Source: Bacteroidota bacterium (GTDB lineage: Bacteria > Bacteroidota > Bacteroidia > J057 > JAJTIE01). From it: a DNA stretch of 58,097 bases. Below are positions 1-58,097 of the stretch, piece by piece. The stretch lies in assembly GCA_019638695.1 (NCBI GenBank), contig JAHBTG010000010.1:1-58097 (forward strand), written 5' to 3'. Below the pieces are notes generated by a model that saw nothing but the letters and a program-made list of their open reading frames with translations, searched no databases and had not been told where the DNA came from. Position numbers and translations under genes: made by a program. Numbering within the stretch: the first letter of the stretch is position 1; the number at the start of each line of letters is the position of its first letter.

Positions 1-323
1 TTCCGGCGGCCCAAAACAAACTCGCCCCCTTACAGGGGCTCAGACAGTGTTTTGGGCATTTCGCCTGGCGGCCGCTCTCGCGGTTTCGCCCTTTTCGCTT
101 AGGCCGTTCTTTCCTGCAGGGGAGGGTTATCCGCCGGGGGCAGAGATCCTGCGCTTCGCTCAGGATGACGCACACGGCGTTGTGCTGGGGGGATGCCGAA
201 CGAGTTCGACATTTGCTCACGCGGCCGGAGCCGCGCGAGGGGACTGGTGTATGCAGGTGCGGGGCAGGGTGGTTCTGCTATGAACCACCCTTTATCCGTT
301 TGCTGGGCAGGGATGCTATTGGG
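1..323. repeat. Left repeat island, no gene
   Basis: I find no convincing gene in this stretch. It is built from segments that recur in the second island at 20393-21095. Bases 1-56 match the reverse complement of 20615-20670 with about three mismatches, and a weaker match continues to about 107 (against 20564-20614). Bases 84-171 match 20915-21003 in the same direction. Bases 212-239 match the reverse complement of 20399-20426 and contain the hairpin CGCGGC-CGGA-GCCGCG. Short open frames here have no family features. The content resembles dispersed intergenic repeats. The island may continue to the left of the window. Confidence 0.8.
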
Positions 324-1727
324 TTACGCCTGGTTGGCCGTTACCTTGTTGTGCTCCTGCATCTGGTTGTAGTAGTGGTTGTAATAGAGCGCAATAGTCT
401 CTATGCCCTTCATATAGTTAAACACACCGTAGTGCTCGTTGGGGCTGTGAATGGCATCCGTATCCAGCCCGAAGCCCATAAGGACGATAGGGGCCGCGAT
501 GGTGCGCTCAAAAGTGGCCAGGATGGGAATGGAGCCCCCTTCTCTTGTGGCAATGGGGCGTTTGCCAAAACTCTGCTCCATGGCCTGAGATGCTGCCTTG
601 TAGCCGGGTGAACCGGTATCGGTCAGGTAGGGGTTGCCGCCGTGGTGGGCAATCACCTTTACTTTTACGCTGGGGGGCGCCATGCGGGTAAAGTGTTCCT
701 CAAACAGGCGTGCTATCGTATTGTGGTCCTGGTAGGGCACCAGGCGCATGGATATCTTGGCATGGGCGCGTGAAGGGAGCACTGTCTTGCTGCCTTCGCC
801 TGTATAGCCGCCCCAGATGCCGTTGACATCCAGCGTGGGTCGTGCAGAGGCGCGTTCCAGGATGCTGTAGCCTTTTTCCCCGCGGGTGGCCTTGATATCC
901 AGGTGCTGATGGTAATTAGCTTCGCTGAAAGGGATGCGGCGGTATTCCTCGCGCTCTTCTTCGCTGAGGTCCCGCACGTCGTCATAAAAGCCTTTGATGG
1001 TGATGTGGCCGTTCTCATCCTTGAGGGAGGCTATCATCTCACAAAGGGTATTTACCGGGTTGTCCACGGCTCCGCCATATACCCCGCTGTGCAGGTCGCG
1101 GTTAGGGCCTGTTACTTCCACCTCCATATAGGTGAGGCCGCGCAGGCTTACGCACAGGCTGGGCGTGTCATTGGCCAGCATGGAAGTATCGGAGATGAGC
1201 ATGACATCGCACTGCAGTTTGCCGGCATACTTTTCCAGCGCAGCCTCCAGGCTATGGCTGCCCACTTCTTCTTCGCCCTCGATAAAGAACTTCACGTTGC
1301 ACTTGAGCTGGTTCAGCTGCATCAGCGTTTCCACGGCCTTCAGGTGCATATAGAGCTGACCTTTGTCGTCGCAGGCGCCGCGGGCATAGATCTTGCCGTC
1401 GCGTACCTGGGGCTCAAAAGGATCTGTGATCCACTCGTCCAGCGGGTCCGGCGGCTGCACATCGTAGTGCCCGTAGATCATCACCGTGGGGGCGGCCGGA
1501 TCTGTGATCTTCTCTGCAAACACCACCGGGAAACCATCCGTTTCCAGCAATTCTACCTGGTCCATACCCAGGTCTTCCAGTCGTTTTTTCAGGAATTCGG
1601 CGGCAGCCAGCACATCCTGCTGGTGGCGGCTGTCTGCACTCACGCTGGGTATGCGCAATAGTTCAAAGAGTTCTTTAAGGAAGCGGTCTTTGTTGGTTTC
1701 CAGGTACTGTAGAATTTCTTGGTGCAT
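324..1727 (-). CDS. M20 family metallo-dipeptidase
   Basis: A 467-residue zinc-dependent peptidase of the M20 family (dipeptidase / CNDP-like branch), probably cytoplasmic because no signal peptide is present. Metal and catalytic motifs are in the usual order: YGHYDV at 85-90 (His87, Asp89), RGACDDKG at 116-123 with the bridging Asp120, the glutamate cluster EGEEEVGS at 150-157, Asp180 in LISDTS, the dimerisation/substrate motif HSGVYGG from 213, and the final metal ligand His427 in HSPNEH. Length is typical for the family. It lies 86 bases downstream of the short-chain dehydrogenase on the same strand and may be the last gene of that unit. The family cleaves dipeptides or removes an N-terminal residue; the exact substrate cannot be read from the sequence. 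Confidence 0.93.
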   Translation of the reverse strand: MHQEILQYLETNKDRFLKELFELLRIPSVSADSRHQQDVLAAAEFLKKRLEDLGMDQVELLETDGFPVVFAEKITDPAAPTVMIYGHYDVQPPDPLDEWITDPFEPQVRDGKIYARGACDDKGQLYMHLKAVETLMQLNQLKCNVKFFIEGEEEVGSHSLEAALEKYAGKLQCDVMLISDTSMLANDTPSLCVSLRGLTYMEVEVTGPNRDLHSGVYGGAVDNPVNTLCEMIASLKDENGHITIKGFYDDVRDLSEEEREEYRRIPFSEANYHQHLDIKATRGEKGYSILERASARPTLDVNGIWGGYTGEGSKTVLPSRAHAKISMRLVPYQDHNTIARLFEEHFTRMAPPSVKVKVIAHHGGNPYLTDTGSPGYKAASQAMEQSFGKRPIATREGGSIPILATFERTIAAPIVLMGFGLDTDAIHSPNEHYGVFNYMKGIETIALYYNHYYNQMQEHNKVTANQA

Positions 1728-1813
1728 AAAGTTATTAAGCTCCGAACGAGCGCTGATGTGTGAAATGAGAAACGAAAGTTAAGCAAAAGTATAGTGTTTA
1801 GCCATATATAAGG

Positions 1814-2557
1814 CTAAGATTTTCTGACCACCACCGTGCTGGAAGCCTGCGTCGCGGGCAGCAGGAGCACATCCGCTATATTCACATGTGCCGGTGCGGC
1901 GGCCATCCATGCGATGGTTTGCGCCACGTCTGCACCGGTGAGGGGCTGCATACCGGTATAGACTGCCCTGGCCCGTTCGGCATTGCCGCCGAAGCGCACC
2001 TGCGAGAACTCCGTTTCCACCATGCCGGGCGCCACCTGGCTCACTTTGATGCCATAAGGCACCAGATCCTGCCGCATGCCACGGGTAATGGCATCCACGG
2101 CATGTTTGGTCCCGCAGTAGACATGGCCTTTGGGGTATACCTCCCGTCCTGCAACGGACCCCACATTGATGATATGTCCGCCGCCTTGACGGCGCATATG
2201 GTTCGCCGTCCAGTGCGCCACGTATAACATACCCCGGACATTGACATCCAGCATCTCTTCCCAGTCGGCCAGGCTGCTGTCTGCAAATTCGGACAGGCCC
2301 AGTGCTTTGCCTGCATTATTGATGAGCAGGTGAATGGGCAGGTATTCTTCCGGGATGCTGTTCAGTGCCTGGTGGGTAGCCTCTTTGTCAGATACGTCAA
2401 AGCAAAGGGCATGGCTGGGGGAGGGGAGAGCTGCCTGCAAAGCTGCCAGCCGGTCGGCACGCCTGCCGGTGATAATGACCCGGTGTCCCTGTTGCGAAAA
2501 GAGTTCGGCACAGGCTTGTCCTATGCCGCTGGTGGCTCCGGTGATCAGTATATTCAT
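1814..2557 (-). CDS. Short-chain dehydrogenase/reductase, YdfG-like
   Basis: A 247-residue classical SDR oxidoreductase. The Rossmann nucleotide loop TGATSGIG is at 6-13 and is followed by TGRRADRL, whose arginines after strand 2 favour NADP(H). NNAG is at 80-83, the catalytic Ser is at 134, and the Tyr147-x3-Lys151 pair sits in YCGTK. The overall pattern resembles the YdfG group, which oxidises 3-hydroxy acids such as serine or 3-hydroxypropionate in an NADP-dependent way; that assignment is by family resemblance. The gene starts 8 bases after the stop of the upstream anchored protein on the same strand, so the two are probably co-transcribed. The ATG at 2557 gives a complete N-terminus. Confidence 0.9.
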   Translation of the reverse strand: MNILITGATSGIGQACAELFSQQGHRVIITGRRADRLAALQAALPSPSHALCFDVSDKEATHQALNSIPEEYLPIHLLINNAGKALGLSEFADSSLADWEEMLDVNVRGMLYVAHWTANHMRRQGGGHIINVGSVAGREVYPKGHVYCGTKHAVDAITRGMRQDLVPYGIKVSQVAPGMVETEFSQVRFGGNAERARAVYTGMQPLTGADVAQTIAWMAAAPAHVNIADVLLLPATQASSTVVVRKS

Positions 2558-2565
2558 GCTGCAAA

Positions 2566-3693
2566 TTACAGCGGCTCGGGGGTATTCACCAGGGTATACC
2601 CTATGGGTTTATGGGCAGCATCCAGGTAGAGGCAACAGTGTTCATACCTGCGAAAGTTGAAACATCCGCCGCGTTTGGCATACTGGGGGGTGCGGTACCG
2701 CTTGAGTTTACCCAGGTACAGCACATCCGCTGCATCCAGGTCATTCAGTTGAATGGTAATGAGCTCCTGCACCTGTGGCGCCATGAAATAGGCATACTGC
2801 CCGGCTACCAGTACGCCGCTCTGGTAAAAATCCTCCCGTTCGTATCCGTGATACATGAAACTCAGCAGGGATTCTCCTTTAAGGTTATAGATCTGGGCAT
2901 TGGGTTCCACGCCTTCGGGCATATCCTCTACGGTTACATACAGGGTGTCGTTCAGCCAGCGCACTACGGCGGGCATTTGCACCGGCAGGGTATACTTTTG
3001 CTGGGTAGCCAGGGCGATCCTTTCATGGCAGGTCAGCAGGTGCTGCCCGTTGGCAGAGAGCTGTACGCCCCCGTCACAGGTGCCGGCATTACCCAGGTAC
3101 TTTACCTGCCCGCGGGTATCCAGCGCCAGCCAGGTGCGGGTCCAGCTGATACCGGAAGGCAGCCCCAGCGGCTGTTCCAGGATATAGAGTCCGGAAGACT
3201 CGCTATACCCGGCAAAATGCGTGCGTTGCAGCATATAGACATTCAGGTAGGCGGTATCCACCGCATCCCGGTAGGTGTTCCGGTGGATCGTTTGCCTGAA
3301 CAGCAGTCCGCCGTTGCGGTAACCTTCTGCTATGGCGTAGCTCAGGAAGTGCAGTGTGTCATTGTCCAGGTAAAACGTTACCCTGCGGGGGTCTGCAGGG
3401 TCCTGCATAAGCGTGTCGCGCTGCCAGATGTGTAGCACCCGCAGGCTGTGCAGCGAGCCCTGGCTGTCGCGAAAGGTCGTATCCGTCACCACCGTATCGC
3501 TTTGCAGCCACTCCAGGTCCTGGTGTTTTGCTGGGACCGCTTGGTCTTCGGGACCGGGATTCAGGCGGCGGCGCATCTGCGGGCGTGCATGGGTGCTGTC
3601 TGTCAGGTGATTTTCCTGATCAATGGTGGAATACAATCCCAGGCCCAGCAAACCCAGCGCCACCACCGTTACAAAACGATAAAAGAATAACAT
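2566..3693 (-). CDS. Conserved membrane-anchored protein of unknown function
   Basis: A 375-residue protein that I do not recognise. Residues 5-23 form one hydrophobic segment (signal anchor or uncleaved signal), followed by a polar, proline- and arginine-containing linker to about residue 60, then a long beta-rich, presumably periplasmic domain. That domain has many short Tyr/Leu-rich strands and small turns, which would suit a beta-propeller-like fold, but no clear repeat is visible. The C-terminus has three cysteines close together (GGCF and EHCCLYL). It is the first gene of a probable unit with the SDR, 8 bases apart, and is divergent from the propeller-OmpA gene across 177 bases. No function can be assigned. 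Confidence 0.75.
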   Translation of the reverse strand: MLFFYRFVTVVALGLLGLGLYSTIDQENHLTDSTHARPQMRRRLNPGPEDQAVPAKHQDLEWLQSDTVVTDTTFRDSQGSLHSLRVLHIWQRDTLMQDPADPRRVTFYLDNDTLHFLSYAIAEGYRNGGLLFRQTIHRNTYRDAVDTAYLNVYMLQRTHFAGYSESSGLYILEQPLGLPSGISWTRTWLALDTRGQVKYLGNAGTCDGGVQLSANGQHLLTCHERIALATQQKYTLPVQMPAVVRWLNDTLYVTVEDMPEGVEPNAQIYNLKGESLLSFMYHGYEREDFYQSGVLVAGQYAYFMAPQVQELITIQLNDLDAADVLYLGKLKRYRTPQYAKRGGCFNFRRYEHCCLYLDAAHKPIGYTLVNTPEPL

Positions 3694-3888
3694 ACTACAA
3701 GAATTAAAAGATACACTCCCAGCCTTCTTTCCCGTTAAAATTAAAATGCTAACTGGCTGGAAGCCATTGGTTTGTGGATAATACCCGTGTTTTGAGAGGC
3801 TGCGCCCGGGGTGTGGATAAGTGTGCTAAAAACTCCCACCGGGCGTTATATACTTGCTTAGCCCTGCCGGATGTGTTTTTTTAGCAGT

Positions 3889-5832
3889 ATGCAATGGATA
3901 TATAGCCAATGCCGCCTGGCGGTATGCGTGTGCTGTACGCTGCTGGGCATTTCCCCTTTGCTTGCCCAGAAGCCCCCGCAGATACTCTGGCAACGCTGCG
4001 TGGGGGGTAATGCCTTTGACAATGCCACCTGTGTGGATGTGCTGCCCGATAGCAGCTACCTCATTGCGGGCACTACCTTCAGCTATGATGTACCCCGCCT
4101 CCATAAAAGCACCGGGGACGCAGATGTGCTGCTCATCAAATGCAGCCCGGTGGGGGAGATCACCTGGCTGGCTAATTATGGCGGCAAGTTTACGGAAGAA
4201 GCCTTTGACGTGCGTCAGCTGCCCGACGGCGGCTTTGTCGTTTGCGGCCTGACGGATAGCCCCGAATACTCCGGAGGGGAGAATGACCTGTATGTATTGC
4301 GGGTAGATGCCCTGGGACGCCAGCGCTGGGCCCGTGGGTATGGCGGACAAGGCAACGAGCGGGGCAATGCCCTGGTGCTGGCGCCGGATGGCGGCTTCCT
4401 GGTGGTGGGCGAAACCGGCTCCAATACCCGCGATGTTTCGCGTAATCACGGTGGCCTCGATGGCTGGGTGGTTAAGCTGGATGCCCAGGGTAAACTCCTG
4501 TGGGAAAAGAGTATCGGCGGTACCGGTAATGACAAGCTCAAGACCGTCCTGCTCACCCGTGACGGACACTACCTGATGGCAGGTCCTTCTGACAGCAATA
4601 ATGGAGATCTGCCCGGCAATTATGGCAAGACCGATGTCATGGTGGTCAAGATGACGCTCAAAGGCGAGATCGTGTGGGTGAAACACCTGGGCGGCAATTC
4701 TTTTGACGATGCCTTTGGCCTGATAGAACTGCCCGACGGAGATCTCATCATGGTGGGCACTACCTACTCCAGTGCCGGTCAGCTCAAGCGCACCTATGGC
4801 GAGAACGATGTTTTCCTTGCCCGCCTGGATAAGGATGCTAACCTCAAATGGGAAAAAACCTATGGCGGGGCAGAAGATGACGGCGGTAACTCCGCCTGCC
4901 TTACCCCTGCCGGACAGTTGCTTATAGCCGGTACCAGCCGCAGCAAGGATGGCCTTATTCAGGAAGGATATGGCCGCTACGATGCCTGGCTGCTCCTCAC
5001 AGACCTGGAGGGCAATGTGGTCTGGAGCCAGAACTATGGCGGTTCCAAGGACGAACAGTTTTACCGTGCTGTGCCGCTGCAGAACGGTAGCATCTTTGCC
5101 CTGGGATTCAGTTTCAGCGAAGATTTTGACCTTACGTATACGCCGCAGAATGGCGGCAATGACGCCTGGCTGGTGCACCTGGGCTGGAAACCCACCCCTA
5201 AAGAAACGGTGCCCACTACCCTGGTAGGATATGTGAAGGATGCCACCACCGGTGCTATCATTCCTGCGGAGGTGTCCCTTATCCGTAACAGCACTGCACA
5301 GGTGCTGGCCAAAGCCCAGTCGGATACCACCGTGGGCACTTACTGGATGATGTTCCGGGATAGTACGGACCTGAGCCTGGGGGTGCTGGTGCCCGGCTAT
5401 TTCTTTTACAGCGAGGACCTGGTGATCCCTCCTCACCAAAGGCATGGAGAGGTGCGTTTCGATATCGAACTGCGGCCTATTGTGGCCGGGGGCGTGCAGA
5501 ACATGCGCCATATCCAGTTTGCCACAGGCAAGTCCATTATCCAGTCGGAGTCTTACCCCGAGCTGGACAGGCTGGTGCGGTTTATGGAAATGAACCCCAC
5601 CACCGTTATCCAGATCAACGGTCATACGGACGATACCGGGGATCCTGAGGGTAAACTTACTCTCAGCGCTCACCGTGCGGCGGCCGTGCGGCGTTACCTG
5701 GAGTCCAAGGGTATAGATAAAGAGCGGCTCAGGGCCAAGGGCTTTGGCATGGATCAACCCCTGGTGCCCAATACCTCCGAGAAGAACCGCCAGAAGAACC
5801 GCAGGGTGGAGTTTGAGGTCATCCGGAAATAG
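3889..5832 (+). CDS. Secreted beta-propeller/OmpA envelope protein
   Basis: About 647 residues from the ATG at 3889; an upstream in-frame ATG at 3871 would add six residues before the signal peptide. A signal sequence ends near LLAQ. It is followed by about seven units of roughly 55-60 residues, each with a Trp-x-(3-5)-Gly-Gly strand, a DGG or DG turn and a GxDAW-like end, as expected of a seven-bladed propeller. A short carboxypeptidase-regulatory-like beta sandwich (LVGYVKDATTG onwards) precedes a C-terminal OmpA domain. The OmpA domain carries NGHTDDTG and SAHRAAAVRRYL, holding the Asp and Arg that bind diaminopimelate in peptidoglycan. It is probably an outer-membrane or periplasmic protein tethered to the cell wall. 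dprA follows after 21 bases. Confidence 0.85.
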   Translation: MQWIYSQCRLAVCVCCTLLGISPLLAQKPPQILWQRCVGGNAFDNATCVDVLPDSSYLIAGTTFSYDVPRLHKSTGDADVLLIKCSPVGEITWLANYGGKFTEEAFDVRQLPDGGFVVCGLTDSPEYSGGENDLYVLRVDALGRQRWARGYGGQGNERGNALVLAPDGGFLVVGETGSNTRDVSRNHGGLDGWVVKLDAQGKLLWEKSIGGTGNDKLKTVLLTRDGHYLMAGPSDSNNGDLPGNYGKTDVMVVKMTLKGEIVWVKHLGGNSFDDAFGLIELPDGDLIMVGTTYSSAGQLKRTYGENDVFLARLDKDANLKWEKTYGGAEDDGGNSACLTPAGQLLIAGTSRSKDGLIQEGYGRYDAWLLLTDLEGNVVWSQNYGGSKDEQFYRAVPLQNGSIFALGFSFSEDFDLTYTPQNGGNDAWLVHLGWKPTPKETVPTTLVGYVKDATTGAIIPAEVSLIRNSTAQVLAKAQSDTTVGTYWMMFRDSTDLSLGVLVPGYFFYSEDLVIPPHQRHGEVRFDIELRPIVAGGVQNMRHIQFATGKSIIQSESYPELDRLVRFMEMNPTTVIQINGHTDDTGDPEGKLTLSAHRAAAVRRYLESKGIDKERLRAKGFGMDQPLVPNTSEKNRQKNRRVEFEVIRK

Positions 5833-5853
5833 GCAACCGTCTTCTCCCAGCCT

Positions 5854-6975
5854 ATGACATTGCAGGACAAACACTATCTACTGGCGTTGCAGTTGGTGCC
5901 GGGCGTGGGGCCTGTCATTGCCAAGAACCTGGTAGCCTATGCCGGCAATCCCCGGGCCGTGTTTGAAAAACCCAGGGGGCAGTTGTTGCGCATCCCGGAT
6001 GTGGGGCCCAGGCTGGCCGAGGCGCTCAGGGCAGATCTTACTCCCTATCTTAAGCGGGCGGAAGAGAACATAGCGTTCTCTGAAAAATACGGTATTCGTC
6101 TGCTGGATTATAGCGAGCAGGCTTACCCGGAGGCACTCAAGGCTATCTATAATGCCCCGCTCGTGCTGTTCGTCAAAGGCCCGCTGGCGTTGAATGAAGT
6201 CCCGGCCGTGGCCATCGTCGGCACCCGCAATGTTACGGATTATGGCCGGACACAGGCCGCCCGGTTTGCAGCACACTTTGCCGCGTGCGGGCTCAATGTG
6301 GTCAGCGGGCTGGCCTATGGGGTGGATATTGCGGCGCACAAAGCGGTGACAGAGGCTGGTGGGATCACCACCGGGGTGCTGGCGCACGGCCTGGACAGGA
6401 TATATCCGGCTGCGCACAGATCTGCTGCGGAGCGCATGCTGGCCCGCGGCGCACTGGTGACGGAATACCTCACCGGCACCCAACCGGATGCCTCCCATTT
6501 CCCTGCCCGCAACCGCATCCTCAGCGGGTTATGCCAGGGTGTAGTGGTGATTGAGGCGGCAGAAAAGGGCGGGGCGCTCATTACGGCGCGCACAGGCTTT
6601 GAGCAGAACCGTTCGATCTATGCTTTACCCGGGCGGGTGGGGGACCTGTATTCGGCCGGTTGCAACCGCCTGGTCAGTGAGAACATTGCCCGGCTGGTGA
6701 CTTCCCCCGAGGAAGTACTTGCAGACCTGGGGTTAGGAGATCTCCCGGCTCAGGCCAAGACCAAAGGGCCCGCTACTCGCTTCAAACCCGTGGCGGAACA
6801 CCTGAGTGCCGAGGAACAACAGGTGCTCAATTTGCTGGAAACCGGAGATATGGCATTAGAATCCCTGGTGCTCAAAACCCGCATCCCAGCGCATAAGCTG
6901 GTGACCCTGCTCCTTACGCTGGAATTCCGGGGGTATGTGGCGCAGAAGCCCGGCCAGGTATTTAAAAGGTTATAG
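5854..6975 (+). CDS. dprA: DNA-processing protein DprA (Smf)
   Basis: A 373-residue DprA/Smf protein, which in transformable bacteria protects incoming single-stranded DNA and loads RecA on it. The N-terminus has a helix-hairpin-helix region (LVPGVGPVIAKNL, then IPDVGPRLAEAL). The Rossmann core follows with AIVGTRNVTDYGR, SGLAYGVDIAAHKA, SHFPARNRILSGL and GALITARTGFEQNR, all diagnostic for the family. The last 70 residues fit the small winged-helix domain found in many DprA proteins. It starts 21 bases after the OmpA-type gene on the same strand and may share its transcript. An inverted repeat that could act as a terminator lies directly after the stop. The ATG is unambiguous. Confidence 0.96.
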   Translation: MTLQDKHYLLALQLVPGVGPVIAKNLVAYAGNPRAVFEKPRGQLLRIPDVGPRLAEALRADLTPYLKRAEENIAFSEKYGIRLLDYSEQAYPEALKAIYNAPLVLFVKGPLALNEVPAVAIVGTRNVTDYGRTQAARFAAHFAACGLNVVSGLAYGVDIAAHKAVTEAGGITTGVLAHGLDRIYPAAHRSAAERMLARGALVTEYLTGTQPDASHFPARNRILSGLCQGVVVIEAAEKGGALITARTGFEQNRSIYALPGRVGDLYSAGCNRLVSENIARLVTSPEEVLADLGLGDLPAQAKTKGPATRFKPVAEHLSAEEQQVLNLLETGDMALESLVLKTRIPAHKLVTLLLTLEFRGYVAQKPGQVFKRL

Positions 6976-7045
6976 TGTTTTTGTTTTTTTAACTTAATTG
7001 ATAGTGATTTTGAACTAAAAACACTTTTTCAAGAAGAAAGTGTTT
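6974..7045 (+). terminator. Paired competing stem-loops after dprA
   Basis: Three segments can pair in two ways. AGTGTTTTT (6974-6982) is complementary to AAAAACACT (7017-7025), which is followed by a short T run. The overlapping AAACACTTT (7019-7027) is complementary to AAAGTGTTT (7037-7045) with a nine-base loop. The first pairing could terminate dprA transcripts. The second excludes the first. The stems are A/T-rich and therefore weak, and the role is inferred. Confidence 0.4.
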
Positions 7046-7121
7046 ACCATTCCGGCTTTTGGAGATTAAAACAGTAAAGGCGCCTTGAGTATATCCCTTT
7101 ACACCTTAACCTTCTCAAGTC

Positions 7122-7754
7122 ATGAAAAAGCTGCTGATCTCCGTATTGCTGCACTGGTGTTTTCAGAATACCGCCCTCGCCCAGTTTTGCGGATCCAATG
7201 GGTATGGCCTACGCATAGGCGCACCGGGCGCACCCACGGGCTTCAGTTTTACCCGGGTAATGGATACCCGAAATTCCTTTGAATGGATGGTGGGCTACAA
7301 TGGCCTGTTCAACCGGGTGGAGAAGACCACTGTGACCATGGTCAATGAGCAGGGCCAGCCAGAAACCCAGACCTTTCTGCCGGCCGGTTATCGTAATGCC
7401 CTGCTGGTGGGCGGCACCTTCCAGGTGGGTCTGCTGGCCGGTAACCCGCGAGGTAACGGGCAGAGCCTGTACCTGAACCTGGGACTGCGGGGACGGGTGC
7501 ACCTGGATCGCCCTGTTATGAACTTTGATAGCCGGCAAGGGTTCTGGATCACTCCAGAATTGGCTGTGGGGCCCGGCTTCCAGGTGGGTTTGGGGCCTAA
7601 TATGGAGCTGTATGCCGATGCCCAGGCTGTGTATTACAACCCCGAGGATGCTGTTGCCACTACCGGAGAAGCTACTAATTATACCCTGGGAGTAGAACTG
7701 GGCGGCGGCCTGCGCTATCGTATCTATGGGTGCCGCTATAAGCGTCGCCGCTAG
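7122..7754 (+). CDS. Probable outer-membrane beta-barrel protein
   Basis: A 210-residue protein with a signal peptide (KKLLISVLLHWCF to LAQ near residue 21), then alternating hydrophobic/polar strands with Gly and aromatic residues, such as SFEWMVGYNGLF, SLYLNLGLRGRV, ELAVGPGFQVGLG and NYTLGVELGGGLRYRIYG. This looks like a small eight-stranded outer-membrane barrel. The C-terminus ends in a basic tail (CRYKRRR) instead of the usual terminal aromatic residue. Its stop codon overlaps the stop of the convergent membrane protein by four bases (CTAG). No specific function is visible. Confidence 0.7.
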   Translation: MKKLLISVLLHWCFQNTALAQFCGSNGYGLRIGAPGAPTGFSFTRVMDTRNSFEWMVGYNGLFNRVEKTTVTMVNEQGQPETQTFLPAGYRNALLVGGTFQVGLLAGNPRGNGQSLYLNLGLRGRVHLDRPVMNFDSRQGFWITPELAVGPGFQVGLGPNMELYADAQAVYYNPEDAVATTGEATNYTLGVELGGGLRYRIYGCRYKRRR

Positions 7755-8443
7755 ATGAACAGGAAAAAGGTGAGCATTGCTCCCAGGATGGCCAGCACAC
7801 CCAGGAAGGACACCGTGTAGCCCATGATGAGCATGGAAACAATGGCGCCTATCATGCCAAACAGCAGGGTGAAGCTAATGAACAATATGCCCACCAGGAA
7901 CATCCACACAAAGAAGGTGATAAAGAGCCCTACCAGCATGACCGGCCATAGGAATAGGATATCGATCCCCCGCCGGGGTTTGGGAATGAAGCGGTGGGCC
8001 AGCCGCTCCCACAGGTTATCCAGCCACTTACCCAGGAAGCTGTTCTGCATCAGCCAAAGGGTGAACAGGATGCCCAGGGCAATGATGAGCCCGCCCACGG
8101 CTGCCGCGCCCAGTGCCTGTGCAAAGATGCTCCAGGTGAGCGTGTGCCCGCCCCAGGCCACTAAACCGAATGCCCAGGACGTGAGTACACCTGCCGTGGC
8201 CGCGCAGATGAGGACTACCTGTCCCGGGGTGGCTCCTTGGGGCCGGGTAGCAGCGGGCGTGTGCCCAAATTCAGGCACATCTCCGGCAGGTAGCAGGGGT
8301 GCCAGGCTATCCGGGAGTAAACGCACTGCGGCTTCCGTGGGTGCAGGGGCAGCCGGAGGGGACGGGGCACGGTCCGGCGATATACCGGCAGCGCACAGAG
8401 TGCCGATGCATACCGTCAAAAGGCGTATTTGCCAGGGTTTCAT
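7751..8443 (-). CDS. Integral membrane protein of unknown function
   Basis: A 230-residue protein. An N-terminal hydrophobic stretch with a possible signal peptide (to about residue 22) is followed by a Pro/Ala-rich segment to about residue 75, then four hydrophobic helices. The last two (IDILFLWPVMLVGLF and the long run to the C-terminus) are nearly continuous. The C-terminus ends in FLFI with no soluble tail. I do not recognise the family. It is divergent from glyA across 92 bases and convergent with the barrel gene, sharing a four-base stop-codon overlap. The arrangement of a linker followed by helices suggests an inner-membrane protein; no catalytic motif is seen. Confidence 0.65.
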   Translation of the reverse strand: MKPWQIRLLTVCIGTLCAAGISPDRAPSPPAAPAPTEAAVRLLPDSLAPLLPAGDVPEFGHTPAATRPQGATPGQVVLICAATAGVLTSWAFGLVAWGGHTLTWSIFAQALGAAAVGGLIIALGILFTLWLMQNSFLGKWLDNLWERLAHRFIPKPRRGIDILFLWPVMLVGLFITFFVWMFLVGILFISFTLLFGMIGAIVSMLIMGYTVSFLGVLAILGAMLTFFLFI

Positions 8444-8535
8444 GCGCCAAATATAGCCCTGTACTTTATTGTATGCAGGGAACCTGCTACCTTTAGGCTC
8501 TGGTTTATCCGCTAGTCATCTCCTAACAACCTCTT

Positions 8536-9849
8536 ATGTTTCCTCAAAGTACTGATACCGGCTTCCAGGACGAGATCTTTCAGGTCATCCAGCAAGAGTT
8601 TCACCGCCAGCAGGAAGGGCTGGAGCTCATTGCCAGTGAGAACTTCGTAAGCCCGGCAGTGATGAAGGCCATGGGCAGTTGCCTGACCAACAAGTATGCC
8701 GAGGGCCTGCCCGGCAAACGCTACTATGGCGGGTGCCAGTTTGTGGATGTGGCCGAGGACCTGGCGCGCAACCGCCTGAAGCAGCTCTTTGGGGCAGAGT
8801 GGGTGAATGTGCAGCCCCACAGCGGTGCACAGGCCAATGCTGCAGTGATGCTGGCCTGCCTGCGCCCGGGAGACAAGATCATGGGCTTTGACCTCAGCCA
8901 CGGGGGGCACCTCACGCATGGTAGTCCCGTAAACTTTAGCGGCAAACTCTACCAGGCCGTTTTTTATGGTGTGGAGAAAGAAACCGGCCGCATAGACTAT
9001 GATAACGTGCAGCTGACCGCAGAGCAGGAGCGCCCCCGCCTTATGATTGCCGGTGCCAGCAGCTATAGCCGCGACTGGGACTTTGCCCGCATGCGCCAGA
9101 TAGCCGACAGTGTAGGCGCGTTGCTGATGGCGGATATTGCCCACCCGGCCGGGCTGATAGCGGCCAGGCTCCTGAATGACCCTATGCCCCACTGCCATAT
9201 TGTCACCAGTACCACGCATAAGACCCTGCGCGGGCCCCGGGGCGGGATTATCCTGATGGGCAAGGATTTCACCAATCCTTTTGGCATCAAAGACCCCAAA
9301 GGCAACCTGCGCAGTATGAGTTCGCTGCTGGATGCCGCCGTCTTTCCCGGCACCCAGGGCGGCCCGCTGATGCACGTCATTGCCGCCAAGGCTGTGGCGT
9401 TTGCAGAGGCGCTGCATCCCAGTTTCCGCGAATACCAGGTGCAGGTGCGCAAGAATGCCCAGCACCTGGCCAAAGCGCTGGTAGACCGCGGGTACCATAT
9501 CATCTCCGGTGGCACGGATAACCATTGCATGCTCATAGACCTGCGCAACAAGAACCTTACCGGTAAGCTGGCCGAGAATGCCCTGGTACAGGCTGATATT
9601 ACGCTGAACAAGAACATGGTGCCTTTTGACACACAGAGTCCGTTTGTTACGAGCGGCATTCGTATAGGCACGCCTGCCATTACTACACGCGGACTTCAAG
9701 AAGGTGACATGGCCCGTGTGGCAGAGCTCATTGACCATGCGCTGCTGGCGCCGGAGGATATCCATAACCTTGCTCGTGTGAAGCAGGGTGTGAATGAACT
9801 GATGGCGGCCTATCCGTTACCCTATGTGCAGGGAGTGCCCGCCGTCTAA
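8536..9849 (+). CDS. glyA: Serine hydroxymethyltransferase
   Basis: A 437-residue pyridoxal-phosphate enzyme that interconverts serine and glycine while moving a one-carbon unit to or from tetrahydrofolate. The PLP lysine is Lys229 in [14 protein letters not shown], with the cofactor-contacting Asp200 and His203 in [10 protein letters not shown]. These residue numbers match those of the well-studied E. coli enzyme. Other family blocks present are [27 protein letters not shown] and [11 protein letters not shown]. It is monocistronic: the neighbouring gene upstream is divergent and the one downstream is convergent, 37 bases away. Confidence 0.97.
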
Positions 9850-9886
9850 GGGCAGGCTTCAGGATAAGCAAAAAACATACAGAGGG

Positions 9887-10720
9887 CTACTGCCCGGTCC
9901 AGTTGGGTGCGCGCTTTTCGCGGAAAGCGGCCAGTCCTTCTTGCGCGTCTGCGGTTTGCAGGATCTCGTTCAGGCGTGCTTTCAGGAAAGCATGTTCTTC
10001 CGCTTCGGCCACGCTGCGCAGGTCGTCCCATGCTTTGAGTCCCAGCCGGATGGCAGCCGGGCTGTTGGTTTTGATGTCTGTCAGTAACCGGCCGATCCGG
10101 CTGTCCATCTCTGTCTCATCGGCAACCAGGTGAGTGATAATACCCATATCCAGCGCTTCTTCTGCACTGAAGGTATGGCCGCGCATACACAGGTCCAGGA
10201 TCTGTCGTTTGTTGAGAATGCTTCGCAGGCTGGCCATCACCTGCATAGGCCATATGCCCCGTTTGACCTCCGGTAGTGCCAGGGAGACGTTAGGGGTGGC
10301 TACCACATGGGTGCACCCGCAGATCAGCAGGAAGGCGCCGGCAAAAAGCGGCGCATGCACCCGGGCAATGCACGGTTTGTGCAGCCCGTTGAAGAGTTCC
10401 CCCAGTAATACTTCCTGGCCGGTGTCCGGTATGGAACTGGCATTGGGTTCTTCCGGGATACCCGCAAATGCCTTGAGGTCTGCCCCGGCGCAGAAGATGT
10501 CACCGTTTGCCCGCAGCACCACTGCCCACACGGCAGGATTATGGTGGGCAAACGCCAGGCAATAGGCAATCTCGCGCATGACCGTGGGACTCATAGCATT
10601 CTTCTTGTCTGCCCGGTTCAGGGTAATGGTCAATACATGTGCATCAAATGTGGGTACAATGAATGCGAAGGTCTGCCCGCTGAAAGCTTCTATGACCTCA
10701 GGGCCGTATAACATAGACAT
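9887..10720 (-). CDS. Crotonase-fold protein (enoyl-CoA hydratase/isomerase family)
   Basis: A 277-residue crotonase-superfamily protein. The first oxyanion-hole loop is clear (IFCAGADLKAF, 76-85), as is the PEVKRGIWP block at 150-158 with Glu151, equivalent to the second catalytic Glu of enoyl-CoA hydratase. The first catalytic Glu, normally in a GGGxEL motif, is replaced by Leu131 in AGAFLLICG, and the conserved CD that follows is CT. Hydration of enoyl-CoA by the standard two-Glu mechanism is therefore doubtful; isomerase, hydrolase or lyase activities are known in the superfamily with other residue sets. It lies 56 bases after the DUF7935-like gene on the same strand and may be in its operon. 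Confidence 0.88.
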   Translation of the reverse strand: MSMLYGPEVIEAFSGQTFAFIVPTFDAHVLTITLNRADKKNAMSPTVMREIAYCLAFAHHNPAVWAVVLRANGDIFCAGADLKAFAGIPEEPNASSIPDTGQEVLLGELFNGLHKPCIARVHAPLFAGAFLLICGCTHVVATPNVSLALPEVKRGIWPMQVMASLRSILNKRQILDLCMRGHTFSAEEALDMGIITHLVADETEMDSRIGRLLTDIKTNSPAAIRLGLKAWDDLRSVAEAEEHAFLKARLNEILQTADAQEGLAAFREKRAPNWTGQ

Positions 10721-10776
10721 AGGACAAAAACTAAAAGGAAAGCGAGAATCCAGGTGAAGGGTATTTGCTGGGGAGA

Positions 10777-11313
10777 CTACTTGCTCATCCGCAGCAGGTC
10801 ATATCGCAGCGCCTGCAGGGCGGGGTTCACGGGGTTTTCCTCCAGTTGTCCCATCTCTGCATACAAGGCTTCTGAATAGTCCAGTGCAGTGCTTTGCGGG
10901 CTCATGCGCGCCAGCACGCGGTGGAGTATCCCGGTGATATCCAGCTTGGCTTTGTTGAGCAGTGTCCAGGCAGCCTCGGAGAGATAGATCTGCTGCACCA
11001 CATTGTGTTCATACTCCTGGTTCATTTCAGCCAACAGGATCTCGTGCAACTGGCGTGCCGAGAGGCCGGGTGTGGCATTGTGCCGGGCAATGGAGTTTGC
11101 CGGGTTAATCCGTTCCAGGTACAGTGCGGCCCGTTCGCTGGCGGCTATGCGCAACGGCAGGATCTGCTGAAACGCATGGAGCCGTAGCTCCCCGCTTTGC
11201 CGCCGGTATTCGATCTTCACCAGGTGACGGAATACCACCACAGCCATAATGACTACAATCGCTGCCGGTACGCTATACCGCAGCACATCTACCAGAATAT
11301 CTACAGGATCCAT
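10777..11313 (-). CDS. Bacteroidota membrane-anchored protein (DUF7935-like)
   Basis: A 178-residue protein with one N-terminal transmembrane helix (about residues 12-30, SVPAAIVVIMAVVVF) and a cytoplasmic, mostly helical remainder. The segments LPLRIAASERAALYLERINP and EYEHNVVQQIYLSEAAWTLLNKAK agree with my recollection of a Bacteroidota-restricted family catalogued as DUF7935; this should be taken as recollection, not a search result. No catalytic motif is visible. It sits between osmC and the crotonase gene on the minus strand, 61 bases after osmC. Confidence 0.72.
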   Translation of the reverse strand: MDPVDILVDVLRYSVPAAIVVIMAVVVFRHLVKIEYRRQSGELRLHAFQQILPLRIAASERAALYLERINPANSIARHNATPGLSARQLHEILLAEMNQEYEHNVVQQIYLSEAAWTLLNKAKLDITGILHRVLARMSPQSTALDYSEALYAEMGQLEENPVNPALQALRYDLLRMSK

Positions 11314-11374
11314 GCTGCGAAGATAGGATTTCTGAACACGTGCAGGCGCATGTACAGCCTCCTATCGGTGCAGA

Positions 11375-11782
11375 TTATACCCATTGGAAGGAGATCTGCT
11401 GCTTCAGGTCCGGGTGCAGGCTGTGGGCCACCGGGCAGTTGCGCCCGGCATGTTCCAGTTGCTGACGTTGGGTGTCCGTGGCCCCTGCACAACTGATCTC
11501 GATCTCCACCTGGATTTCTACGACTCGGCGCGGGTTGGGCGCCATCACTTTGGTGACCTCCGCCCGGATCTGCGGCTGCGGGAGCTTGAGCCTATCCGCT
11601 TCTATTCCCATGATCGTCATCATGCAGCAGGCAAGTGAAGTAGACATCAAGTCTGTAGGAGAGAACGCTTCTCCTTTGCCGTGGTTGTCCGGCGGGGCGT
11701 CTGTGATGATCCGGTTGCCCGAACGCAGGTGGGTGGCCTGCGTGCGCAGGTGATCAGTGGTAAGGACGGTGCTGATTTTCAT
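11375..11782 (-). CDS. OsmC family peroxiredoxin-like protein
   Basis: A 135-residue OsmC/Ohr-superfamily protein, which in studied members reduces organic hydroperoxides with a pair of redox cysteines. Candidates here are Cys52 or Cys53 in SLACCMMTIMG and Cys116 in GRNCPVAHSL, placed as in the family, and the conserved DAP...G.GEAFSPTDLM stretch is at 28-46. The double cysteine is a small oddity. It starts downstream of a minus-strand terminator that closes the apaG transcript, so it probably has its own promoter. An imperfect inverted repeat lies at 11830-11859 upstream of its start. Confidence 0.9.
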   Translation of the reverse strand: MKISTVLTTDHLRTQATHLRSGNRIITDAPPDNHGKGEAFSPTDLMSTSLACCMMTIMGIEADRLKLPQPQIRAEVTKVMAPNPRRVVEIQVEIEISCAGATDTQRQQLEHAGRNCPVAHSLHPDLKQQISFQWV

Positions 11783-11829
11783 ATGGAGGTAAATACATGA
11801 AAATGAAGGTACTAAGTAAGTAATAATCT

Positions 11830-11859
11830 ATATGACTGTTTTAGAAAGAACAATCATAT
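11830..11859. promoter_or_regulatory. Imperfect inverted repeat upstream of osmC
   Basis: ATATGA (11830-11835) pairs with TCATAT (11854-11859), and TGTT (11837-11840) pairs with AACA (11849-11852), around an eight-base loop with one mismatch between the two stem parts. It lies 48-77 bases upstream of the osmC start codon. It could be a repressor site for a peroxide regulator, but this is only a possibility. Confidence 0.3.
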
Positions 11860-11894
11860 GGAAATTATGTTCAGCAAAAACGAAGGCGGCGGGT

Positions 11895-11919
11895 AAAAAA
11901 ATAGCCCTGCGAACAGGGC
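11895..11919 (-). terminator. Rho-independent terminator of apaG
   Basis: Read on the minus strand, the stem GCCCTG-TTCG-CAGGGC (six G/C-rich pairs closing a UUCG tetraloop) is followed at once by a tract of T (11895-11901, apart from one A). It begins 28 bases after the apaG stop codon. This is the clearest intrinsic terminator in the window. It separates the dnaX-fmt-apaG side from osmC. Confidence 0.88.
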
Positions 11920-11946
11920 CTTTAGGTGGTGAGTGAGAGGGGGGGC

Positions 11947-12345
11947 TTAATTCAGCAGGAAAGCTGCTGCAAGCGTAAATTCCGGGATCTTGACGTCAAA
12001 CTCGGTTTCGTCCTCGTAGCGGATCATGGTGTAGAACCCGTCCATAGTCCCTACCGGGGTTTTGAGCACACAACCGCTGACATAGCTGTGCGACCGGCCC
12101 GGGAGCAACACAGGTTGCTGGCCCACCACTCCTTCGCCTTTCACTTCGCGCAGCTCGCCCTGGGCGTCCTTGATCTTCCAGTGGCGGCGCAATAACTGCA
12201 CCGTCTGGTCGGTTTCGTTGACAATGGTAATGCGGTAGGCAAAGACAAAGGTATTGTTCTTGATGCTGGACTGCTCAGGAACATAGATGGTGCGCACACT
12301 GATACGCACCCCTTCGGTAACTAGTGATTGTGTTGAAATATCCAT
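11947..12345 (-). CDS. apaG: ApaG domain protein
   Basis: A 132-residue ApaG protein, an immunoglobulin-like fold of unclear biochemical role that was linked genetically to cobalt and magnesium resistance in enteric bacteria. The typical blocks are present: FVFAYRITIVNETDQTVQLLRRHWKI, the GEGVVGQQPVLLPG turn and the C-terminal YVSGCVLKTPVGTMDGFY. Length is normal. It follows fmt on the minus strand after 97 bases and ends before the strong terminator at 11895-11919. The gap upstream contains the palindrome TAGCATGCTA close to the start codon. Confidence 0.94.
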   Translation of the reverse strand: MDISTQSLVTEGVRISVRTIYVPEQSSIKNNTFVFAYRITIVNETDQTVQLLRRHWKIKDAQGELREVKGEGVVGQQPVLLPGRSHSYVSGCVLKTPVGTMDGFYTMIRYEDETEFDVKIPEFTLAAAFLLN

Positions 12346-12442
12346 TATAGCATGAATAGCATGCTAATATAAGGAGAAATAGAGTTATGCACATCCCTCC
12401 TTGTTGTGAAAAACAAGTGGGGTTAACATAAGCTTTGTCTTC

Positions 12443-13384
12443 TTATGTCAGTTGTTTAGCATTTGGGGCATAGCCGTTGATAAACGCCTGGGCGGGCATC
12501 ATGGCCTTACCTTCCGGTTTCAGTGCCATGAGCTGCACCCAGCCGTCGGCGGCGGCACACCAGAGCTCTCGCTTGTGGCGCACTGCAAGGGTTCCCGGGG
12601 CGGCTGGCGGCGTTTGTAGGTCCAGTACCGGACTGGCTTCCGGGAGTTTCACCAGCAAGCCGTCCAGGTGGTTCCAGGCGGCAGGATAGGGTGCCAGCCC
12701 GCGCAGTTTGTCATAAACCCTGTGGGCGGGCTGGGCCCAGTTAAGCTGGCAGTCTGCCGGAAAAATTTTGGGGGCCCGGGGAAAATTTTCCCCGCTAGGC
12801 TGCGGCACGGCTTGCAAGATACCTGTTGCCAGCTCCTGCACCGTGCGCACCACTAACCCGGCGCCCACCTCGCAGAGCAGGTCATGCAGTTGTCCCGCGT
12901 TCATTTCTGCCGGTATGGGCACTCTGGACTGCAGGAGGATCTTCCCGGTGTCTATTTCTTTTTCGATGAGAAAGGTAGTAACCCCGGTCTCGCTTTCGCC
13001 TTCTATGATGGCCCAGTTAATGGGGGCAGCCCCGCGGTAAGCGGGCAGGAGCGACGCATGCAGGTTAAGGGTGCCCAGTGGAGGCATGGCCCATACGCTT
13101 TCCGGCAACATGCGGAAGGCCACTACTACGAAGAGGTCCGCATTCAGTTGCCGGAGTTCCTCCAGGAAAACCGGGTCTTTGAGGTTGACCGGTTGCAGCA
13201 CAGGCAGCCGGTGGCGCAGGGCGCATTGCTTGACGGCGCTCTGCTGCAACTGCTTGCCCCGGCCTGCGGGTTTGTCCGGAGCCGTGATCACCCCTGCTAT
13301 AGACATGCCTGCATCCAGCAGGGCTTCCAGCGTACCCACTGCAAATGCCGGGGTACCCATAAACACAATGCGGGGGGGATTCAT
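12443..13384 (-). CDS. fmt: Methionyl-tRNA formyltransferase
   Basis: A 313-residue enzyme that formylates initiator Met-tRNA using 10-formyl-tetrahydrofolate. Catalytic residues are in place: Asn107 and His109 in TLNLHASLLPAYRG, and Asp145 in EIDTGKIL. The C-terminal tRNA-binding domain follows from about residue 205. It starts six bases after the dnaX stop codon on the same strand, so the two are almost certainly one transcript. The ATG gives the expected N-terminus (PPRIVFMGTPAFAV). Confidence 0.97.
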   Translation of the reverse strand: MNPPRIVFMGTPAFAVGTLEALLDAGMSIAGVITAPDKPAGRGKQLQQSAVKQCALRHRLPVLQPVNLKDPVFLEELRQLNADLFVVVAFRMLPESVWAMPPLGTLNLHASLLPAYRGAAPINWAIIEGESETGVTTFLIEKEIDTGKILLQSRVPIPAEMNAGQLHDLLCEVGAGLVVRTVQELATGILQAVPQPSGENFPRAPKIFPADCQLNWAQPAHRVYDKLRGLAPYPAAWNHLDGLLVKLPEASPVLDLQTPPAAPGTLAVRHKRELWCAAADGWVQLMALKPEGKAMMPAQAFINGYAPNAKQLT

Positions 13385-13390
13385 AGCGGG

Positions 13391-15265
13391 TTATTCGTTT
13401 CCGTAGGTGATCCGCAGTTTGAGGCGTTCCACCAGCGTGCGCAGGTGCGGGTTCAGCTGCATGGCCTTTTGCAGGCGCTCTTCGGCCGTGAGTGGTTTCT
13501 CACCCACCACTTTGGGCGCCAGCTCGCGGTTTACCATGATTTCCAGTACCAGTGTGGGGTTCTGGGTGTGGCGCCGCAGGTAGCTTACCAGTTCTTCGCG
13601 GGTATTTTCCAGCTCTATCTTGCCGATATCGCCGGCCACGGTACAACACCACTTATTGAGGGAGAAGCTGTGGGCAGCACCCTGGAGGGTAGTCCCCAGC
13701 ATCTTGCGGTCTCTCAGCTCCTGTGCGATGAATTGCTCTAGCGCCGTAGCGAAAGCCGCCTCATCTATGGGCTGAGGAGGCAGGTTCTGCTCCCGGTCAT
13801 CCGTTGCCTGAGCTACCTCCAGGGCGTCCAGTTCATCAAATGTGATGAGCATATCGCTGCGGCTGGTGCGAGGAGGTGCGGCTTTTACCAGGGCCTGGGA
13901 CAGCGTTGTGGGGGTTACCGGGTCTGGCGGCTGTGCATGCCGGATGGCCGGACGGCTGGTAGCCTGTGCCACAAATCCGCCGGTGGATTCCTGGGCTGGA
14001 GTAGCAGGGAGGGGCGTTTGCTCCTGCTGTTCTGGGGCCGGTGTGGCGGGAATGCTTGAGGCGGCCACAGCAGCGGTGGCCGGCGTGCCGGCGGGGGCTT
14101 CCCGGGTCAGGTTATTTTTTTTTTGCCCTTCTGCGGATGGGGCAGAAAGGGCGGTCAGGTGCAGGGCTTGCGGCAGGTGTACCAGCTTCAGCAGCAATAG
14201 CTCCACCGTGAGCCGGGGTAGGGAAACATTTCGTATGCGGTACTCGGTCTCTGCCGTCAGGTTAAAGGCATTGAGCAGGATGCTGGCATTCAGCTGCCTG
14301 CTCTGCACGGCATATTGTTGCTTTACATTGTCGCTCACTTCCAGCAGGTGGAGGGTCTGGGGCTCCTGGGCTGTCAGCAGGTTGCGGAAATGCTCCAGCA
14401 GCCCTGTGATAAAATTCACTGCCTCAAACCCCTTTTGCACCACTTCGTCAAACAGCAGCATGGCCTGCGTGGCATCTCCCGTGCGCATACATTCTCCCAC
14501 GCGGAAGAAGTAGTCATAGTCCAGGATATTGAGATTGTCCAGCACCTGCTGGTAGGTGAGGTTTCCTGCGCTGAAGTTGACGATCTGGTCAAAGATACTG
14601 AGCGCATCGCGCAGGGCGCCATCCGCTTTGAGGGCGATAAGCTGTAGCCCCTCATATTCATAGGAGATCCCTTCGCGCTCGGCAATATGCTTCAGCCGGT
14701 CTGCCATATCTCCTATGGTGATGCGCCGGAAGTCGAACTTCTGGCAGCGGCTCAGGATGGTGGGCAGTATCTTGTGCTTTTCGGTGGTCGCCAGGATGAA
14801 CAGCGCGTGCGGCGGCGGTTCTTCCAGGGTCTTGAGGAAGGCGTTGAATGCTGCGGTGGACAGCATGTGCACCTCATCTATGATGTACACGCTTTTATTG
14901 CCGCCCTGGGGCACATACCGCAGGCGGTCTATCAGTTGCCGGATGTCATCTACGCTGTTGTTGCTGGCTGCGTCCAGCTCAAAGATGTTGAGGCTGCGGC
15001 CCTCGTTATAGCTGTTGCAGGAGTCACACTGGTTGCAGGGGTCGCCCTCGGGTGTCAGGTGCTGGCAGTTGATGGCTTTGGCCAGGATGCGGGCACAAGT
15101 GGTTTTGCCCACCCCTCGCGGACCGGTGAACAGGAACGCATGCCCCAGCTGGTGGTTCTTCAGGGCATTGCGCAGCGTATTGGCCACATGCTCCTGTCCC
15201 ACCACATCACTGAATGTGCTGGGCCGGTATTTACGGGCCGATACGACAAAACCTTCCTGCGCCAT
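13391..15265 (-). CDS. dnaX: DNA polymerase III subunit tau (gamma by slippage)
   Basis: The clamp-loader ATPase subunit, 624 residues from the ATG at 15265; the frame stays open upstream to 15382 but that extension overlaps the glycosyltransferase and looks unlike DnaX. Walker A GPRGVGKT is at 48-55, the zinc cysteines are 67, 77, 80 and 83, Walker B IIDEVHML is at 128-135 and the SRC motif is at 172-174. The AAA+ and collar domains end near residue 366. A run of ten A on the coding strand (14115-14124) lies at codons 381-384, after which both other frames reach a stop within three codons. The remainder is a Pro/Ala-rich linker and the tau-specific C-terminal region that in other bacteria contacts the polymerase and helicase. 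Confidence 0.97.
   Translation of the reverse strand: MAQEGFVVSARKYRPSTFSDVVGQEHVANTLRNALKNHQLGHAFLFTGPRGVGKTTCARILAKAINCQHLTPEGDPCNQCDSCNSYNEGRSLNIFELDAASNNSVDDIRQLIDRLRYVPQGGNKSVYIIDEVHMLSTAAFNAFLKTLEEPPPHALFILATTEKHKILPTILSRCQKFDFRRITIGDMADRLKHIAEREGISYEYEGLQLIALKADGALRDALSIFDQIVNFSAGNLTYQQVLDNLNILDYDYFFRVGECMRTGDATQAMLLFDEVVQKGFEAVNFITGLLEHFRNLLTAQEPQTLHLLEVSDNVKQQYAVQSRQLNASILLNAFNLTAETEYRIRNVSLPRLTVELLLLKLVHLPQALHLTALSAPSAEGQKKNNLTREAPAGTPATAAVAASSIPATPAPEQQEQTPLPATPAQESTGGFVAQATSRPAIRHAQPPDPVTPTTLSQALVKAAPPRTSRSDMLITFDELDALEVAQATDDREQNLPPQPIDEAAFATALEQFIAQELRDRKMLGTTLQGAAHSFSLNKWCCTVAGDIGKIELENTREELVSYLRRHTQNPTLVLEIMVNRELAPKVVGEKPLTAEERLQKAMQLNPHLRTLVERLKLRITYGNE
14115..14124 (-). promoter_or_regulatory. 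A10 slippery run in dnaX
   Basis: On the coding (minus) strand the reading frame is CAA AAA AAA AAT AAC. A shift to the -1 frame, or one extra A in the mRNA, reads AAA AAA AAA TAA and stops after Lys384. A shift to the +1 frame, or one A fewer, reads ATA ACC TGA. Either event would produce a protein of about 384-385 residues that ends just after the clamp-loader domains. The hairpin GGCCAC-CGCTGCT-GTGGCC (14063-14081) lies about 33 bases further downstream. Confidence 0.65.
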
Positions 15266-15311
15266 ATGTGCAGCAAAATAAGCAAGAAAGCGGGGCCTTC
15301 GGCAAGAAAAA

Positions 15312-16502
15312 TCACATTCGGTTACCCACCAGTTCTGCACACCAGGCCAGGAATGCTTCTGCTGAAGGCTGCATATCGGCATGCTGCGCGGCCCATGCCC
15401 GGTTGGCGGGTTGCAGGCGGGCTTGCCAGGCGGGCAGGTGAGCCAGGGTATCTTGTAACCACTGCGTGAGATTCTCTGCGGAAAACGGGACTACAAAGCG
15501 GGCATGTACGTCCGGTTGTAACAACTCTCGGTAGGCGGGGATATCATTCACCAGCAGGACGGCACCTGCTACGCGCGCTTCTGCCACGGTGGCCGAGTAG
15601 CCGTCATACAGTGGGGCAGAGATACACACGTCTGCCTGGGTCCAAAGCGCTCCCATGTCCTCCGCGTCCAGTTGTGCGGGCACCCACACCATGCGGCCGG
15701 GGTATTGGCGGGCCAGGAATTCTGCCTGTGCTGCCAGCGGCGGAGCTGCGGCATACCCCGCGCTCATCAGCACACAAGTGTGCTCTGGCGAGGTGCCTTG
15801 CGACAGGAACCGGGCAAAAGCCTCGAGTATGGTATCCGCCTGGTAGAACGCTGTGGCACCCCGTGGCGCCAGGATTAGCCGCTGCCCGGGTGGTATGCCC
15901 AGGTGTTGAAACACTGCGGGCACCCGTCCGGTATCCGGCTTGCGGATGGCATCGGCCACGCCCCAGGGCAGGAGACGCAGTTTTTGGGGGGAGACGCCCA
16001 TATGCTGCTGCAATGCCAGTTGTAACACCCGGTTGTCTGCCGTCACCAGCCGGGCCTTGTGCACCACGGTGCGCACCTGCCGCCCGAACCAGGCGCGTTT
16101 GAGGGCCCTCAGCCAGCCGGCCTGTGCCCGGGTTGCTCCGTAGGCCACGGCAGGAGCCTGCGGGACATACTCCAGCACGTCTGCGCCCAGCGCGCCGGCT
16201 ACCAGCAGCCGGAAACCGCTGTGCATGCCCCAGATACCGAAAGGGGTGAGGTGCAGGGCATGTACCACGTCTATCCCGTCAGCCAGGAGCTGGCGCCGCA
16301 GATCTGCACCGCCCCACCAATAGGAGAGGAAATGGTAGCGCCCGCGCCGCCGCACACGTGCCCGCAGCTGCACACACCGGACGTCGGGCAGCTGGGTATC
16401 CTCAAAGGAATAGATACTCACCTGCGCCCCTGCTGCCTGCAACGCCCGTGCCCACTTCTGCGCATGGAAGTTGCCGGGAAGGGTGAGCAGGGCAATATGC
16501 AT
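15312..16502 (-). CDS. GT4-type glycosyltransferase
   Basis: About 396 residues from the ATG at 16502 (an in-frame ATG at 16526 would add eight). The N-terminus is HIALLTLPGNFHAQKWARAL, a typical first strand and loop of GT-B glycosyltransferases. The C-terminal half has RLILAPRGATAFYQADTILEAF, then ADVCISAPLYDGYSATVAEARVAGAVLLVNDIPAYREL, which matches the donor-sugar-binding E-x7-E region of family GT4. It probably acts at the cytoplasmic face on a lipid-linked or surface glycan. It lies 46 bases upstream of dnaX on the same strand and may be the first gene of that unit. Donor and acceptor cannot be deduced. Confidence 0.82.
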   Translation of the reverse strand: MHIALLTLPGNFHAQKWARALQAAGAQVSIYSFEDTQLPDVRCVQLRARVRRRGRYHFLSYWWGGADLRRQLLADGIDVVHALHLTPFGIWGMHSGFRLLVAGALGADVLEYVPQAPAVAYGATRAQAGWLRALKRAWFGRQVRTVVHKARLVTADNRVLQLALQQHMGVSPQKLRLLPWGVADAIRKPDTGRVPAVFQHLGIPPGQRLILAPRGATAFYQADTILEAFARFLSQGTSPEHTCVLMSAGYAAAPPLAAQAEFLARQYPGRMVWVPAQLDAEDMGALWTQADVCISAPLYDGYSATVAEARVAGAVLLVNDIPAYRELLQPDVHARFVVPFSAENLTQWLQDTLAHLPAWQARLQPANRAWAAQHADMQPSAEAFLAWCAELVGNRM

Positions 16503-16559
16503 AGCCCGTAAAGCTAGCGAATTCACAGGTAGACGGCTGGTACCGGATATTCGGAGCTC

Positions 16560-16658
16560 TTATTCGGAATAAAATATGGTATATGTGAAATTGTAATGAG
16601 CTGTTCGTTATGTCGTATGGTTTTAAATCTATAGATTTGCATAAAATTCTGATTTTAT
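16560..16658. promoter_or_regulatory. Three palindromes and -7 box ahead of sulP
   Basis: Between the glycosyltransferase and the SulP gene are three short perfect inverted repeats: TTATTC-G-GAATAA (16560-16572), AAATCTATAGATTT (16625-16638) and ATAAAAT-TCTG-ATTTTAT (16641-16658). The middle one overlaps TAGATTTG (16632-16639), a perfect Bacteroidota -7 box. A good upstream TTG element is not obvious. The overlap suggests a repressor operator on the sulP promoter, by inference only. Confidence 0.45.
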
Positions 16659-16664
16659 AGATAG

Positions 16665-18305
16665 ATGGACCTGCGGAAAGAATTAAATGGAGCGCTGATG
16701 GCCTCCATGTTGTCTATTATTCTGTCTGTGGGGCTGGGCGCCGCCAGCGGCACGGGTGTGCAGGCGGGGTTGCTGTGTGCCAGTATACTGGTCATTGTGG
16801 CTTCCCTGGTGCGGGGCACCCGGGGCCAGATCAGCGGGCCTTCCGCTTCCCTGGCGGTGGTCATTGTGGCGCTGATGGGGGCCGTCAACGGCGACCAGGT
16901 GCTGCTGCTGTATACTTTTATGCTGTGCGGGGTGATCCAGGTGGTATTCGGTCTTATTAACCTGGGGAAATATATCCGGTTCATTCCCTATCCCGTGGTT
17001 TCCGGGTTCATTACAGGGCTGGGGGTGATCGTGATTATCCTGCAGATTCAGCCTGCTATGGGGCTTCCGGATGCAGATGTGCGGACTACGCTGGCAGATC
17101 TGCCTGCCTCGTTTGCCGGTGCCAATATCATTTCGGTGTATTTGTTCATCGCGTCCCTGACCATTATTGCACTGGGCCGTTTTTTTCTGAAGGACTGGCC
17201 CGTTTACTTTATCTATATCCTGCTCAGCACCGTCTTTGTTTCGTTGGAACAATGGGAGGTGCCCAAGCTGGCGCCCATTGCCTTTGAGTTGCAGGTGCCC
17301 GGGTTTGATGTGTTCAGGGTGCCCGGCTTGCAGGAGATCCGCCTGATCCTGAACTACAGCTTTATCCTGGCGTCGCTGGCCAGCATCCAAACCCTGCTGA
17401 CCAGCCTGGTGGCCGATAATATTTCTAAAACGCAGCATAACAGCAACCGGGAACTGATAGGGCAGGGACTGGGCAACCTGGTGACTTCATTACTTGGGGG
17501 CATGCCGGGCGCCGCCATTACTACCGCCACAGTGGCCAATATCAAGGCCGGATCCAGATCCCGGCTCAGCGGTATCTTATGCGGGTTGTTTGTCCTGGGG
17601 TTCCTGTTGTTTGCAGGGCCGCTGGTGGGGTATATTCCCAAGGCAGTGATCGCCGCCGTACTGGCTTATGTGGGATATACGTTGATCGATATCAAATCCA
17701 TACGCCTGTTCTTCCGCATGCCCAGGGGCGATGCCGCCATTTTTCTGACCGTGGTGGCGCTCACGGTCTACCTGGATATTATCCGGGCGGTGACCATAGG
17801 CATGCTGCTGGCCTGCGTGCTTTTTATGAAAAGGGTGGGGGTGATCGTGGAAGAACTGAGCACCAAAAGGTCCCTGGAGCAGGACCGGTTCGGCAGGAAG
17901 TACAAGTCCAGGATACCCCTCAAACTGCTGGGGAAGATACAGATCCTGAACGTGGAGGGGCCGTTCTTCTTTGGCTTCACGGGCCGGTTTCACCAGATAG
18001 TGGAAGAGGTCAGACCGGGGCAGCTGGTTATCCTGCGCATGTCGCGCTGCCCGTATATTGACCAGACAGGCGCCATTGCGCTGGCAGACAGCATTCAGCA
18101 GCTGCAGGAAAGAGGGGTGGCGTTCTACTTCGCGGGACTCAAAGGGCAGCCGTTACGCTTGTTGCTCAGTTTGCATATCATTGGCAGAAGCGTGCCTAGG
18201 AGCCATTGTTTTGCCGATGTAAATGTGGCGCTTGCCCGAATATTTGAGGAAAACAGCGATGCACCACCTGCGCCTGTGCGCCTGGCTGCGGAAGGTCCTT
18301 ACTGA
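16665..18305 (+). CDS. SulP family anion transporter with STAS domain
   Basis: A 546-residue SLC26/SulP transporter. Members carry sulfate, bicarbonate, dicarboxylates or other anions across the inner membrane. The membrane domain (about residues 8-390) includes the conserved RGQISGPSASLAVVIVAL and the later block TSLLGGMPGAAITTATVANIKAGSRSRLSG. The cytoplasmic STAS domain runs from about 420 to 530 (ILNVEGPFFFGFTGRF, LRMSRCPYIDQTGAIAL). It is transcribed alone, divergent from the glycosyltransferase and convergent with the B12-receptor gene nine bases away. No carbonic anhydrase or sulfate gene is adjacent to indicate the ion. Confidence 0.93.
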   Translation: MDLRKELNGALMASMLSIILSVGLGAASGTGVQAGLLCASILVIVASLVRGTRGQISGPSASLAVVIVALMGAVNGDQVLLLYTFMLCGVIQVVFGLINLGKYIRFIPYPVVSGFITGLGVIVIILQIQPAMGLPDADVRTTLADLPASFAGANIISVYLFIASLTIIALGRFFLKDWPVYFIYILLSTVFVSLEQWEVPKLAPIAFELQVPGFDVFRVPGLQEIRLILNYSFILASLASIQTLLTSLVADNISKTQHNSNRELIGQGLGNLVTSLLGGMPGAAITTATVANIKAGSRSRLSGILCGLFVLGFLLFAGPLVGYIPKAVIAAVLAYVGYTLIDIKSIRLFFRMPRGDAAIFLTVVALTVYLDIIRAVTIGMLLACVLFMKRVGVIVEELSTKRSLEQDRFGRKYKSRIPLKLLGKIQILNVEGPFFFGFTGRFHQIVEEVRPGQLVILRMSRCPYIDQTGAIALADSIQQLQERGVAFYFAGLKGQPLRLLLSLHIIGRSVPRSHCFADVNVALARIFEENSDAPPAPVRLAAEGPY

Positions 18306-18314
18306 AGGCTCCTG

Positions 18315-19118
18315 CTATGAATACCCGTTCAACTCTTTGTGCAGCGCACTCAGGTACCCCGCAGCCTTCAGCAGGCGTACGCCGTACCAGCTGAACATCT
18401 CGCCGTCCACCAGCCGGATATGCGCCTCGGGGCATAGTTGCCGGAACTCCGCGATATGCTTGTCTGCAAAAGGGTAGGGCTCGGAGGACAGCAGGATATG
18501 ACCGGGGCGGGCGGTCTGTAGCTGTTCGGTGGTGACCTCCGGATAGCGGCTGTCCGTGCGGTAGGCAAAGACGTTGTGCAGCCCGGTGCGGGCGAGTATA
18601 TCGTTAATGTAGGTGGGATGCCCGGCGGCCATCCAGGGTTTGCGCCAGATAAAATAAGCTGCCGTGCCCAGTGGCGCCAGGGGAAAACCGGTAAAAGCCG
18701 CGAGGATCTCTTGCGTCAGTGCTTCGCCTGCGGCCGGTACCCCGCACAAGTCTGCCAGGTCGCGGATGCCGAGCAGGGCGTCTGCAAAGCCCAGGGCTTC
18801 GGTCACATACACAGGGGCCAGGGCAGACAGCTCCGCTACGGTCTCTGGTGTCTGCTCTTCTTTCTCAGCAATGATGAGATCCGGTTGCAGGTCTGCCACC
18901 CGCTGGGCGTGTACCTTCTTGGTGCCGCCCACTTTGGGCAAAGCTGTCGTCCGTTCCCGGGGATGGATGCAGAAATGGGTAACCCCTACGATGCGTTCCC
19001 CCAGGCCGAGCGCAAAGAGCGTCTCCGTTTGGCTGGGGCATAATGAAATGATGCGGCGGGGGAGCACCGGCACCGTCAGTTGCCGGCCCATGTGGTCGGT
19101 AACTGTCCGGGTATTCAT
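18315..19118 (-). CDS. BtuF-like helical-backbone metal/cobalamin receptor
   Basis: A 267-residue protein of the class III periplasmic-binding fold used for vitamin B12 and iron chelates: RIISLCPSQTETLFALGLGERIVGVTHFC, then DLQPDLIIAEKEEQ and the long connecting helix. No signal peptide or lipobox is seen at the N-terminus, and no permease or ATPase gene is adjacent. It may therefore be cytoplasmic or use an unusual export route. Its start overlaps the phoH stop by four bases (ATGA), so translation of the two is coupled. Ligand identity cannot be deduced. Confidence 0.82.
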   Translation of the reverse strand: MNTRTVTDHMGRQLTVPVLPRRIISLCPSQTETLFALGLGERIVGVTHFCIHPRERTTALPKVGGTKKVHAQRVADLQPDLIIAEKEEQTPETVAELSALAPVYVTEALGFADALLGIRDLADLCGVPAAGEALTQEILAAFTGFPLAPLGTAAYFIWRKPWMAAGHPTYINDILARTGLHNVFAYRTDSRYPEVTTEQLQTARPGHILLSSEPYPFADKHIAEFRQLCPEAHIRLVDGEMFSWYGVRLLKAAGYLSALHKELNGYS

Positions 19119-20155
19119 GCCTGGCGTTCGTCGCGGGCCTGGGCCCGTTCCTGTCGCCGCTGGGCCTCCCGTGCGGCCTGTTCGGCCTCATCCTTTTCGT
19201 AGGCCGCCAGTATCTTTTTCAGCAAGGGATGCCGCACCACGTCGGCATCCGTGAGCTCCACCATCCCTATGCCTTTGATATTGCCAAATATCTTGCGGGC
19301 CTGCATCAGTCCGCTCCGCTGGCTTTTGGGCAAGTCTGTCTGGGTGATGTCCCCGGTGACGATGATCTTGGACTCCATACCCATGCGGGTGAGGAACATC
19401 TTGAGCTGCACTTCCGTGGCGTTCTGGGCTTCGTCCAGTATGATAAAGCTGTTATTGAGCGTGCGGCCGCGCATATAGGCCAGGGGTACAATCTCTATGA
19501 TCCCGTTTTCGATGTAGCCCTTCAGCCGTTCCGGGTGGATCATATCTTCCAGTGCGTCGTAGAGGGGCCGCAGGTAAGGGTCTATCTTTTCCTTGAGGTC
19601 TCCGGGCAGGAAACCCAGTTTCTCACCGGCTTCCACGGCCGGGCGCACCAGCACTATTTTTTTCACCAGGCGCTCTTTGAGGGCGCGGGCGGCTATGGCC
19701 ACGGCCGTATAGGTCTTGCCGCTGCCGGCAGGCCCCATTGCAAATACCACGTCATTTTCTTCGGCCAGTTTTACGATCTTGCGCTGGCCTTCGGTCTTGG
19801 CCCGGATCCAGCTGCCATTGACCCCCTTGATAATAGCGCCTTCGGCATTCAGACCGGGATCTATTTCGCGCGGAATAAGTTCTGCCGGGGTGCGTGTGAG
19901 GAGCTCTGCGACGCGAATGTCATCAATGGGGCCAAAGCGCCGCACCTCTGCCAGAATGGATTCCACGATATCTCGTATAGCATCCAGCGTCTGGGGTTCT
20001 CCCAGGGTCTTGAGTACGCTGCCCCTGGCTACGAAGCGTACCTCCGGCCAGGCTTTTTTCAGGAGTTCAAAGTTTGCGTTTTTTACCCCGTAAAAATCCA
20101 TGGGGTTAATGTCATCCAGGAGTATATCCTGTTCTATGATAGCGGTTTGTGCCAA
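19115..20155 (-). CDS. phoH: PhoH family ATPase
   Basis: A 346-residue PhoH-like protein, an ATPase related to superfamily 1 helicases and linked to RNA metabolism and stress in several bacteria. Walker A GPAGSGKT is at 141-148 and the Walker B-like FIILDEAQNAT lies further on, followed by the TGDITQTDLP sensor motif. The C-terminus is a charged, probably helical tail. The start appears to be TTG at 20155: an in-frame stop lies upstream with no ATG between, and the next ATG is at codon 19, inside the conserved INPMDFYGV region. The repeat island lies immediately upstream. Confidence 0.94.
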   Translation of the reverse strand: MAQTAIIEQDILLDDINPMDFYGVKNANFELLKKAWPEVRFVARGSVLKTLGEPQTLDAIRDIVESILAEVRRFGPIDDIRVAELLTRTPAELIPREIDPGLNAEGAIIKGVNGSWIRAKTEGQRKIVKLAEENDVVFAMGPAGSGKTYTAVAIAARALKERLVKKIVLVRPAVEAGEKLGFLPGDLKEKIDPYLRPLYDALEDMIHPERLKGYIENGIIEIVPLAYMRGRTLNNSFIILDEAQNATEVQLKMFLTRMGMESKIIVTGDITQTDLPKSQRSGLMQARKIFGNIKGIGMVELTDADVVRHPLLKKILAAYEKDEAEQAAREAQRRQERAQARDERQA

Positions 20156-20712
20156 AGGCTGGTTGCGGATTAAGTTATTTACTTAAAGATAGTTTCTGTA
20201 GGATATCTGCGGTATTAAGCTACTGTTAATGATACGCACAAGTGGACAAAGAGTTGGCGCCTATGTGTATAACCTCGCTTGGTTGGTAATGCTCTGCAAA
20301 CTTACATCCACAGCAGCATCCGCCGCTCAGGGTGCCCGGTGTAACAGACCTTAATTTTATAAATCAGGGCTGAACAGTAACAGGGGAGGTCTCCCGCTCT
20401 CGCGCGGCTCCGGCCGCGTGAGCAAAGTACCCGTCCTGCCGAATTTATTTCGGCATCTCCTGCGCAGTACCGGGTATGGCAAGGAGACCCCGAAACGAGT
20501 TGGCACTGACATACAAATTTACACTCACACCAAACAAGATATTGCTCTACACTTCTGCCCAAAATGGCCTTACAGAAAAGGGCGAAATAGCGGGTGTGGC
20601 CGACAGGCGAACAGCCCAAAACACTGTCTGAGCCCCTGCCAGGGGGCGAGTTTGTTTTGGGCCGCCGAAAGGCCGTGCACGCCGCCCTTTTCGGTTCAGC
20701 CTTGATTTTTGG

Positions 20713-20738
20713 GTACTTTTTTATCAAGAAAAAAGTAC
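20713..20738. repeat. A/T hairpin GTACTTTTTT-ATCAAG-AAAAAAGTAC
   Basis: Ten perfectly paired bases around a six-base loop. The right-hand T run on either strand would allow it to act as a bidirectional terminator. The motif resembles one I recall being common between genes in Bacteroidota. Confidence 0.7.
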
Positions 20739-20845
20739 AATCAAAGGATTAGGCTATACCCTGTTTGCCGGTAGAGTAAGATCCTTCGCTACGCTCAGGA
20801 TGACGCTGCGTGGGAACAGGACCAGTATTTTTACAGCAGAACCAC

Positions 20846-20878
20846 CCCCCACCCCTCCTTTCTAAGGAGGGGTGGGGG
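20846..20878. repeat. 15-bp G/C hairpin
   Basis: CCCCCACCCCTCCTT (20846-20860) and AAGGAGGGGTGGGGG (20864-20878) are perfect complements around the loop TCT. A shorter relative, CCCCTCCTT-AAA-AAGGAGGGG, is at 21013-21033. Both look like copies of a mobile or dispersed palindromic repeat, not like terminators, since no T run follows. Confidence 0.85.
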
Positions 20879-21161
20879 AGTCATTACCCGGAAGTACCCG
20901 CCAAGTCCCCCTCTTTTCGCCCTTTTCGCTTAGGCCGTTCTTTCCTGCAGGGGAGGGTTATCCGCCGGAGACAGAGATCCTTCGCTATCGCTCAGGATGA
21001 CGCGTGGGGGGACCCCTCCTTAAAAAGGAGGGGAGCCGGAGTCGTCACCTGCTATTTCGTCCTTTTCGCTTAGGCTGGTCTTGCAGGGGAGTATAACCGA
21101 ACAGGGGAACACAGGGCGCCGGCTGTTATCCGGTGTGAATGGGTATATCATGGCCAACTGG

Positions 21162-21193
21162 TTTGGGCGCCGGCATGTAAAATCCCATATTTG
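21162..21193 (+). promoter_or_regulatory. Bacteroidota-type promoter for the ABM gene
   Basis: TTTG (21162-21165), a 20-base spacer, then CATATTTG (21186-21193), which differs from the TAnnTTTG consensus at one base. The box ends only three bases before the ATG at 21197, implying a leaderless transcript. Confidence 0.55.
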
Positions 21194-21196
21194 TGC

Positions 21197-21517
21197 ATGC
21201 AAGAACAAAAGCACCGTGTGCTGGTTCGTTTTGTGACCATGCGTTTTCGCCCGGAGGCTGTGGGGCACTTTCGCCAGGTATTTGCCGAGAGTAAAGACAA
21301 GATAGCCGCCATGCCGGGGTGCCTGGGCGTGCAGTTGCTGCCGGACGAGGAAGAACCGCATTGTTTCTATACCTGGAGCGAGTGGACCGATGCAGATGCG
21401 CTGGATGCTTACCGCCACAGCGAATTGTTTGCCGCCACCTGGGCGCGGACCAAACCTTTGTTCCGGGCAAAACCTACTGCGGTGAGCTGGTACAGGTTTC
21501 CTGTGCAGGCAGGTTAG
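21197..21517 (+). CDS. ABM-domain protein (antibiotic biosynthesis monooxygenase fold)
   Basis: A 106-residue single-domain protein. VLVRFVTMRFRPEAVGHFRQVF, the GCLGVQLLPDEEEPHCFYTWSEWTDADALDAYRHSELF block and the terminal aromatic strand match the dimeric alpha/beta ABM fold found in YgiN-like quinol monooxygenases and in heme-degrading enzymes. The Asn-Trp pair of IsdG-type heme oxygenases is not evident, so heme degradation is unlikely. An alternative TTG at 21191 would add two residues. It is convergent with the DUF1801 gene, the stop codons overlapping by four bases. Confidence 0.82.
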   Translation: MQEQKHRVLVRFVTMRFRPEAVGHFRQVFAESKDKIAAMPGCLGVQLLPDEEEPHCFYTWSEWTDADALDAYRHSELFAATWARTKPLFRAKPTAVSWYRFPVQAG

Positions 21518-21930
21518 GACCGCTTGCCGGCTTCCTCTGCACACATGGTCACCAGCTCGCGCAAAACGGCCAGGTCAATGTCTGCCAGCTTTTTGATATA
21601 GATACAGCCTGCTCCCTTTTTGTGCTTGCCCAGGCGGCTGAGCAGGGTTTCATCCACCTCCATACATGTCAGCAGGTAGAGGCTCAGGTTTTGTTTGCGC
21701 GGGGAGAAACCCACTACAAACCAGTCCCCCTCCCGCCCGGAGGCATATTGGTAGCGGTATTGCCCGAAACCTATGATGCTGGTACCCCACAGGACGGGCG
21801 GATGACCGGTGATTTCCTGCATCAACTGCACCATGGTTTCGCAGTCCCGGCGGCGGTCTGCTTCCTGGTTTGCCAGGAAGGCAACGACATCGCCTGAAGT
21901 GGCCTGGGTCTTGTTTTCTGCTTTGGCCAT
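21514..21930 (-). CDS. DUF1801 domain protein
   Basis: A 138-residue protein matching the DUF1801 (YdhG-like) fold: VVAFLANQEADRRRDCETMVQLMQEITGHPPVLWGTSIIGFGQYRYQYASGREGDWFVVGFSPRKQNLSLYL is the characteristic core. Members are small cytoplasmic proteins of unknown activity, structurally related to iron-chaperone-like folds. It lies 26 bases upstream of nothing on its own strand except the SRPBCC gene, whose stop is at 21957, so the two may be one unit transcribed from the SRPBCC promoter. Confidence 0.87.
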   Translation of the reverse strand: MAKAENKTQATSGDVVAFLANQEADRRRDCETMVQLMQEITGHPPVLWGTSIIGFGQYRYQYASGREGDWFVVGFSPRKQNLSLYLLTCMEVDETLLSRLGKHKKGAGCIYIKKLADIDLAVLRELVTMCAEEAGKRS

Positions 21931-21956
21931 TGTTATACCAGGATATGTTTCAGGTG

Positions 21957-22493
21957 CTAGGATTTTTCCAGTATCTCTTTAAGGTTGTCCAGGCCCTGCT
22001 GCAGGTCTTTGCCCATCATCTCTTCCATGTCCATAAAGAGCAGCATCAGGTTCATGGGGTAGGGCATCTTACCGGCAAAGCCCCATTTGACCAGGGTGCC
22101 TCCTTTGGGAGAGTCTTCCAGCAGGAAATAGGCGGTGTCATCCGCTTCCATAGGTTCTTTGAAGCGCAACGCATAGTCTATGCGCTTGTCTTCGGCGATC
22201 TGGGTGATCTCCTGCTCTCCTTTTCCCATTTTGGGGCCTTCCCAGTAATAAACGGCGCCCACGGTACCATCAGTGCCTTTGTAGGAGGTTTTGATATCCG
22301 GGTCCATCTTGGGCCATACGGTAAACTGCTCATGATTGCGCAGCATTTTCAGGTAAGCGAATACGTCGGAGCGGGGTTTGTTGATCTCCACGGAGCGCTC
22401 CATACTGTAATCGCTTTTGACGATCAGGGCCAGCAAAAGCAAGGCGACAATGAGTCCCAGCAGACCCAGCAGTGTGTATTTCAGGATTTTCAT
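21957..22493 (-). CDS. Membrane-anchored SRPBCC (START-like) protein
   Basis: About 178 residues from the ATG at 22493. One N-terminal transmembrane helix (YTLLGLLGLIVALLLLALIV) precedes a polyketide-cyclase/START-like domain: RSVEINKPRSDVFAYLKMLRNHEQFTVW, then the GTVGAVYYWEGP and TLVKWGFAGKM strands and a long C-terminal helix. Such domains bind hydrophobic ligands in a deep cavity. A -7 box TATTTTTG is at 22511-22518 (minus), 17 bases before the start codon. It is divergent from the TPM gene cluster. Confidence 0.85.
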   Translation of the reverse strand: MKILKYTLLGLLGLIVALLLLALIVKSDYSMERSVEINKPRSDVFAYLKMLRNHEQFTVWPKMDPDIKTSYKGTDGTVGAVYYWEGPKMGKGEQEITQIAEDKRIDYALRFKEPMEADDTAYFLLEDSPKGGTLVKWGFAGKMPYPMNLMLLFMDMEEMMGKDLQQGLDNLKEILEKS

Positions 22494-22510
22494 GGTAGTA
22501 TGTGTTTTGC

Positions 22511-22518
22511 CAAAAATA
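22511..22518 (-). promoter_or_regulatory. -7 box of the SRPBCC gene
   Basis: TATTTTTG on the minus strand is a perfect TAnnTTTG match, 17 bases upstream of the ATG at 22493. No clear -33 TTG lies at the usual distance. Confidence 0.45.
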
Positions 22519-22626
22519 AAAATGGAAATGCAGGTTGTCCACACATTTTCGATAAAACTTCTTTAAATAAATATCAACGTAAGGAAAAGCCACCGCATTG
22601 CCGGAATGATTATTATTGGCCTTGTT

Positions 22627-23244
22627 ATGAAAGACATAGAGCTCAAGAAACGTTTGCATGCCGCTGTTGAATCTATAGAAGCTGGCAGCGGAATAGAGCT
22701 GGTGGTGGTGGTGGTGCCGCATAGCGGCCGCTATCATACCCCCCAGATAGGGGGAGGCCTGCTGGCCGGTGCGCTGGCACTGGGGGTATTCCTGTTTTCT
22801 GCCCTCGAGTTTACTCTGCCGCTTATCTTCCTGGGTACCCTCCTGGCATTTTTGCTGGGAGGTATGGTGGTGGGGGTATTGCCTTTTCTGAAGCGCCGAA
22901 TGATATCCCGGCAGCTGCGCCAGCGGTATACGGACCGGTTTGCCGGCAGCGTGTTCTGGGAGAACCGCCTGTTTGCCACCCGGGAACACGTGGGTTTGCT
23001 GCTGTTCTTCTCCTGTTTTGAACATACGGTCTCTGTGGTTGCCGATCACGGGGTGGTGGAGCACCTGCCCCAAGAGGAGCTGGAGCGGCTGCGACAGGAA
23101 TGCCGGGCATTGTTCGCCAGGCGGCCCTTTGATACCCAACTGTTGGCCTTGCTGGAATCCTGGAAGCCGGTATTTGCCCGCTACCTTCCGCCGCGTGTGC
23201 CCAACTTCAATGAACTGCCCGATAGTATTCACGTAGAAGTATAG
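22627..23244 (+). CDS. TPM-domain membrane protein
   Basis: About 205 residues from the ATG at 22627, chosen because KDIELKKRLHAAVESIEAGSGIELVVVVVPHSG is the likely domain start; an ATG at 22606 would add seven residues. The N-terminal part and the later VGLLLFFSCFEHTVSVVADHGVVEHLP resemble the TPM (TLP18.3/Psb32/MOLO-1) fold, with two transmembrane helices (about 42-63 and 68-90) inserted in its middle. This split arrangement is known in bacterial homologues. The Tim44/zinc-ribbon gene starts six bases after its stop, so the two are an operon. Confidence 0.78.
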   Translation: MKDIELKKRLHAAVESIEAGSGIELVVVVVPHSGRYHTPQIGGGLLAGALALGVFLFSALEFTLPLIFLGTLLAFLLGGMVVGVLPFLKRRMISRQLRQRYTDRFAGSVFWENRLFATREHVGLLLFFSCFEHTVSVVADHGVVEHLPQEELERLRQECRALFARRPFDTQLLALLESWKPVFARYLPPRVPNFNELPDSIHVEV

Positions 23245-23250
23245 CTTCCC

Positions 23251-24852
23251 ATGTTCAAGTTCATTCAGCGCATCCCGCGCGGTTTTGTATGGCTTTCCCT
23301 GGCGTTGGTATTTTGCCTTTTCCTATTTGAAATGGCAGAAGGCCGCCCCGGCGGCGGCAGTGGATATAGCAGTGGCGGCGGCAGCTATAGCGGTGGCGGG
23401 GGGTCTTCCTACAGCGGGGGAGGAGGGGGCAGTAGTAGTTCCGGCGGCGGAGATGGAGACGGGGGAGCTATCCTGATGCTGGTGTTCTACCTGTTGCAGA
23501 TTACCCTGCAGGGGCTCTTTTATTTTGCTGTGGAGTTTCCTTATATCGCGCTGCCGCTCTATGCATTCACGGCTTTTTACCTGTACCGCAACTATCGGCT
23601 GAACAAGAAGCGGGCTATTACCAGCGGAGGGAATGCCGCTACCCGTCGTAAACGCAATACTGCGGTGCTGGACAGGCAGTTAAGCGTTCTCAAGACTCAG
23701 GACCCGCATTTTTCCACCCCGGTATTCCTGGACTTTGTCACGGCGCTTTATCACGAGTTCTATTCGCGGTTCAGCAAAAAAGACTTTGCCCAGCTGCGCC
23801 CTTACCTGGAGGACTCCATACTGCATGCCAATAACCTCAATGACCCCGTAGACATTCACGAGATCGTGCTGGGTGCCGTGGCCATTTACGATATCAGCCT
23901 GACGGATGAATGGCAGTATATCCAGCTCAATATCCACAGCAACTTCACGGAGAAGCGGCAGGACAAGACCTCCCGCCACCAGTTGCAGGAGCGCTGGATG
24001 CTGCGCCGCAAAGCCGGGCTTATCAGCCCGGAGCCGGATAAGATGCGCGGGCTCAACTGCCCCAGCTGCGGGGCCGGGCTCAGCCTGGATGACCAGGGGT
24101 CCTGCGGTTTCTGCGGTACCCATGTGGTACCGGGGGACATGCAGTGGGAGCTTATGAGCAAGACAACCCTGCAGCACCAGGTGCTCAGCAGCAATGCACA
24201 AAGCTTACTGGCCTATGCCCCGGAGGTGGGCAATGACTATCCCACGGTAGTGGCGCCGGATGTGGCGAACGTTGGCGCTCAACTGGCCGGCAGCCCCGCC
24301 GCCTGGTTGCATTACCAGGACTTTTTCAGGGAAAAGGTGGTGATTCCCACTTTTATGCAGGTGTATGAGGCCTGGAGCAGCCTCAAGTGGGAAAAAGCCC
24401 TCCCTGTGGTGAGCGACCGCCTGTGGCACAGTTACCTCTTCTGGATTCAGGACTACAAGACCTTCCAGATCATGCCTCGCCTGGAGAATATCCGCGTATC
24501 GAAGGTGGAGGTTGCCCGTGTGGAGGTGGATCATTTCTATGAAAGTATCACGGTGCGCATACATGCCAGCTGCCTGGATTACAAGACCGATCCTAAAGGC
24601 AAGGTGCTGGCGGGCGATGCCAAGCGCAGCCGTTATTTTACGGAATACTGGACCTTCATCAAAAACCGGGCGGTAGCGCCCAACTGGGAAGGGGATGCCG
24701 TCAACCTGCATAATTGTCCCAACTGCGGCGCGCCGCTACAGCTCAACCAGGCTGCAGAATGCCATAGCTGCGGCTCCAAAGTAAACACCGGCCAGTTCAA
24801 CTGGGTCCTCAGCACCATTGAGCAGGACGATGATTATGGCCTGGAGGTCTGA
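23251..24852 (+). CDS. Duplicated Tim44-like/zinc-ribbon membrane protein
   Basis: A 533-residue protein. A first hydrophobic segment (11-27) is followed by a Gly/Ser-rich low-complexity stretch (32-72), then a hydrophobic region at 73-113 that probably spans the membrane twice. The rest is two similar modules: a Tim44-like alpha/beta domain (about 150-260) with zinc ribbon Cys270, 273, 285, 288, then a second such domain (about 330-480) with zinc ribbon Cys489, 492, 504, 507. Each module ends in a similar segment (GDMQWELMS and GQFNWVLST). Tim44-like domains in bacteria are associated with membrane or lipid contact. Known partners of TPM proteins are few; a joint role in envelope protein turnover is an inference from the operon alone. 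Confidence 0.78.
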   Translation: MFKFIQRIPRGFVWLSLALVFCLFLFEMAEGRPGGGSGYSSGGGSYSGGGGSSYSGGGGGSSSSGGGDGDGGAILMLVFYLLQITLQGLFYFAVEFPYIALPLYAFTAFYLYRNYRLNKKRAITSGGNAATRRKRNTAVLDRQLSVLKTQDPHFSTPVFLDFVTALYHEFYSRFSKKDFAQLRPYLEDSILHANNLNDPVDIHEIVLGAVAIYDISLTDEWQYIQLNIHSNFTEKRQDKTSRHQLQERWMLRRKAGLISPEPDKMRGLNCPSCGAGLSLDDQGSCGFCGTHVVPGDMQWELMSKTTLQHQVLSSNAQSLLAYAPEVGNDYPTVVAPDVANVGAQLAGSPAAWLHYQDFFREKVVIPTFMQVYEAWSSLKWEKALPVVSDRLWHSYLFWIQDYKTFQIMPRLENIRVSKVEVARVEVDHFYESITVRIHASCLDYKTDPKGKVLAGDAKRSRYFTEYWTFIKNRAVAPNWEGDAVNLHNCPNCGAPLQLNQAAECHSCGSKVNTGQFNWVLSTIEQDDDYGLEV

Positions 24853-24872
24853 TACTTTAATTCTGCTGGACC

Positions 24873-25652
24873 ATGCAATGGGAGATCCCTACTCATTTGG
24901 GCAGTTTGAAGCGAACCCTCACGCTTACGGACCGGGGAATGCTGCTGCTGACGAGGCCGCATCACCCGGCGGAGGAGCTGAGCCTGCATGATCTGCTCGG
25001 TAAATCTTATGTGGGGCAGCCAGAGGCCGTGCAACCCATACTGGAATACCTTTGCAAGCAACTTCCTTTACCCGATACCGCCGATCTCCTGGTCCGGCTG
25101 CGCTACCAGTTCTATCGGCACCTGAATGGAGTGCTTGTTCCGCACCGCCGGTATCCCTGGACTGCTGCTATCGAGGGAAACCACACGGAATATGTGAGCG
25201 AACTGACGGCTTCGGGTTTTATCGTGTGGGAGCATATGCGGGACGGCAGCCTGCGAAAAGACCACCAGCAGATGCTGGGCGATCTGCTGGTGCTGGGACC
25301 TTGCCGGCCCGGTATGCCCCAGGATATCCGTAATGAGCTGCGGCAGGTATTGTGTGCAGTGGCACCCGGCAGCGGGTTGACGCTCAAGGATACTTTCCCG
25401 CTACTGGCCTATGATAAGATTGCTGCCGAACGTTTTGACTTTAGCCAGACCCCCGATAGCGGCAAGTTTCTCTATTGCGGCACCGGATGGGTTTGTATAG
25501 GCGGCTGGAGCGAACCTCATCACCAGGGCGGCGCCCAGTGCTATAGCCCGGAGCAGGTATTGCGGGACCCACATTTTTTTGAGTTCCTGTCTGTGCCGGA
25601 GGATCTGCAGGTCCGGGTAAAGGATATCCTGGCGAATGCTATTCTGCCGTAA
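24873..25652 (+). CDS. Unknown protein, third gene of TPM/Tim44 cluster
   Basis: A 259-residue soluble protein that I do not recognise. It begins MQWEIPTHLGSLKRTLTLTDRGMLLL, a beta-rich start, and continues with mixed helices; no signal peptide, membrane segment or metal motif is clear. The C-terminal third has GKFLYCGTGWVCIGGWSEPHH with two cysteines. It starts 20 bases after the Tim44/zinc-ribbon gene and is very likely co-transcribed. It is convergent with the dipeptidyl-peptidase gene, the stop codons being two bases apart. The opening resembles the Gln-Trp ends of the two modules in its neighbour, possibly by chance. Confidence 0.65.
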   Translation: MQWEIPTHLGSLKRTLTLTDRGMLLLTRPHHPAEELSLHDLLGKSYVGQPEAVQPILEYLCKQLPLPDTADLLVRLRYQFYRHLNGVLVPHRRYPWTAAIEGNHTEYVSELTASGFIVWEHMRDGSLRKDHQQMLGDLLVLGPCRPGMPQDIRNELRQVLCAVAPGSGLTLKDTFPLLAYDKIAAERFDFSQTPDSGKFLYCGTGWVCIGGWSEPHHQGGAQCYSPEQVLRDPHFFEFLSVPEDLQVRVKDILANAILP

Positions 25653-25654
25653 AG

Positions 25655-27853
25655 CTAGTTCTTCAGCTTGCGGTTGAGGAAGTCCGTCATGTAGCGGTAC
25701 AGGTGCAGGCGGGTATAGCCGCCATAGATGCCGTGGTTACGGTTGGGGTAGAACAGCATCTCAAAATCCTTGTTGGCGGCCACCAGCGCATCTATCATCT
25801 CGGTGGCATTCTGCAGGTGCACGTTGTCGTCCGCCATGCCATGTACGATAAGGTAGTTGCCCTTCAGCTTATCGGCAAAGTTCACGGGGCTGTTCTCATC
25901 ATAGCCTTTGGCATTCTCCTGGGGAGTGCGCAGGTAGCGCTCGGTGTAAATGGTGTCGTAGAACCGCCAGTTGGATACCGGGGCCACCGCCACGGCGGTT
26001 TTAAAGACATCCGCACCTTTGGTAATGCACAGGCTGCTGAGATAGCCACCGAAGCTCCATCCCCAGATGCCTATGCGTTTGGCATCTACGTAGGATTGTT
26101 TGGCCAGCCAGTTGGCGGCTGAGATCTGGTCTTTCACTTCCAGTGCGCCCAGGTCCTGGTAAGTGGCTTTGCTGAAACCGGCGCCTTTTCCGCCACATCC
26201 GCGGTTGTCCACGCATACCACCAGGTATCCATCCGCACAGAGCGACTGGTACCAGAAGTGGTTGAGTCCGTCGTAGCTGTCCTGCACGGACTGGCTGCCG
26301 GGTCCGCCGTAGGTGTACATCAGCACGGGGTACTTGTTCTTGGGGTTAAAATTGAGGGGCTTCATCATCCAGCCATCCAGGCTGATGCCCTCTTCGGTGG
26401 TCAGCGTGAAGAACTCCCTGGGAGAGAGGGTGTATTCCCGGAGGCGTTCGCGCAGTTTGGCATTGTCCTGCAGGGTGCGGATGTCCTTGCCTCTGGCGTT
26501 GCGCAGGGTGATTACCGGGGGCGTACTGCTGTTGCTGTGGTTGTGCACGTAGTAGGAGAAGGCACTGGAGAAATCGGCGCTGTGGTGGCCGTTGCCTTCG
26601 GTCAGTTGTTTCTTTTTCTTGCCGTCCAGGCCGATGCTGTATACCTGCCGCTGGGTGTACCCCGCCTCATTACCGGCATAGTAGAGTACGCCGTTGGCTT
26701 CGTCCAGCCCATAAAACTCGGAGACCTCCCATTGGCCCTTGGTCAGCTGGAGCTCCTTGTCGCTGTTCAGTTCACGCAGGTAGAGATGTTGCCAGCCATC
26801 CTTGTCGCTAAGTAACAGGTAGCGTTTGCCGTCTTTGAGGAAACGGATGGTCCCGTCGCTCACTTCGGTAATATAGGTTTCATTGGTTTCGGTATACACC
26901 GGTTTGGGTTCCCGTTGCTGGGGGGTGGTCAGCAGCAGTTCCAGTTTGTTCTGGTGGCGGTTGAGTGCGGCAATGACCAGGCGGTCTTCCTGCGGCGTCC
27001 ACCAGATGCGGGGGAAGTATTCATGGGTCTCTCCGGTGGTGGCCAGGGTATGGGTTTGCTTGCTGCCCAGTTCATAGATATGCACGGAGACTACCGCGTT
27101 CGCTTCTCCCGCTTTGGGGTATTTGAAGGTATAGCGTTCGGGGTACAGGCTGCCATACAGGTCCATGGTAAACTCTTTGACGCGGCTTTCGTCAAAGCGC
27201 AGGAAAGCCAGCCATTTGCCGCTTTCAGACCATTTGAACGCCTGCGCTATGGCGAACTCTTCTTCGTATACCCAGTCCGTGGCGCCATTGATGATATGGT
27301 TGGCTTTGCCGTCTGCGGTTATCTGCACCGTTTCCCCGGTGTTCAGGTCCTGGTACCACAGGTTATTCGCTTTCACATACGCCACCTTGTTGCCGTCCGG
27401 ACTGAAAGTGGGGTAGAAGATATGCGCTCCCTCGGCCAGTGTGGTGATCTTGCGGGTGCCGCGGTCATATACATAACAGATGCTTTTGGAAGAGCGGCGG
27501 TACACACTCTCGGTCTCCGTAGTAAACAGGATACGCTGCTCGCGGGGGCCAAAGCTGTAACTGCTGCCGGCCAGTTGCTTCCCGTTTGAAGTGGTAAGTG
27601 TATACTTGGGTGCAAGGGTGTCCTGTTTCTTTTCATCCAGAACGTGGACGCGCATCAGATTTTTGTCTGCATCCCAGGTGCTGTAGAACTGGTCGTCTGC
27701 CATCCAGGCAAACCCGCCGGCGCTGGCCGGGTAGAATTTATAGTATTGCCAGACGTCCTGGAGGGTAACCGTTTTTTGCTGTGCAAAAGCTTGTCCTGCC
27801 AGCAGCAGCCCCAGTATCCATGCCTGGAGGTGCAGATGTATGCGGAATTTCAT
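25655..27853 (-). CDS. Dipeptidyl-peptidase IV family serine peptidase (S9B)
   Basis: About 732 residues from the ATG at 27853 (a TTG nine bases upstream is less likely). A signal peptide ends at AFAQ. An eight-bladed propeller domain fills residues ~40-490, with DWVYEEEF carrying the paired Glu that hold the substrate amino terminus in DPP IV. The alpha/beta-hydrolase domain follows with catalytic Ser600 in GWSFGGYLSS, the Asp in MADDNVH, and His707 in NRNHGIYGG. It should remove X-Pro or X-Ala dipeptides from peptides in the periplasm. It has its own promoter (27891-27921), though ribF lies upstream on the same strand. Confidence 0.95.
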   Translation of the reverse strand: MKFRIHLHLQAWILGLLLAGQAFAQQKTVTLQDVWQYYKFYPASAGGFAWMADDQFYSTWDADKNLMRVHVLDEKKQDTLAPKYTLTTSNGKQLAGSSYSFGPREQRILFTTETESVYRRSSKSICYVYDRGTRKITTLAEGAHIFYPTFSPDGNKVAYVKANNLWYQDLNTGETVQITADGKANHIINGATDWVYEEEFAIAQAFKWSESGKWLAFLRFDESRVKEFTMDLYGSLYPERYTFKYPKAGEANAVVSVHIYELGSKQTHTLATTGETHEYFPRIWWTPQEDRLVIAALNRHQNKLELLLTTPQQREPKPVYTETNETYITEVSDGTIRFLKDGKRYLLLSDKDGWQHLYLRELNSDKELQLTKGQWEVSEFYGLDEANGVLYYAGNEAGYTQRQVYSIGLDGKKKKQLTEGNGHHSADFSSAFSYYVHNHSNSSTPPVITLRNARGKDIRTLQDNAKLRERLREYTLSPREFFTLTTEEGISLDGWMMKPLNFNPKNKYPVLMYTYGGPGSQSVQDSYDGLNHFWYQSLCADGYLVVCVDNRGCGGKGAGFSKATYQDLGALEVKDQISAANWLAKQSYVDAKRIGIWGWSFGGYLSSLCITKGADVFKTAVAVAPVSNWRFYDTIYTERYLRTPQENAKGYDENSPVNFADKLKGNYLIVHGMADDNVHLQNATEMIDALVAANKDFEMLFYPNRNHGIYGGYTRLHLYRYMTDFLNRKLKN

Positions 27854-27890
27854 AACTGTCAAAACGTATAAACGGGTTTAGGTAGGAAGT

Positions 27891-27921
27891 CAAAAGTACA
27901 TCGGCAAAGCCAACTCCCCAA
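27891..27921 (-). promoter_or_regulatory. Promoter of the dipeptidyl-peptidase gene
   Basis: On the minus strand, TTG (27921-27919), 20 bases, then TACTTTTG (27898-27891), a perfect Bacteroidota -7 box. The start codon is 37 bases further on. Confidence 0.65.
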
Positions 27922-27948
27922 GCCATTTATCCTAATTCCGGCCGCAGG

Positions 27949-28890
27949 TCAGTTGCCCAGTGTGGACAACAGGGCGCGCGTGCTGTCCCGGTCGCGCGAA
28001 AGCTGGGCCACCAGCTCGTCCAGGCTGCCGAACCGCTGCTCATCGCGGATCCGCTCGCGGAAGCCTACGCGCAGCGATTGCCCGTAAAGGTCGCCGGAGA
28101 AATCCAGCAGGTGCACTTCGGGCACAAAGCGCAGGCCGTCTACCGTGGGGCGGTTACCTATGTTCATCATGCCCATATGCTTTTCAGCAGGTAACAATAC
28201 CTCCACGGCATATACACCATTGGCAGGCAGCAACTTAGGTTCTTCCTGCCGCAGCTCCAGGTTAGCTGTGGGGAAGCCCAGCTGGCGTCCCCGCTTGTCT
28301 CCGTGTACCACGGTGGCCTCCAGGCTGTAGGGGTAGCCCAGCAGGCGGTGCGCTTCTGCCACATGGCCTGCCAGCAGCGCTTCGCGTATGCGGGTGCTGC
28401 TTACTTTGGCAGCATCTATCTCCTGCGCAGGTATCTCTTCTACCGTGAAACCCAGTTGAGGACCCAGTTGCCGGAGCTCTGCCAGTCCGCCGCCACGGCC
28501 CTTACCGAAGCGATGGTCATAGCCGATAACGATATGCTGCGCCCCGATGACGCGGTGCAGCACCTCGGTAATAAATACCTGGGAATCCGTTTGGGCAAAA
28601 GCCGGGGTAAAGGGCAATACCAGGAGGCGGTCTACCCCTGCGGCAGCCAGGTGGCTGATCTTTTCTTCGAGTGTATGCAGCAGCCGCAACGGGTTATCCT
28701 GCGGGTGCAGCACCAGGCGGGGGTGGGGGTGAAAGGTGATGACCAGTGAAGTTCCCTGTTGTTTGTGCGCGGCAGCCACCAGCCTTTGCAGGATGGCGCG
28801 GTGGCCAGGGTGTACTCCGTCAAACGTGCCAATGGTAGCCACTGTGCGTGGGCTGGGCGTATAGGATTCCAGGCTGCGAAAAACGTCCAC
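27949..28890 (-). CDS. ribF: Bifunctional riboflavin kinase/FAD synthetase
   Basis: A 313-residue RibF that makes FMN and then FAD. The N-terminal adenylyltransferase domain has VATIGTFDGVHPGHRAIL and GYDHRFGKGRGG. The C-terminal flavokinase domain has VHGDKRGRQLGFPTANLEL, NGVYAVEV and MMNIGNRPT, with the catalytic Glu region at VPEVHLLDFSGDLYGQ. The start codon is GTG at 28890, 11 bases after the truB stop; no better in-frame ATG exists, and the product begins DVFRSLESY as in relatives. It is part of the ftsX-DUF3098-uppP-truB-ribF run, a gene order I know from many Bacteroidota. Confidence 0.95.
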   Translation of the reverse strand: MDVFRSLESYTPSPRTVATIGTFDGVHPGHRAILQRLVAAAHKQQGTSLVITFHPHPRLVLHPQDNPLRLLHTLEEKISHLAAAGVDRLLVLPFTPAFAQTDSQVFITEVLHRVIGAQHIVIGYDHRFGKGRGGGLAELRQLGPQLGFTVEEIPAQEIDAAKVSSTRIREALLAGHVAEAHRLLGYPYSLEATVVHGDKRGRQLGFPTANLELRQEEPKLLPANGVYAVEVLLPAEKHMGMMNIGNRPTVDGLRFVPEVHLLDFSGDLYGQSLRVGFRERIRDEQRFGSLDELVAQLSRDRDSTRALLSTLGN

Positions 28891-28901
28891 GGTATGTTCA
28901 G

Positions 28902-29591
28902 TCAGTGGGGGGTTTTGGTTCGTTTCGGGTGCTTGTGCAGGAAGTCCTCCAGGGTCTGGGCATCGGCCAGCTTGTAATGGCCTATGGCGGTGCGCACCAG
29001 GCCGGAGAGGTATGCCCCGGTGCCCAGGTGTTGTCCCAGGTCATGGGCCAGGCTGCGGATATACGTGCCTTTCTGGCAATGGATATGCAGGCGTGCCACT
29101 GCCAGCTCCATATCCAGCAGTTCGATCGCGTGGATCATGACGGAGCGGGCCTTGAGCTCCGGCGCTTTGCCTTTGCGTGCCAGTTTATAGGCGCGTTTGC
29201 CGTCTACTTTGATGGCCGAATAAGTAGGGGGCACTTGTGCGATGGTGCCCGTGAAATGGGCCAGGGCTTCCTGCACCGTTTCCGGCGTGAGGTGCGAGGT
29301 GTCCCGTATATCCCGGGGCGGGCATTCTGCGTCATAGGAATCCGTCACCGCTCCAAACGTGATCTCGGCCACGTATTGTTTGTCAGCATCCTGTATGGCA
29401 TTGATTTCCTTGGTCCTGGCGCCTGTGCACAGGATCAGCAGGCCGGTAGCCAGCGGATCCAGGGTGCCGGCATGTCCTATCTTGGTAAGTTTGAGGTGAT
29501 TACGGATCTTGGCCACCACATCAAAGGAAGTCCATTCCCTGGGTTTGTTGATGAGGATGATTTCCCCCGCCTCAAAATCCACTACTTCCAT
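28902..29591 (-). CDS. truB: tRNA pseudouridine-55 synthase
   Basis: A 229-residue TruB that isomerises uridine 55 in the T arm of tRNA. The ATG at 29591 overlaps the uppP stop codon (TGATG), so it is translationally coupled; the frame stays open far upstream but that part is antisense-like sequence inside uppP. Catalytic Asp45 lies in KIGHAGTLDPLATG, and KQYVAEITFGAVTDSYD and the KGTYIRSLAHDLG motif follow. It lacks a long C-terminal PUA extension, as is common in Bacteroidota. Confidence 0.95.
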   Translation of the reverse strand: MEVVDFEAGEIILINKPREWTSFDVVAKIRNHLKLTKIGHAGTLDPLATGLLILCTGARTKEINAIQDADKQYVAEITFGAVTDSYDAECPPRDIRDTSHLTPETVQEALAHFTGTIAQVPPTYSAIKVDGKRAYKLARKGKAPELKARSVMIHAIELLDMELAVARLHIHCQKGTYIRSLAHDLGQHLGTGAYLSGLVRTAIGHYKLADAQTLEDFLHKHPKRTKTPH

Positions 29592-30391
29592 CAGCGTGTC
29601 AGTCCGAAATAAAGTGCCACAGCCCCCACAATCAGGCAGTAGATGGCAAAAGGCATCAGACCGCCGCGTTTGACCAGGCGTATCATAGCGGTGCAGGCCA
29701 GCAGCCCCACCAGGAACGCCGTTACAAACCCTATGGCCAGCGGCAGGATACCTACCCCCTGGTAAGGTTCCGTACTGGTCAGGATCTCCAGGCAATCCTT
29801 ACTCATAGCGCCAAAGATGGGTATGAGTACGATCAGAAAACTGAAACGGGCAGCGGCTGTCCTGCTCATGCCGAGCAGCAAGGCTGTGGAGATGGTGGAG
29901 CCGCTACGGCTGAGGCCGGGCAATATGGCGGCTATTCCCTGCGCAATGCCCACGATTAGCGCTCGCAGAGGCGTGGTATCTCCGTTGCCTTCCCTGGCAC
30001 GGCTGGCAAAATACAGGAGCCCTGCGGTGAGCAGGAGGCAACTGCCTACCAGTACCAGGTTGCCGTCGAACAGGGCCTCTACCTCGTCTTTGAAGAAGAG
30101 CCCTACGATAATGACAGGTATGGCGGCGATGAGGATATGCGTCAGGTACCTGAAATCCGCAGTTTGCCAGCCGCCAAAGGGACTGGCCGCCAACTGGCGG
30201 ATGGTGCGGAAATAAACGACTACCGTACTGAGCGCCGTGCCGCCATGAATGACGACGGAGAAGGTGAGATCGCTGACCTCCTCTATACCCATCATCACCT
30301 TAAAGATCTCGAGGTGGCCGCTACTGCTGATAGGCAGGAACTCGGAAAGTCCCTGTACTATGCCCATGATAAGGGCCTCTAACCATGTCAT
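29591..30391 (-). CDS. uppP: Undecaprenyl-diphosphatase
   Basis: A 266-residue integral membrane phosphatase of the BacA/UppP family, which dephosphorylates undecaprenyl diphosphate so that the lipid carrier of cell-wall synthesis can be reused. The catalytic motifs are EFLPISSSGHLEI at 17-29 and PGLSRSGSTISTALL, both with the usual Ser, Glu, His and Arg residues. About seven or eight hydrophobic helices are visible. It begins three bases after the DUF3098 stop and ends overlapping truB. Confidence 0.96.
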   Translation of the reverse strand: MTWLEALIMGIVQGLSEFLPISSSGHLEIFKVMMGIEEVSDLTFSVVIHGGTALSTVVVYFRTIRQLAASPFGGWQTADFRYLTHILIAAIPVIIVGLFFKDEVEALFDGNLVLVGSCLLLTAGLLYFASRAREGNGDTTPLRALIVGIAQGIAAILPGLSRSGSTISTALLLGMSRTAAARFSFLIVLIPIFGAMSKDCLEILTSTEPYQGVGILPLAIGFVTAFLVGLLACTAMIRLVKRGGLMPFAIYCLIVGAVALYFGLTR

Positions 30392-30394
30392 GTG

Positions 30395-30733
30395 TTAGTT
30401 CCCGGTTTGAGCAGAGCCAGAAGATTTGGGCGCCTTCTTGTCTTTGAGCAAAATGGCATATACCAGGTAGGCATAGCCCGCCAGCACGATAACGGGCGCG
30501 ACATGCAGGGCCATGGAAAACTCCTCTGCGCCCTTGTATTCCTTGTCCGTCATCAGCGCATAACCCACCATCAGGATGCCGATACCTATCAGCAGGTGCA
30601 CAAAGTTCTTTTTGCCGAAAGGGAGGGAAAAACTGCTGCCGGGGCTTGTCTTGCGCTCCCGGCTCTTGATCACCAGCTTGGTAGCAGACTGGGCACCGGC
30701 GGGTGCTGCTGCGGGTGTTTTTTTCTTACTCAT
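30395..30733 (-). CDS. DUF3098 membrane protein
   Basis: A 112-residue protein with a basic, Ala/Pro-rich N-terminal 35 residues, then LPFGKKNFVHLLIGIGILMVGYALMTD and a second hydrophobic helix, so two transmembrane segments. The sequence and position between ftsX and uppP match DUF3098, a Bacteroidota family of unknown function. The start overlaps the ftsX stop by four bases (ATGA), implying a role tied to FtsX or the cell wall. Confidence 0.9.
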   Translation of the reverse strand: MSKKKTPAAAPAGAQSATKLVIKSRERKTSPGSSFSLPFGKKNFVHLLIGIGILMVGYALMTDKEYKGAEEFSMALHVAPVIVLAGYAYLVYAILLKDKKAPKSSGSAQTGN

Positions 30734-31572
30734 ATGATCTGGTCCAGGTTCTTGTTCAGGTAACGATTGACGGCCACATAACTGCTAAACCAGCCCAAGG
30801 CAGCACCGAACAAAATTAGGGAAAAATAGAGGACGAATATTTCAGCTCTCAAAGATATGGCTTCCACGTCCGGAATGACCCTTTGCAGGCCCATGACCAG
30901 GCCAAACAGGCACAGCGCGGCCAGGGTGCCGGCAATACCTCCCTGCAGGATACCGTTGCGGATGTATGGCGCCCGGATGTAGGCTGTAGTAGCCCCTATG
31001 AGCTGCATGCTGCGGATGACCAGCCTCCGGCTGTAGATGCTCAGCTTAACTGTATTGACGATCAGGAAAAAAGCGGCCAGCACCAGCAGGATGCCCACCA
31101 CCCCGGCTACTGCCTGAAAGCCCACCCGGTTCTCTACCACACGATCTATGAGGTCTTTGCTGTAATAGATGTCATAGACCTCGGGCTGTTTCACCAGCTT
31201 TTGGGCAATAGCGTCCAGGTCGGCCTGTGTGAGATATTCCCGTTTCACGGTAATCTCGATGGTTGCCGGCAGGGGGTTGGCACCGCCCATTACCTCCAGC
31301 ATCTCGCCCGCGCCTTTGAATCGCTTGAGCGCTTCCTGTTTGCTCACGAATTCCGCTTTGTCGGTATAGCTGGTTTCCTTGAGGCGGACGATAAACTTGT
31401 CCGCCTCCTCCGGGGTCATGGTATCGCTCACCACCAGCTTGAGCACAAATTGGTCCAGCGCCACATCCACAATCACCTGTCCTGCTACGGCCACAAAGAA
31501 AAAGAGCCCTATAAAGAACAGGATGAGTGTGATGTTGAGCGTAGTGGATATGACAGGCGTGCGGTTTTTCAT
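30730..31572 (-). CDS. ftsX: Cell division ABC transporter permease FtsX
   Basis: A 280-residue FtsX. The first transmembrane helix is at about 10-36, a large extracytoplasmic loop follows to about 160, and three more helices complete the usual four (about 163-185, 212-235 and 247-270). The cytoplasmic stretch IYSRRLVIRSMQLIGATTAYIRAPYIRNGILQG is the family's most conserved block. FtsX with FtsE regulates peptidoglycan hydrolases at the division site. No ftsE gene is adjacent. A -7 box lies just upstream (31595-31602). Confidence 0.95.
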   Translation of the reverse strand: MKNRTPVISTTLNITLILFFIGLFFFVAVAGQVIVDVALDQFVLKLVVSDTMTPEEADKFIVRLKETSYTDKAEFVSKQEALKRFKGAGEMLEVMGGANPLPATIEITVKREYLTQADLDAIAQKLVKQPEVYDIYYSKDLIDRVVENRVGFQAVAGVVGILLVLAAFFLIVNTVKLSIYSRRLVIRSMQLIGATTAYIRAPYIRNGILQGGIAGTLAALCLFGLVMGLQRVIPDVEAISLRAEIFVLYFSLILFGAALGWFSSYVAVNRYLNKNLDQII

Positions 31573-31594
31573 GTATGCACCAAGACTACTTTGG

Positions 31595-31602
31595 CAAAGT
31601 TA
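31595..31602 (-). promoter_or_regulatory. -7 box of ftsX
   Basis: TAACTTTG on the minus strand, 22 bases before the ftsX start codon. It overlaps the inverted repeat ACTTTG-G-CAAAGT (31588-31600). A TTTG element sits 15 bases upstream, shorter than usual. Confidence 0.45.
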
Positions 31603-31681
31603 CCCAAGGGTTGTATCCAAATGACGGGCAGGTTATACACAGTGGGATGTGCGGGTGTGGCTTTTCTGCACAATTCCGGTA

Positions 31682-32605
31682 CTATACCAGTTGGAGGTCT
31701 ATCTGCACCAGATCCAGGAACTGTTTGTAGCGGCTGCGCACTTCTTCGATGGTGAGGCTTTCCAGGCGCTCCGTGCCGAATTTTTCCACGCAGAAGCTGG
31801 CCAGTGTGCTGCCGTAGATAACGGCGTTCTTCATGTTCTGGAAAGAAAGGTCTTTGGTAGCGGCCAGGTAGCCCAGGAAGCCGCCGGCAAAGGTATCGCC
31901 TGCCCCGGTGGGGTCAAATACCTCTTCTAGGGGTAGGGCTGGGGCAAAGAACACCTGGTTCTCGTGGAACAGCAGCGCTCCATGCTCTCCTTTTTTGATG
32001 ATGAGGTAGCGCGGTCCCATGGCCAGGATGGCACGGGCTGCTTTGACGAGGCTGTATTCGCCGCTGAGCTGGCGGGCTTCTTCGTCGTTGATGGTGAGCA
32101 CGTCCACTTCTGCAATGGTCTTTTTCACGCTGTCCAGCGCCGTATCCATCCAGAAGTTCATGGTATCCATGACCACGAGCCGGGGCCGGCGTTTCATCTG
32201 GCGAATGACGTTCCGCTGGATATCGGGCACCAGGTTGCCCAGCATCAGGAACTCGCTTTCCTGGTAGGCTGCGGGGATCTGCGGGTCAAAGGTGGCCAGC
32301 ACGTTCAGCTGGGTATCCAGTGTGTCGCGGCTGTTGAGGTCATTGTGGTAGCGTCCGCTCCAGAAGAAGCTTTTTTCATTGGGGCGCACTTCCAGTCCCT
32401 GGGTATCCACGCCGCGGCTATTGAGCGTTTGCACAAACGCATGCGGGAAGTCTCCGCCCACCACGCTTACCAGCCGCACCGGTTTGGTGAAGAACGAGGA
32501 CGCCAGGCAGATGTAGCTGGCCGCGCCACCCACTATTTTATCGGTTTTGCCAAAAGGCGTTTCAATGGCATCAAACGCTACGGAACCTACGACAAGGACA
32601 CTCAT
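31682..32605 (-). CDS. PfkB family sugar/nucleoside kinase
   Basis: A 307-residue ribokinase-fold kinase. The substrate-side glycine motif GGAASYICLASSFF follows the first strand (residues ~26-40), and the catalytic anion-hole motif DPTGAGDTFAGGFLGY is near residue 215, with the base Asp in GAGD. DTLDTQLNVL and NDEEARQLSG also match bacterial members often annotated as adenosine or sugar kinases. It is probably cytoplasmic. It is divergent from rpmE and lies 109 bases upstream of ftsX. The substrate is undetermined. Confidence 0.9.
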   Translation of the reverse strand: MSVLVVGSVAFDAIETPFGKTDKIVGGAASYICLASSFFTKPVRLVSVVGGDFPHAFVQTLNSRGVDTQGLEVRPNEKSFFWSGRYHNDLNSRDTLDTQLNVLATFDPQIPAAYQESEFLMLGNLVPDIQRNVIRQMKRRPRLVVMDTMNFWMDTALDSVKKTIAEVDVLTINDEEARQLSGEYSLVKAARAILAMGPRYLIIKKGEHGALLFHENQVFFAPALPLEEVFDPTGAGDTFAGGFLGYLAATKDLSFQNMKNAVIYGSTLASFCVEKFGTERLESLTIEEVRSRYKQFLDLVQIDLQLV

Positions 32606-32736
32606 GGGGTTATCAGGGGTTGGTGTATTACACAGATTGAGGATGCAAATATGGTAAACTTGCGCTATCCGGTGAGGTTGCAGGCAGGATTGTGCCTTGC
32701 AGGCACAGAATGATAAAAATTTAAGGCCCGGAATAC

Positions 32737-32766
32737 TTGCAGATATTCGGTTCCTGTGTAATTTTG
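32737..32766 (+). promoter_or_regulatory. Promoter of rpmE
   Basis: TTG (32737-32739), a 19-base spacer and TAATTTTG (32759-32766): a very good match to the Bacteroidota housekeeping promoter. The start codon is 18 bases downstream. Confidence 0.8.
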
Positions 32767-32784
32767 CAGTTCAATTCATGTACG

Positions 32785-33033
32785 ATGAAAAAAGGCATTC
32801 ACCCCGAATATAGAGAAGTCGTTTTCAAGGATATTTCCTGCGATTATACTTTCATTGGTAAGTCTACCATGAAGTCACGTGAGACGATAGCGCTGGACGG
32901 CAAAGAATATCCGCTGATCAAACTGGATATCTCTAGCCGCAGCCATCCCTTCTTTACGGGTAAGCAAAAGTTCGTGGATACTGCCGGTCGTGTAGACAAG
33001 TTTTTTGCCCGCTACGGCAAGAAAGAAGCCTAG
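32785..33033 (+). CDS. rpmE2: Type B 50S ribosomal protein L31
   Basis: An 82-residue ribosomal protein L31 of type B. MKKGIHPEYREVVFKDISCDYTF is the N-terminus and SSRSHPFFTGKQKFVDTAGRVDKFFARYG the C-terminal signature. Only one Cys is present, so the zinc-binding motif of the C+ form is absent and the protein is the zinc-independent form. The ATG at 32785 fits both the family start and the promoter. It stands 88 bases upstream of the RG-rich gene. Confidence 0.96.
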   Translation: MKKGIHPEYREVVFKDISCDYTFIGKSTMKSRETIALDGKEYPLIKLDISSRSHPFFTGKQKFVDTAGRVDKFFARYGKKEA

Positions 33034-33121
33034 CGCCGGTATCGTCTTGTTGCTGCGAGGCACCCCTGCCGGGTGGCTTCCTTTCCTTGTACATGAGTTA
33101 TTCATTAAAAAGCAATAACAC

Positions 33122-34138
33122 ATGGGACTATTTAGTTTTGGCAAAAAATCTGTTCCTGCCGGCACAAAAACACTTGTGGTGCTGGACTGGGATCGTATCT
33201 CCGGGATGTTGACAGACCTGTCTTTTCTCAAAGACAAGAAAAACCCCGTCCTGCACATTTACAGCCGCAAACCTGCGGGTGTATTGCTCCAGGATCTGCA
33301 GAAGAAATACCCCACCAAGGTGCACACGGTGCCCGGGGACGAGCGCAACTTCAGCAATTACATGTCCTGCAGCATTATCTATGAATATGCGCGCAATGCA
33401 GAGTTCTCAAGCATCCTTTTTGTGTTTGAAGGCAAGGGACTGGGCAGCACCCAGCGTTTCCTGGAGTCAGAAGGCATTAAGGTGGAGAACGTCAGCCTGG
33501 GCGGTGGCGAAGACCGCAAGCCCCGCCGTGAACGCGGAGGCGACCGCCCCGAGCGGAATGCCGAGCGCGGAGACCGCCGTGATAACCGCACAGAGGCCAG
33601 GGCTCCCCGCCAGCAGCAGCCCCAGCAGGAAAACCGCAATGCCCAGGGCCAGCGGGAAAACCGCGGGGAGGGCAGAAAAGAGGAGAACCGCAAAGACCGC
33701 AACCAGAGAGGAGACCGTAACCGGGACCGCAAGCCCCGCTACGAAGCTACCGGGGAGGATGCTACCCGCATGGCCGGCCGTTTCAGAGAACTTTTCAATC
33801 TCTTTAAGGACTATCCCCAGGAGCAGCTGGTCATCCTGGTAAAACAATCTACCGAGCAGGATATGCAGGCCATCTTTGGCAGCCGCAATCCCCGCATCAT
33901 GGTAGAAGCCCTGGTGCACGCTGGCCTGGCCACGGTGCCCGTAGAAGGCAAGATCAGCCTTACGGATTTCCCCTCGGAGACCTTCTGCCGCCAGTTGCTC
34001 CGGGTCAATGGCGAGCGGCTCCCCCGTCCGGAACGCAAGCCTGCTACCCAGGATGCCCCGGCTCCTGCAGCCCAGGAAGAAGGCCATGAAGAGGATTATC
34101 CGGCCGAACTGCCGCAGACAGCCCAGGTGAACGACTAG
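33122..34138 (+). CDS. NYN-like protein with Arg/Asn/Gly-rich linker
   Basis: A 338-residue protein with three parts. Residues 1-125 form an alpha/beta domain (TLVVLDWDRISGML, then PVLHIYSRKP, NYMSCSIIYEYARNAEFSSILFVFEGKG) that recalls a PIN/NYN-type Rossmann fold with Asp at the end of strand 1. Residues ~130-215 are disordered and extremely rich in Arg, Asn, Glu, Gly and Gln, like RG-rich RNA-binding tails. Residues ~220-290 (RFRELFNLFKDYPQEQLVILVKQSTEQDMQAIFGSRNPRIMVEALVHAGLA) are a compact helical, perhaps winged-helix domain, followed by an acidic Pro-rich tail. I do not recognise the family. Proximity to rpmE and the composition suggest RNA binding; nuclease activity is unproven. Confidence 0.75.
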   Translation: MGLFSFGKKSVPAGTKTLVVLDWDRISGMLTDLSFLKDKKNPVLHIYSRKPAGVLLQDLQKKYPTKVHTVPGDERNFSNYMSCSIIYEYARNAEFSSILFVFEGKGLGSTQRFLESEGIKVENVSLGGGEDRKPRRERGGDRPERNAERGDRRDNRTEARAPRQQQPQQENRNAQGQRENRGEGRKEENRKDRNQRGDRNRDRKPRYEATGEDATRMAGRFRELFNLFKDYPQEQLVILVKQSTEQDMQAIFGSRNPRIMVEALVHAGLATVPVEGKISLTDFPSETFCRQLLRVNGERLPRPERKPATQDAPAPAAQEEGHEEDYPAELPQTAQVND

Positions 34139-34168
34139 CGCGTCACCCAGGGAGGGAGGTGGCCCGGC

Positions 34169-34188
34169 TGCCGGGGAGCTCCCCCGGA
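34169..34188. repeat. GC-rich stem around GGGGAGCTCCCC
   Basis: CCGGGG-AGCT-CCCCCGG folds to a short GC hairpin with one bulged C in the 150-base gap before the MFS gene. No T run follows, so a terminator is uncertain. Confidence 0.4.
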
Positions 34189-34288
34189 GTGCGGTTGTTC
34201 CCGGATTGGTTTCCTGGAAATAGAGGGTTCTCCGGAATTATACCGGCCCCAATTCCGTTCTAAGGGAAATATCAAAAAAACGGGATAT

Positions 34289-35527
34289 ATGAAACCAACT
34301 CCTGCCGATTCCGTTACCACGGCAGTTTCACCCAAGACCTTTTATCCTGTATTATTTGCCATCAGCTTTGCACATTTGCTGAATGACCTGATACAGGCAG
34401 TAATCCCGGCAATATACCCTGTTATCAAGGAAAGTTTCCGGCTCAGCTATGCCCAGATCGGCCTGATTACGCTGGCGTTCCAGCTCACGGCTTCCCTCTT
34501 TCAGCCCTTTGTGGGCTATTATACGGACAGGAATCCCCAGCCGTTCTCGCTGGCCACGGGCATGGTCATTACCCTGGTTGGCCTTATAGGGCTGGCGTTT
34601 GCCTCCAGTTTTACGCTGATCCTGCTGTCGGCCGGTTGTATAGGATTGGGCTCATCGGTCTTTCACCCGGAATCTTCCCGCGTGGCCTATCTGGCTTCAG
34701 GGGGCAGAAAGGGGCTGGCGCAGTCCATCTTTCAGCTGGGGGGTAATGCCGGGTCTGCCTTTGGCCCGCTGCTGGCGGCGCTTATTGTGGTACCCTATGG
34801 CCAGGCCAATATCATCTGGTTCACATGGGTGGCTGTTGCCGGATTTGTCGTGCTGTTCCGCATAGGGCAATGGTACCAGGTACATGTATACCTGAAAGAG
34901 GCGAATGCCAGGGTTGAGCGGGCGGCGGCCCGCAAGCCGCTTACCCGCAGGCAGGTTACCGGCGCCATGGTCATTTTGCTGATCCTTATGTTTTCCAAGC
35001 ATATCTACACGGCCAGTATGTCCAGCTATTTCACCTTCTTCCTCATGGAGAAATTTCACCTCACGGTGGCCCAGTCCCAGGGATACCTGTTTCTCTACCT
35101 GGGCGCCGTGGCGCTGGGCACCATACTGGGCGGTGTGCTGGGCGACCGCTTCGGGCGTAAATACGTGATCTGGTTTTCTATACTGGGCGCTGCGCCCTTC
35201 ACCCTCATGTTACCTTATATGGGCCTGGCAGGTACAGCCATACTGGCTGTGCTGACAGGGGTGATCATTGCTTCGGCATTCTCTGCCATACTGGTGTATG
35301 CCACAGACCTGATGCCTGATAAAGTGGGCCTGATAGCGGGTCTGTTCTTTGGCCTGGCCTTTGGTATGGCGGGCATAGGCTCTGCCACACTGGGCCGGCT
35401 GGCAGATGAGATAGGGATCATCCGGGTCTTTCAGCTGTGTGCCTTTCTGCCACTGGTGGGCGTTGTGGCAGCTTTTTTGCCGGATATCGGGTCCAAAAGC
35501 CGGCGACCTGCCCGTGCACGTAGTTGA
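34289..35527 (+). CDS. MFS exporter, fosmidomycin-resistance (Fsr) type
   Basis: A 412-residue major facilitator protein with 12 likely helices. The opening FAISFAHLLNDLIQAVIPAIYPVIKESFRLSYAQIGLITL and the block VGYYTDRNPQPFSLATGM match the Fsr group. The central GDRFGRKYVIW is the repeat of the loop 2-3 signature, and the HPESSRVAYLASGGRKGLAQSIFQLGGNAGSAFGPLLAAL stretch is typical. The group pumps fosmidomycin and probably other small anions out of the cell. It precedes the copper operon by 33 bases but has different content, and that operon has its own promoter. Confidence 0.9.
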   Translation: MKPTPADSVTTAVSPKTFYPVLFAISFAHLLNDLIQAVIPAIYPVIKESFRLSYAQIGLITLAFQLTASLFQPFVGYYTDRNPQPFSLATGMVITLVGLIGLAFASSFTLILLSAGCIGLGSSVFHPESSRVAYLASGGRKGLAQSIFQLGGNAGSAFGPLLAALIVVPYGQANIIWFTWVAVAGFVVLFRIGQWYQVHVYLKEANARVERAAARKPLTRRQVTGAMVILLILMFSKHIYTASMSSYFTFFLMEKFHLTVAQSQGYLFLYLGAVALGTILGGVLGDRFGRKYVIWFSILGAAPFTLMLPYMGLAGTAILAVLTGVIIASAFSAILVYATDLMPDKVGLIAGLFFGLAFGMAGIGSATLGRLADEIGIIRVFQLCAFLPLVGVVAAFLPDIGSKSRRPARARS

Positions 35528-35553
35528 CTAACCGGGGCTTTTGCTTAATTTTA
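35524..35553 (+). promoter_or_regulatory. Promoter of the copper operon
   Basis: TTG (35524-35526) overlapping the MFS stop region, a 19-base spacer and TAATTTTA (35546-35553), one base from consensus. Only seven bases separate it from the ATG at 35561. Confidence 0.55.
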
Positions 35554-35560
35554 CCGGTGA

Positions 35561-35944
35561 ATGAGAAGGAGATGCATAGCCCTGAGCCTGGCAGTCGTCT
35601 ACGCGGCGCTGATGGGGTATGGATTTTTGCCTTATATCCTCTTCAAGGTTAACCAGGAATACATTGCACAGAACCTGTGTGTGAACAGGGATGTACCAGG
35701 CTCTGAATGCCAGGGCACCTGCCACCTCAAGAAGATACTGGATGCCCAGGATGAACAGCAAAAAGACGGCCGCGCAGTGCCCGCCGTCCAGTTTGAGCAA
35801 GCTCCTGTGCATACGGAAGCAGAAGCCCTGGCTGTTCAGGGCATATATCCCCCGGTAATGTATGTGGGGTTTATAGCTGTGTACCAGGGAAATACCTCCC
35901 GCGTGGATCATAAGCTCTCCACACCTCCTCCCGAGATCTCATAG
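35561..35944 (+). CDS. Small Cys-containing membrane protein of copper loci
   Basis: A 127-residue protein with one N-terminal hydrophobic helix (residues ~6-28) and a conserved core NQEYIAQNLCVNRDVPGSECQGTCHLKKIL. The three cysteines (LCVNRD, SECQGTCHL) and one His look like a metal site. I know this pattern from unnamed Bacteroidota proteins that sit next to copper-related genes; that is recollection. It starts just after the MFS gene and is followed after 139 bases by the MbnP gene. Its cell side is probably the periplasm, held by the N-terminal helix. Confidence 0.72.
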   Translation: MRRRCIALSLAVVYAALMGYGFLPYILFKVNQEYIAQNLCVNRDVPGSECQGTCHLKKILDAQDEQQKDGRAVPAVQFEQAPVHTEAEALAVQGIYPPVMYVGFIAVYQGNTSRVDHKLSTPPPEIS

Positions 35945-36083
35945 GTATTTTTGGTTCGAAAGCTATCGAACAGACAGGCTGGCCGCCAGGCTGCATACGA
36001 GGTATGCCTGTAGGCTGTTTCTGTCATTACGCATAGGTGTCCCGTGCACCTGTGTACCCATTCCCTATAATACAAAATATATC

Positions 36084-36971
36084 ATGAAATCTCATTTGTT
36101 CCCTATCATAGGCCTGTTGGCCCTCTCTTTACTGGCTGTTTCCTGCAAGAAGGATGAGCCTGCCAATACGGCTCCTGAGGCCACAACCGCTCCGCTGACG
36201 CTTACCCTCAATGCCGAATATAATGGCAGCCTGCTGGCAGCAGAGACTGAGTACACAGCTGGCGCCGATACCAAATTCCGGCTGGACGGGCTGGCGTTTT
36301 ATGTGAATAATATTGAGCTGATCCGTGAAGACGGCAGCATCTATACGGTGCCTCAAACCGCTTTCTACGTCCAACTGGCGACGGAAGGCGAGGGCGGCGG
36401 GCATATGCACAAGACCCAGCACGGGGACCACAATACCGTGCAGTTGACGCTGGGAGATGTGCCCAAAGGCAACTACCAGGGCATCCGTTTTCGCATAGGC
36501 AATAACTCCATGACCGGTCACAATGGCCCCGGTGGCACAGAAGGCAAGGTGCAACCGCAGGATTTTGCTGACGGTACGGCGCTGGGCGCGCAGTCTCCTT
36601 CCATGTGGTGGGGCTGGGGTACCGGATATATTTTCTTCCGCCTGGACGGTGTGGTTGATACCAACGATAACGGTATCATTGATGAAGTGGGAGAAGATGG
36701 TGCCACAGACCGTGCATTGCGTGTGCACCTGGGCACGGGCGATCTTATTGCTGACGTTACCAGTTATGAACACCGTGCTTTCAGCGTGGGGAATGGTACC
36801 AATGATTTAAGCATATACTTTGACCTGGTTTCCTTCTTTGAGGATATCAATCTGCGTGAAGAATACAGCACCCATAGCATGGGTGACAGTAAGCCGCTGG
36901 CAGTGCGCTTTAAGGATAACCTGAACAGCGTGTTCTATGTGCCGGCCCTCACGCATTCTGCCGGTAACTGA
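36084..36971 (+). CDS. MbnP-like copper-binding lipoprotein
   Basis: A 295-residue lipoprotein (lipobox LLAVS-Cys21) of the MbnP family. MbnP from methanotrophs is a periplasmic copper protein whose Trp is oxidised to kynurenine by the diheme enzyme MbnH. Family marks here are RLDGLAFYVNNIELI, the His-rich stretch with His107, 109, 113 and 116, GDVPKGNYQGIRFRIG, and the Trp cluster SPSMWWGWGTGYIFF at 171-185. No methanobactin genes are nearby. It ends at TGATG, overlapping the start of the peroxidase-type gene, so the pair is translationally coupled. Confidence 0.9.
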   Translation: MKSHLFPIIGLLALSLLAVSCKKDEPANTAPEATTAPLTLTLNAEYNGSLLAAETEYTAGADTKFRLDGLAFYVNNIELIREDGSIYTVPQTAFYVQLATEGEGGGHMHKTQHGDHNTVQLTLGDVPKGNYQGIRFRIGNNSMTGHNGPGGTEGKVQPQDFADGTALGAQSPSMWWGWGTGYIFFRLDGVVDTNDNGIIDEVGEDGATDRALRVHLGTGDLIADVTSYEHRAFSVGNGTNDLSIYFDLVSFFEDINLREEYSTHSMGDSKPLAVRFKDNLNSVFYVPALTHSAGN

Positions 36972-38047
36972 TGCAGATTCGTCTGCACTTGACCTTTCGT
37001 GCGTGGTGCAGCCTGCTGGTCCTTTGCGGACTGGCAGGCTGCCGGCACGATATCCCTGTTTTCCCTGCAGAACAAGCCGCTCAGCCCTATTTGCTGGAGC
37101 AGCCGCCTCATTTTCCACAGGCGCGTATCCCGCAGGATAATGTGCTGACAGAGGCCCGCGTGGCGCTCGGACGCAGGCTGTTCTTCGATCCCATCCTTTC
37201 TCGCGACCGTACCGTCAGCTGCGGCAGCTGCCACCACCCGGACAAAGCGTTTACTGACGGCAGGCCGCTCTCAATGGGGATTGATGGGCAGGTCACCAGC
37301 AGAAATGCCATAGGCTTGTTCAACGCGGCTTTCAGCCCGCAGCGGTTCAACTGGGACGGACTGGTCCCCAGCCTGGAACTGCAGGTATTCGTGCCCATTG
37401 AAGCCCATAACGAAATGGACCTGCCTATACCCCAGGCTACCGAACGGTTGCGCAACCACCCGGAGTACCCGGCCTTGTTCCAGGCTGCTTACCAGCGTCA
37501 GCCCGATACGTATTCCCTCACCCGGGCTTTGGCTGCTTATCAGCGTACGTTGGTCAGTGCCGGCAGTCGCTATGACGATTATCGTCGCACCGGCAATGCA
37601 GACTTCCTCTCCGATGCCGAACTGAGAGGCATGGCGCTGTTTTTCTCCGAACGGGGTGAGTGTTTCCATTGCCACAATGGAGAGCTGTTCCGCGACGGGG
37701 ATTTTCACAACACCGGTATTCATCCCGATAATCCGGATCCCGGACTGGCGGCATTTACCGGGCGGGCGCAGGACCAGGGCAAGTTCCACACCCCCAGCCT
37801 GCGCAATCTCCGCTTTACGGCACCTTATATGCACGACGGCAGCTTTGCTACACTGCAGGAGGTCATCGAGCATTACAACAAGGGCGGCCTGCCAAATCCC
37901 AACCGCTCTATCCAGATCAAACCCCTTAACCTGACGCCCCAGGAAAAACAGGACCTGGTGGCGTTCTTACTTGCTTTATCCGATGAAGAATTTATCGAAT
38001 CACATAAAAATGATGGTCCACCGTCACTCCCGCCGCCTGCTCCTTAA
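36971..38047 (+). CDS. Diheme cytochrome c peroxidase/MauG family (MbnH-like)
   Basis: A 358-residue diheme protein. A lipobox is visible at LAGC (Cys24). The two heme c sites are CGSCH (Cys84, Cys87, His88) and CFHCH (Cys231, Cys234, His235). RNAIGLFNAAFSPQRFNWDG and TPSLRNLRFTAPYMHDGSFATLQEVIEHYN are characteristic of the BCCP/MauG family. Next to MbnP this is expected to be the MbnH-type partner that modifies MbnP and not a hydrogen-peroxide scavenger. The gene overlaps MbnP by three bases and the following gene by about 38. Confidence 0.94.
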   Translation: MQIRLHLTFRAWCSLLVLCGLAGCRHDIPVFPAEQAAQPYLLEQPPHFPQARIPQDNVLTEARVALGRRLFFDPILSRDRTVSCGSCHHPDKAFTDGRPLSMGIDGQVTSRNAIGLFNAAFSPQRFNWDGLVPSLELQVFVPIEAHNEMDLPIPQATERLRNHPEYPALFQAAYQRQPDTYSLTRALAAYQRTLVSAGSRYDDYRRTGNADFLSDAELRGMALFFSERGECFHCHNGELFRDGDFHNTGIHPDNPDPGLAAFTGRAQDQGKFHTPSLRNLRFTAPYMHDGSFATLQEVIEHYNKGGLPNPNRSIQIKPLNLTPQEKQDLVAFLLALSDEEFIESHKNDGPPSLPPPAP

Positions 38048-39029
38048 CGGCCTGCAGGCACTGATCTGCGGGCTGCCGTCGGTAGCCAGTGCCTGCGATG
38101 TCTGCGGCTGTTATTTTGGGCTGATGCCCTTTGAACGCTACCATCGTACCGAACTGATGTGGCGGCACAGCCGTTTCCGGGGCTATCGGAATATTCCTCC
38201 GCCGTTACCCACCGCGGGAGGTACTGCCACCCAGGTACTGAATAAGACCCAGCATGACCCGGCTTTGCACCAGGATGAGAACCGCACCGGGCCGCTATAC
38301 GGCGACGAGGATTATGAACGCTTTCATACGGTAGAGCTCCGTTCTTCCTGGTTTTTTACCAAACGGCTGAACGTAGCTGCCGTGGTTCCCTTCAAATATT
38401 CCCTGGACAAGATTGGTGGCAATCAGAATACCTACTCTGGCCTGGGAGACATCTCAGTGGTGCCCACCTACTTTCCGGTATGGAAGGATACCACGAAATG
38501 GGGTATCCGCTGGGGCGTACAGCTGGGGGTCAAAGCACCGACAGGCCGTTTTGCTACGGATGACCCTGCCGGTGAAGGACTTATGCAGAACGGGACCGGC
38601 GCCTGGGACTTCATTCCGGGCACACAGGTATGGCTTCGCTGGCAAAAATGGGGGATGGCCGCTTCGGCCAGCTACCGCCTCAGCACCAGCAATGCCGCAG
38701 GTATGCGCCTCATGAACACCCTGAATGCCCAATCCGTTGTGTTCCGCCGGCTCAGATTAGGTACCCGGGGCCAGTTGCTGCCCGGGATAGGTGTGTATTA
38801 CGAGAACTTTGACGGAGCGGAATACCAGGAGTACTGGCTGGCCGGTACGGGCGGGCAAATGCTGAGCCTGCATTCGGCGCTGGATGTCTATTGGGGCAAG
38901 GTGGGGCTGACCCTGCAATGGCAACATCCGCTGGTACAGGACTTGTTAGGCACTCAGATGGCCAATGCAGGGCGTTTTAATGTGGGCCTGGCATACCTGA
39001 TTCCGGCTCGCTCCGGCATGCGGCCCTGA
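38010..39029 (+). CDS. Outer-membrane protein with CDVCGC motif
   Basis: About 339 residues from the ATG at 38010 (a second ATG follows at once, at 38013). The signal peptide ends near SVASA and the mature protein starts with CDVCGCYFG, a striking Cys-x2-Cys-x-Cys metal-binding candidate. The rest is a beta-barrel sequence with repeated aromatic/Gly strands (GIRWGVQLGVKAPTGRF, MAASASYRLSTS), like a transporter-type outer-membrane porin. Its start lies inside the end of the diheme gene in another frame. Position suggests it brings copper in or moves it across the outer membrane; that is inference. Confidence 0.8.
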   Translation: MMVHRHSRRLLLNGLQALICGLPSVASACDVCGCYFGLMPFERYHRTELMWRHSRFRGYRNIPPPLPTAGGTATQVLNKTQHDPALHQDENRTGPLYGDEDYERFHTVELRSSWFFTKRLNVAAVVPFKYSLDKIGGNQNTYSGLGDISVVPTYFPVWKDTTKWGIRWGVQLGVKAPTGRFATDDPAGEGLMQNGTGAWDFIPGTQVWLRWQKWGMAASASYRLSTSNAAGMRLMNTLNAQSVVFRRLRLGTRGQLLPGIGVYYENFDGAEYQEYWLAGTGGQMLSLHSALDVYWGKVGLTLQWQHPLVQDLLGTQMANAGRFNVGLAYLIPARSGMRP

Positions 39030-39053
39030 CCTGCCAGATTGCAGACCTCGTAG

Positions 39054-39758
39054 CTATTCATCCATATCCGTGCCATTATCTTCCTCCGGTTTTTCCTGGG
39101 GGATGCCCATCGCCTTGCGCTCCCGCGGGGTGAGCTGGCGTACCTCGAAGAGCGGGATATCCGCTTCCTGGAAGATAGTCATAAGGGTTTTGGTCAGTGC
39201 CATCCCTGCGTGGGGGCCAAAGGCTACTGAGAACACGCGCTCATCATAATCCCCCAGCAGCGTTTTTGTTCTTTCTTTTTCGAACAAAAAGCACTCATAA
39301 TGCGGGAACATCTCTTTGAGGTAGTAACAGATTGTGTCCGAACCGGTTAGCAGGATGACCAGTTCGTCGGGCGCATCCGGTGGAGTGGGGGAGGGCAGCT
39401 TGGGGAAACGTCCCAGCATGGCCAGGTCGTCAGCCGTGAGATGTGCCAGCACCACCTGGCTGCCCAGCCCGCTCCCGCGCAGGTGTTCCAGCAGCCAGGC
39501 CAGCAACTCATAGGGGGTGTCCGGGAAACCCTTGATCAGGATACGAAGGTCCGGGTATTGGCCGGCCAGCTCCTGGCATTCCTGCAGCAGCGCCGCGTCC
39601 CCTGCAAAGCGTGCCTGCAGGCGATTCGGCTGGTGGTCTGCATAAGTATAGACCACTTCATGGGCATTTACCAGCAGGTGTAGTTGGGGAGCCTGGGCCA
39701 GTATGCCGGGTGCACCTGCTGCCAGAGTCAGCAGGCAAAAGATATACAGCCGTTTCAT
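39054..39758 (-). CDS. Secreted protein of unknown function
   Basis: A 234-residue protein with a signal peptide (RLYIFCLLTLAAGAPGILAQ) and a soluble mixed alpha/beta domain that I do not recognise: LHLLVNAHEVVYTYADHQPNRLQARF, ILIKGFPDTPYELLAWLLEHL, ELVILLTGSDTICYYLKEMFPHYE and TLLGDYDERVFSVAFGPHAGMAL. The C-terminal tail is acidic. It is probably periplasmic. It is divergent from the propeller histidine kinase gene across 74 bases, so the two may share a regulatory region. A -7-like TAATTTTC lies close to its start codon. Confidence 0.65.
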   Translation of the reverse strand: MKRLYIFCLLTLAAGAPGILAQAPQLHLLVNAHEVVYTYADHQPNRLQARFAGDAALLQECQELAGQYPDLRILIKGFPDTPYELLAWLLEHLRGSGLGSQVVLAHLTADDLAMLGRFPKLPSPTPPDAPDELVILLTGSDTICYYLKEMFPHYECFLFEKERTKTLLGDYDERVFSVAFGPHAGMALTKTLMTIFQEADIPLFEVRQLTPRERKAMGIPQEKPEEDNGTDMDE

Positions 39759-39832
39759 GCCGAAAATTAGGTGGTACCTTGATAAGTTTTCGCTATTATG
39801 TTAATTCCTTTTCGGTTATTTTGTCTCAAATC

Positions 39833-42800
39833 ATGCGCAAATACCTCCTGCTCTTTTCGTGTATCATTGGGATGAAAGGCCTGCATTTGCATGCCCAGAT
39901 GTTTACTCCCATTGTTCAGGAAGAGTTCTACCCGCTTGCCCTGCGGGTGGGAGACGGCCAGAACCAGTATAGCCTGAGTCAGGATCAGCTGGGGTTCGTC
40001 TTCATAGGTGTGAATGACGGCCTGGTGCGGTTTGACGGCCGGCAGTTCCACGGGGTGAACTTTGAAGACAGGGACAAGGGCTTTGTCCTGTCGCACACCC
40101 GTCACAAAGCCAGCGGGCAGCTGTTCCTGCGCACGGCAGAATCGTTCGGCCAGGTCCAATCTCTGCTGGGGGACAGCCTGGTATACCGCCCGCTCTCTCG
40201 TCTGGGCCTGCACGCTACCGTTTACCTGGGGCGCCAGGGTCAGCTGGCCAATAACAACTACCAGGTCTTTGCGCAGGACGACTATGTCTATTACCAGACG
40301 GATGATGCCCTGCGGCGCTGGCTGGTCTCAGGTGCAAGAGAAGAGCGCCTGGCTAAACTGGATGCCGCACATACTCCCAAAGGATGGTATCTGCTGGGCG
40401 GCAAGCTATATGTCCTTATAGAAGACAAAGGTATCTGCCGGCTGAATGGCGGCCGGCTGGAGCCTATGCCGGTATTTGCAGGACTGGCCGGCGAGGAACT
40501 GTTTCAGGTGACGCCCTATAACGAGAATTATGTGCTGGCTACTACCCAAAGCGGTAAGCTGTACCTGCTGGGCAAGGACAAGTATCACCTGCTAAGCCCG
40601 GACGCCACTGCACAGGATGCCCTGGCCGGTGCCCGCATATCGGCCACCATTGTCACCGATACACATATCATCCTGTGCACACAAGGCCGTGGCTGTATCT
40701 TTTTGTCCAGGGATATGAACCGCCCTGCACTGGACTATGTGCTTAGAGACCACAACGGCTTGCCGGATAACTTCATCCACACCGCACACCTGGACGAGGA
40801 CGGCCGCCTGTGGCTGGCGCATACCAATACCGTCAGCTGGGTGCAGCTGAGCTGGCCGGTACAGTTTCTTCAGGGACTGGGGCCCGATGTCAATGCCATG
40901 TACTTTGACCACGGGCGCCTCTACATAGCCAAGGATAACGGGCTGTTTCGCCTGGGAGGTACTTCTTCCGTAGACGCCAGCATTCTTTCCCAGTTGCAGG
41001 CCCGGCAGAACAAGCAGCAGCAACTGGTGAGCCAGAGCGTGGGCAGCCGTCCGCCTTCTGTCGTGCAGGTGGAGCAGAACAAGGTGCAGGACGATATTGC
41101 CAGCCTCACCCTCAAAATGCATGACCTGCGCAAGAAGAAGACCAATGCCGCCCGGCAGAAACAAATGGAGCAGTACCAGCGGGAACTGGCCAACCTGGAA
41201 GCCCGCGCCCGCAAGCTGGAGGAAGAAAAGAACCTCTACCAGCGTGTAGTGCACAACCAGGAGGAATATACTGCTGCCATGCAGGAGATGAAGGCGGAGC
41301 TGCGCAAACGCCGCACTACTGTCAGCAGCAGCTTCTTTGCCCCGGTATCCGGCACGGAAGGCTTGCGTTGCCTGGACCTGGCGGCAGTAGGGGGGTATCT
41401 TCTCTGCGGCACAGAGCAGCAGATACTGGTTTTCAAGGGCGGTAAAAAAGAGACTGTGCTCAAATATGGCGCCAATAAATTACTGGCCAGCAGCCGGTAC
41501 CCCGGCCGTGTATACGTGGTGCAGAATGACCGCATCGGCTACATTACCCTGGCGGACGGGAAGTGGAGCTATCATATGAATATGGACCCCGGCAAGGGGG
41601 CCGTGGAAATGAGTACTCTGCCCAGGGGCAGCAAAGACGCTGCCATTACCACGCTGGCAGAAGATGAGCGGGGTAATATCTGGATGGGATGTGAGAATGG
41701 CGTATTTTTCCTGAACCCTGACCAGGGCATTGGAGCCCGCCAGGTACCTTCCTCTGCCAATATCAACAATCCGGCCATTGTCTATGGACAGGGCAAGCTG
41801 ATCCTGGCCTTTACCCAGCGGAATGCCTACCGCCTCAAGGGTGTACGTTTCCAGCGCAGCGCGCTGCTGGGGCAGGTGGCGGATATGACCCAGCCCAAAC
41901 TCTACCTGCAGGCCGGGCAGACCCTCTGGTCACTGAAGGGCAATAGCCTTTATCGCCTGAACGCCAAGAGCGATGACCTGGCCTTGCAGGATTCGGTACT
42001 GCTGCCTCATTACCTGAGGGTGCGCAAGCACATTATTGGAGACGGTAATACGCTTTACTTTGCGGCCAATAGTGGCCTGGCCCGGTATAACCTGGCAGCC
42101 AGGATAAAGACCGGCCCTACCCATTCCGGCAATGTGCGCCTGCTGTGGGTAAGAGCCCATTCGCGGCATGCAGAGGACAATGGCTTCCAGCACCTGGGAG
42201 AAGACGAGTACCACAGCTTTGGGTATGACCCCGGGTTTCGGCTGGAACTGGGTTTTGCGGTGCCGGGATATGATTTTACGGATGGCGCACTCACCTATGA
42301 ATACCGCTTGCAGGGAGAAGGGAGCTGGAAGCCGCTGCAGAGCAACCGGCTGGACCTGGATTTCAAGCCCGGGGTATATGAAGTAGAGATTCGTGCCAGG
42401 GATGCCCTGGGTAACTGGGGTACGCCCGCCGTGTATAAGTTTGAGCTGGCGCCTCCTTTCTACCAGCGGTGGCAGTTCCTGGTCATCCTGGTCATTGTGG
42501 GTACGCTGGCCATTTTCCTGATCACCCGCCGTATCGAGCGTTACCAGCGGGCCAAACTGGTGCGGCGGAATGCCGAACTGGAGGTCAAGGTGGATGAACG
42601 CACGGAAGAGCTGCGCGCCCAGCAGGCAGCCGTGCTGGAATTGAACAGTGAGCTTTTGCAGCAGAAGAACGAACTGGAGATCAAGAACCAGCAGATAGAA
42701 GCCCAGCGGGAGACCATTGCCCAGCAGGAACGCAAAGCGGCGCTGGGTGAAATTGCGCCCAGCATGGCCCATGAGATCAATTCCCCGCTGGGCGCCATTC

Positions 42801-43711
42801 AAAGTGCTGCCGATAATATCCGCAATACGCTGCCGCCCGCCCTGCAGCAGCTGCCCCCGTTTGTCGGCCGGTTGCAGCCGGACCAGCAACAGCAGTTCTG
42901 GGAGATCCTGCAGCGCCTTGTGCGCCAGGAACAGAACCTGACCATCAGCCAGGAACGGCAGGCTATTGCAGACCTGGAGAACTGGCTGGTGGACCGGCAG
43001 ATTGCAGATGCCCGCACTGCGGCCCAGCAGATAGTCAAAGGGGGTTACCAGGGCGAACCCGACCTGCTGATGCCCTTCCTCCAGGGAGCGGACAGTGCCC
43101 GGGAGCTGCCTCGTCATGTGCTGCAGCTGGGCAGTCTTTTCAAGCAGCTGAACCTCATACAGTCCAGTTCCCGCAAGGCCCAGCGTATTATCGAGAGCCT
43201 CAAGGATGCGGTATACCAGCGGCCGGATGCTTCCATACCTGTGCCGGTCAACCTGCACCATAACCTGGAGACCATCCTCACGCTCTATGATTATCATTTG
43301 CGGCAGGGCATTACCCTGACGCTGGATATACCGGAAGGACTGCCCCAGGTGGAAGCTTTCCCCGAGGAACTCCACCAGGTGTGGACCAACCTGCTGATGA
43401 ATGCCATCTATGCCATGAAGAACCAGGGCAGTATCCACATTCGCATGGAGCGGGTAGCCGACCAGGTGCAGGTGCATTTTGCAGATTCCGGTCCGGGCAT
43501 TCCGCAGGAGATCGCCGCGCGTGTGTTTGAACCCATGTTTACCACCAAACCGCAGGGTGAAGGCACCGGGCTGGGCCTTTCCATTGTGCGTAAGATCATA
43601 GAAGACAAGCACCATGGCCGCATATGGGTGCAGAGTCGTCCCGGGGAGACGGTGTTTACCGTATCCCTGCCTATTGTTCAGCCCACTGTTACCAGTGTTT
43701 CATCCAGTTAA
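39833..43711 (+). CDS. Propeller-sensor histidine kinase with coiled-coil insert
   Basis: About 1292 residues from the ATG at 39833, the start that gives a signal peptide (RKYLLLFSCIIGMKGLHLHAQ). The sensor is a periplasmic two-component propeller of short strand repeats (GFVFIGVNDGLVRFDG, ERGNIWMGCENGVFFLNP) over residues ~25-800, interrupted at ~385-500 by a charged coiled coil. A Y_Y_Y domain (~810-875), one transmembrane helix (~881-899), a coiled-coil linker and the kinase follow. The H box has His980 in AHEINSPLGAIQ; the ATPase has NLLMNAIYAM, DSGPGIP and GEGTGLGLSIV. About 130 residues of unusual Gln-rich helices lie between the H box and the ATPase. It lacks a DNA-binding output. The receiver-GAF-kinase gene follows after 45 bases. 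Confidence 0.92.
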   Translation: MRKYLLLFSCIIGMKGLHLHAQMFTPIVQEEFYPLALRVGDGQNQYSLSQDQLGFVFIGVNDGLVRFDGRQFHGVNFEDRDKGFVLSHTRHKASGQLFLRTAESFGQVQSLLGDSLVYRPLSRLGLHATVYLGRQGQLANNNYQVFAQDDYVYYQTDDALRRWLVSGAREERLAKLDAAHTPKGWYLLGGKLYVLIEDKGICRLNGGRLEPMPVFAGLAGEELFQVTPYNENYVLATTQSGKLYLLGKDKYHLLSPDATAQDALAGARISATIVTDTHIILCTQGRGCIFLSRDMNRPALDYVLRDHNGLPDNFIHTAHLDEDGRLWLAHTNTVSWVQLSWPVQFLQGLGPDVNAMYFDHGRLYIAKDNGLFRLGGTSSVDASILSQLQARQNKQQQLVSQSVGSRPPSVVQVEQNKVQDDIASLTLKMHDLRKKKTNAARQKQMEQYQRELANLEARARKLEEEKNLYQRVVHNQEEYTAAMQEMKAELRKRRTTVSSSFFAPVSGTEGLRCLDLAAVGGYLLCGTEQQILVFKGGKKETVLKYGANKLLASSRYPGRVYVVQNDRIGYITLADGKWSYHMNMDPGKGAVEMSTLPRGSKDAAITTLAEDERGNIWMGCENGVFFLNPDQGIGARQVPSSANINNPAIVYGQGKLILAFTQRNAYRLKGVRFQRSALLGQVADMTQPKLYLQAGQTLWSLKGNSLYRLNAKSDDLALQDSVLLPHYLRVRKHIIGDGNTLYFAANSGLARYNLAARIKTGPTHSGNVRLLWVRAHSRHAEDNGFQHLGEDEYHSFGYDPGFRLELGFAVPGYDFTDGALTYEYRLQGEGSWKPLQSNRLDLDFKPGVYEVEIRARDALGNWGTPAVYKFELAPPFYQRWQFLVILVIVGTLAIFLITRRIERYQRAKLVRRNAELEVKVDERTEELRAQQAAVLELNSELLQQKNELEIKNQQIEAQRETIAQQERKAALGEIAPSMAHEINSPLGAIQSAADNIRNTLPPALQQLPPFVGRLQPDQQQQFWEILQRLVRQEQNLTISQERQAIADLENWLVDRQIADARTAAQQIVKGGYQGEPDLLMPFLQGADSARELPRHVLQLGSLFKQLNLIQSSSRKAQRIIESLKDAVYQRPDASIPVPVNLHHNLETILTLYDYHLRQGITLTLDIPEGLPQVEAFPEELHQVWTNLLMNAIYAMKNQGSIHIRMERVADQVQVHFADSGPGIPQEIAARVFEPMFTTKPQGEGTGLGLSIVRKIIEDKHHGRIWVQSRPGETVFTVSLPIVQPTVTSVSSS

Positions 43712-43756
43712 CGTATTCTTGGTTCCTAACCCGGCTTCATATAACTTCACATTGTC

Positions 43757-45421
43757 ATGCAACCCGATAGCCTTACCCTGACCAGGTCTCTTCAGCAGTA
43801 TACCGGCAAGCCGGTGGTACTTTGTGTAGAAGACGATGAGAACCTGCTTTCTTCGCTGGAGATGCAGATCCGCCAGTATCTGCCGCATATGGATATCGAA
43901 CTGGCGGAGAACGGGGAAGTGGCGCTGCGGTTACTGGACGACCTCAGCCGCCAGGGCAGGGAACTGCAACTCGTCATCTCTGACCAGATGATGACCCCCA
44001 CCATGCCTGGCGATAAGCTGCTGATAGAAGTGCACCAGCGTTTCCCCTATGCCAAAAAGATATTGCTCACCGGGCAGGCCACTATGGAGAACCTGGCCAA
44101 TGTGATCAATAAGGCAGAGCTTTTTCGTTACCTGACCAAGCCCTGGAATGAAGACGACCTGCGCCTGACGCTCGAAAGTGCCCTGAAATTATATAACCTC
44201 AACCAGCAGCTTACCCGTCATACTCATGACCTTAAGCTCCTGAACCAGCTTACCAGCAAGCTGAACTCCGTGCGGGACCAGCCTGCGCTGCTGGGCGGCA
44301 TTGCTGCGGCTGCCCTGCAGCTTTCGGATGCCGATACTGCCATCCTGTTCCTGCACAAGGGCGGGACTAAGGTGCCCACGGCTATGGCTACCAAAATGGC
44401 CGGTGAGGTTTCTGTGAGTGTGGATGTACCTGCCCAGGTGTCGCATGCCACGCAGTCGCTGGCGGCTATCGGGCCCGGCAGCCAGGACGTTTTGCTGCAG
44501 GGTGCCGCTGTCAAACAAAGTTCGGATGCGGCTTATTTTGCCCAAAAGGGTATCCGGGCCGCCTATCTGCTCCCCCTGCTGCACCAGAATGAACTCAAGG
44601 GTGTGATCTACCTGGAAAGCCTGCACCAGGACCAGGTGGTGAGCGATACCCAGCGTGAAGTGATGAATATCCTGGGAGATGCCCTGGCCATCGCCATCCA
44701 TAACCATGAGCTGATCAACGGACTGGAGGACAAGGTGAAGGCACGCACCCAGCAGATGGAGGAAATGGTGCGCATCGCCAGCCATGATATCCGCAGTCCG
44801 CTTACAGGTGTGCGGGAAATGGCCGGCCTTCTGGCAGATCCTGAAATGGTCGGCAATGCGGCCAGCTTTGGCGGCATCATCCAGAAGTCCGTCAGTGCAG
44901 TGCTCAAATTAGTGGACGATATCCTGGACCTCTCCCGCCTGGAGCAGGGACCGGAGGTGCTGGACAAGAAATCCTTGGATCTGAAGCCTTACCTGGAGAA
45001 CCTGGCGAGTGGTTTTGCACCCCTCACGGTAAGCAAGCAGCTGAAATTGCAGGTAGAGGTTACAGACGGACTGAAGCTTGTGGCCGACGGCAACCGCCTG
45101 AGCCAGGCACTCTCCAACCTGCTGGCCAACGCCATTAAGTTTACCCCTGAAGGAGGCGTGGTTTCCCTGGTGGCCGATAGTGTGGCGCAGGGCATTCGCA
45201 TCCGCGTAGCGGATACAGGCATTGGTATTCCCCCGCAGGATATTCCCAAGGTATTTGAGCGCTTTGGCGCCACCCAGCGCAAAGGCACTAAGGGAGAAAA
45301 AGGTACCGGGCTGGGCATGAGCATTGCCTGCCAGGTTGTGCTGTTGCATGGGGGCACCATAGAAGTGTCTTCCGAGGTGAATGTGGGCACCACGTTTACC
45401 GTATTGCTGCCCGCCGCCTAA
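43757..45421 (+). CDS. Receiver-GAF-histidine kinase
   Basis: A 554-residue soluble signalling protein. The N-terminal receiver has the acid pair Asp26/Asp27, phospho-acceptor Asp76 (LVISDQMM), Thr105 and Lys128. A GAF domain fills about 165-325 (TSKLNSVRDQPALLGGIAAAALQL, RAAYLLPLLHQNELKGVIYLES). The kinase has H-box His343 in ASHDIRSPLTG and ATPase boxes NLLANAIKF, DTGIGIPP and GTGLGMSIA. A receiver placed first, before a kinase, suggests that a phosphoryl group from the upstream kinase controls this one's activity. No output regulator is adjacent. The stop shares four bases (CTAA) with the convergent flippase gene. Confidence 0.93.
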   Translation: MQPDSLTLTRSLQQYTGKPVVLCVEDDENLLSSLEMQIRQYLPHMDIELAENGEVALRLLDDLSRQGRELQLVISDQMMTPTMPGDKLLIEVHQRFPYAKKILLTGQATMENLANVINKAELFRYLTKPWNEDDLRLTLESALKLYNLNQQLTRHTHDLKLLNQLTSKLNSVRDQPALLGGIAAAALQLSDADTAILFLHKGGTKVPTAMATKMAGEVSVSVDVPAQVSHATQSLAAIGPGSQDVLLQGAAVKQSSDAAYFAQKGIRAAYLLPLLHQNELKGVIYLESLHQDQVVSDTQREVMNILGDALAIAIHNHELINGLEDKVKARTQQMEEMVRIASHDIRSPLTGVREMAGLLADPEMVGNAASFGGIIQKSVSAVLKLVDDILDLSRLEQGPEVLDKKSLDLKPYLENLASGFAPLTVSKQLKLQVEVTDGLKLVADGNRLSQALSNLLANAIKFTPEGGVVSLVADSVAQGIRIRVADTGIGIPPQDIPKVFERFGATQRKGTKGEKGTGLGMSIACQVVLLHGGTIEVSSEVNVGTTFTVLLPAA

Positions 45422-46692
45422 CCCAGTTGCAGGGAGACTATCCAGCAGAGTATGGTAATGAAACTATAGAGGCCCCAGCGAGACCAGTCTGTACCTTCTC
45501 TGGCCGGCAGGTTATGCCTGCGGGCATAGCGGAAGAGCAGGGCCTTCTCGGCTCCGTAGGCAATGAGGGTAGCCCATGCTGCACCGGCATAGCCCACTAG
45601 GGTCACCAGTACCAGGGTGAGCCCTACATGGATGGCCGCTTCGATCCCCGAGATCCGAAACGTCACGGCATTCAGCCGTAAACCGGTGAGGATGGCCTGC
45701 GGAAACAGCATGCGCGGGATCACCAGCAGCAGGTACAGGTTGAATACCTGCGCCGCCGGGGCAAATTCCGCACGGTATATCCGCCCGAACAGCCAGTGGC
45801 TGCTCAGCAGCAATACCCAGGTGACCGGGAAGGCCAGCTGCATCAGTTTGCGGCTTTGCTGCTGCATATCGGCCAGGATAGCCGGTTGTGCCGCCCCGGC
45901 CTCTGCAATGCGGCCGGCCAGCGTGAGGGACAGTGCATTGGCCAGGATAAGGGTGACGGGCAGCTCCCGTGCGGCCACGCTGAAGAACTGGAAGCCTTCC
46001 GGGGTCTCCAGCCACCGAACGATGATCTTGTCCAGGTATAAGGTGCCCGTGCTGACGATAGCCACGCCTACCAGCGGCCAGAACAGTAACCAGCTGGTGG
46101 TGGAAGGGGTGGGGGGCCACCCTCTCCATACGCCGGTAGTATACACAATGTAACGCAGCATGTTGACTCCTGCGGCGCCCCATACTGCCATGGGCAGATT
46201 GAACTGCAGCCACAACGGCAGCAGGGTGCCAAGGCTCAGCAGCAGAAAATAAATACCGCCCAGCCATACCAGCAGGGTATGGCGCCCGCTTTTAAGCAGC
46301 CAATTCTCGGCATCCTGCCCGGCAATGGAGGCAAATACCAGCATACATCCGGGGAGTACCACATCATAAGGCGCCAGCCGTGTGCCCAGCGCCAGGACCA
46401 CCAGCAAACCGGCGGCCCCTGCGCCCAGTGTAGTCCCCATCTGCCAGTGCGCATGCAGGGTGAGGCCTGGCTTCCAGGTCTGGGCAAACAGGTTGTTTTG
46501 CGCATAGGTGATCATACCTATGAGCGGGCTCACCCCCACCATCAGGCTTTCCCAGGCATAGTAGTCCGTTCCTTTGCCCAGCAGGCGCACCAGTAATATG
46601 CTCACCAGCAGGCTACTGGTAAATTGCAGTAGCTTGTACAGCTGATAAGCCGTTGTGACCCCGGGACCGGAGAGCAGGCTGCGCCATTTCAT
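45418..46692 (-). CDS. Polysaccharide/lipid flippase-like membrane protein
   Basis: A 424-residue protein with about 12 hydrophobic helices and little else. KWRSLLSGPGVTTAYQLYKLLQFTSSLLVSILLVRLLG at the N-terminus, and the later block AFPVTWVLLLSSHWLFGRIYRAEFAPAAQVFNLYLLLVIPR resemble the polysaccharide-biosynthesis (MATE/Wzx-like) flippase class. No glycan gene cluster is adjacent, so the substrate is open; lipid-linked sugars are usual for the class. The gene is isolated, convergent with the receiver-GAF-kinase gene and divergent from the hydroxylase gene. Confidence 0.8.
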   Translation of the reverse strand: MKWRSLLSGPGVTTAYQLYKLLQFTSSLLVSILLVRLLGKGTDYYAWESLMVGVSPLIGMITYAQNNLFAQTWKPGLTLHAHWQMGTTLGAGAAGLLVVLALGTRLAPYDVVLPGCMLVFASIAGQDAENWLLKSGRHTLLVWLGGIYFLLLSLGTLLPLWLQFNLPMAVWGAAGVNMLRYIVYTTGVWRGWPPTPSTTSWLLFWPLVGVAIVSTGTLYLDKIIVRWLETPEGFQFFSVAARELPVTLILANALSLTLAGRIAEAGAAQPAILADMQQQSRKLMQLAFPVTWVLLLSSHWLFGRIYRAEFAPAAQVFNLYLLLVIPRMLFPQAILTGLRLNAVTFRISGIEAAIHVGLTLVLVTLVGYAGAAWATLIAYGAEKALLFRYARRHNLPAREGTDWSRWGLYSFITILCWIVSLQLG

Positions 46693-46779
46693 TTGTGGAA
46701 ATTACTTAATCGGCTGCAAAACAAATAGCTTATTTTCGTTTTGAAAAAAATCGCATTTTTGCAGCAAAGCTTACCACAC

Positions 46780-47430
46780 ATGAAAAAGGGAAAAATTCAG
46801 CAGGGCAAAGGTCGTGTATTTGATAACCCGGTGCTGGAGCTGCTTACACGTTCTTCCCCCTGGATTATCTGGAGTATTTACCTCCCTGTCATCTCGTTCT
46901 CGCTTTACTGGGCTTACAGGGAATACCAGATGCCTGTAGGGTTGATTGCTGCTGTTTTCTTCGGCGCCATTTTCTTCTGGACGTTTGCCGAGTATATCCT
47001 GCACCGCTATGTCTTTCACTTTGTGAACGAGAACAAGTGGGTGCAGAAGTTTCATTACCTGGCGCATGGCTATCACCATGAATACCCCAAGGACAGCGAT
47101 CACCTCTTTATGCCGCCGCTGCCCAGTATTGTGCTGGCTGTCTTCTTTTTCAGCCTGTTCTATTTCCCGCTCTTGCCGTTTGGACTGGAGCGCTATGCCT
47201 TTGCTTTCTTCCCCGGCTTTGTACTGGGTTACCTGGCTTATGCCACCATGCACTATAGCATGCATGTGATCCGCCAGCCCATCAAACCCTTGCGCAACCT
47301 CTGGCGCCACCATCACCTGCACCACTACAAAGCAGACGGTACCGCCTATGGGGTGAGCACTACTATCTGGGACCACGTCTTTCGCACGCTGCCCAGTAAG
47401 GGTCCCAAAGTACAGGAACCCCGGTCGTAG
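46780..47430 (+). CDS. Fatty acid hydroxylase/sterol desaturase family
   Basis: A 216-residue membrane di-iron enzyme from the ATG at 46780. The family's histidine clusters are present: LHRYVFHF, FHYLAHGYHHEYPKDSDHL, MHYSMHV and RHHHLHHYKADGTAYG. Four hydrophobic helices flank them. The arrangement, especially HGxHHEYPKD and the C-terminal HHxHHY, is like fatty acid 2-hydroxylases (Scs7/FA2H), which act on sphingolipid acyl chains. Many Bacteroidota make sphingolipids, so a role in sphingolipid hydroxylation is reasonable. DUF4159 follows after 43 bases. Confidence 0.88.
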   Translation: MKKGKIQQGKGRVFDNPVLELLTRSSPWIIWSIYLPVISFSLYWAYREYQMPVGLIAAVFFGAIFFWTFAEYILHRYVFHFVNENKWVQKFHYLAHGYHHEYPKDSDHLFMPPLPSIVLAVFFFSLFYFPLLPFGLERYAFAFFPGFVLGYLAYATMHYSMHVIRQPIKPLRNLWRHHHLHHYKADGTAYGVSTTIWDHVFRTLPSKGPKVQEPRS

Positions 47431-47473
47431 CTCTGTCACACGCAACTCCTGTTGCTTTTCTGCGTTATATAGG

Positions 47474-48142
47474 ATGCGTATGCGTGGTATCTGTTTCTTC
47501 TTATGCTGCCTGTTCCCCGCTTTGGTTGGGGCACAACCCCAGTCGACCGCCAGCTTCAAGGTGGCTAAGCTGAAGTATGACGGCGGCGGAGACTGGTATG
47601 CCAACTCCACCAGCCTGCCCAATCTCTTCCGGTATGTGCGGGAAAATTCCCGCACCAACATCTTCCTGGGCGAAGAGGTGGTGGAACCGGGCAGCGCCCA
47701 GATCTTCCAGTATCCCCTGGTGTATATGACCGGGCACGGAAACATTGTGTTCGGCCAGGCAGAAGCGCAGAATATGCGCCGCTACCTGGAAGCCGGCGGC
47801 TTTTTCTTTATTGACGATAACTATGGACTGAATGTCTATATCATCCGCGAAATGAAAAAGGTGTTTCCTGAGCATGAGTTTGTGGAGCTGCCCTTTACGC
47901 ACCCCATCTACCACCAGATGTACTATTTTGCAGAAGGTATGCCCAAGATACACGAGCATGATGGCAAACCTGCCCAGTTGTTCGGTATCGTTCACCAGGG
48001 GAGACTGGTGTGTGTGCTCACTTATGAGAGCGACCTGGGTGATGGATGGGAAGACCGGTCCGTACACAATAACCCCGAAGAGGTGCGCCTCAAGGCATTT
48101 CAGATGGGTGCCAATATCCTCTTTTACGTGCTGCACAACTAG
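47474..48142 (+). CDS. DUF4159 secreted protein
   Basis: A 222-residue protein with a signal peptide ending near LVGAQ, or a start six bases later at 47480. FKVAKLKYDGGGDWYANSTSLPNLFRYVRE, YPLVYMTGHGNIVF, EAGGFFFIDDNYGLN and FTHPIYHQMYYF match DUF4159, whose fold resembles a class I glutamine-amidotransferase-like or ThuA-like Rossmann domain. Function is unknown. It lies between the hydroxylase and the M16-like pair on the same strand; spacing is 43 and 61 bases. Confidence 0.9.
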   Translation: MRMRGICFFLCCLFPALVGAQPQSTASFKVAKLKYDGGGDWYANSTSLPNLFRYVRENSRTNIFLGEEVVEPGSAQIFQYPLVYMTGHGNIVFGQAEAQNMRRYLEAGGFFFIDDNYGLNVYIIREMKKVFPEHEFVELPFTHPIYHQMYYFAEGMPKIHEHDGKPAQLFGIVHQGRLVCVLTYESDLGDGWEDRSVHNNPEEVRLKAFQMGANILFYVLHN

Positions 48143-48203
48143 AGGGCTCCTGACTTATCCCCCCGCCATAGAGTAAGAAGCGGGAAAACCGTATTTTCAG
48201 GGC

Positions 48204-50144
48204 GTGAAGCGATTGCTGCATTTGGGTGTGCTGTTAGGTATGTGGCTGCCGGGGCTTGGATTGCCCGCGGTTTGTGCTCAGTCAGACAGCACCCACCTGT
48301 ATCTGCTGCGCGATAAGCTGCCTACCAATTACTGGTATAGCCGCCTGCCCAATGGCCTGCACTTGCTGGTCATAGAAGATAGCCGCGTGCCCCTGGTTAC
48401 CCTCTCGGTGTCTGTGCCGGGAGGACTCTCCGGCCAGTATACCGGCTATGCCGGGGTACCCAGCTTGCTGGCGCATCTGCTGGTCATGCACAGCGCCGCC
48501 TATGTAGACGGCTATAATTACCGCCGGGCCTTGCAGGAAGCCACTTTCTACCCCAGGACTGAGGTGCAGTTGCATGGCATGCTGGTCCAGGGCAACTGCC
48601 TGCAGGAGAACCTGCCCCGTGCCCTGAAGGTCTTGTATAACACACTGAACCAGCCTGCCTGGGATACCCTCTATGTAGGCAAGGCTATGGAGCAGGTAAA
48701 ACAACAGATCGAGGGTGAGGCCCTGCAGCCGGCCCGTTACCAGCAGCAGGCATTGCTGCAGATATTGTGGGGCAGGCAATACCGGTTCCGGGAGCAATTC
48801 CCGGAGTTCTATAAGTTAAGAACTTTAAGAACTACGGCTCTGGCCGATTACCGGATGGAGCACTTCCGGCCGGAACAGTCCCTGCTGGTACTCGAAGGGA
48901 ATATCACTCCCCAGGAGGCCAGGCTGGCGGTAGAGGAGGTGTGGGGGCAATGGGCGTCTGCCACAAATGCCCGCAACTATAAGCCGGTCACCGTGCCGCT
49001 TACCCAGGATACGCTGGTTGTCCAGGTATCTGAGCAGCAGGAGACCCCGCTGGTGACGGTAGCCTGGCAACTACCCTCTGTGCAACAGGATAGCCGCCTC
49101 TATTACGCCGCGTTGTTGCTGGAGGAGCTGCTGCGCCAGCGCAATGCCTTTACCTTGCCCCTTACCCGGTCAGAGCTGGCGCACAGTCTTGTGCCCTCCT
49201 ATGAGCCCTCGCGTATACAGGGTAGTCTGCGCATCAGTATGCTGGTAAAAGTGGCGCGGGTGCCCCAGCTGATCACCCTGGTACAGGAGCAAGTAGCCCA
49301 GGGGGCTGAGCGACCGCTGTTTTCACAGAAAGAGCTGGACCGCGCACGCCAGCAACTGGAGATCCAGCTCCTGTATACCAAGGATGCTCCCTTGCAATGG
49401 GCCGGCTGGCTGGCGGCTTACTGGGGCTTGCACCAGCGTATCTATAGTCCTATTCAGCTGATGGACAGCCTGCGTGCAGTAAAGCCTGCCGATATGCAGC
49501 GCCTGTTCCGCGACTACTTACACCAGAGACCTATGGTGACCGCTATCCTGGGCAATAGCACTCATCTGGGCCAGGATTTCCTGGTGGAATATATTGCCGA
49601 CGGGTATGTGCGGCGGCAGAAGCCGGCAACTACTGTAGCAGCCACTACCGGCAGCCGGGATTCCCTGCTGGCAGGTACTGTACCGGTCAGGGATACCCTT
49701 CGGGTCAGCAAGGATACTACCCTGGCTGCTGCTGCGGTGACCGCGCCCGGTGAAGTACCGCCTTATGCCCGGGTGGCGGCCAGTAAGGATGCTATTCCCA
49801 CCCGGGAGGAGATCACGGCCTATACTATTTACTATGACTACGGCAAGGTATTGCCCGATAGCAGTGCAGAGGATATTATCAGCAGGGTGGTCCTGTTCCT
49901 GAACCTGAACCCTGCCAGGAACATTGTCATACGGGCGCATACGGATAGTCCCGGCAGCCTGCAGGCCAACCTCCAAATATCGGAGCGCAGGGCTACCCTG
50001 CTCAAGCAGTATATTGTCAATACCTACCGCATTATGCCTCAGCGCATAGCGATCAGGCCCATGGGAGAAGCGCAGCCTGTGGTAAAGGAAGTGGACGAAA
50101 CCAGCCGCAGGTTAAACCGAAGAGTAGAGTTTGAGGTAAAATGA
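48204..50144 (+). CDS. Inactive M16-like protein fused to an OmpA domain
   Basis: A 646-residue protein with GTG start (48204), chosen because it gives a clean signal peptide ending at VCAQ. Residues ~40-470 match the M16 (pitrilysin/insulinase) fold: LPNGLHLLVIEDSRVPLVTLSVSVPGG, GYAGVPSLLAHLLV and the later YRMEHFRPEQSLLVLEGNITPQEA. The zinc motif HxxEH reads HLLVM (91-95), so the catalytic Glu and second His are lost. A low-complexity linker (~480-535) leads to an OmpA-like domain (540-646) with AHTD (Asp581) and SERRATLLKQY, the usual peptidoglycan-binding residues. The next gene overlaps by four bases. Confidence 0.87.
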   Translation: MKRLLHLGVLLGMWLPGLGLPAVCAQSDSTHLYLLRDKLPTNYWYSRLPNGLHLLVIEDSRVPLVTLSVSVPGGLSGQYTGYAGVPSLLAHLLVMHSAAYVDGYNYRRALQEATFYPRTEVQLHGMLVQGNCLQENLPRALKVLYNTLNQPAWDTLYVGKAMEQVKQQIEGEALQPARYQQQALLQILWGRQYRFREQFPEFYKLRTLRTTALADYRMEHFRPEQSLLVLEGNITPQEARLAVEEVWGQWASATNARNYKPVTVPLTQDTLVVQVSEQQETPLVTVAWQLPSVQQDSRLYYAALLLEELLRQRNAFTLPLTRSELAHSLVPSYEPSRIQGSLRISMLVKVARVPQLITLVQEQVAQGAERPLFSQKELDRARQQLEIQLLYTKDAPLQWAGWLAAYWGLHQRIYSPIQLMDSLRAVKPADMQRLFRDYLHQRPMVTAILGNSTHLGQDFLVEYIADGYVRRQKPATTVAATTGSRDSLLAGTVPVRDTLRVSKDTTLAAAAVTAPGEVPPYARVAASKDAIPTREEITAYTIYYDYGKVLPDSSAEDIISRVVLFLNLNPARNIVIRAHTDSPGSLQANLQISERRATLLKQYIVNTYRIMPQRIAIRPMGEAQPVVKEVDETSRRLNRRVEFEVK

Positions 50145-51493
50145 ACAACCGGTTTCGTTATCTGTGCCTGATCTGCTGCGTGAGCTGTTTGCTGCCGACG
50201 GGTTGCCTGCGCCTGCCGGTGAAGCGCAGTACCACCCCTGTCGTGGTCTCCAGTCCACTGGCGCAGCAGCTGCAGGAACTGCCGGAGACGGTGGTACCGG
50301 TGCTGGTCAAACAACATGGCGAAGATATGGTGACCGTGCAGGTGGTATTGCGAGGAGGCCCCACCACTGCCAGTCCGCTGCCCGGACTGGAGGCGCTTAC
50401 GCTGGAAGCTATGCTGCATTGCGGGAGTGGGGGAGTGGCGCCGGCACAATGGCGGCAGCAACTGGAACAATATGGCATTACGCTTTCCACTGCTGTGGGG
50501 CCGGATTATGCGCTGCTGCACCTGAACTGCCCCGAACGTTACTGGGTGCGTGGATGGGAGCTGATGCTGGAAGCCCTGTTTTTTCCGGATTTTGACAAAG
50601 AGGCTTACCAGGCTTTCAGGGACAATTACGCGGCGGCCCTGCAAAGCCGGCAGCAGGACCCCGTATTCAAGGCTTACCAGGCCGGGCTAACGGCGCTTTT
50701 TGGCAAAGATCACCTGTATGCCATCTGGCCAGAAGGCAGCTATGCCGCCATTGCCGCTATGCCGCTGGATAGTGTGGTCAACTGTCATGGCAGGCTGGTC
50801 AGCCAGCGGCGCCTGCAGCTGGTGGTTACCGGGGATGTGAACCCTGAACTGGTGCATAGCCGTGTGGAGGAGGTCTTTACGGACCTGAAGCCCGGCATCA
50901 GATGGCCCCAGCCTGCCGAACTGGCATGGGAAGAGCAGCGTGTGGTGATAGATGAAACGGTGCCCAAGTCGCTTTGTACGGTCACGGCTTTTTTTCCTGC
51001 GCCTTTGCCCAAAGCCACGGATGCTGCCGATTACCTGCTGGCGCTGGAGGCATTGTCCATGCGGATGCAGGAAGACTTGTGCCACCAGCGATACCTGGCC
51101 TGCGAGACGTTCGCAGAGTGGGTGCCCTGGCAGGTGCCTTTTGCAAGAGTGGGCTTTCAGAGCATGCATACCTATGCTGCCGTGAAGGCATTGATTGCCT
51201 TGCTCAGGAAGGTCCGGCTGGAGGGCTTTACCGAGCAGGAGATAGCCACCGCTCATATGCATTATCTGCGGCAGCTATATGCGCAGGTGCAGACCAGTCA
51301 TGGCATGGCTTCCTGGCTCACTGCACACTACGCCCGGGGCAGCCTGGAGCGTATACTGGCTATGCAGGACCGGCTGGATCTGGTTACACCTGAGAGCGCG
51401 CTCAAGGCCCTGAACAAATATTCATCGCGCATCGTATGGCATTATTACGGGCCACCCAAACAGGTAAATGCCAAAGCCTTCAAAATGGATTAA
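50141..51493 (+). CDS. Inactive M16-like lipoprotein
   Basis: A 450-residue lipoprotein (lipobox LPTG-Cys22). The body is again M16-like: MVTVQVVLRGGPTTASPLPGLEALTLEAMLHCGSGG at the N-terminal strand-helix unit, later GKDHLYAIWPEGSYAAIAAM and RLQLVVTGDVNPELVHSRVEEVF. The HxxEH site reads LTLEA (86-90): the Glu is kept but both zinc-binding His are gone. Its start overlaps the previous gene's stop (ATGA), giving a translationally coupled pair. M16B enzymes normally work as one active and one inactive subunit; here both look inactive. Confidence 0.85.
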   Translation: MNNRFRYLCLICCVSCLLPTGCLRLPVKRSTTPVVVSSPLAQQLQELPETVVPVLVKQHGEDMVTVQVVLRGGPTTASPLPGLEALTLEAMLHCGSGGVAPAQWRQQLEQYGITLSTAVGPDYALLHLNCPERYWVRGWELMLEALFFPDFDKEAYQAFRDNYAAALQSRQQDPVFKAYQAGLTALFGKDHLYAIWPEGSYAAIAAMPLDSVVNCHGRLVSQRRLQLVVTGDVNPELVHSRVEEVFTDLKPGIRWPQPAELAWEEQRVVIDETVPKSLCTVTAFFPAPLPKATDAADYLLALEALSMRMQEDLCHQRYLACETFAEWVPWQVPFARVGFQSMHTYAAVKALIALLRKVRLEGFTEQEIATAHMHYLRQLYAQVQTSHGMASWLTAHYARGSLERILAMQDRLDLVTPESALKALNKYSSRIVWHYYGPPKQVNAKAFKMD

Positions 51494-51658
51494 TTGGTAA
51501 ATAAGTTATTATATATCATTATTTATGTATGATTTTATCTAGGTATAATTATTAGAGTACCTACGCATATAGGTTCATTTTGATTGTCATTTAACAATAA
51601 TAGTTGATGGTTATATTGCCGAAAATTAGATTTGATATTCATAAAACCATTCGGACTA
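51494..51658. other. A/T-rich gap before the T9SS cargo gene
   Basis: This 165-base gap is noticeably richer in A/T than its surroundings. It carries the promoter of the downstream gene at its end and no coding potential. Confidence 0.6.
51604..51634 (+). promoter_or_regulatory. Promoter of the T9SS cargo gene
   Basis: TTG (51604-51606), 20-base spacer and TAGATTTG (51627-51634), a full match to the Bacteroidota consensus. The ATG lies 24 bases downstream. Confidence 0.72.
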
Positions 51659-52507
51659 ATGAATACGAATCTGAAATACTTGGCTCTGTGCCTGATATTA
51701 TTAGCAGGCAGTGGTGAGATAAAGGCACAGCTCGTTCGGGGAAGCAGTACCAGTACAGCAGCTTCTCCTCCTGTACCTATAGTAGGGCTTCCTACCTGTA
51801 TCGGTTGTAGCATGAGTAATGCACCGAGAGCTATAGATGCCAGCGGCTCCACTTTTGCTACTATGAATATGGGACTTTCTGTTGCCGGGTGGTATCGGTT
51901 TTGTATAAAATTCCCGGCGGCTGCGCCCGAAGGCGCTCGTTTTACATTGGTATTGGCCAACGGTGCCGGCCTGTTGGATCTGGGATTGTTGGGCGCCGGT
52001 GTGGGTGTAGATATGCGTCATAATGGAAGCTCTACCGGGCAAGGCACCGGCAGTGGTAACCTGCTGCATCTGAGTCTTTTACCTTGTACATGCAACACCT
52101 ATTCCACCTTGCAGTGGTACGCCTGCTGTGGTGCAGATGAAGTTTGTATTACGTTGAATGGCGGATTATTGGGTGTGGGCATGAACCTTAGGGTATACGA
52201 TGCTTATTACGAGCAGGACGTGGTGCTGGACCTTGGTTCGGGTTCGGGTAATTATGTGGGTCCTGTGCTGGACCCGTTAGCTGCTGTGTATCCCAATCCT
52301 TTTCAGCATACACTCCAGGTGAATGTTACGCGAGATGACAGCTATGCCCTGGAGTTATATGACCTGGATGGCAGGATATGCCATTATGAGCAGATGTCTG
52401 CCAGCACCCAGAATATGAATCTGCAAGACCTGAAGCCCGGGTTGTATATGCTGCGGGTAATTGGTTCTCAGGGTGCAGAAACACATAAAGTAGTTAAACT
52501 GGACTGA
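51659..52507 (+). CDS. Type IX secretion system cargo protein
   Basis: About 282 residues from the ATG at 51659. A signal peptide ends near GEIKAQ. The middle has several Cys (LPTCIGCSMS, LPCTCNTYSTLQWYACCGADEVC) and Gly/Leu-rich strands that I do not recognise. The last ~75 residues are a type A C-terminal sorting domain: DPLAAVYPNPFQHTLQVNV, YALELYDLDGRICHYEQM and GLYMLRVIGS...VVKLD. This domain directs export through the type IX system and cell-surface attachment. Base composition is more A/T-rich than the neighbours, consistent with a fast-evolving accessory gene. Confidence 0.88.
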   Translation: MNTNLKYLALCLILLAGSGEIKAQLVRGSSTSTAASPPVPIVGLPTCIGCSMSNAPRAIDASGSTFATMNMGLSVAGWYRFCIKFPAAAPEGARFTLVLANGAGLLDLGLLGAGVGVDMRHNGSSTGQGTGSGNLLHLSLLPCTCNTYSTLQWYACCGADEVCITLNGGLLGVGMNLRVYDAYYEQDVVLDLGSGSGNYVGPVLDPLAAVYPNPFQHTLQVNVTRDDSYALELYDLDGRICHYEQMSASTQNMNLQDLKPGLYMLRVIGSQGAETHKVVKLD

Positions 52508-52537
52508 ACACCTGAATCTGCACAACAATGAACTAAC

Positions 52538-52617
52538 CACAAACAAACAAGCACAGCAAACGAACAAACAAGTAAGCTGTAATAAGCATACAAACAAGAA
52601 CAGGCAAGCAAGCAAAA
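52538..52617. repeat. Degenerate CAAACAAG low-complexity run
   Basis: The plus strand is almost free of T and made of CAAA, CAAG and GCAA units (for example CACAAACAAACAAGCAC and GGCAAGCAAGCAAAA) for about 80 bases between the T9SS cargo gene and speA. No open frame or hairpin explains it. Confidence 0.75.
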
Positions 52618-52666
52618 TTACTCTCTACCTGTAAGTCTGAGTGGGACAATCGTCCGCTCAGGCCGT

Positions 52667-54052
52667 TCAGGTATAACCCAGTATCTTGAGTACCTGCTTG
52701 CTGGTTTGTTCCTCATTAAAGATGTCATACTCCAGCTGGCCTTCCTCGTTGCGGTGAATGAGCACGTGGCGCGGCGTAGGAATGAGGCAATGATGGATCC
52801 CACCAAAACCGCTCAGGCTTTCCTGGTAGGCTCCTGTATGGAAGAACCCGATGTATTGCACTTTGCGGGTCTTGGGCAGGAATACCATGTTGATATGCGC
52901 ATCGTCTGAGTAATAATCCTGGCTGTCGCAGGTGATACCTCCCAGCACCACGCGTTCATAGCCGGCGTCCCAGTTGTTCACGGGGAGCAGCACATACTTT
53001 TGCCCCAGCGCCCAGATGTCCGGCAGGTTGGTCATCAGGCTGCCGTTGAGCATCAGCCATTTCTCCCGGTCGTTCTGCTGTTTGCGGCCGATGACGCGGA
53101 AGAGCACACCCTGGCTTTCGGCCACCGTGTAGCTGCCAAACTCCGTGATGATATTGGGGTGGGGCACCTCATACTCATCGCAGATGGCTTTGATACGACC
53201 TATGATCTCATCTATCATATACTGGTAGTCGTACTCAAAGAACAGGCTGTTGCGATAGGGCAGGCCTCCGCCGATATCCAGCGTATCCAGATCCGGGTTC
53301 ACCTTGCGAAAGCGGCAATAGAGGTTGACCACCTTCTCTAGTTCGCTCCAGAAATAAGGCGTGTCGCGGATACCGCTCTGCGTGAAGAAGTGCAGGAGCG
53401 TTACCTTGAAGTTGGGATAGTTGGCTATCTTGTCCGTATAAAAGCTGATGATATCATCCCCGCGAATGCCCAGCCGGCTGGTATACAGGTGGTAATCGGG
53501 CTGTTCCTCCACCGCCACACGGATGCCTATTTTCTGGGGGTCGTCCAGCTCATCATCATAAAAGTAGAATTCTTCCTTGTTGTCCAGCACGGGGATCACG
53601 TTAGTGAACCCGTCATGAATGAGATCGACCACATTTTGTTTGTACTGCGTGGTCTTGAACCCGTTGCAGATGATCAGCACATCTTTCTTTACCCATCCTT
53701 TCTTTTCCAGCGCTTCTATGAGCGGAATGTCAAAGGCGGAACTCGTTTCCAGGTGAATGTCGTTCTTCAGCGCTTCCTTGAGCACATAGGAGAAGTGGCT
53801 GCTTTTAGTGCAGTAGCAATAGGTATAGGAGCCCTGGAAGTTATGTTTTCGCATCGCTTCCCTGAACAATCGCTTGGCTTTCTGAATCTGTTCAGAAATG
53901 GCCGGGAGATAGGTGAAGCGCAGGGGAGTGCCATACGTTTCGACCAGTTCCATCATACTGATATCGTGAAAGTAGAGCTCATCTTCTTTCACACGAAACC
54001 CATCCTGTGGAAAATCCACACTCTGGTCAATAAATTCGGCGTAATTTTGCAT
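52667..54052 (-). CDS. speA: Biosynthetic arginine decarboxylase
   Basis: About 461 residues from the ATG at 54052 (a GTG nine bases upstream is possible). A fold III pyridoxal-phosphate decarboxylase with PLP Lys83 in YCYCTKSSHF and ETSSAFDIPLI, then LLHFFTQSGIRDT, LDIGGGLPYRNS (Gly-rich phosphate loop) and ITEFGSYTVAESQ. The final LSGFGGIHHCLIPTPRHVLI is typical of the Bacteroidota branch of arginine decarboxylases, which makes agmatine for polyamines. It is shorter than the enteric SpeA. Its promoter -7 box lies at 54085-54092. Confidence 0.88.
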   Translation of the reverse strand: MQNYAEFIDQSVDFPQDGFRVKEDELYFHDISMMELVETYGTPLRFTYLPAISEQIQKAKRLFREAMRKHNFQGSYTYCYCTKSSHFSYVLKEALKNDIHLETSSAFDIPLIEALEKKGWVKKDVLIICNGFKTTQYKQNVVDLIHDGFTNVIPVLDNKEEFYFYDDELDDPQKIGIRVAVEEQPDYHLYTSRLGIRGDDIISFYTDKIANYPNFKVTLLHFFTQSGIRDTPYFWSELEKVVNLYCRFRKVNPDLDTLDIGGGLPYRNSLFFEYDYQYMIDEIIGRIKAICDEYEVPHPNIITEFGSYTVAESQGVLFRVIGRKQQNDREKWLMLNGSLMTNLPDIWALGQKYVLLPVNNWDAGYERVVLGGITCDSQDYYSDDAHINMVFLPKTRKVQYIGFFHTGAYQESLSGFGGIHHCLIPTPRHVLIHRNEEGQLEYDIFNEEQTSKQVLKILGYT

Positions 54053-54092
54053 TACAGGCACAATGCGATGGGCTTAAATTTTCGCAAATATA
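54042..54092. promoter_or_regulatory. Overlapping divergent -7 boxes of speA and the barrel gene
   Basis: TATATTTG on the minus strand (54085-54092) points to speA and TAATTTTG on the plus strand (54042-54049) points to the outer-membrane gene. Each lies inside, or just past, the first codons of the opposite gene, so the two transcripts would overlap at their 5' ends. Neither has a clear TTG partner. Confidence 0.4.
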
Positions 54093-54799
54093 CATTGAAC
54101 ATCAACGTATTCCCGGTTCTTGCAAAATCTTGTTTTGCACTTTTAGGTTTCCTTTTCTGGGGGGCTTATCCGGGGGTATGGGCGCAGGCCGGGAAGAAGG
54201 GTCATGTGTTCAAACTGGATGGCGTGCGGGCTGCCGTTCATGGGGAATTCAGGTGTATGGGGGAGTTTCAGCAAAGCCGCCACCTGAGCCTGCTGGGTAC
54301 CTTGGGCTGGGTGAATACCGCCACTAGTGCAGCCCCTTCTGATGAGCGGGACCATGCGCTCTATGCTCATGGCAGGCCGCTCTTCACGGTGCATACCCTG
54401 GATGCGGCGGCACACCTGCCCGGCCTGGCACATGAACGGGTGCAGGGCGGCATGCTCCAGGTAGGCGCCCGGTGGTATTTTCTCCCGGGACCGCCGCTCA
54501 CCCGCCTGTACGTGGAGGCCACGCTGGGGGATGCCCTGCTCTATTCCCGTTTCTTTAGTTCCGAAAAAAAAGAACTGATTGGCCGGATAGCCGGGCATCA
54601 GCCCCAGGCGGCGCTATTGGCCGGATGGCAGTGGATACTGGGTCACCACAGGGTATTTACGTTAGACCTGGGGGCTGGTGCCCGCGTAGGGATGTACCTG
54701 CCTTTGAAGGGGGACATCTCACCGGAGTATGCTGCCAAAATTCGCTTCCAGCCGGTGCTTTCTGCACAGCTGGGCATAGCTATCTTCAAATTCCGCTAA
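54068..54799 (+). CDS. Probable outer-membrane beta-barrel protein
   Basis: About 243 residues from the ATG at 54068; a TTG at 54095 would be a shorter alternative. A signal peptide runs to GVWAQ. The mature part has alternating strands rich in Gly and aromatic residues (HLSLLGTLGWVNTAT, GGMLQVGARWYFLPG, LTRLYVEATLGDALLYSRFF, QAALLAGWQWIL, FTLDLGAGARVGMYL) and ends in FKFR, an aromatic-near-end C-terminus typical of barrels. The ATG is only 15 bases from the speA start. argS begins 12 bases after its stop. No specific function. Confidence 0.68.
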   Translation: MGLNFRKYTLNINVFPVLAKSCFALLGFLFWGAYPGVWAQAGKKGHVFKLDGVRAAVHGEFRCMGEFQQSRHLSLLGTLGWVNTATSAAPSDERDHALYAHGRPLFTVHTLDAAAHLPGLAHERVQGGMLQVGARWYFLPGPPLTRLYVEATLGDALLYSRFFSSEKKELIGRIAGHQPQAALLAGWQWILGHHRVFTLDLGAGARVGMYLPLKGDISPEYAAKIRFQPVLSAQLGIAIFKFR

Positions 54800-54811
54800 T
54801 TTCGTCCGCCT

Positions 54812-56611
54812 ATGGAGCTTATCATACCCCGCATACAGCAGGCAGCTGCCGCTGCCCTCAAAAGCCTCTGGAACCTTGACCTGCCCCCGGCCGAACTGGT
54901 GGTGCAGCATACGGCCAGGGACCACACCGGGGACTATACCATTGTGCTGTTTCCGCTGATGAAGCATAAACTGGGTGCCTTGCCGGAGATCGGACAGCGA
55001 TTGGGCGATGCACTTGCCCAAAGCCTGGGTATTGTGGCCCGCCACGAACTGGTCAAGGGTTTCCTGAATCTTACCCTCACGGATGCGTACTGGGGGGAGG
55101 TATTGCGGTCTCTGAGTGCTACCCCTGGCCATGGCCTTACGCTGCCTCCCAGGACAGGCGAGAAGCTGGTGGTAGAGTATGCCAGTCCCAATACCAACAA
55201 ACCCATCCACCTGGGGCACCTGCGCAATATCTTCCTGGGAGCAGCCACGGCTGCCATTTGCAAGGCGGCAGGTATAGATACTTCGGAGGTGTGCCTCTTT
55301 AATGACAAGGGTATCCACGTTTGCAAAAGCATGCTGGCCTGGCAGCGGTTTGCCCATGGTGAAACCCCGGAGTCTGCCAGCATAAAAGGCGATCACTTTG
55401 TAGGGAAATGGTATGTGCGCTTTGATACCGAATACCGCAGGGAGGTGCAGCAGCTTGTGGATGAAGGCATGGAGGAAGAGACGGCCAGGCAACAGGCTCC
55501 GCTCATGCAGGAAGCCCAGGAAATGTACCGGCAATGGGAGGCCGGCCAGCCTGAGGTACTGGCCTTGTGGCAGCAGATGAACCAGTGGGTGTATAGCGGA
55601 ATGGAGCAGACCTATGCCCGCATTCATATACGCTTTGATAAATATTATTATGAGAGCGATACCTGGAAACTGGGCCGGCAGGTGGTGGACGAAGGACTGG
55701 AAAGCGGGGTCTTTACCCGGCAACCGGATGGTTCCGTGTGGATAGACCTCACGGATGCGGGACTGGACCGCAAGCTGGTATTGCGCAGAGACGGCACCTC
55801 TGTGTACATCACCCAGGACCTGGGCACGGCAGACCTCCGCTACCAGGATTACCAGATGAACCGCAGTGTATATGTCATAGGCAATGAACAGGATTACCAT
55901 ATGCAGGTCCTGCGCGAGATCCTGCGCCGCCTGGGTCGTCCTTATGCAGAAGGGGTGTACCATTTGAGCTATGGCATGGTGGACCTGCCCAGCGGCAAGA
56001 TGAAAAGCCGCGAGGGCACTGTGGTGGATGCCGACGACCTGCTGGATGAGATGTACCGGACGGCCAAAGAGGCCACCGAAGAACTGGGCAAAACGGAAGG
56101 TATGGATCCGGCCAATCTCACTACGCTCTACGAAACATTGGCGCTGGGTGCGCTCAAGTATTACCTGCTCAAGGTAGACCCGCCCAAGCGCATGTTGTTC
56201 AATCCCCAGGAATCCATAGACTTCAAGGGTCACACAGGCACCTTCATCCAGTATACCCATGCCCGCATTCATGGTATCCTGCGCAAAGCCGCAGAGAGTC
56301 ACCCCAGGGCTTTGGAAAGCACGCTGGTGATTCCTGCCACACTCTTGCCGCTGGAAAAGGCCCTTATCCAGCGATTGTCAGACTGGCAGCCCACGCTGGC
56401 AGATGCGGCCGCGGGCTACGATCCTTCCCTGGTAGCCAACTATTGTTATGAGCTGAGCAAGGACTACAGCCGCTTTCACTATGAAGTGCCCGTACTCAAA
56501 GCCGAAACTCCGGAGCTCCTGGTCTTCCGCCTGCAGCTGAACGCCCAGGTAGCCCGCACTCTTCGTTTGGGTATGGCACTGCTGGGCATAGACATGCCGG
56601 AGCGTATGTAG
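54812..56611 (+). CDS. argS: Arginyl-tRNA synthetase
   Basis: A 599-residue class I aminoacyl-tRNA synthetase. The N-terminal Add-1 domain is at 1-105. The HIGH motif appears as HLGH at 133-136 in PNTNKPIHLGHLRNIF. The KMSKS equivalent is KMKSREG at 396-402, the form I recall for the Bacteroidota branch. QDLGTADLRYQDYQMNRSVYVIGNEQDYH and the C-terminal anticodon-binding helical domain with YCYELSKDYSRFHYE complete it. It begins 12 bases after the barrel gene and may be on the same transcript. It neighbours speA, another arginine-using enzyme, but on the opposite strand. Confidence 0.97.
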   Translation: MELIIPRIQQAAAAALKSLWNLDLPPAELVVQHTARDHTGDYTIVLFPLMKHKLGALPEIGQRLGDALAQSLGIVARHELVKGFLNLTLTDAYWGEVLRSLSATPGHGLTLPPRTGEKLVVEYASPNTNKPIHLGHLRNIFLGAATAAICKAAGIDTSEVCLFNDKGIHVCKSMLAWQRFAHGETPESASIKGDHFVGKWYVRFDTEYRREVQQLVDEGMEEETARQQAPLMQEAQEMYRQWEAGQPEVLALWQQMNQWVYSGMEQTYARIHIRFDKYYYESDTWKLGRQVVDEGLESGVFTRQPDGSVWIDLTDAGLDRKLVLRRDGTSVYITQDLGTADLRYQDYQMNRSVYVIGNEQDYHMQVLREILRRLGRPYAEGVYHLSYGMVDLPSGKMKSREGTVVDADDLLDEMYRTAKEATEELGKTEGMDPANLTTLYETLALGALKYYLLKVDPPKRMLFNPQESIDFKGHTGTFIQYTHARIHGILRKAAESHPRALESTLVIPATLLPLEKALIQRLSDWQPTLADAAAGYDPSLVANYCYELSKDYSRFHYEVPVLKAETPELLVFRLQLNAQVARTLRLGMALLGIDMPERM

Positions 56612-56612
56612 T

Positions 56613-57026
56613 TCAGGCGGCCTGCCTAAACACCCAGTACTTCATACCCACGAAATTACTGGTGCTACTGGCGCCGGTAGCTATGAGGAATGCCAGCAGC
56701 TTATGCACTTCGGCAGACCAATAGGGGAATTCCGCAGACAGGTAGGTCAGGCTCAGGTGGTTGAGCAGGACATTCAGCAAAAAGCTGATGCCGTATACGA
56801 TGGCGAACCGCAGGACCTCGCCGCCGGAGTACCCTTGTTTGTCAAAGGTCCAGAGCTTATTGATAAAATAAGCCACCACACTGCCTATGACAAAGGATAT
56901 CCCTTTGGCTTCATTCGTATAGGAAGGTCCCCACCAGGCAGAGAGCAGGTAATAGGTAAGCAGGTCCACGCCCACAGCCGTGCCGCCTGCAAAGGCAAAT
57001 CGAAACAGTTCCCTGCGTGTACCCAT
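56613..57026 (-). CDS. GtrA-like membrane protein
   Basis: A 137-residue protein with four transmembrane helices of the GtrA family: ELFRFAFAGGTAVGVDLLTYYLL, then GISFVIGSVVAYFINKLWTF, RFAIVYGISFLLNVLLNHL and AFLIATGASSTSNFVGMKYWVF. GtrA proteins are thought to move undecaprenyl-linked sugars or assist polyisoprenyl glycosyltransferases. It is convergent with argS (stop codons one base apart) and divergent from the histidine kinase gene. Its -7 box lies at 57037-57044, ten bases from the start codon. Confidence 0.9.
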   Translation of the reverse strand: MGTRRELFRFAFAGGTAVGVDLLTYYLLSAWWGPSYTNEAKGISFVIGSVVAYFINKLWTFDKQGYSGGEVLRFAIVYGISFLLNVLLNHLSLTYLSAEFPYWSAEVHKLLAFLIATGASSTSNFVGMKYWVFRQAA

Positions 57027-57036
57027 AATATTTGCC

Positions 57037-57056
57037 CAAAACTAATCGTAGTTTTG
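57037..57056. promoter_or_regulatory. Palindromic divergent promoter between gtrA and kinase
   Basis: CAAAACTA-ATCG-TAGTTTTG: two perfect eight-base arms, each a TAnnTTTG -7 box. The right-hand box faces the histidine kinase gene (ATG at 57061, four bases on) and the left-hand box faces gtrA (ATG at 57026, ten bases on). Good TTG elements at 19-20 bases are missing for both. Confidence 0.55.
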
Positions 57057-57060
57057 ACAC

Positions 57061-58097
57061 ATGCGCATTCGTTTGCCCATTCGCTTCAGGGTAGTCTATC
57101 TCATCACCCTGGCGGCCGTGCTGCTGGTGGCCGGCGCCATAGCTTATTCGAATATGCTGGTGCGCAAGCTCGCCCATAAAGAAGAGCAGCTCGTGCGCTT
57201 CTGGGCAGAGAGCTATCATTACCTGCTCAACAGCCTGGCGGATACTACCCAGGAGGGTATTTCCCCGGAAAACAGCTTCCTGGTCAACCGCCTCATCATT
57301 CAGCAGGGAGACCCGGAGAAGCGGCTGTTTTCCGTGCCGGCCATTGTGACGGACAGTGCAGGTAATATCCTGAATGACAACCTGTTGCTGGACAGTTCCT
57401 TGACCGATGCTGAGAGGAAAGCGGTGCTGCAGGAAGAGCTGGAGCAGATGCGTAATTATGCACAGGAGCCCATTGTCATAGATATCCCGGGCAACCGGCA
57501 ATACCTGTGGTATCGCGAGACGGATGAGCTGCGGCTCCTGCGCTATTACCCTTATATCACCCTGGGTGTGCTGGGCATCTTTTCCCTGCTGGTCCTGGCC
57601 TATCTATGGACCGTGCAGCGCAGCCAGCAAAACCGCCTCTGGGCCGGCCTGGCCAAGGAAACCGCGCATCAGCTGGGTACACCCATTTCCGGCCTTATCG
57701 CCTGGATAGAGATCATTCGCATGCAGGAACACAGCGAGGCCGCCTTTATTGCCCGCGAGCTGGACAGAGATGTGCAGCAGTTACAGGTCATTGCCGAGCG
57801 GTTTGGCAAAATAGGTTCGGAACCCGATCTGAAGCCCCTGGAGCTGGGCCCTGTGCTGCACCAGTCGGTGGCTTATATCCGCACCCGGCTGGGGCGCAGT
57901 GGTAAGGTGCAGTTTGTCTTTACGGACGAACTGCCTGCCGGCGCCCGGGTTTTGCTGAGTCCCACGCTTTTCGTGTGGGTGATTGAGAACCTGCTGAAAA
58001 ATGCCATAGATGCGATGGCAGACCGCGAAGGCACCATTACTGTGCATGCCTTTGCCCGCGGCCCCTGGCTGATGATAGATGTGGAAGACCAGGGCAA
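57061..58097 (+). CDS. Membrane sensor histidine kinase (runs off the window)
   Basis: At least 345 residues, with the 3' end outside the window. The ATG at 57061 opens MRIRLPIRFRVVYLITLAAVLLVAGAIAY, the first transmembrane helix, followed by a periplasmic region of about 130 residues (residues ~33-163) and a second helix near 165-185 (YITLGVLGIFSLLVLAYLW). The H box has His203 in AKETAHQLGTPISGLIAW, and the N box reads ENLLKNAIDAMADREG. The sensed signal is not evident. The first gene on its side of the palindromic divergent promoter, it should be almost leaderless. Confidence 0.9.
   Translation, partial: MRIRLPIRFRVVYLITLAAVLLVAGAIAYSNMLVRKLAHKEEQLVRFWAESYHYLLNSLADTTQEGISPENSFLVNRLIIQQGDPEKRLFSVPAIVTDSAGNILNDNLLLDSSLTDAERKAVLQEELEQMRNYAQEPIVIDIPGNRQYLWYRETDELRLLRYYPYITLGVLGIFSLLVLAYLWTVQRSQQNRLWAGLAKETAHQLGTPISGLIAWIEIIRMQEHSEAAFIARELDRDVQQLQVIAERFGKIGSEPDLKPLELGPVLHQSVAYIRTRLGRSGKVQFVFTDELPAGARVLLSPTLFVWVIENLLKNAIDAMADREGTITVHAFARGPWLMIDVEDQG

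Follow-up and report, generated by a model that had tools for sequence, protein, structure and literature searches.

What does a pair of M16 proteins do when neither partner carries the zinc motif of the family? The question is raised by two genes, called A and B here, in a stretch of 58,097 nucleotides from contig JAHBTG010000010.1 of a Bacteroidota bacterium; "the window" refers to this whole stretch. The features of the locus, in window coordinates or in residues of A, are as follows.

47474-48142, + strand: DUF4159 protein with a signal peptide (Pfam)
48204..50144, + strand: gene A (646 aa, GTG start), a secreted protein of M16B fold that ends in an OmpA domain
A, about residues 1-25: signal peptide
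A, about residues 40-470: M16 halves
48462..48476, + strand: site of the lost zinc motif of A, with SLLAH at residues 87-91 versus HLYEH in active orthologs (alignment of 29 orthologs)
A, residues 477-527: disordered linker (low-confidence region of the AlphaFold2 model)
49806..50141, + strand: OmpA-like domain of A, about residues 535-646 (PF00691; alignment to the OprF OmpA domain, 5u1h)
50141..51493, + strand: gene B (450 aa), a probable lipoprotein of M16B fold
50141..50144, + strand: ATGA overlap, the start of B with the stop of A (read from the sequence)
51077..51100, + strand: CHQRYLAC, the loop of B that formerly held the R/Y pair (27 B orthologs aligned)

The coordinates, the ATGA overlap and the domain content of both proteins agree with a preliminary description of the locus, as judged from the sequence and from Pfam. 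The overlap recurs in genome G001, where the A and B open reading frames share base L014:1498. The DUF4159 gene shares its strand with A, stops about 60 bases before A begins, and may belong to the same operon; it is not conserved beside A in the relatives examined. Directly downstream of B (51632-52507, + strand) lies a gene whose product bears a C-terminal sorting domain of type IX secretion. At 52667-54061 (- strand), a 464-aa PLP-dependent decarboxylase partially matches the biosynthetic arginine decarboxylase SpeA, and is much shorter than SpeA. The relatives share no neighbouring gene that could serve as a functional clue: the neighbours are the DUF4159 gene in the window, an M61 peptidase in G001, LptF/LptG in G020, and a methyltransferase in G019. 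In the neighbourhoods compared, no conserved third gene pointing to a complex scaffolded by A/B was found.

The preliminary description had also considered that relatives might encode an active third M16 subunit in the same operon; no such gene lies beside A/B in the loci of the window's order. The window's genome has other M16 genes as well, away from A/B, and three of these carry HxxEH. A further family of the order, at L043:1318-3441, L047:1363-3447, L048:1333-3489, and L050:1366-3486, has an inactive M16 subunit of about 700 aa encoded after a canonical HFFEH subunit. These inactive subunits are extended at the C-terminus by about 250 residues for which Pfam offers no explanation.

Pfam searches with A returned Peptidase_M16_C (2.4e-17) and OmpA (PF00691, 1.2e-11), while the N-terminal M16 domain was barely recognised (0.018). 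The search with B returned Peptidase_M16_C (PF05193) at 3.5e-9. AlphaFold2 models, calculated with the alignments of orthologs as input, had the M16B fold for both A (mean pLDDT 82.5) and B (pLDDT 87.5). In Foldseek, the best match of the A model was 3ami, an M16B structure (TMt 0.87); the B model matched 3ami (TMt 0.83), 3gwb, and 3amj_B. The assignment of both proteins to M16 is thus no coincidental match.

HxxEH is absent from A, from B, and from all seven members of the window's order that contain A/B, so the description of both subunits as catalytically dead by sequence is borne out. The letters given for the two motifs, HLLVM in A and LTLEA in B, need correction: the stretch in A is SLLAH at residues 87-91, and the equivalent in B, inferred from alignments, is approximately ALTLE at residues 85-89. 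The zinc-ligand columns of A read S, A, H, and Q. H91, with which the quoted HLLVM begins, aligns with the second histidine of HxxEH and is the sole ligand left; the third ligand, a downstream glutamate, is glutamine in the window's A and within the order is kept only in G001. In B, the former R/Y loop has changed as well. In B proteins partnered with an active A outside the order, this loop reads R-T-K-R-N-L-S-Y or R-T-N-N-G-L-S-Y, and the R/Y pair is important for substrate binding in M16 enzymes (PMC12731061). The window's B has a cysteine in both the R and the Y column, and the loops in the order read CHQRYLAC, CQQRFLSC, CLRKNLTC, RLNRNLDV, and similar.

A and B might still be an enzyme of a non-canonical kind, whose metal site has moved or whose activity is new. 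Migrated residues can restore a site in pseudoenzymes, and B keeps E84 and D122 in 7/7 members of the order. However, the B proteins of active pairs conserve E84 as well and, in most cases, D122, which marks both residues as ancestral. The M16 part of A has no His or Cys conserved among the order members, and, judged by conservation only, no alternative conserved cluster of His, Cys, Asp, or Glu that could form the displaced zinc site for which the preliminary description had allowed. We regard a non-canonical enzyme as very improbable.

Among 22 genomes of the window's order, A and B occur in the same seven (G000, G001, G004, G005, G019, G020, and G021). A and B are neighbours in G000, G001, and G021, with the ATGA overlap in the first two; in the other four genomes they are on separate contigs, and the pair persists with its genes on different contigs in families f4, f6, and f7. 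A profile search of the class (395 genomes), in which a wide score gap separated the A/B orthologs from other M16 proteins, found A in 25 genomes and B in 26. B was present in 25/25 genomes with A, in keeping with the earlier proposal that the two belong together; the surplus B (G350) lies at a contig end in a genome that is 78% complete.

The orthologs reveal what the pair once was. All 20 A orthologs that keep HxxEH show H, E, H, E at the zinc ligands, with HLYEH or HLFEH as the motif and the Glu further along. In the window's order these columns read SAHQ, QAHE, CSSQ, FENL, YEKS, ADKQ, and ADKQ; the zinc site is lost in 7/7 A proteins and the R/Y pair in 7/7 B proteins. In orthologous pairs outside the order, within the same class, A is usually of the active type; two exceptions are known, G037 (L128) and the additional copy of Mucilaginibacter sp. 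E4BP6 (L214). Five loci read from other classes of the phylum have HLYEH or HFYEH in A and the R/Y loop in B; the active state is therefore ancestral. From these ortholog comparisons, A/B is a decayed form of an ordinary active/inactive M16B pair, with A derived from the active subunit, and is not an architecture without relatives; the earlier remark that no described system of this kind was known is to that extent not supported.

The states of the two sites are associated. Scored for the state of A and the R/Y state of B, 35 pairs comprised 25 active/intact, one active/lost (G046), one dead/intact (L214), and eight dead/lost. The R/Y pair was intact in 25/26 pairs with an active-type A and lost in 8/9 with a dead A (Fisher 3e-6, a value calculated over rows that are not independent and uncorrected for phylogeny). 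Both halves of the composite active site have decayed, yet the co-occurrence of A and B is kept, even where the genes are unlinked.

Three loci outside the order deserve description. L112 (G046) is in a mixed state: its A and B, at 4142-6190 and 6265-7614, combine HLYEH and an OmpA domain in A with a B that is without the R/Y pair. L128 (G037, 5663-7411 and 4286-5650) encodes a doubly dead pair from a different family, in which the tail of A is degenerate and OmpA-like; G037 also encodes, at L117, another B whose R/Y loop is intact. L214 is in a Mucilaginibacter genome that also has an active-type pair (L210); its A has FLSQ in the ligand columns and its B keeps the R/Y pair. This is apparently an independent and younger loss.

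In the phylogeny, the A clade was separated from other M16 proteins at 100/100, and the motif was lost at least twice, in the order with G037 and in the Mucilaginibacter copy. The grouping of the seven dead A proteins of the order into one clade was neither supported nor rejected (p-AU 0.47), and the same holds for a single loss within the order. The branches leading to dead A proteins are several-fold longer than those of the active-type A proteins. For the dead pairs of the congeners G004 and G005, dN/dS was 0.11 for A and 0.09 for B, compared to 0.03-0.07 for active pairs; these figures are rough, as dS is high. The dead A/B proteins are under purifying selection, and are constrained less than the active ones.

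The longer branches, together with a dN/dS of 0.09-0.11 versus 0.03-0.07 in active pairs, are what one would expect if A/B were a relaxed remnant, drifting to loss and having no present function. In contrast, full-length frames persist across five of the order's families, whose proteins share about 20% identity, dN/dS stays at about 0.1, co-occurrence is strict even when the genes are unlinked, and the D/R pair of the OmpA domain is kept in 4/7 order members. A remnant on its way to loss seems very improbable.

The C-terminal part of A agrees with the earlier description of a peptidoglycan-type OmpA domain that follows a flexible linker. D581 and R596 of the window's A align with Asp271 and Arg286 of Acinetobacter baumannii OmpA, which contact diaminopimelate (PMC5974059). 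The pair is present in the window, G001, G004, G005, and G046; G019, G020, and G021, three of the order's seven, have an OmpA domain that is degenerate or without this pair. In several active families, A has a tail of about 100 residues whose similarity to OmpA is weak at best. The OmpA fusion is not tied to the catalytic loss, because the A of G046 has both HLYEH and the OmpA domain and active families have these tails. B was described as carrying a lipobox; it is a probable lipoprotein, but the motif, LPTGC (C22), is imperfect in having Pro at -3. Better lipoboxes are found in the B orthologs of G001 (LLVVGC) and G020 (SICGC), and none is obvious in G019 or G021. From these motifs, A should be anchored to peptidoglycan through its OmpA domain and a lipid should keep B in the outer membrane. 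Anchoring to wall and membrane may not be general, because the OmpA domain is degenerate or without the D/R pair in 3/7 order members and a good lipobox occurs in some only.

The reading we favour, with a probability of roughly 0.55, is that A/B is an obligate M16B-type heterodimer that has lost proteolysis, has kept its fold and partnership, and acts as a scaffold between the outer membrane and the wall. A physical heterodimer of A and B, its location in the envelope, and the role as scaffold are the most likely interpretation of the sequences. Both halves of the composite active site have been lost, the zinc ligands in A and the R/Y pair in B. A would be exported and tethered to peptidoglycan by the OmpA domain through a flexible linker of about 50 residues, and B would be lipid-anchored in the outer membrane. 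The clam-shell would thereby be placed between outer membrane and wall, where it would most likely work as a scaffold or assembly platform. The proposed role is modelled on core I/II of the mitochondrial bc1 complex, likewise derived from a processing peptidase.

The preliminary description had instead raised the possibility of a clam-shell chamber that binds peptides or unfolded outer-membrane proteins without cutting them, which would make it a trap or holdase. The modelled M16B fold with both halves kept, the putative envelope location, and an ancestry among peptidases that enclose their substrates are compatible with such a chamber. However, the R/Y pair, which is important for substrate binding (PMC12731061), is gone together with the zinc site in 7/7 order members. 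The scaffold is likelier than a simple peptide-binding chamber, because the residues that bind substrate in working enzymes are lost; the proposal of a chamber is weakened, and we consider it doubtful.

By analogy, the chances are about even that the route from processing peptidase to bc1 core protein was taken again in this bacterial lineage, with a jointly decayed M16B heterodimer becoming an obligate non-catalytic clam-shell between the outer membrane and peptidoglycan. In support of the scaffold reading we count the concerted loss, strict co-occurrence, purifying selection, models with the M16B fold, and active ancestry; against it, an OmpA domain that is degenerate or without the D/R pair in 3/7 order members, a good lipobox in some members only, and the absence of a conserved third gene. 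A/B offers a case from bacteria, open to comparative tests, in which an enzyme of two subunits has become a pseudoenzyme of two subunits, and for which the active-type sister pairs in culturable Mucilaginibacter and Pedobacter can serve as controls. It also suggests that cutting is not required for every role of M16 pairs in Bacteroidota, and raises the question of what envelope role the active sister pairs have.

Our search of open-licence papers found no description of a bacterial M16 pair that is OmpA-fused or doubly dead. The bacterial M16B heterodimers (the Sphingomonas A1 pair, 3ami/3amj; TTHA1264/TTHA1265, 7v4y; YmfF/YmfH, 9a7y) resemble A/B in the folds of both chains and in their two-gene operon, the window's A descending from the active subunit type and B from the inactive type. 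These heterodimers have a zinc-binding subunit, whereas in the window both proteins lack HxxEH and B lacks the R/Y pair; further differences are the OmpA domain of A and the probable lipid anchor of B. The likeness to OmpA_C/Pal peptidoglycan-binding domains consists of the PF00691 match and the D581/R596 pair, which matches the diaminopimelate contacts of A. baumannii OmpA. In A this domain is joined to an M16 clam-shell, whereas elsewhere it is found with a beta-barrel or in a lipoprotein.

The orthologous pairs of Mucilaginibacter and Pedobacter (L210-L214) have the same gene order and belong to the same family, with E-values for B down to 3e-81. In these pairs A is of the active type (HLFEH or HLYEH), except in L214, and has no OmpA tail.

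Foldseek with the A and B models also matched bc1 core chains. The bc1 core proteins can lack both HxxEH and the R/Y pair, and a structural role is assumed for them (PMC12731061; PMC11266112). Like A/B, core I/II is a heterodimer of M16B subunits that arose from a processing peptidase, with HxxEH lost or altered and no R/Y pair (PMC12731061; PMC11266112); the comparison concerns only how the two would work. Core I/II is mitochondrial, is part of a respiratory complex, and has a glycine-rich loop in core II, whereas the window's pair carries predicted envelope anchors. The loss in the bacterial A/B pair was separate from that in the bc1 core proteins, and the two are apparently convergent.
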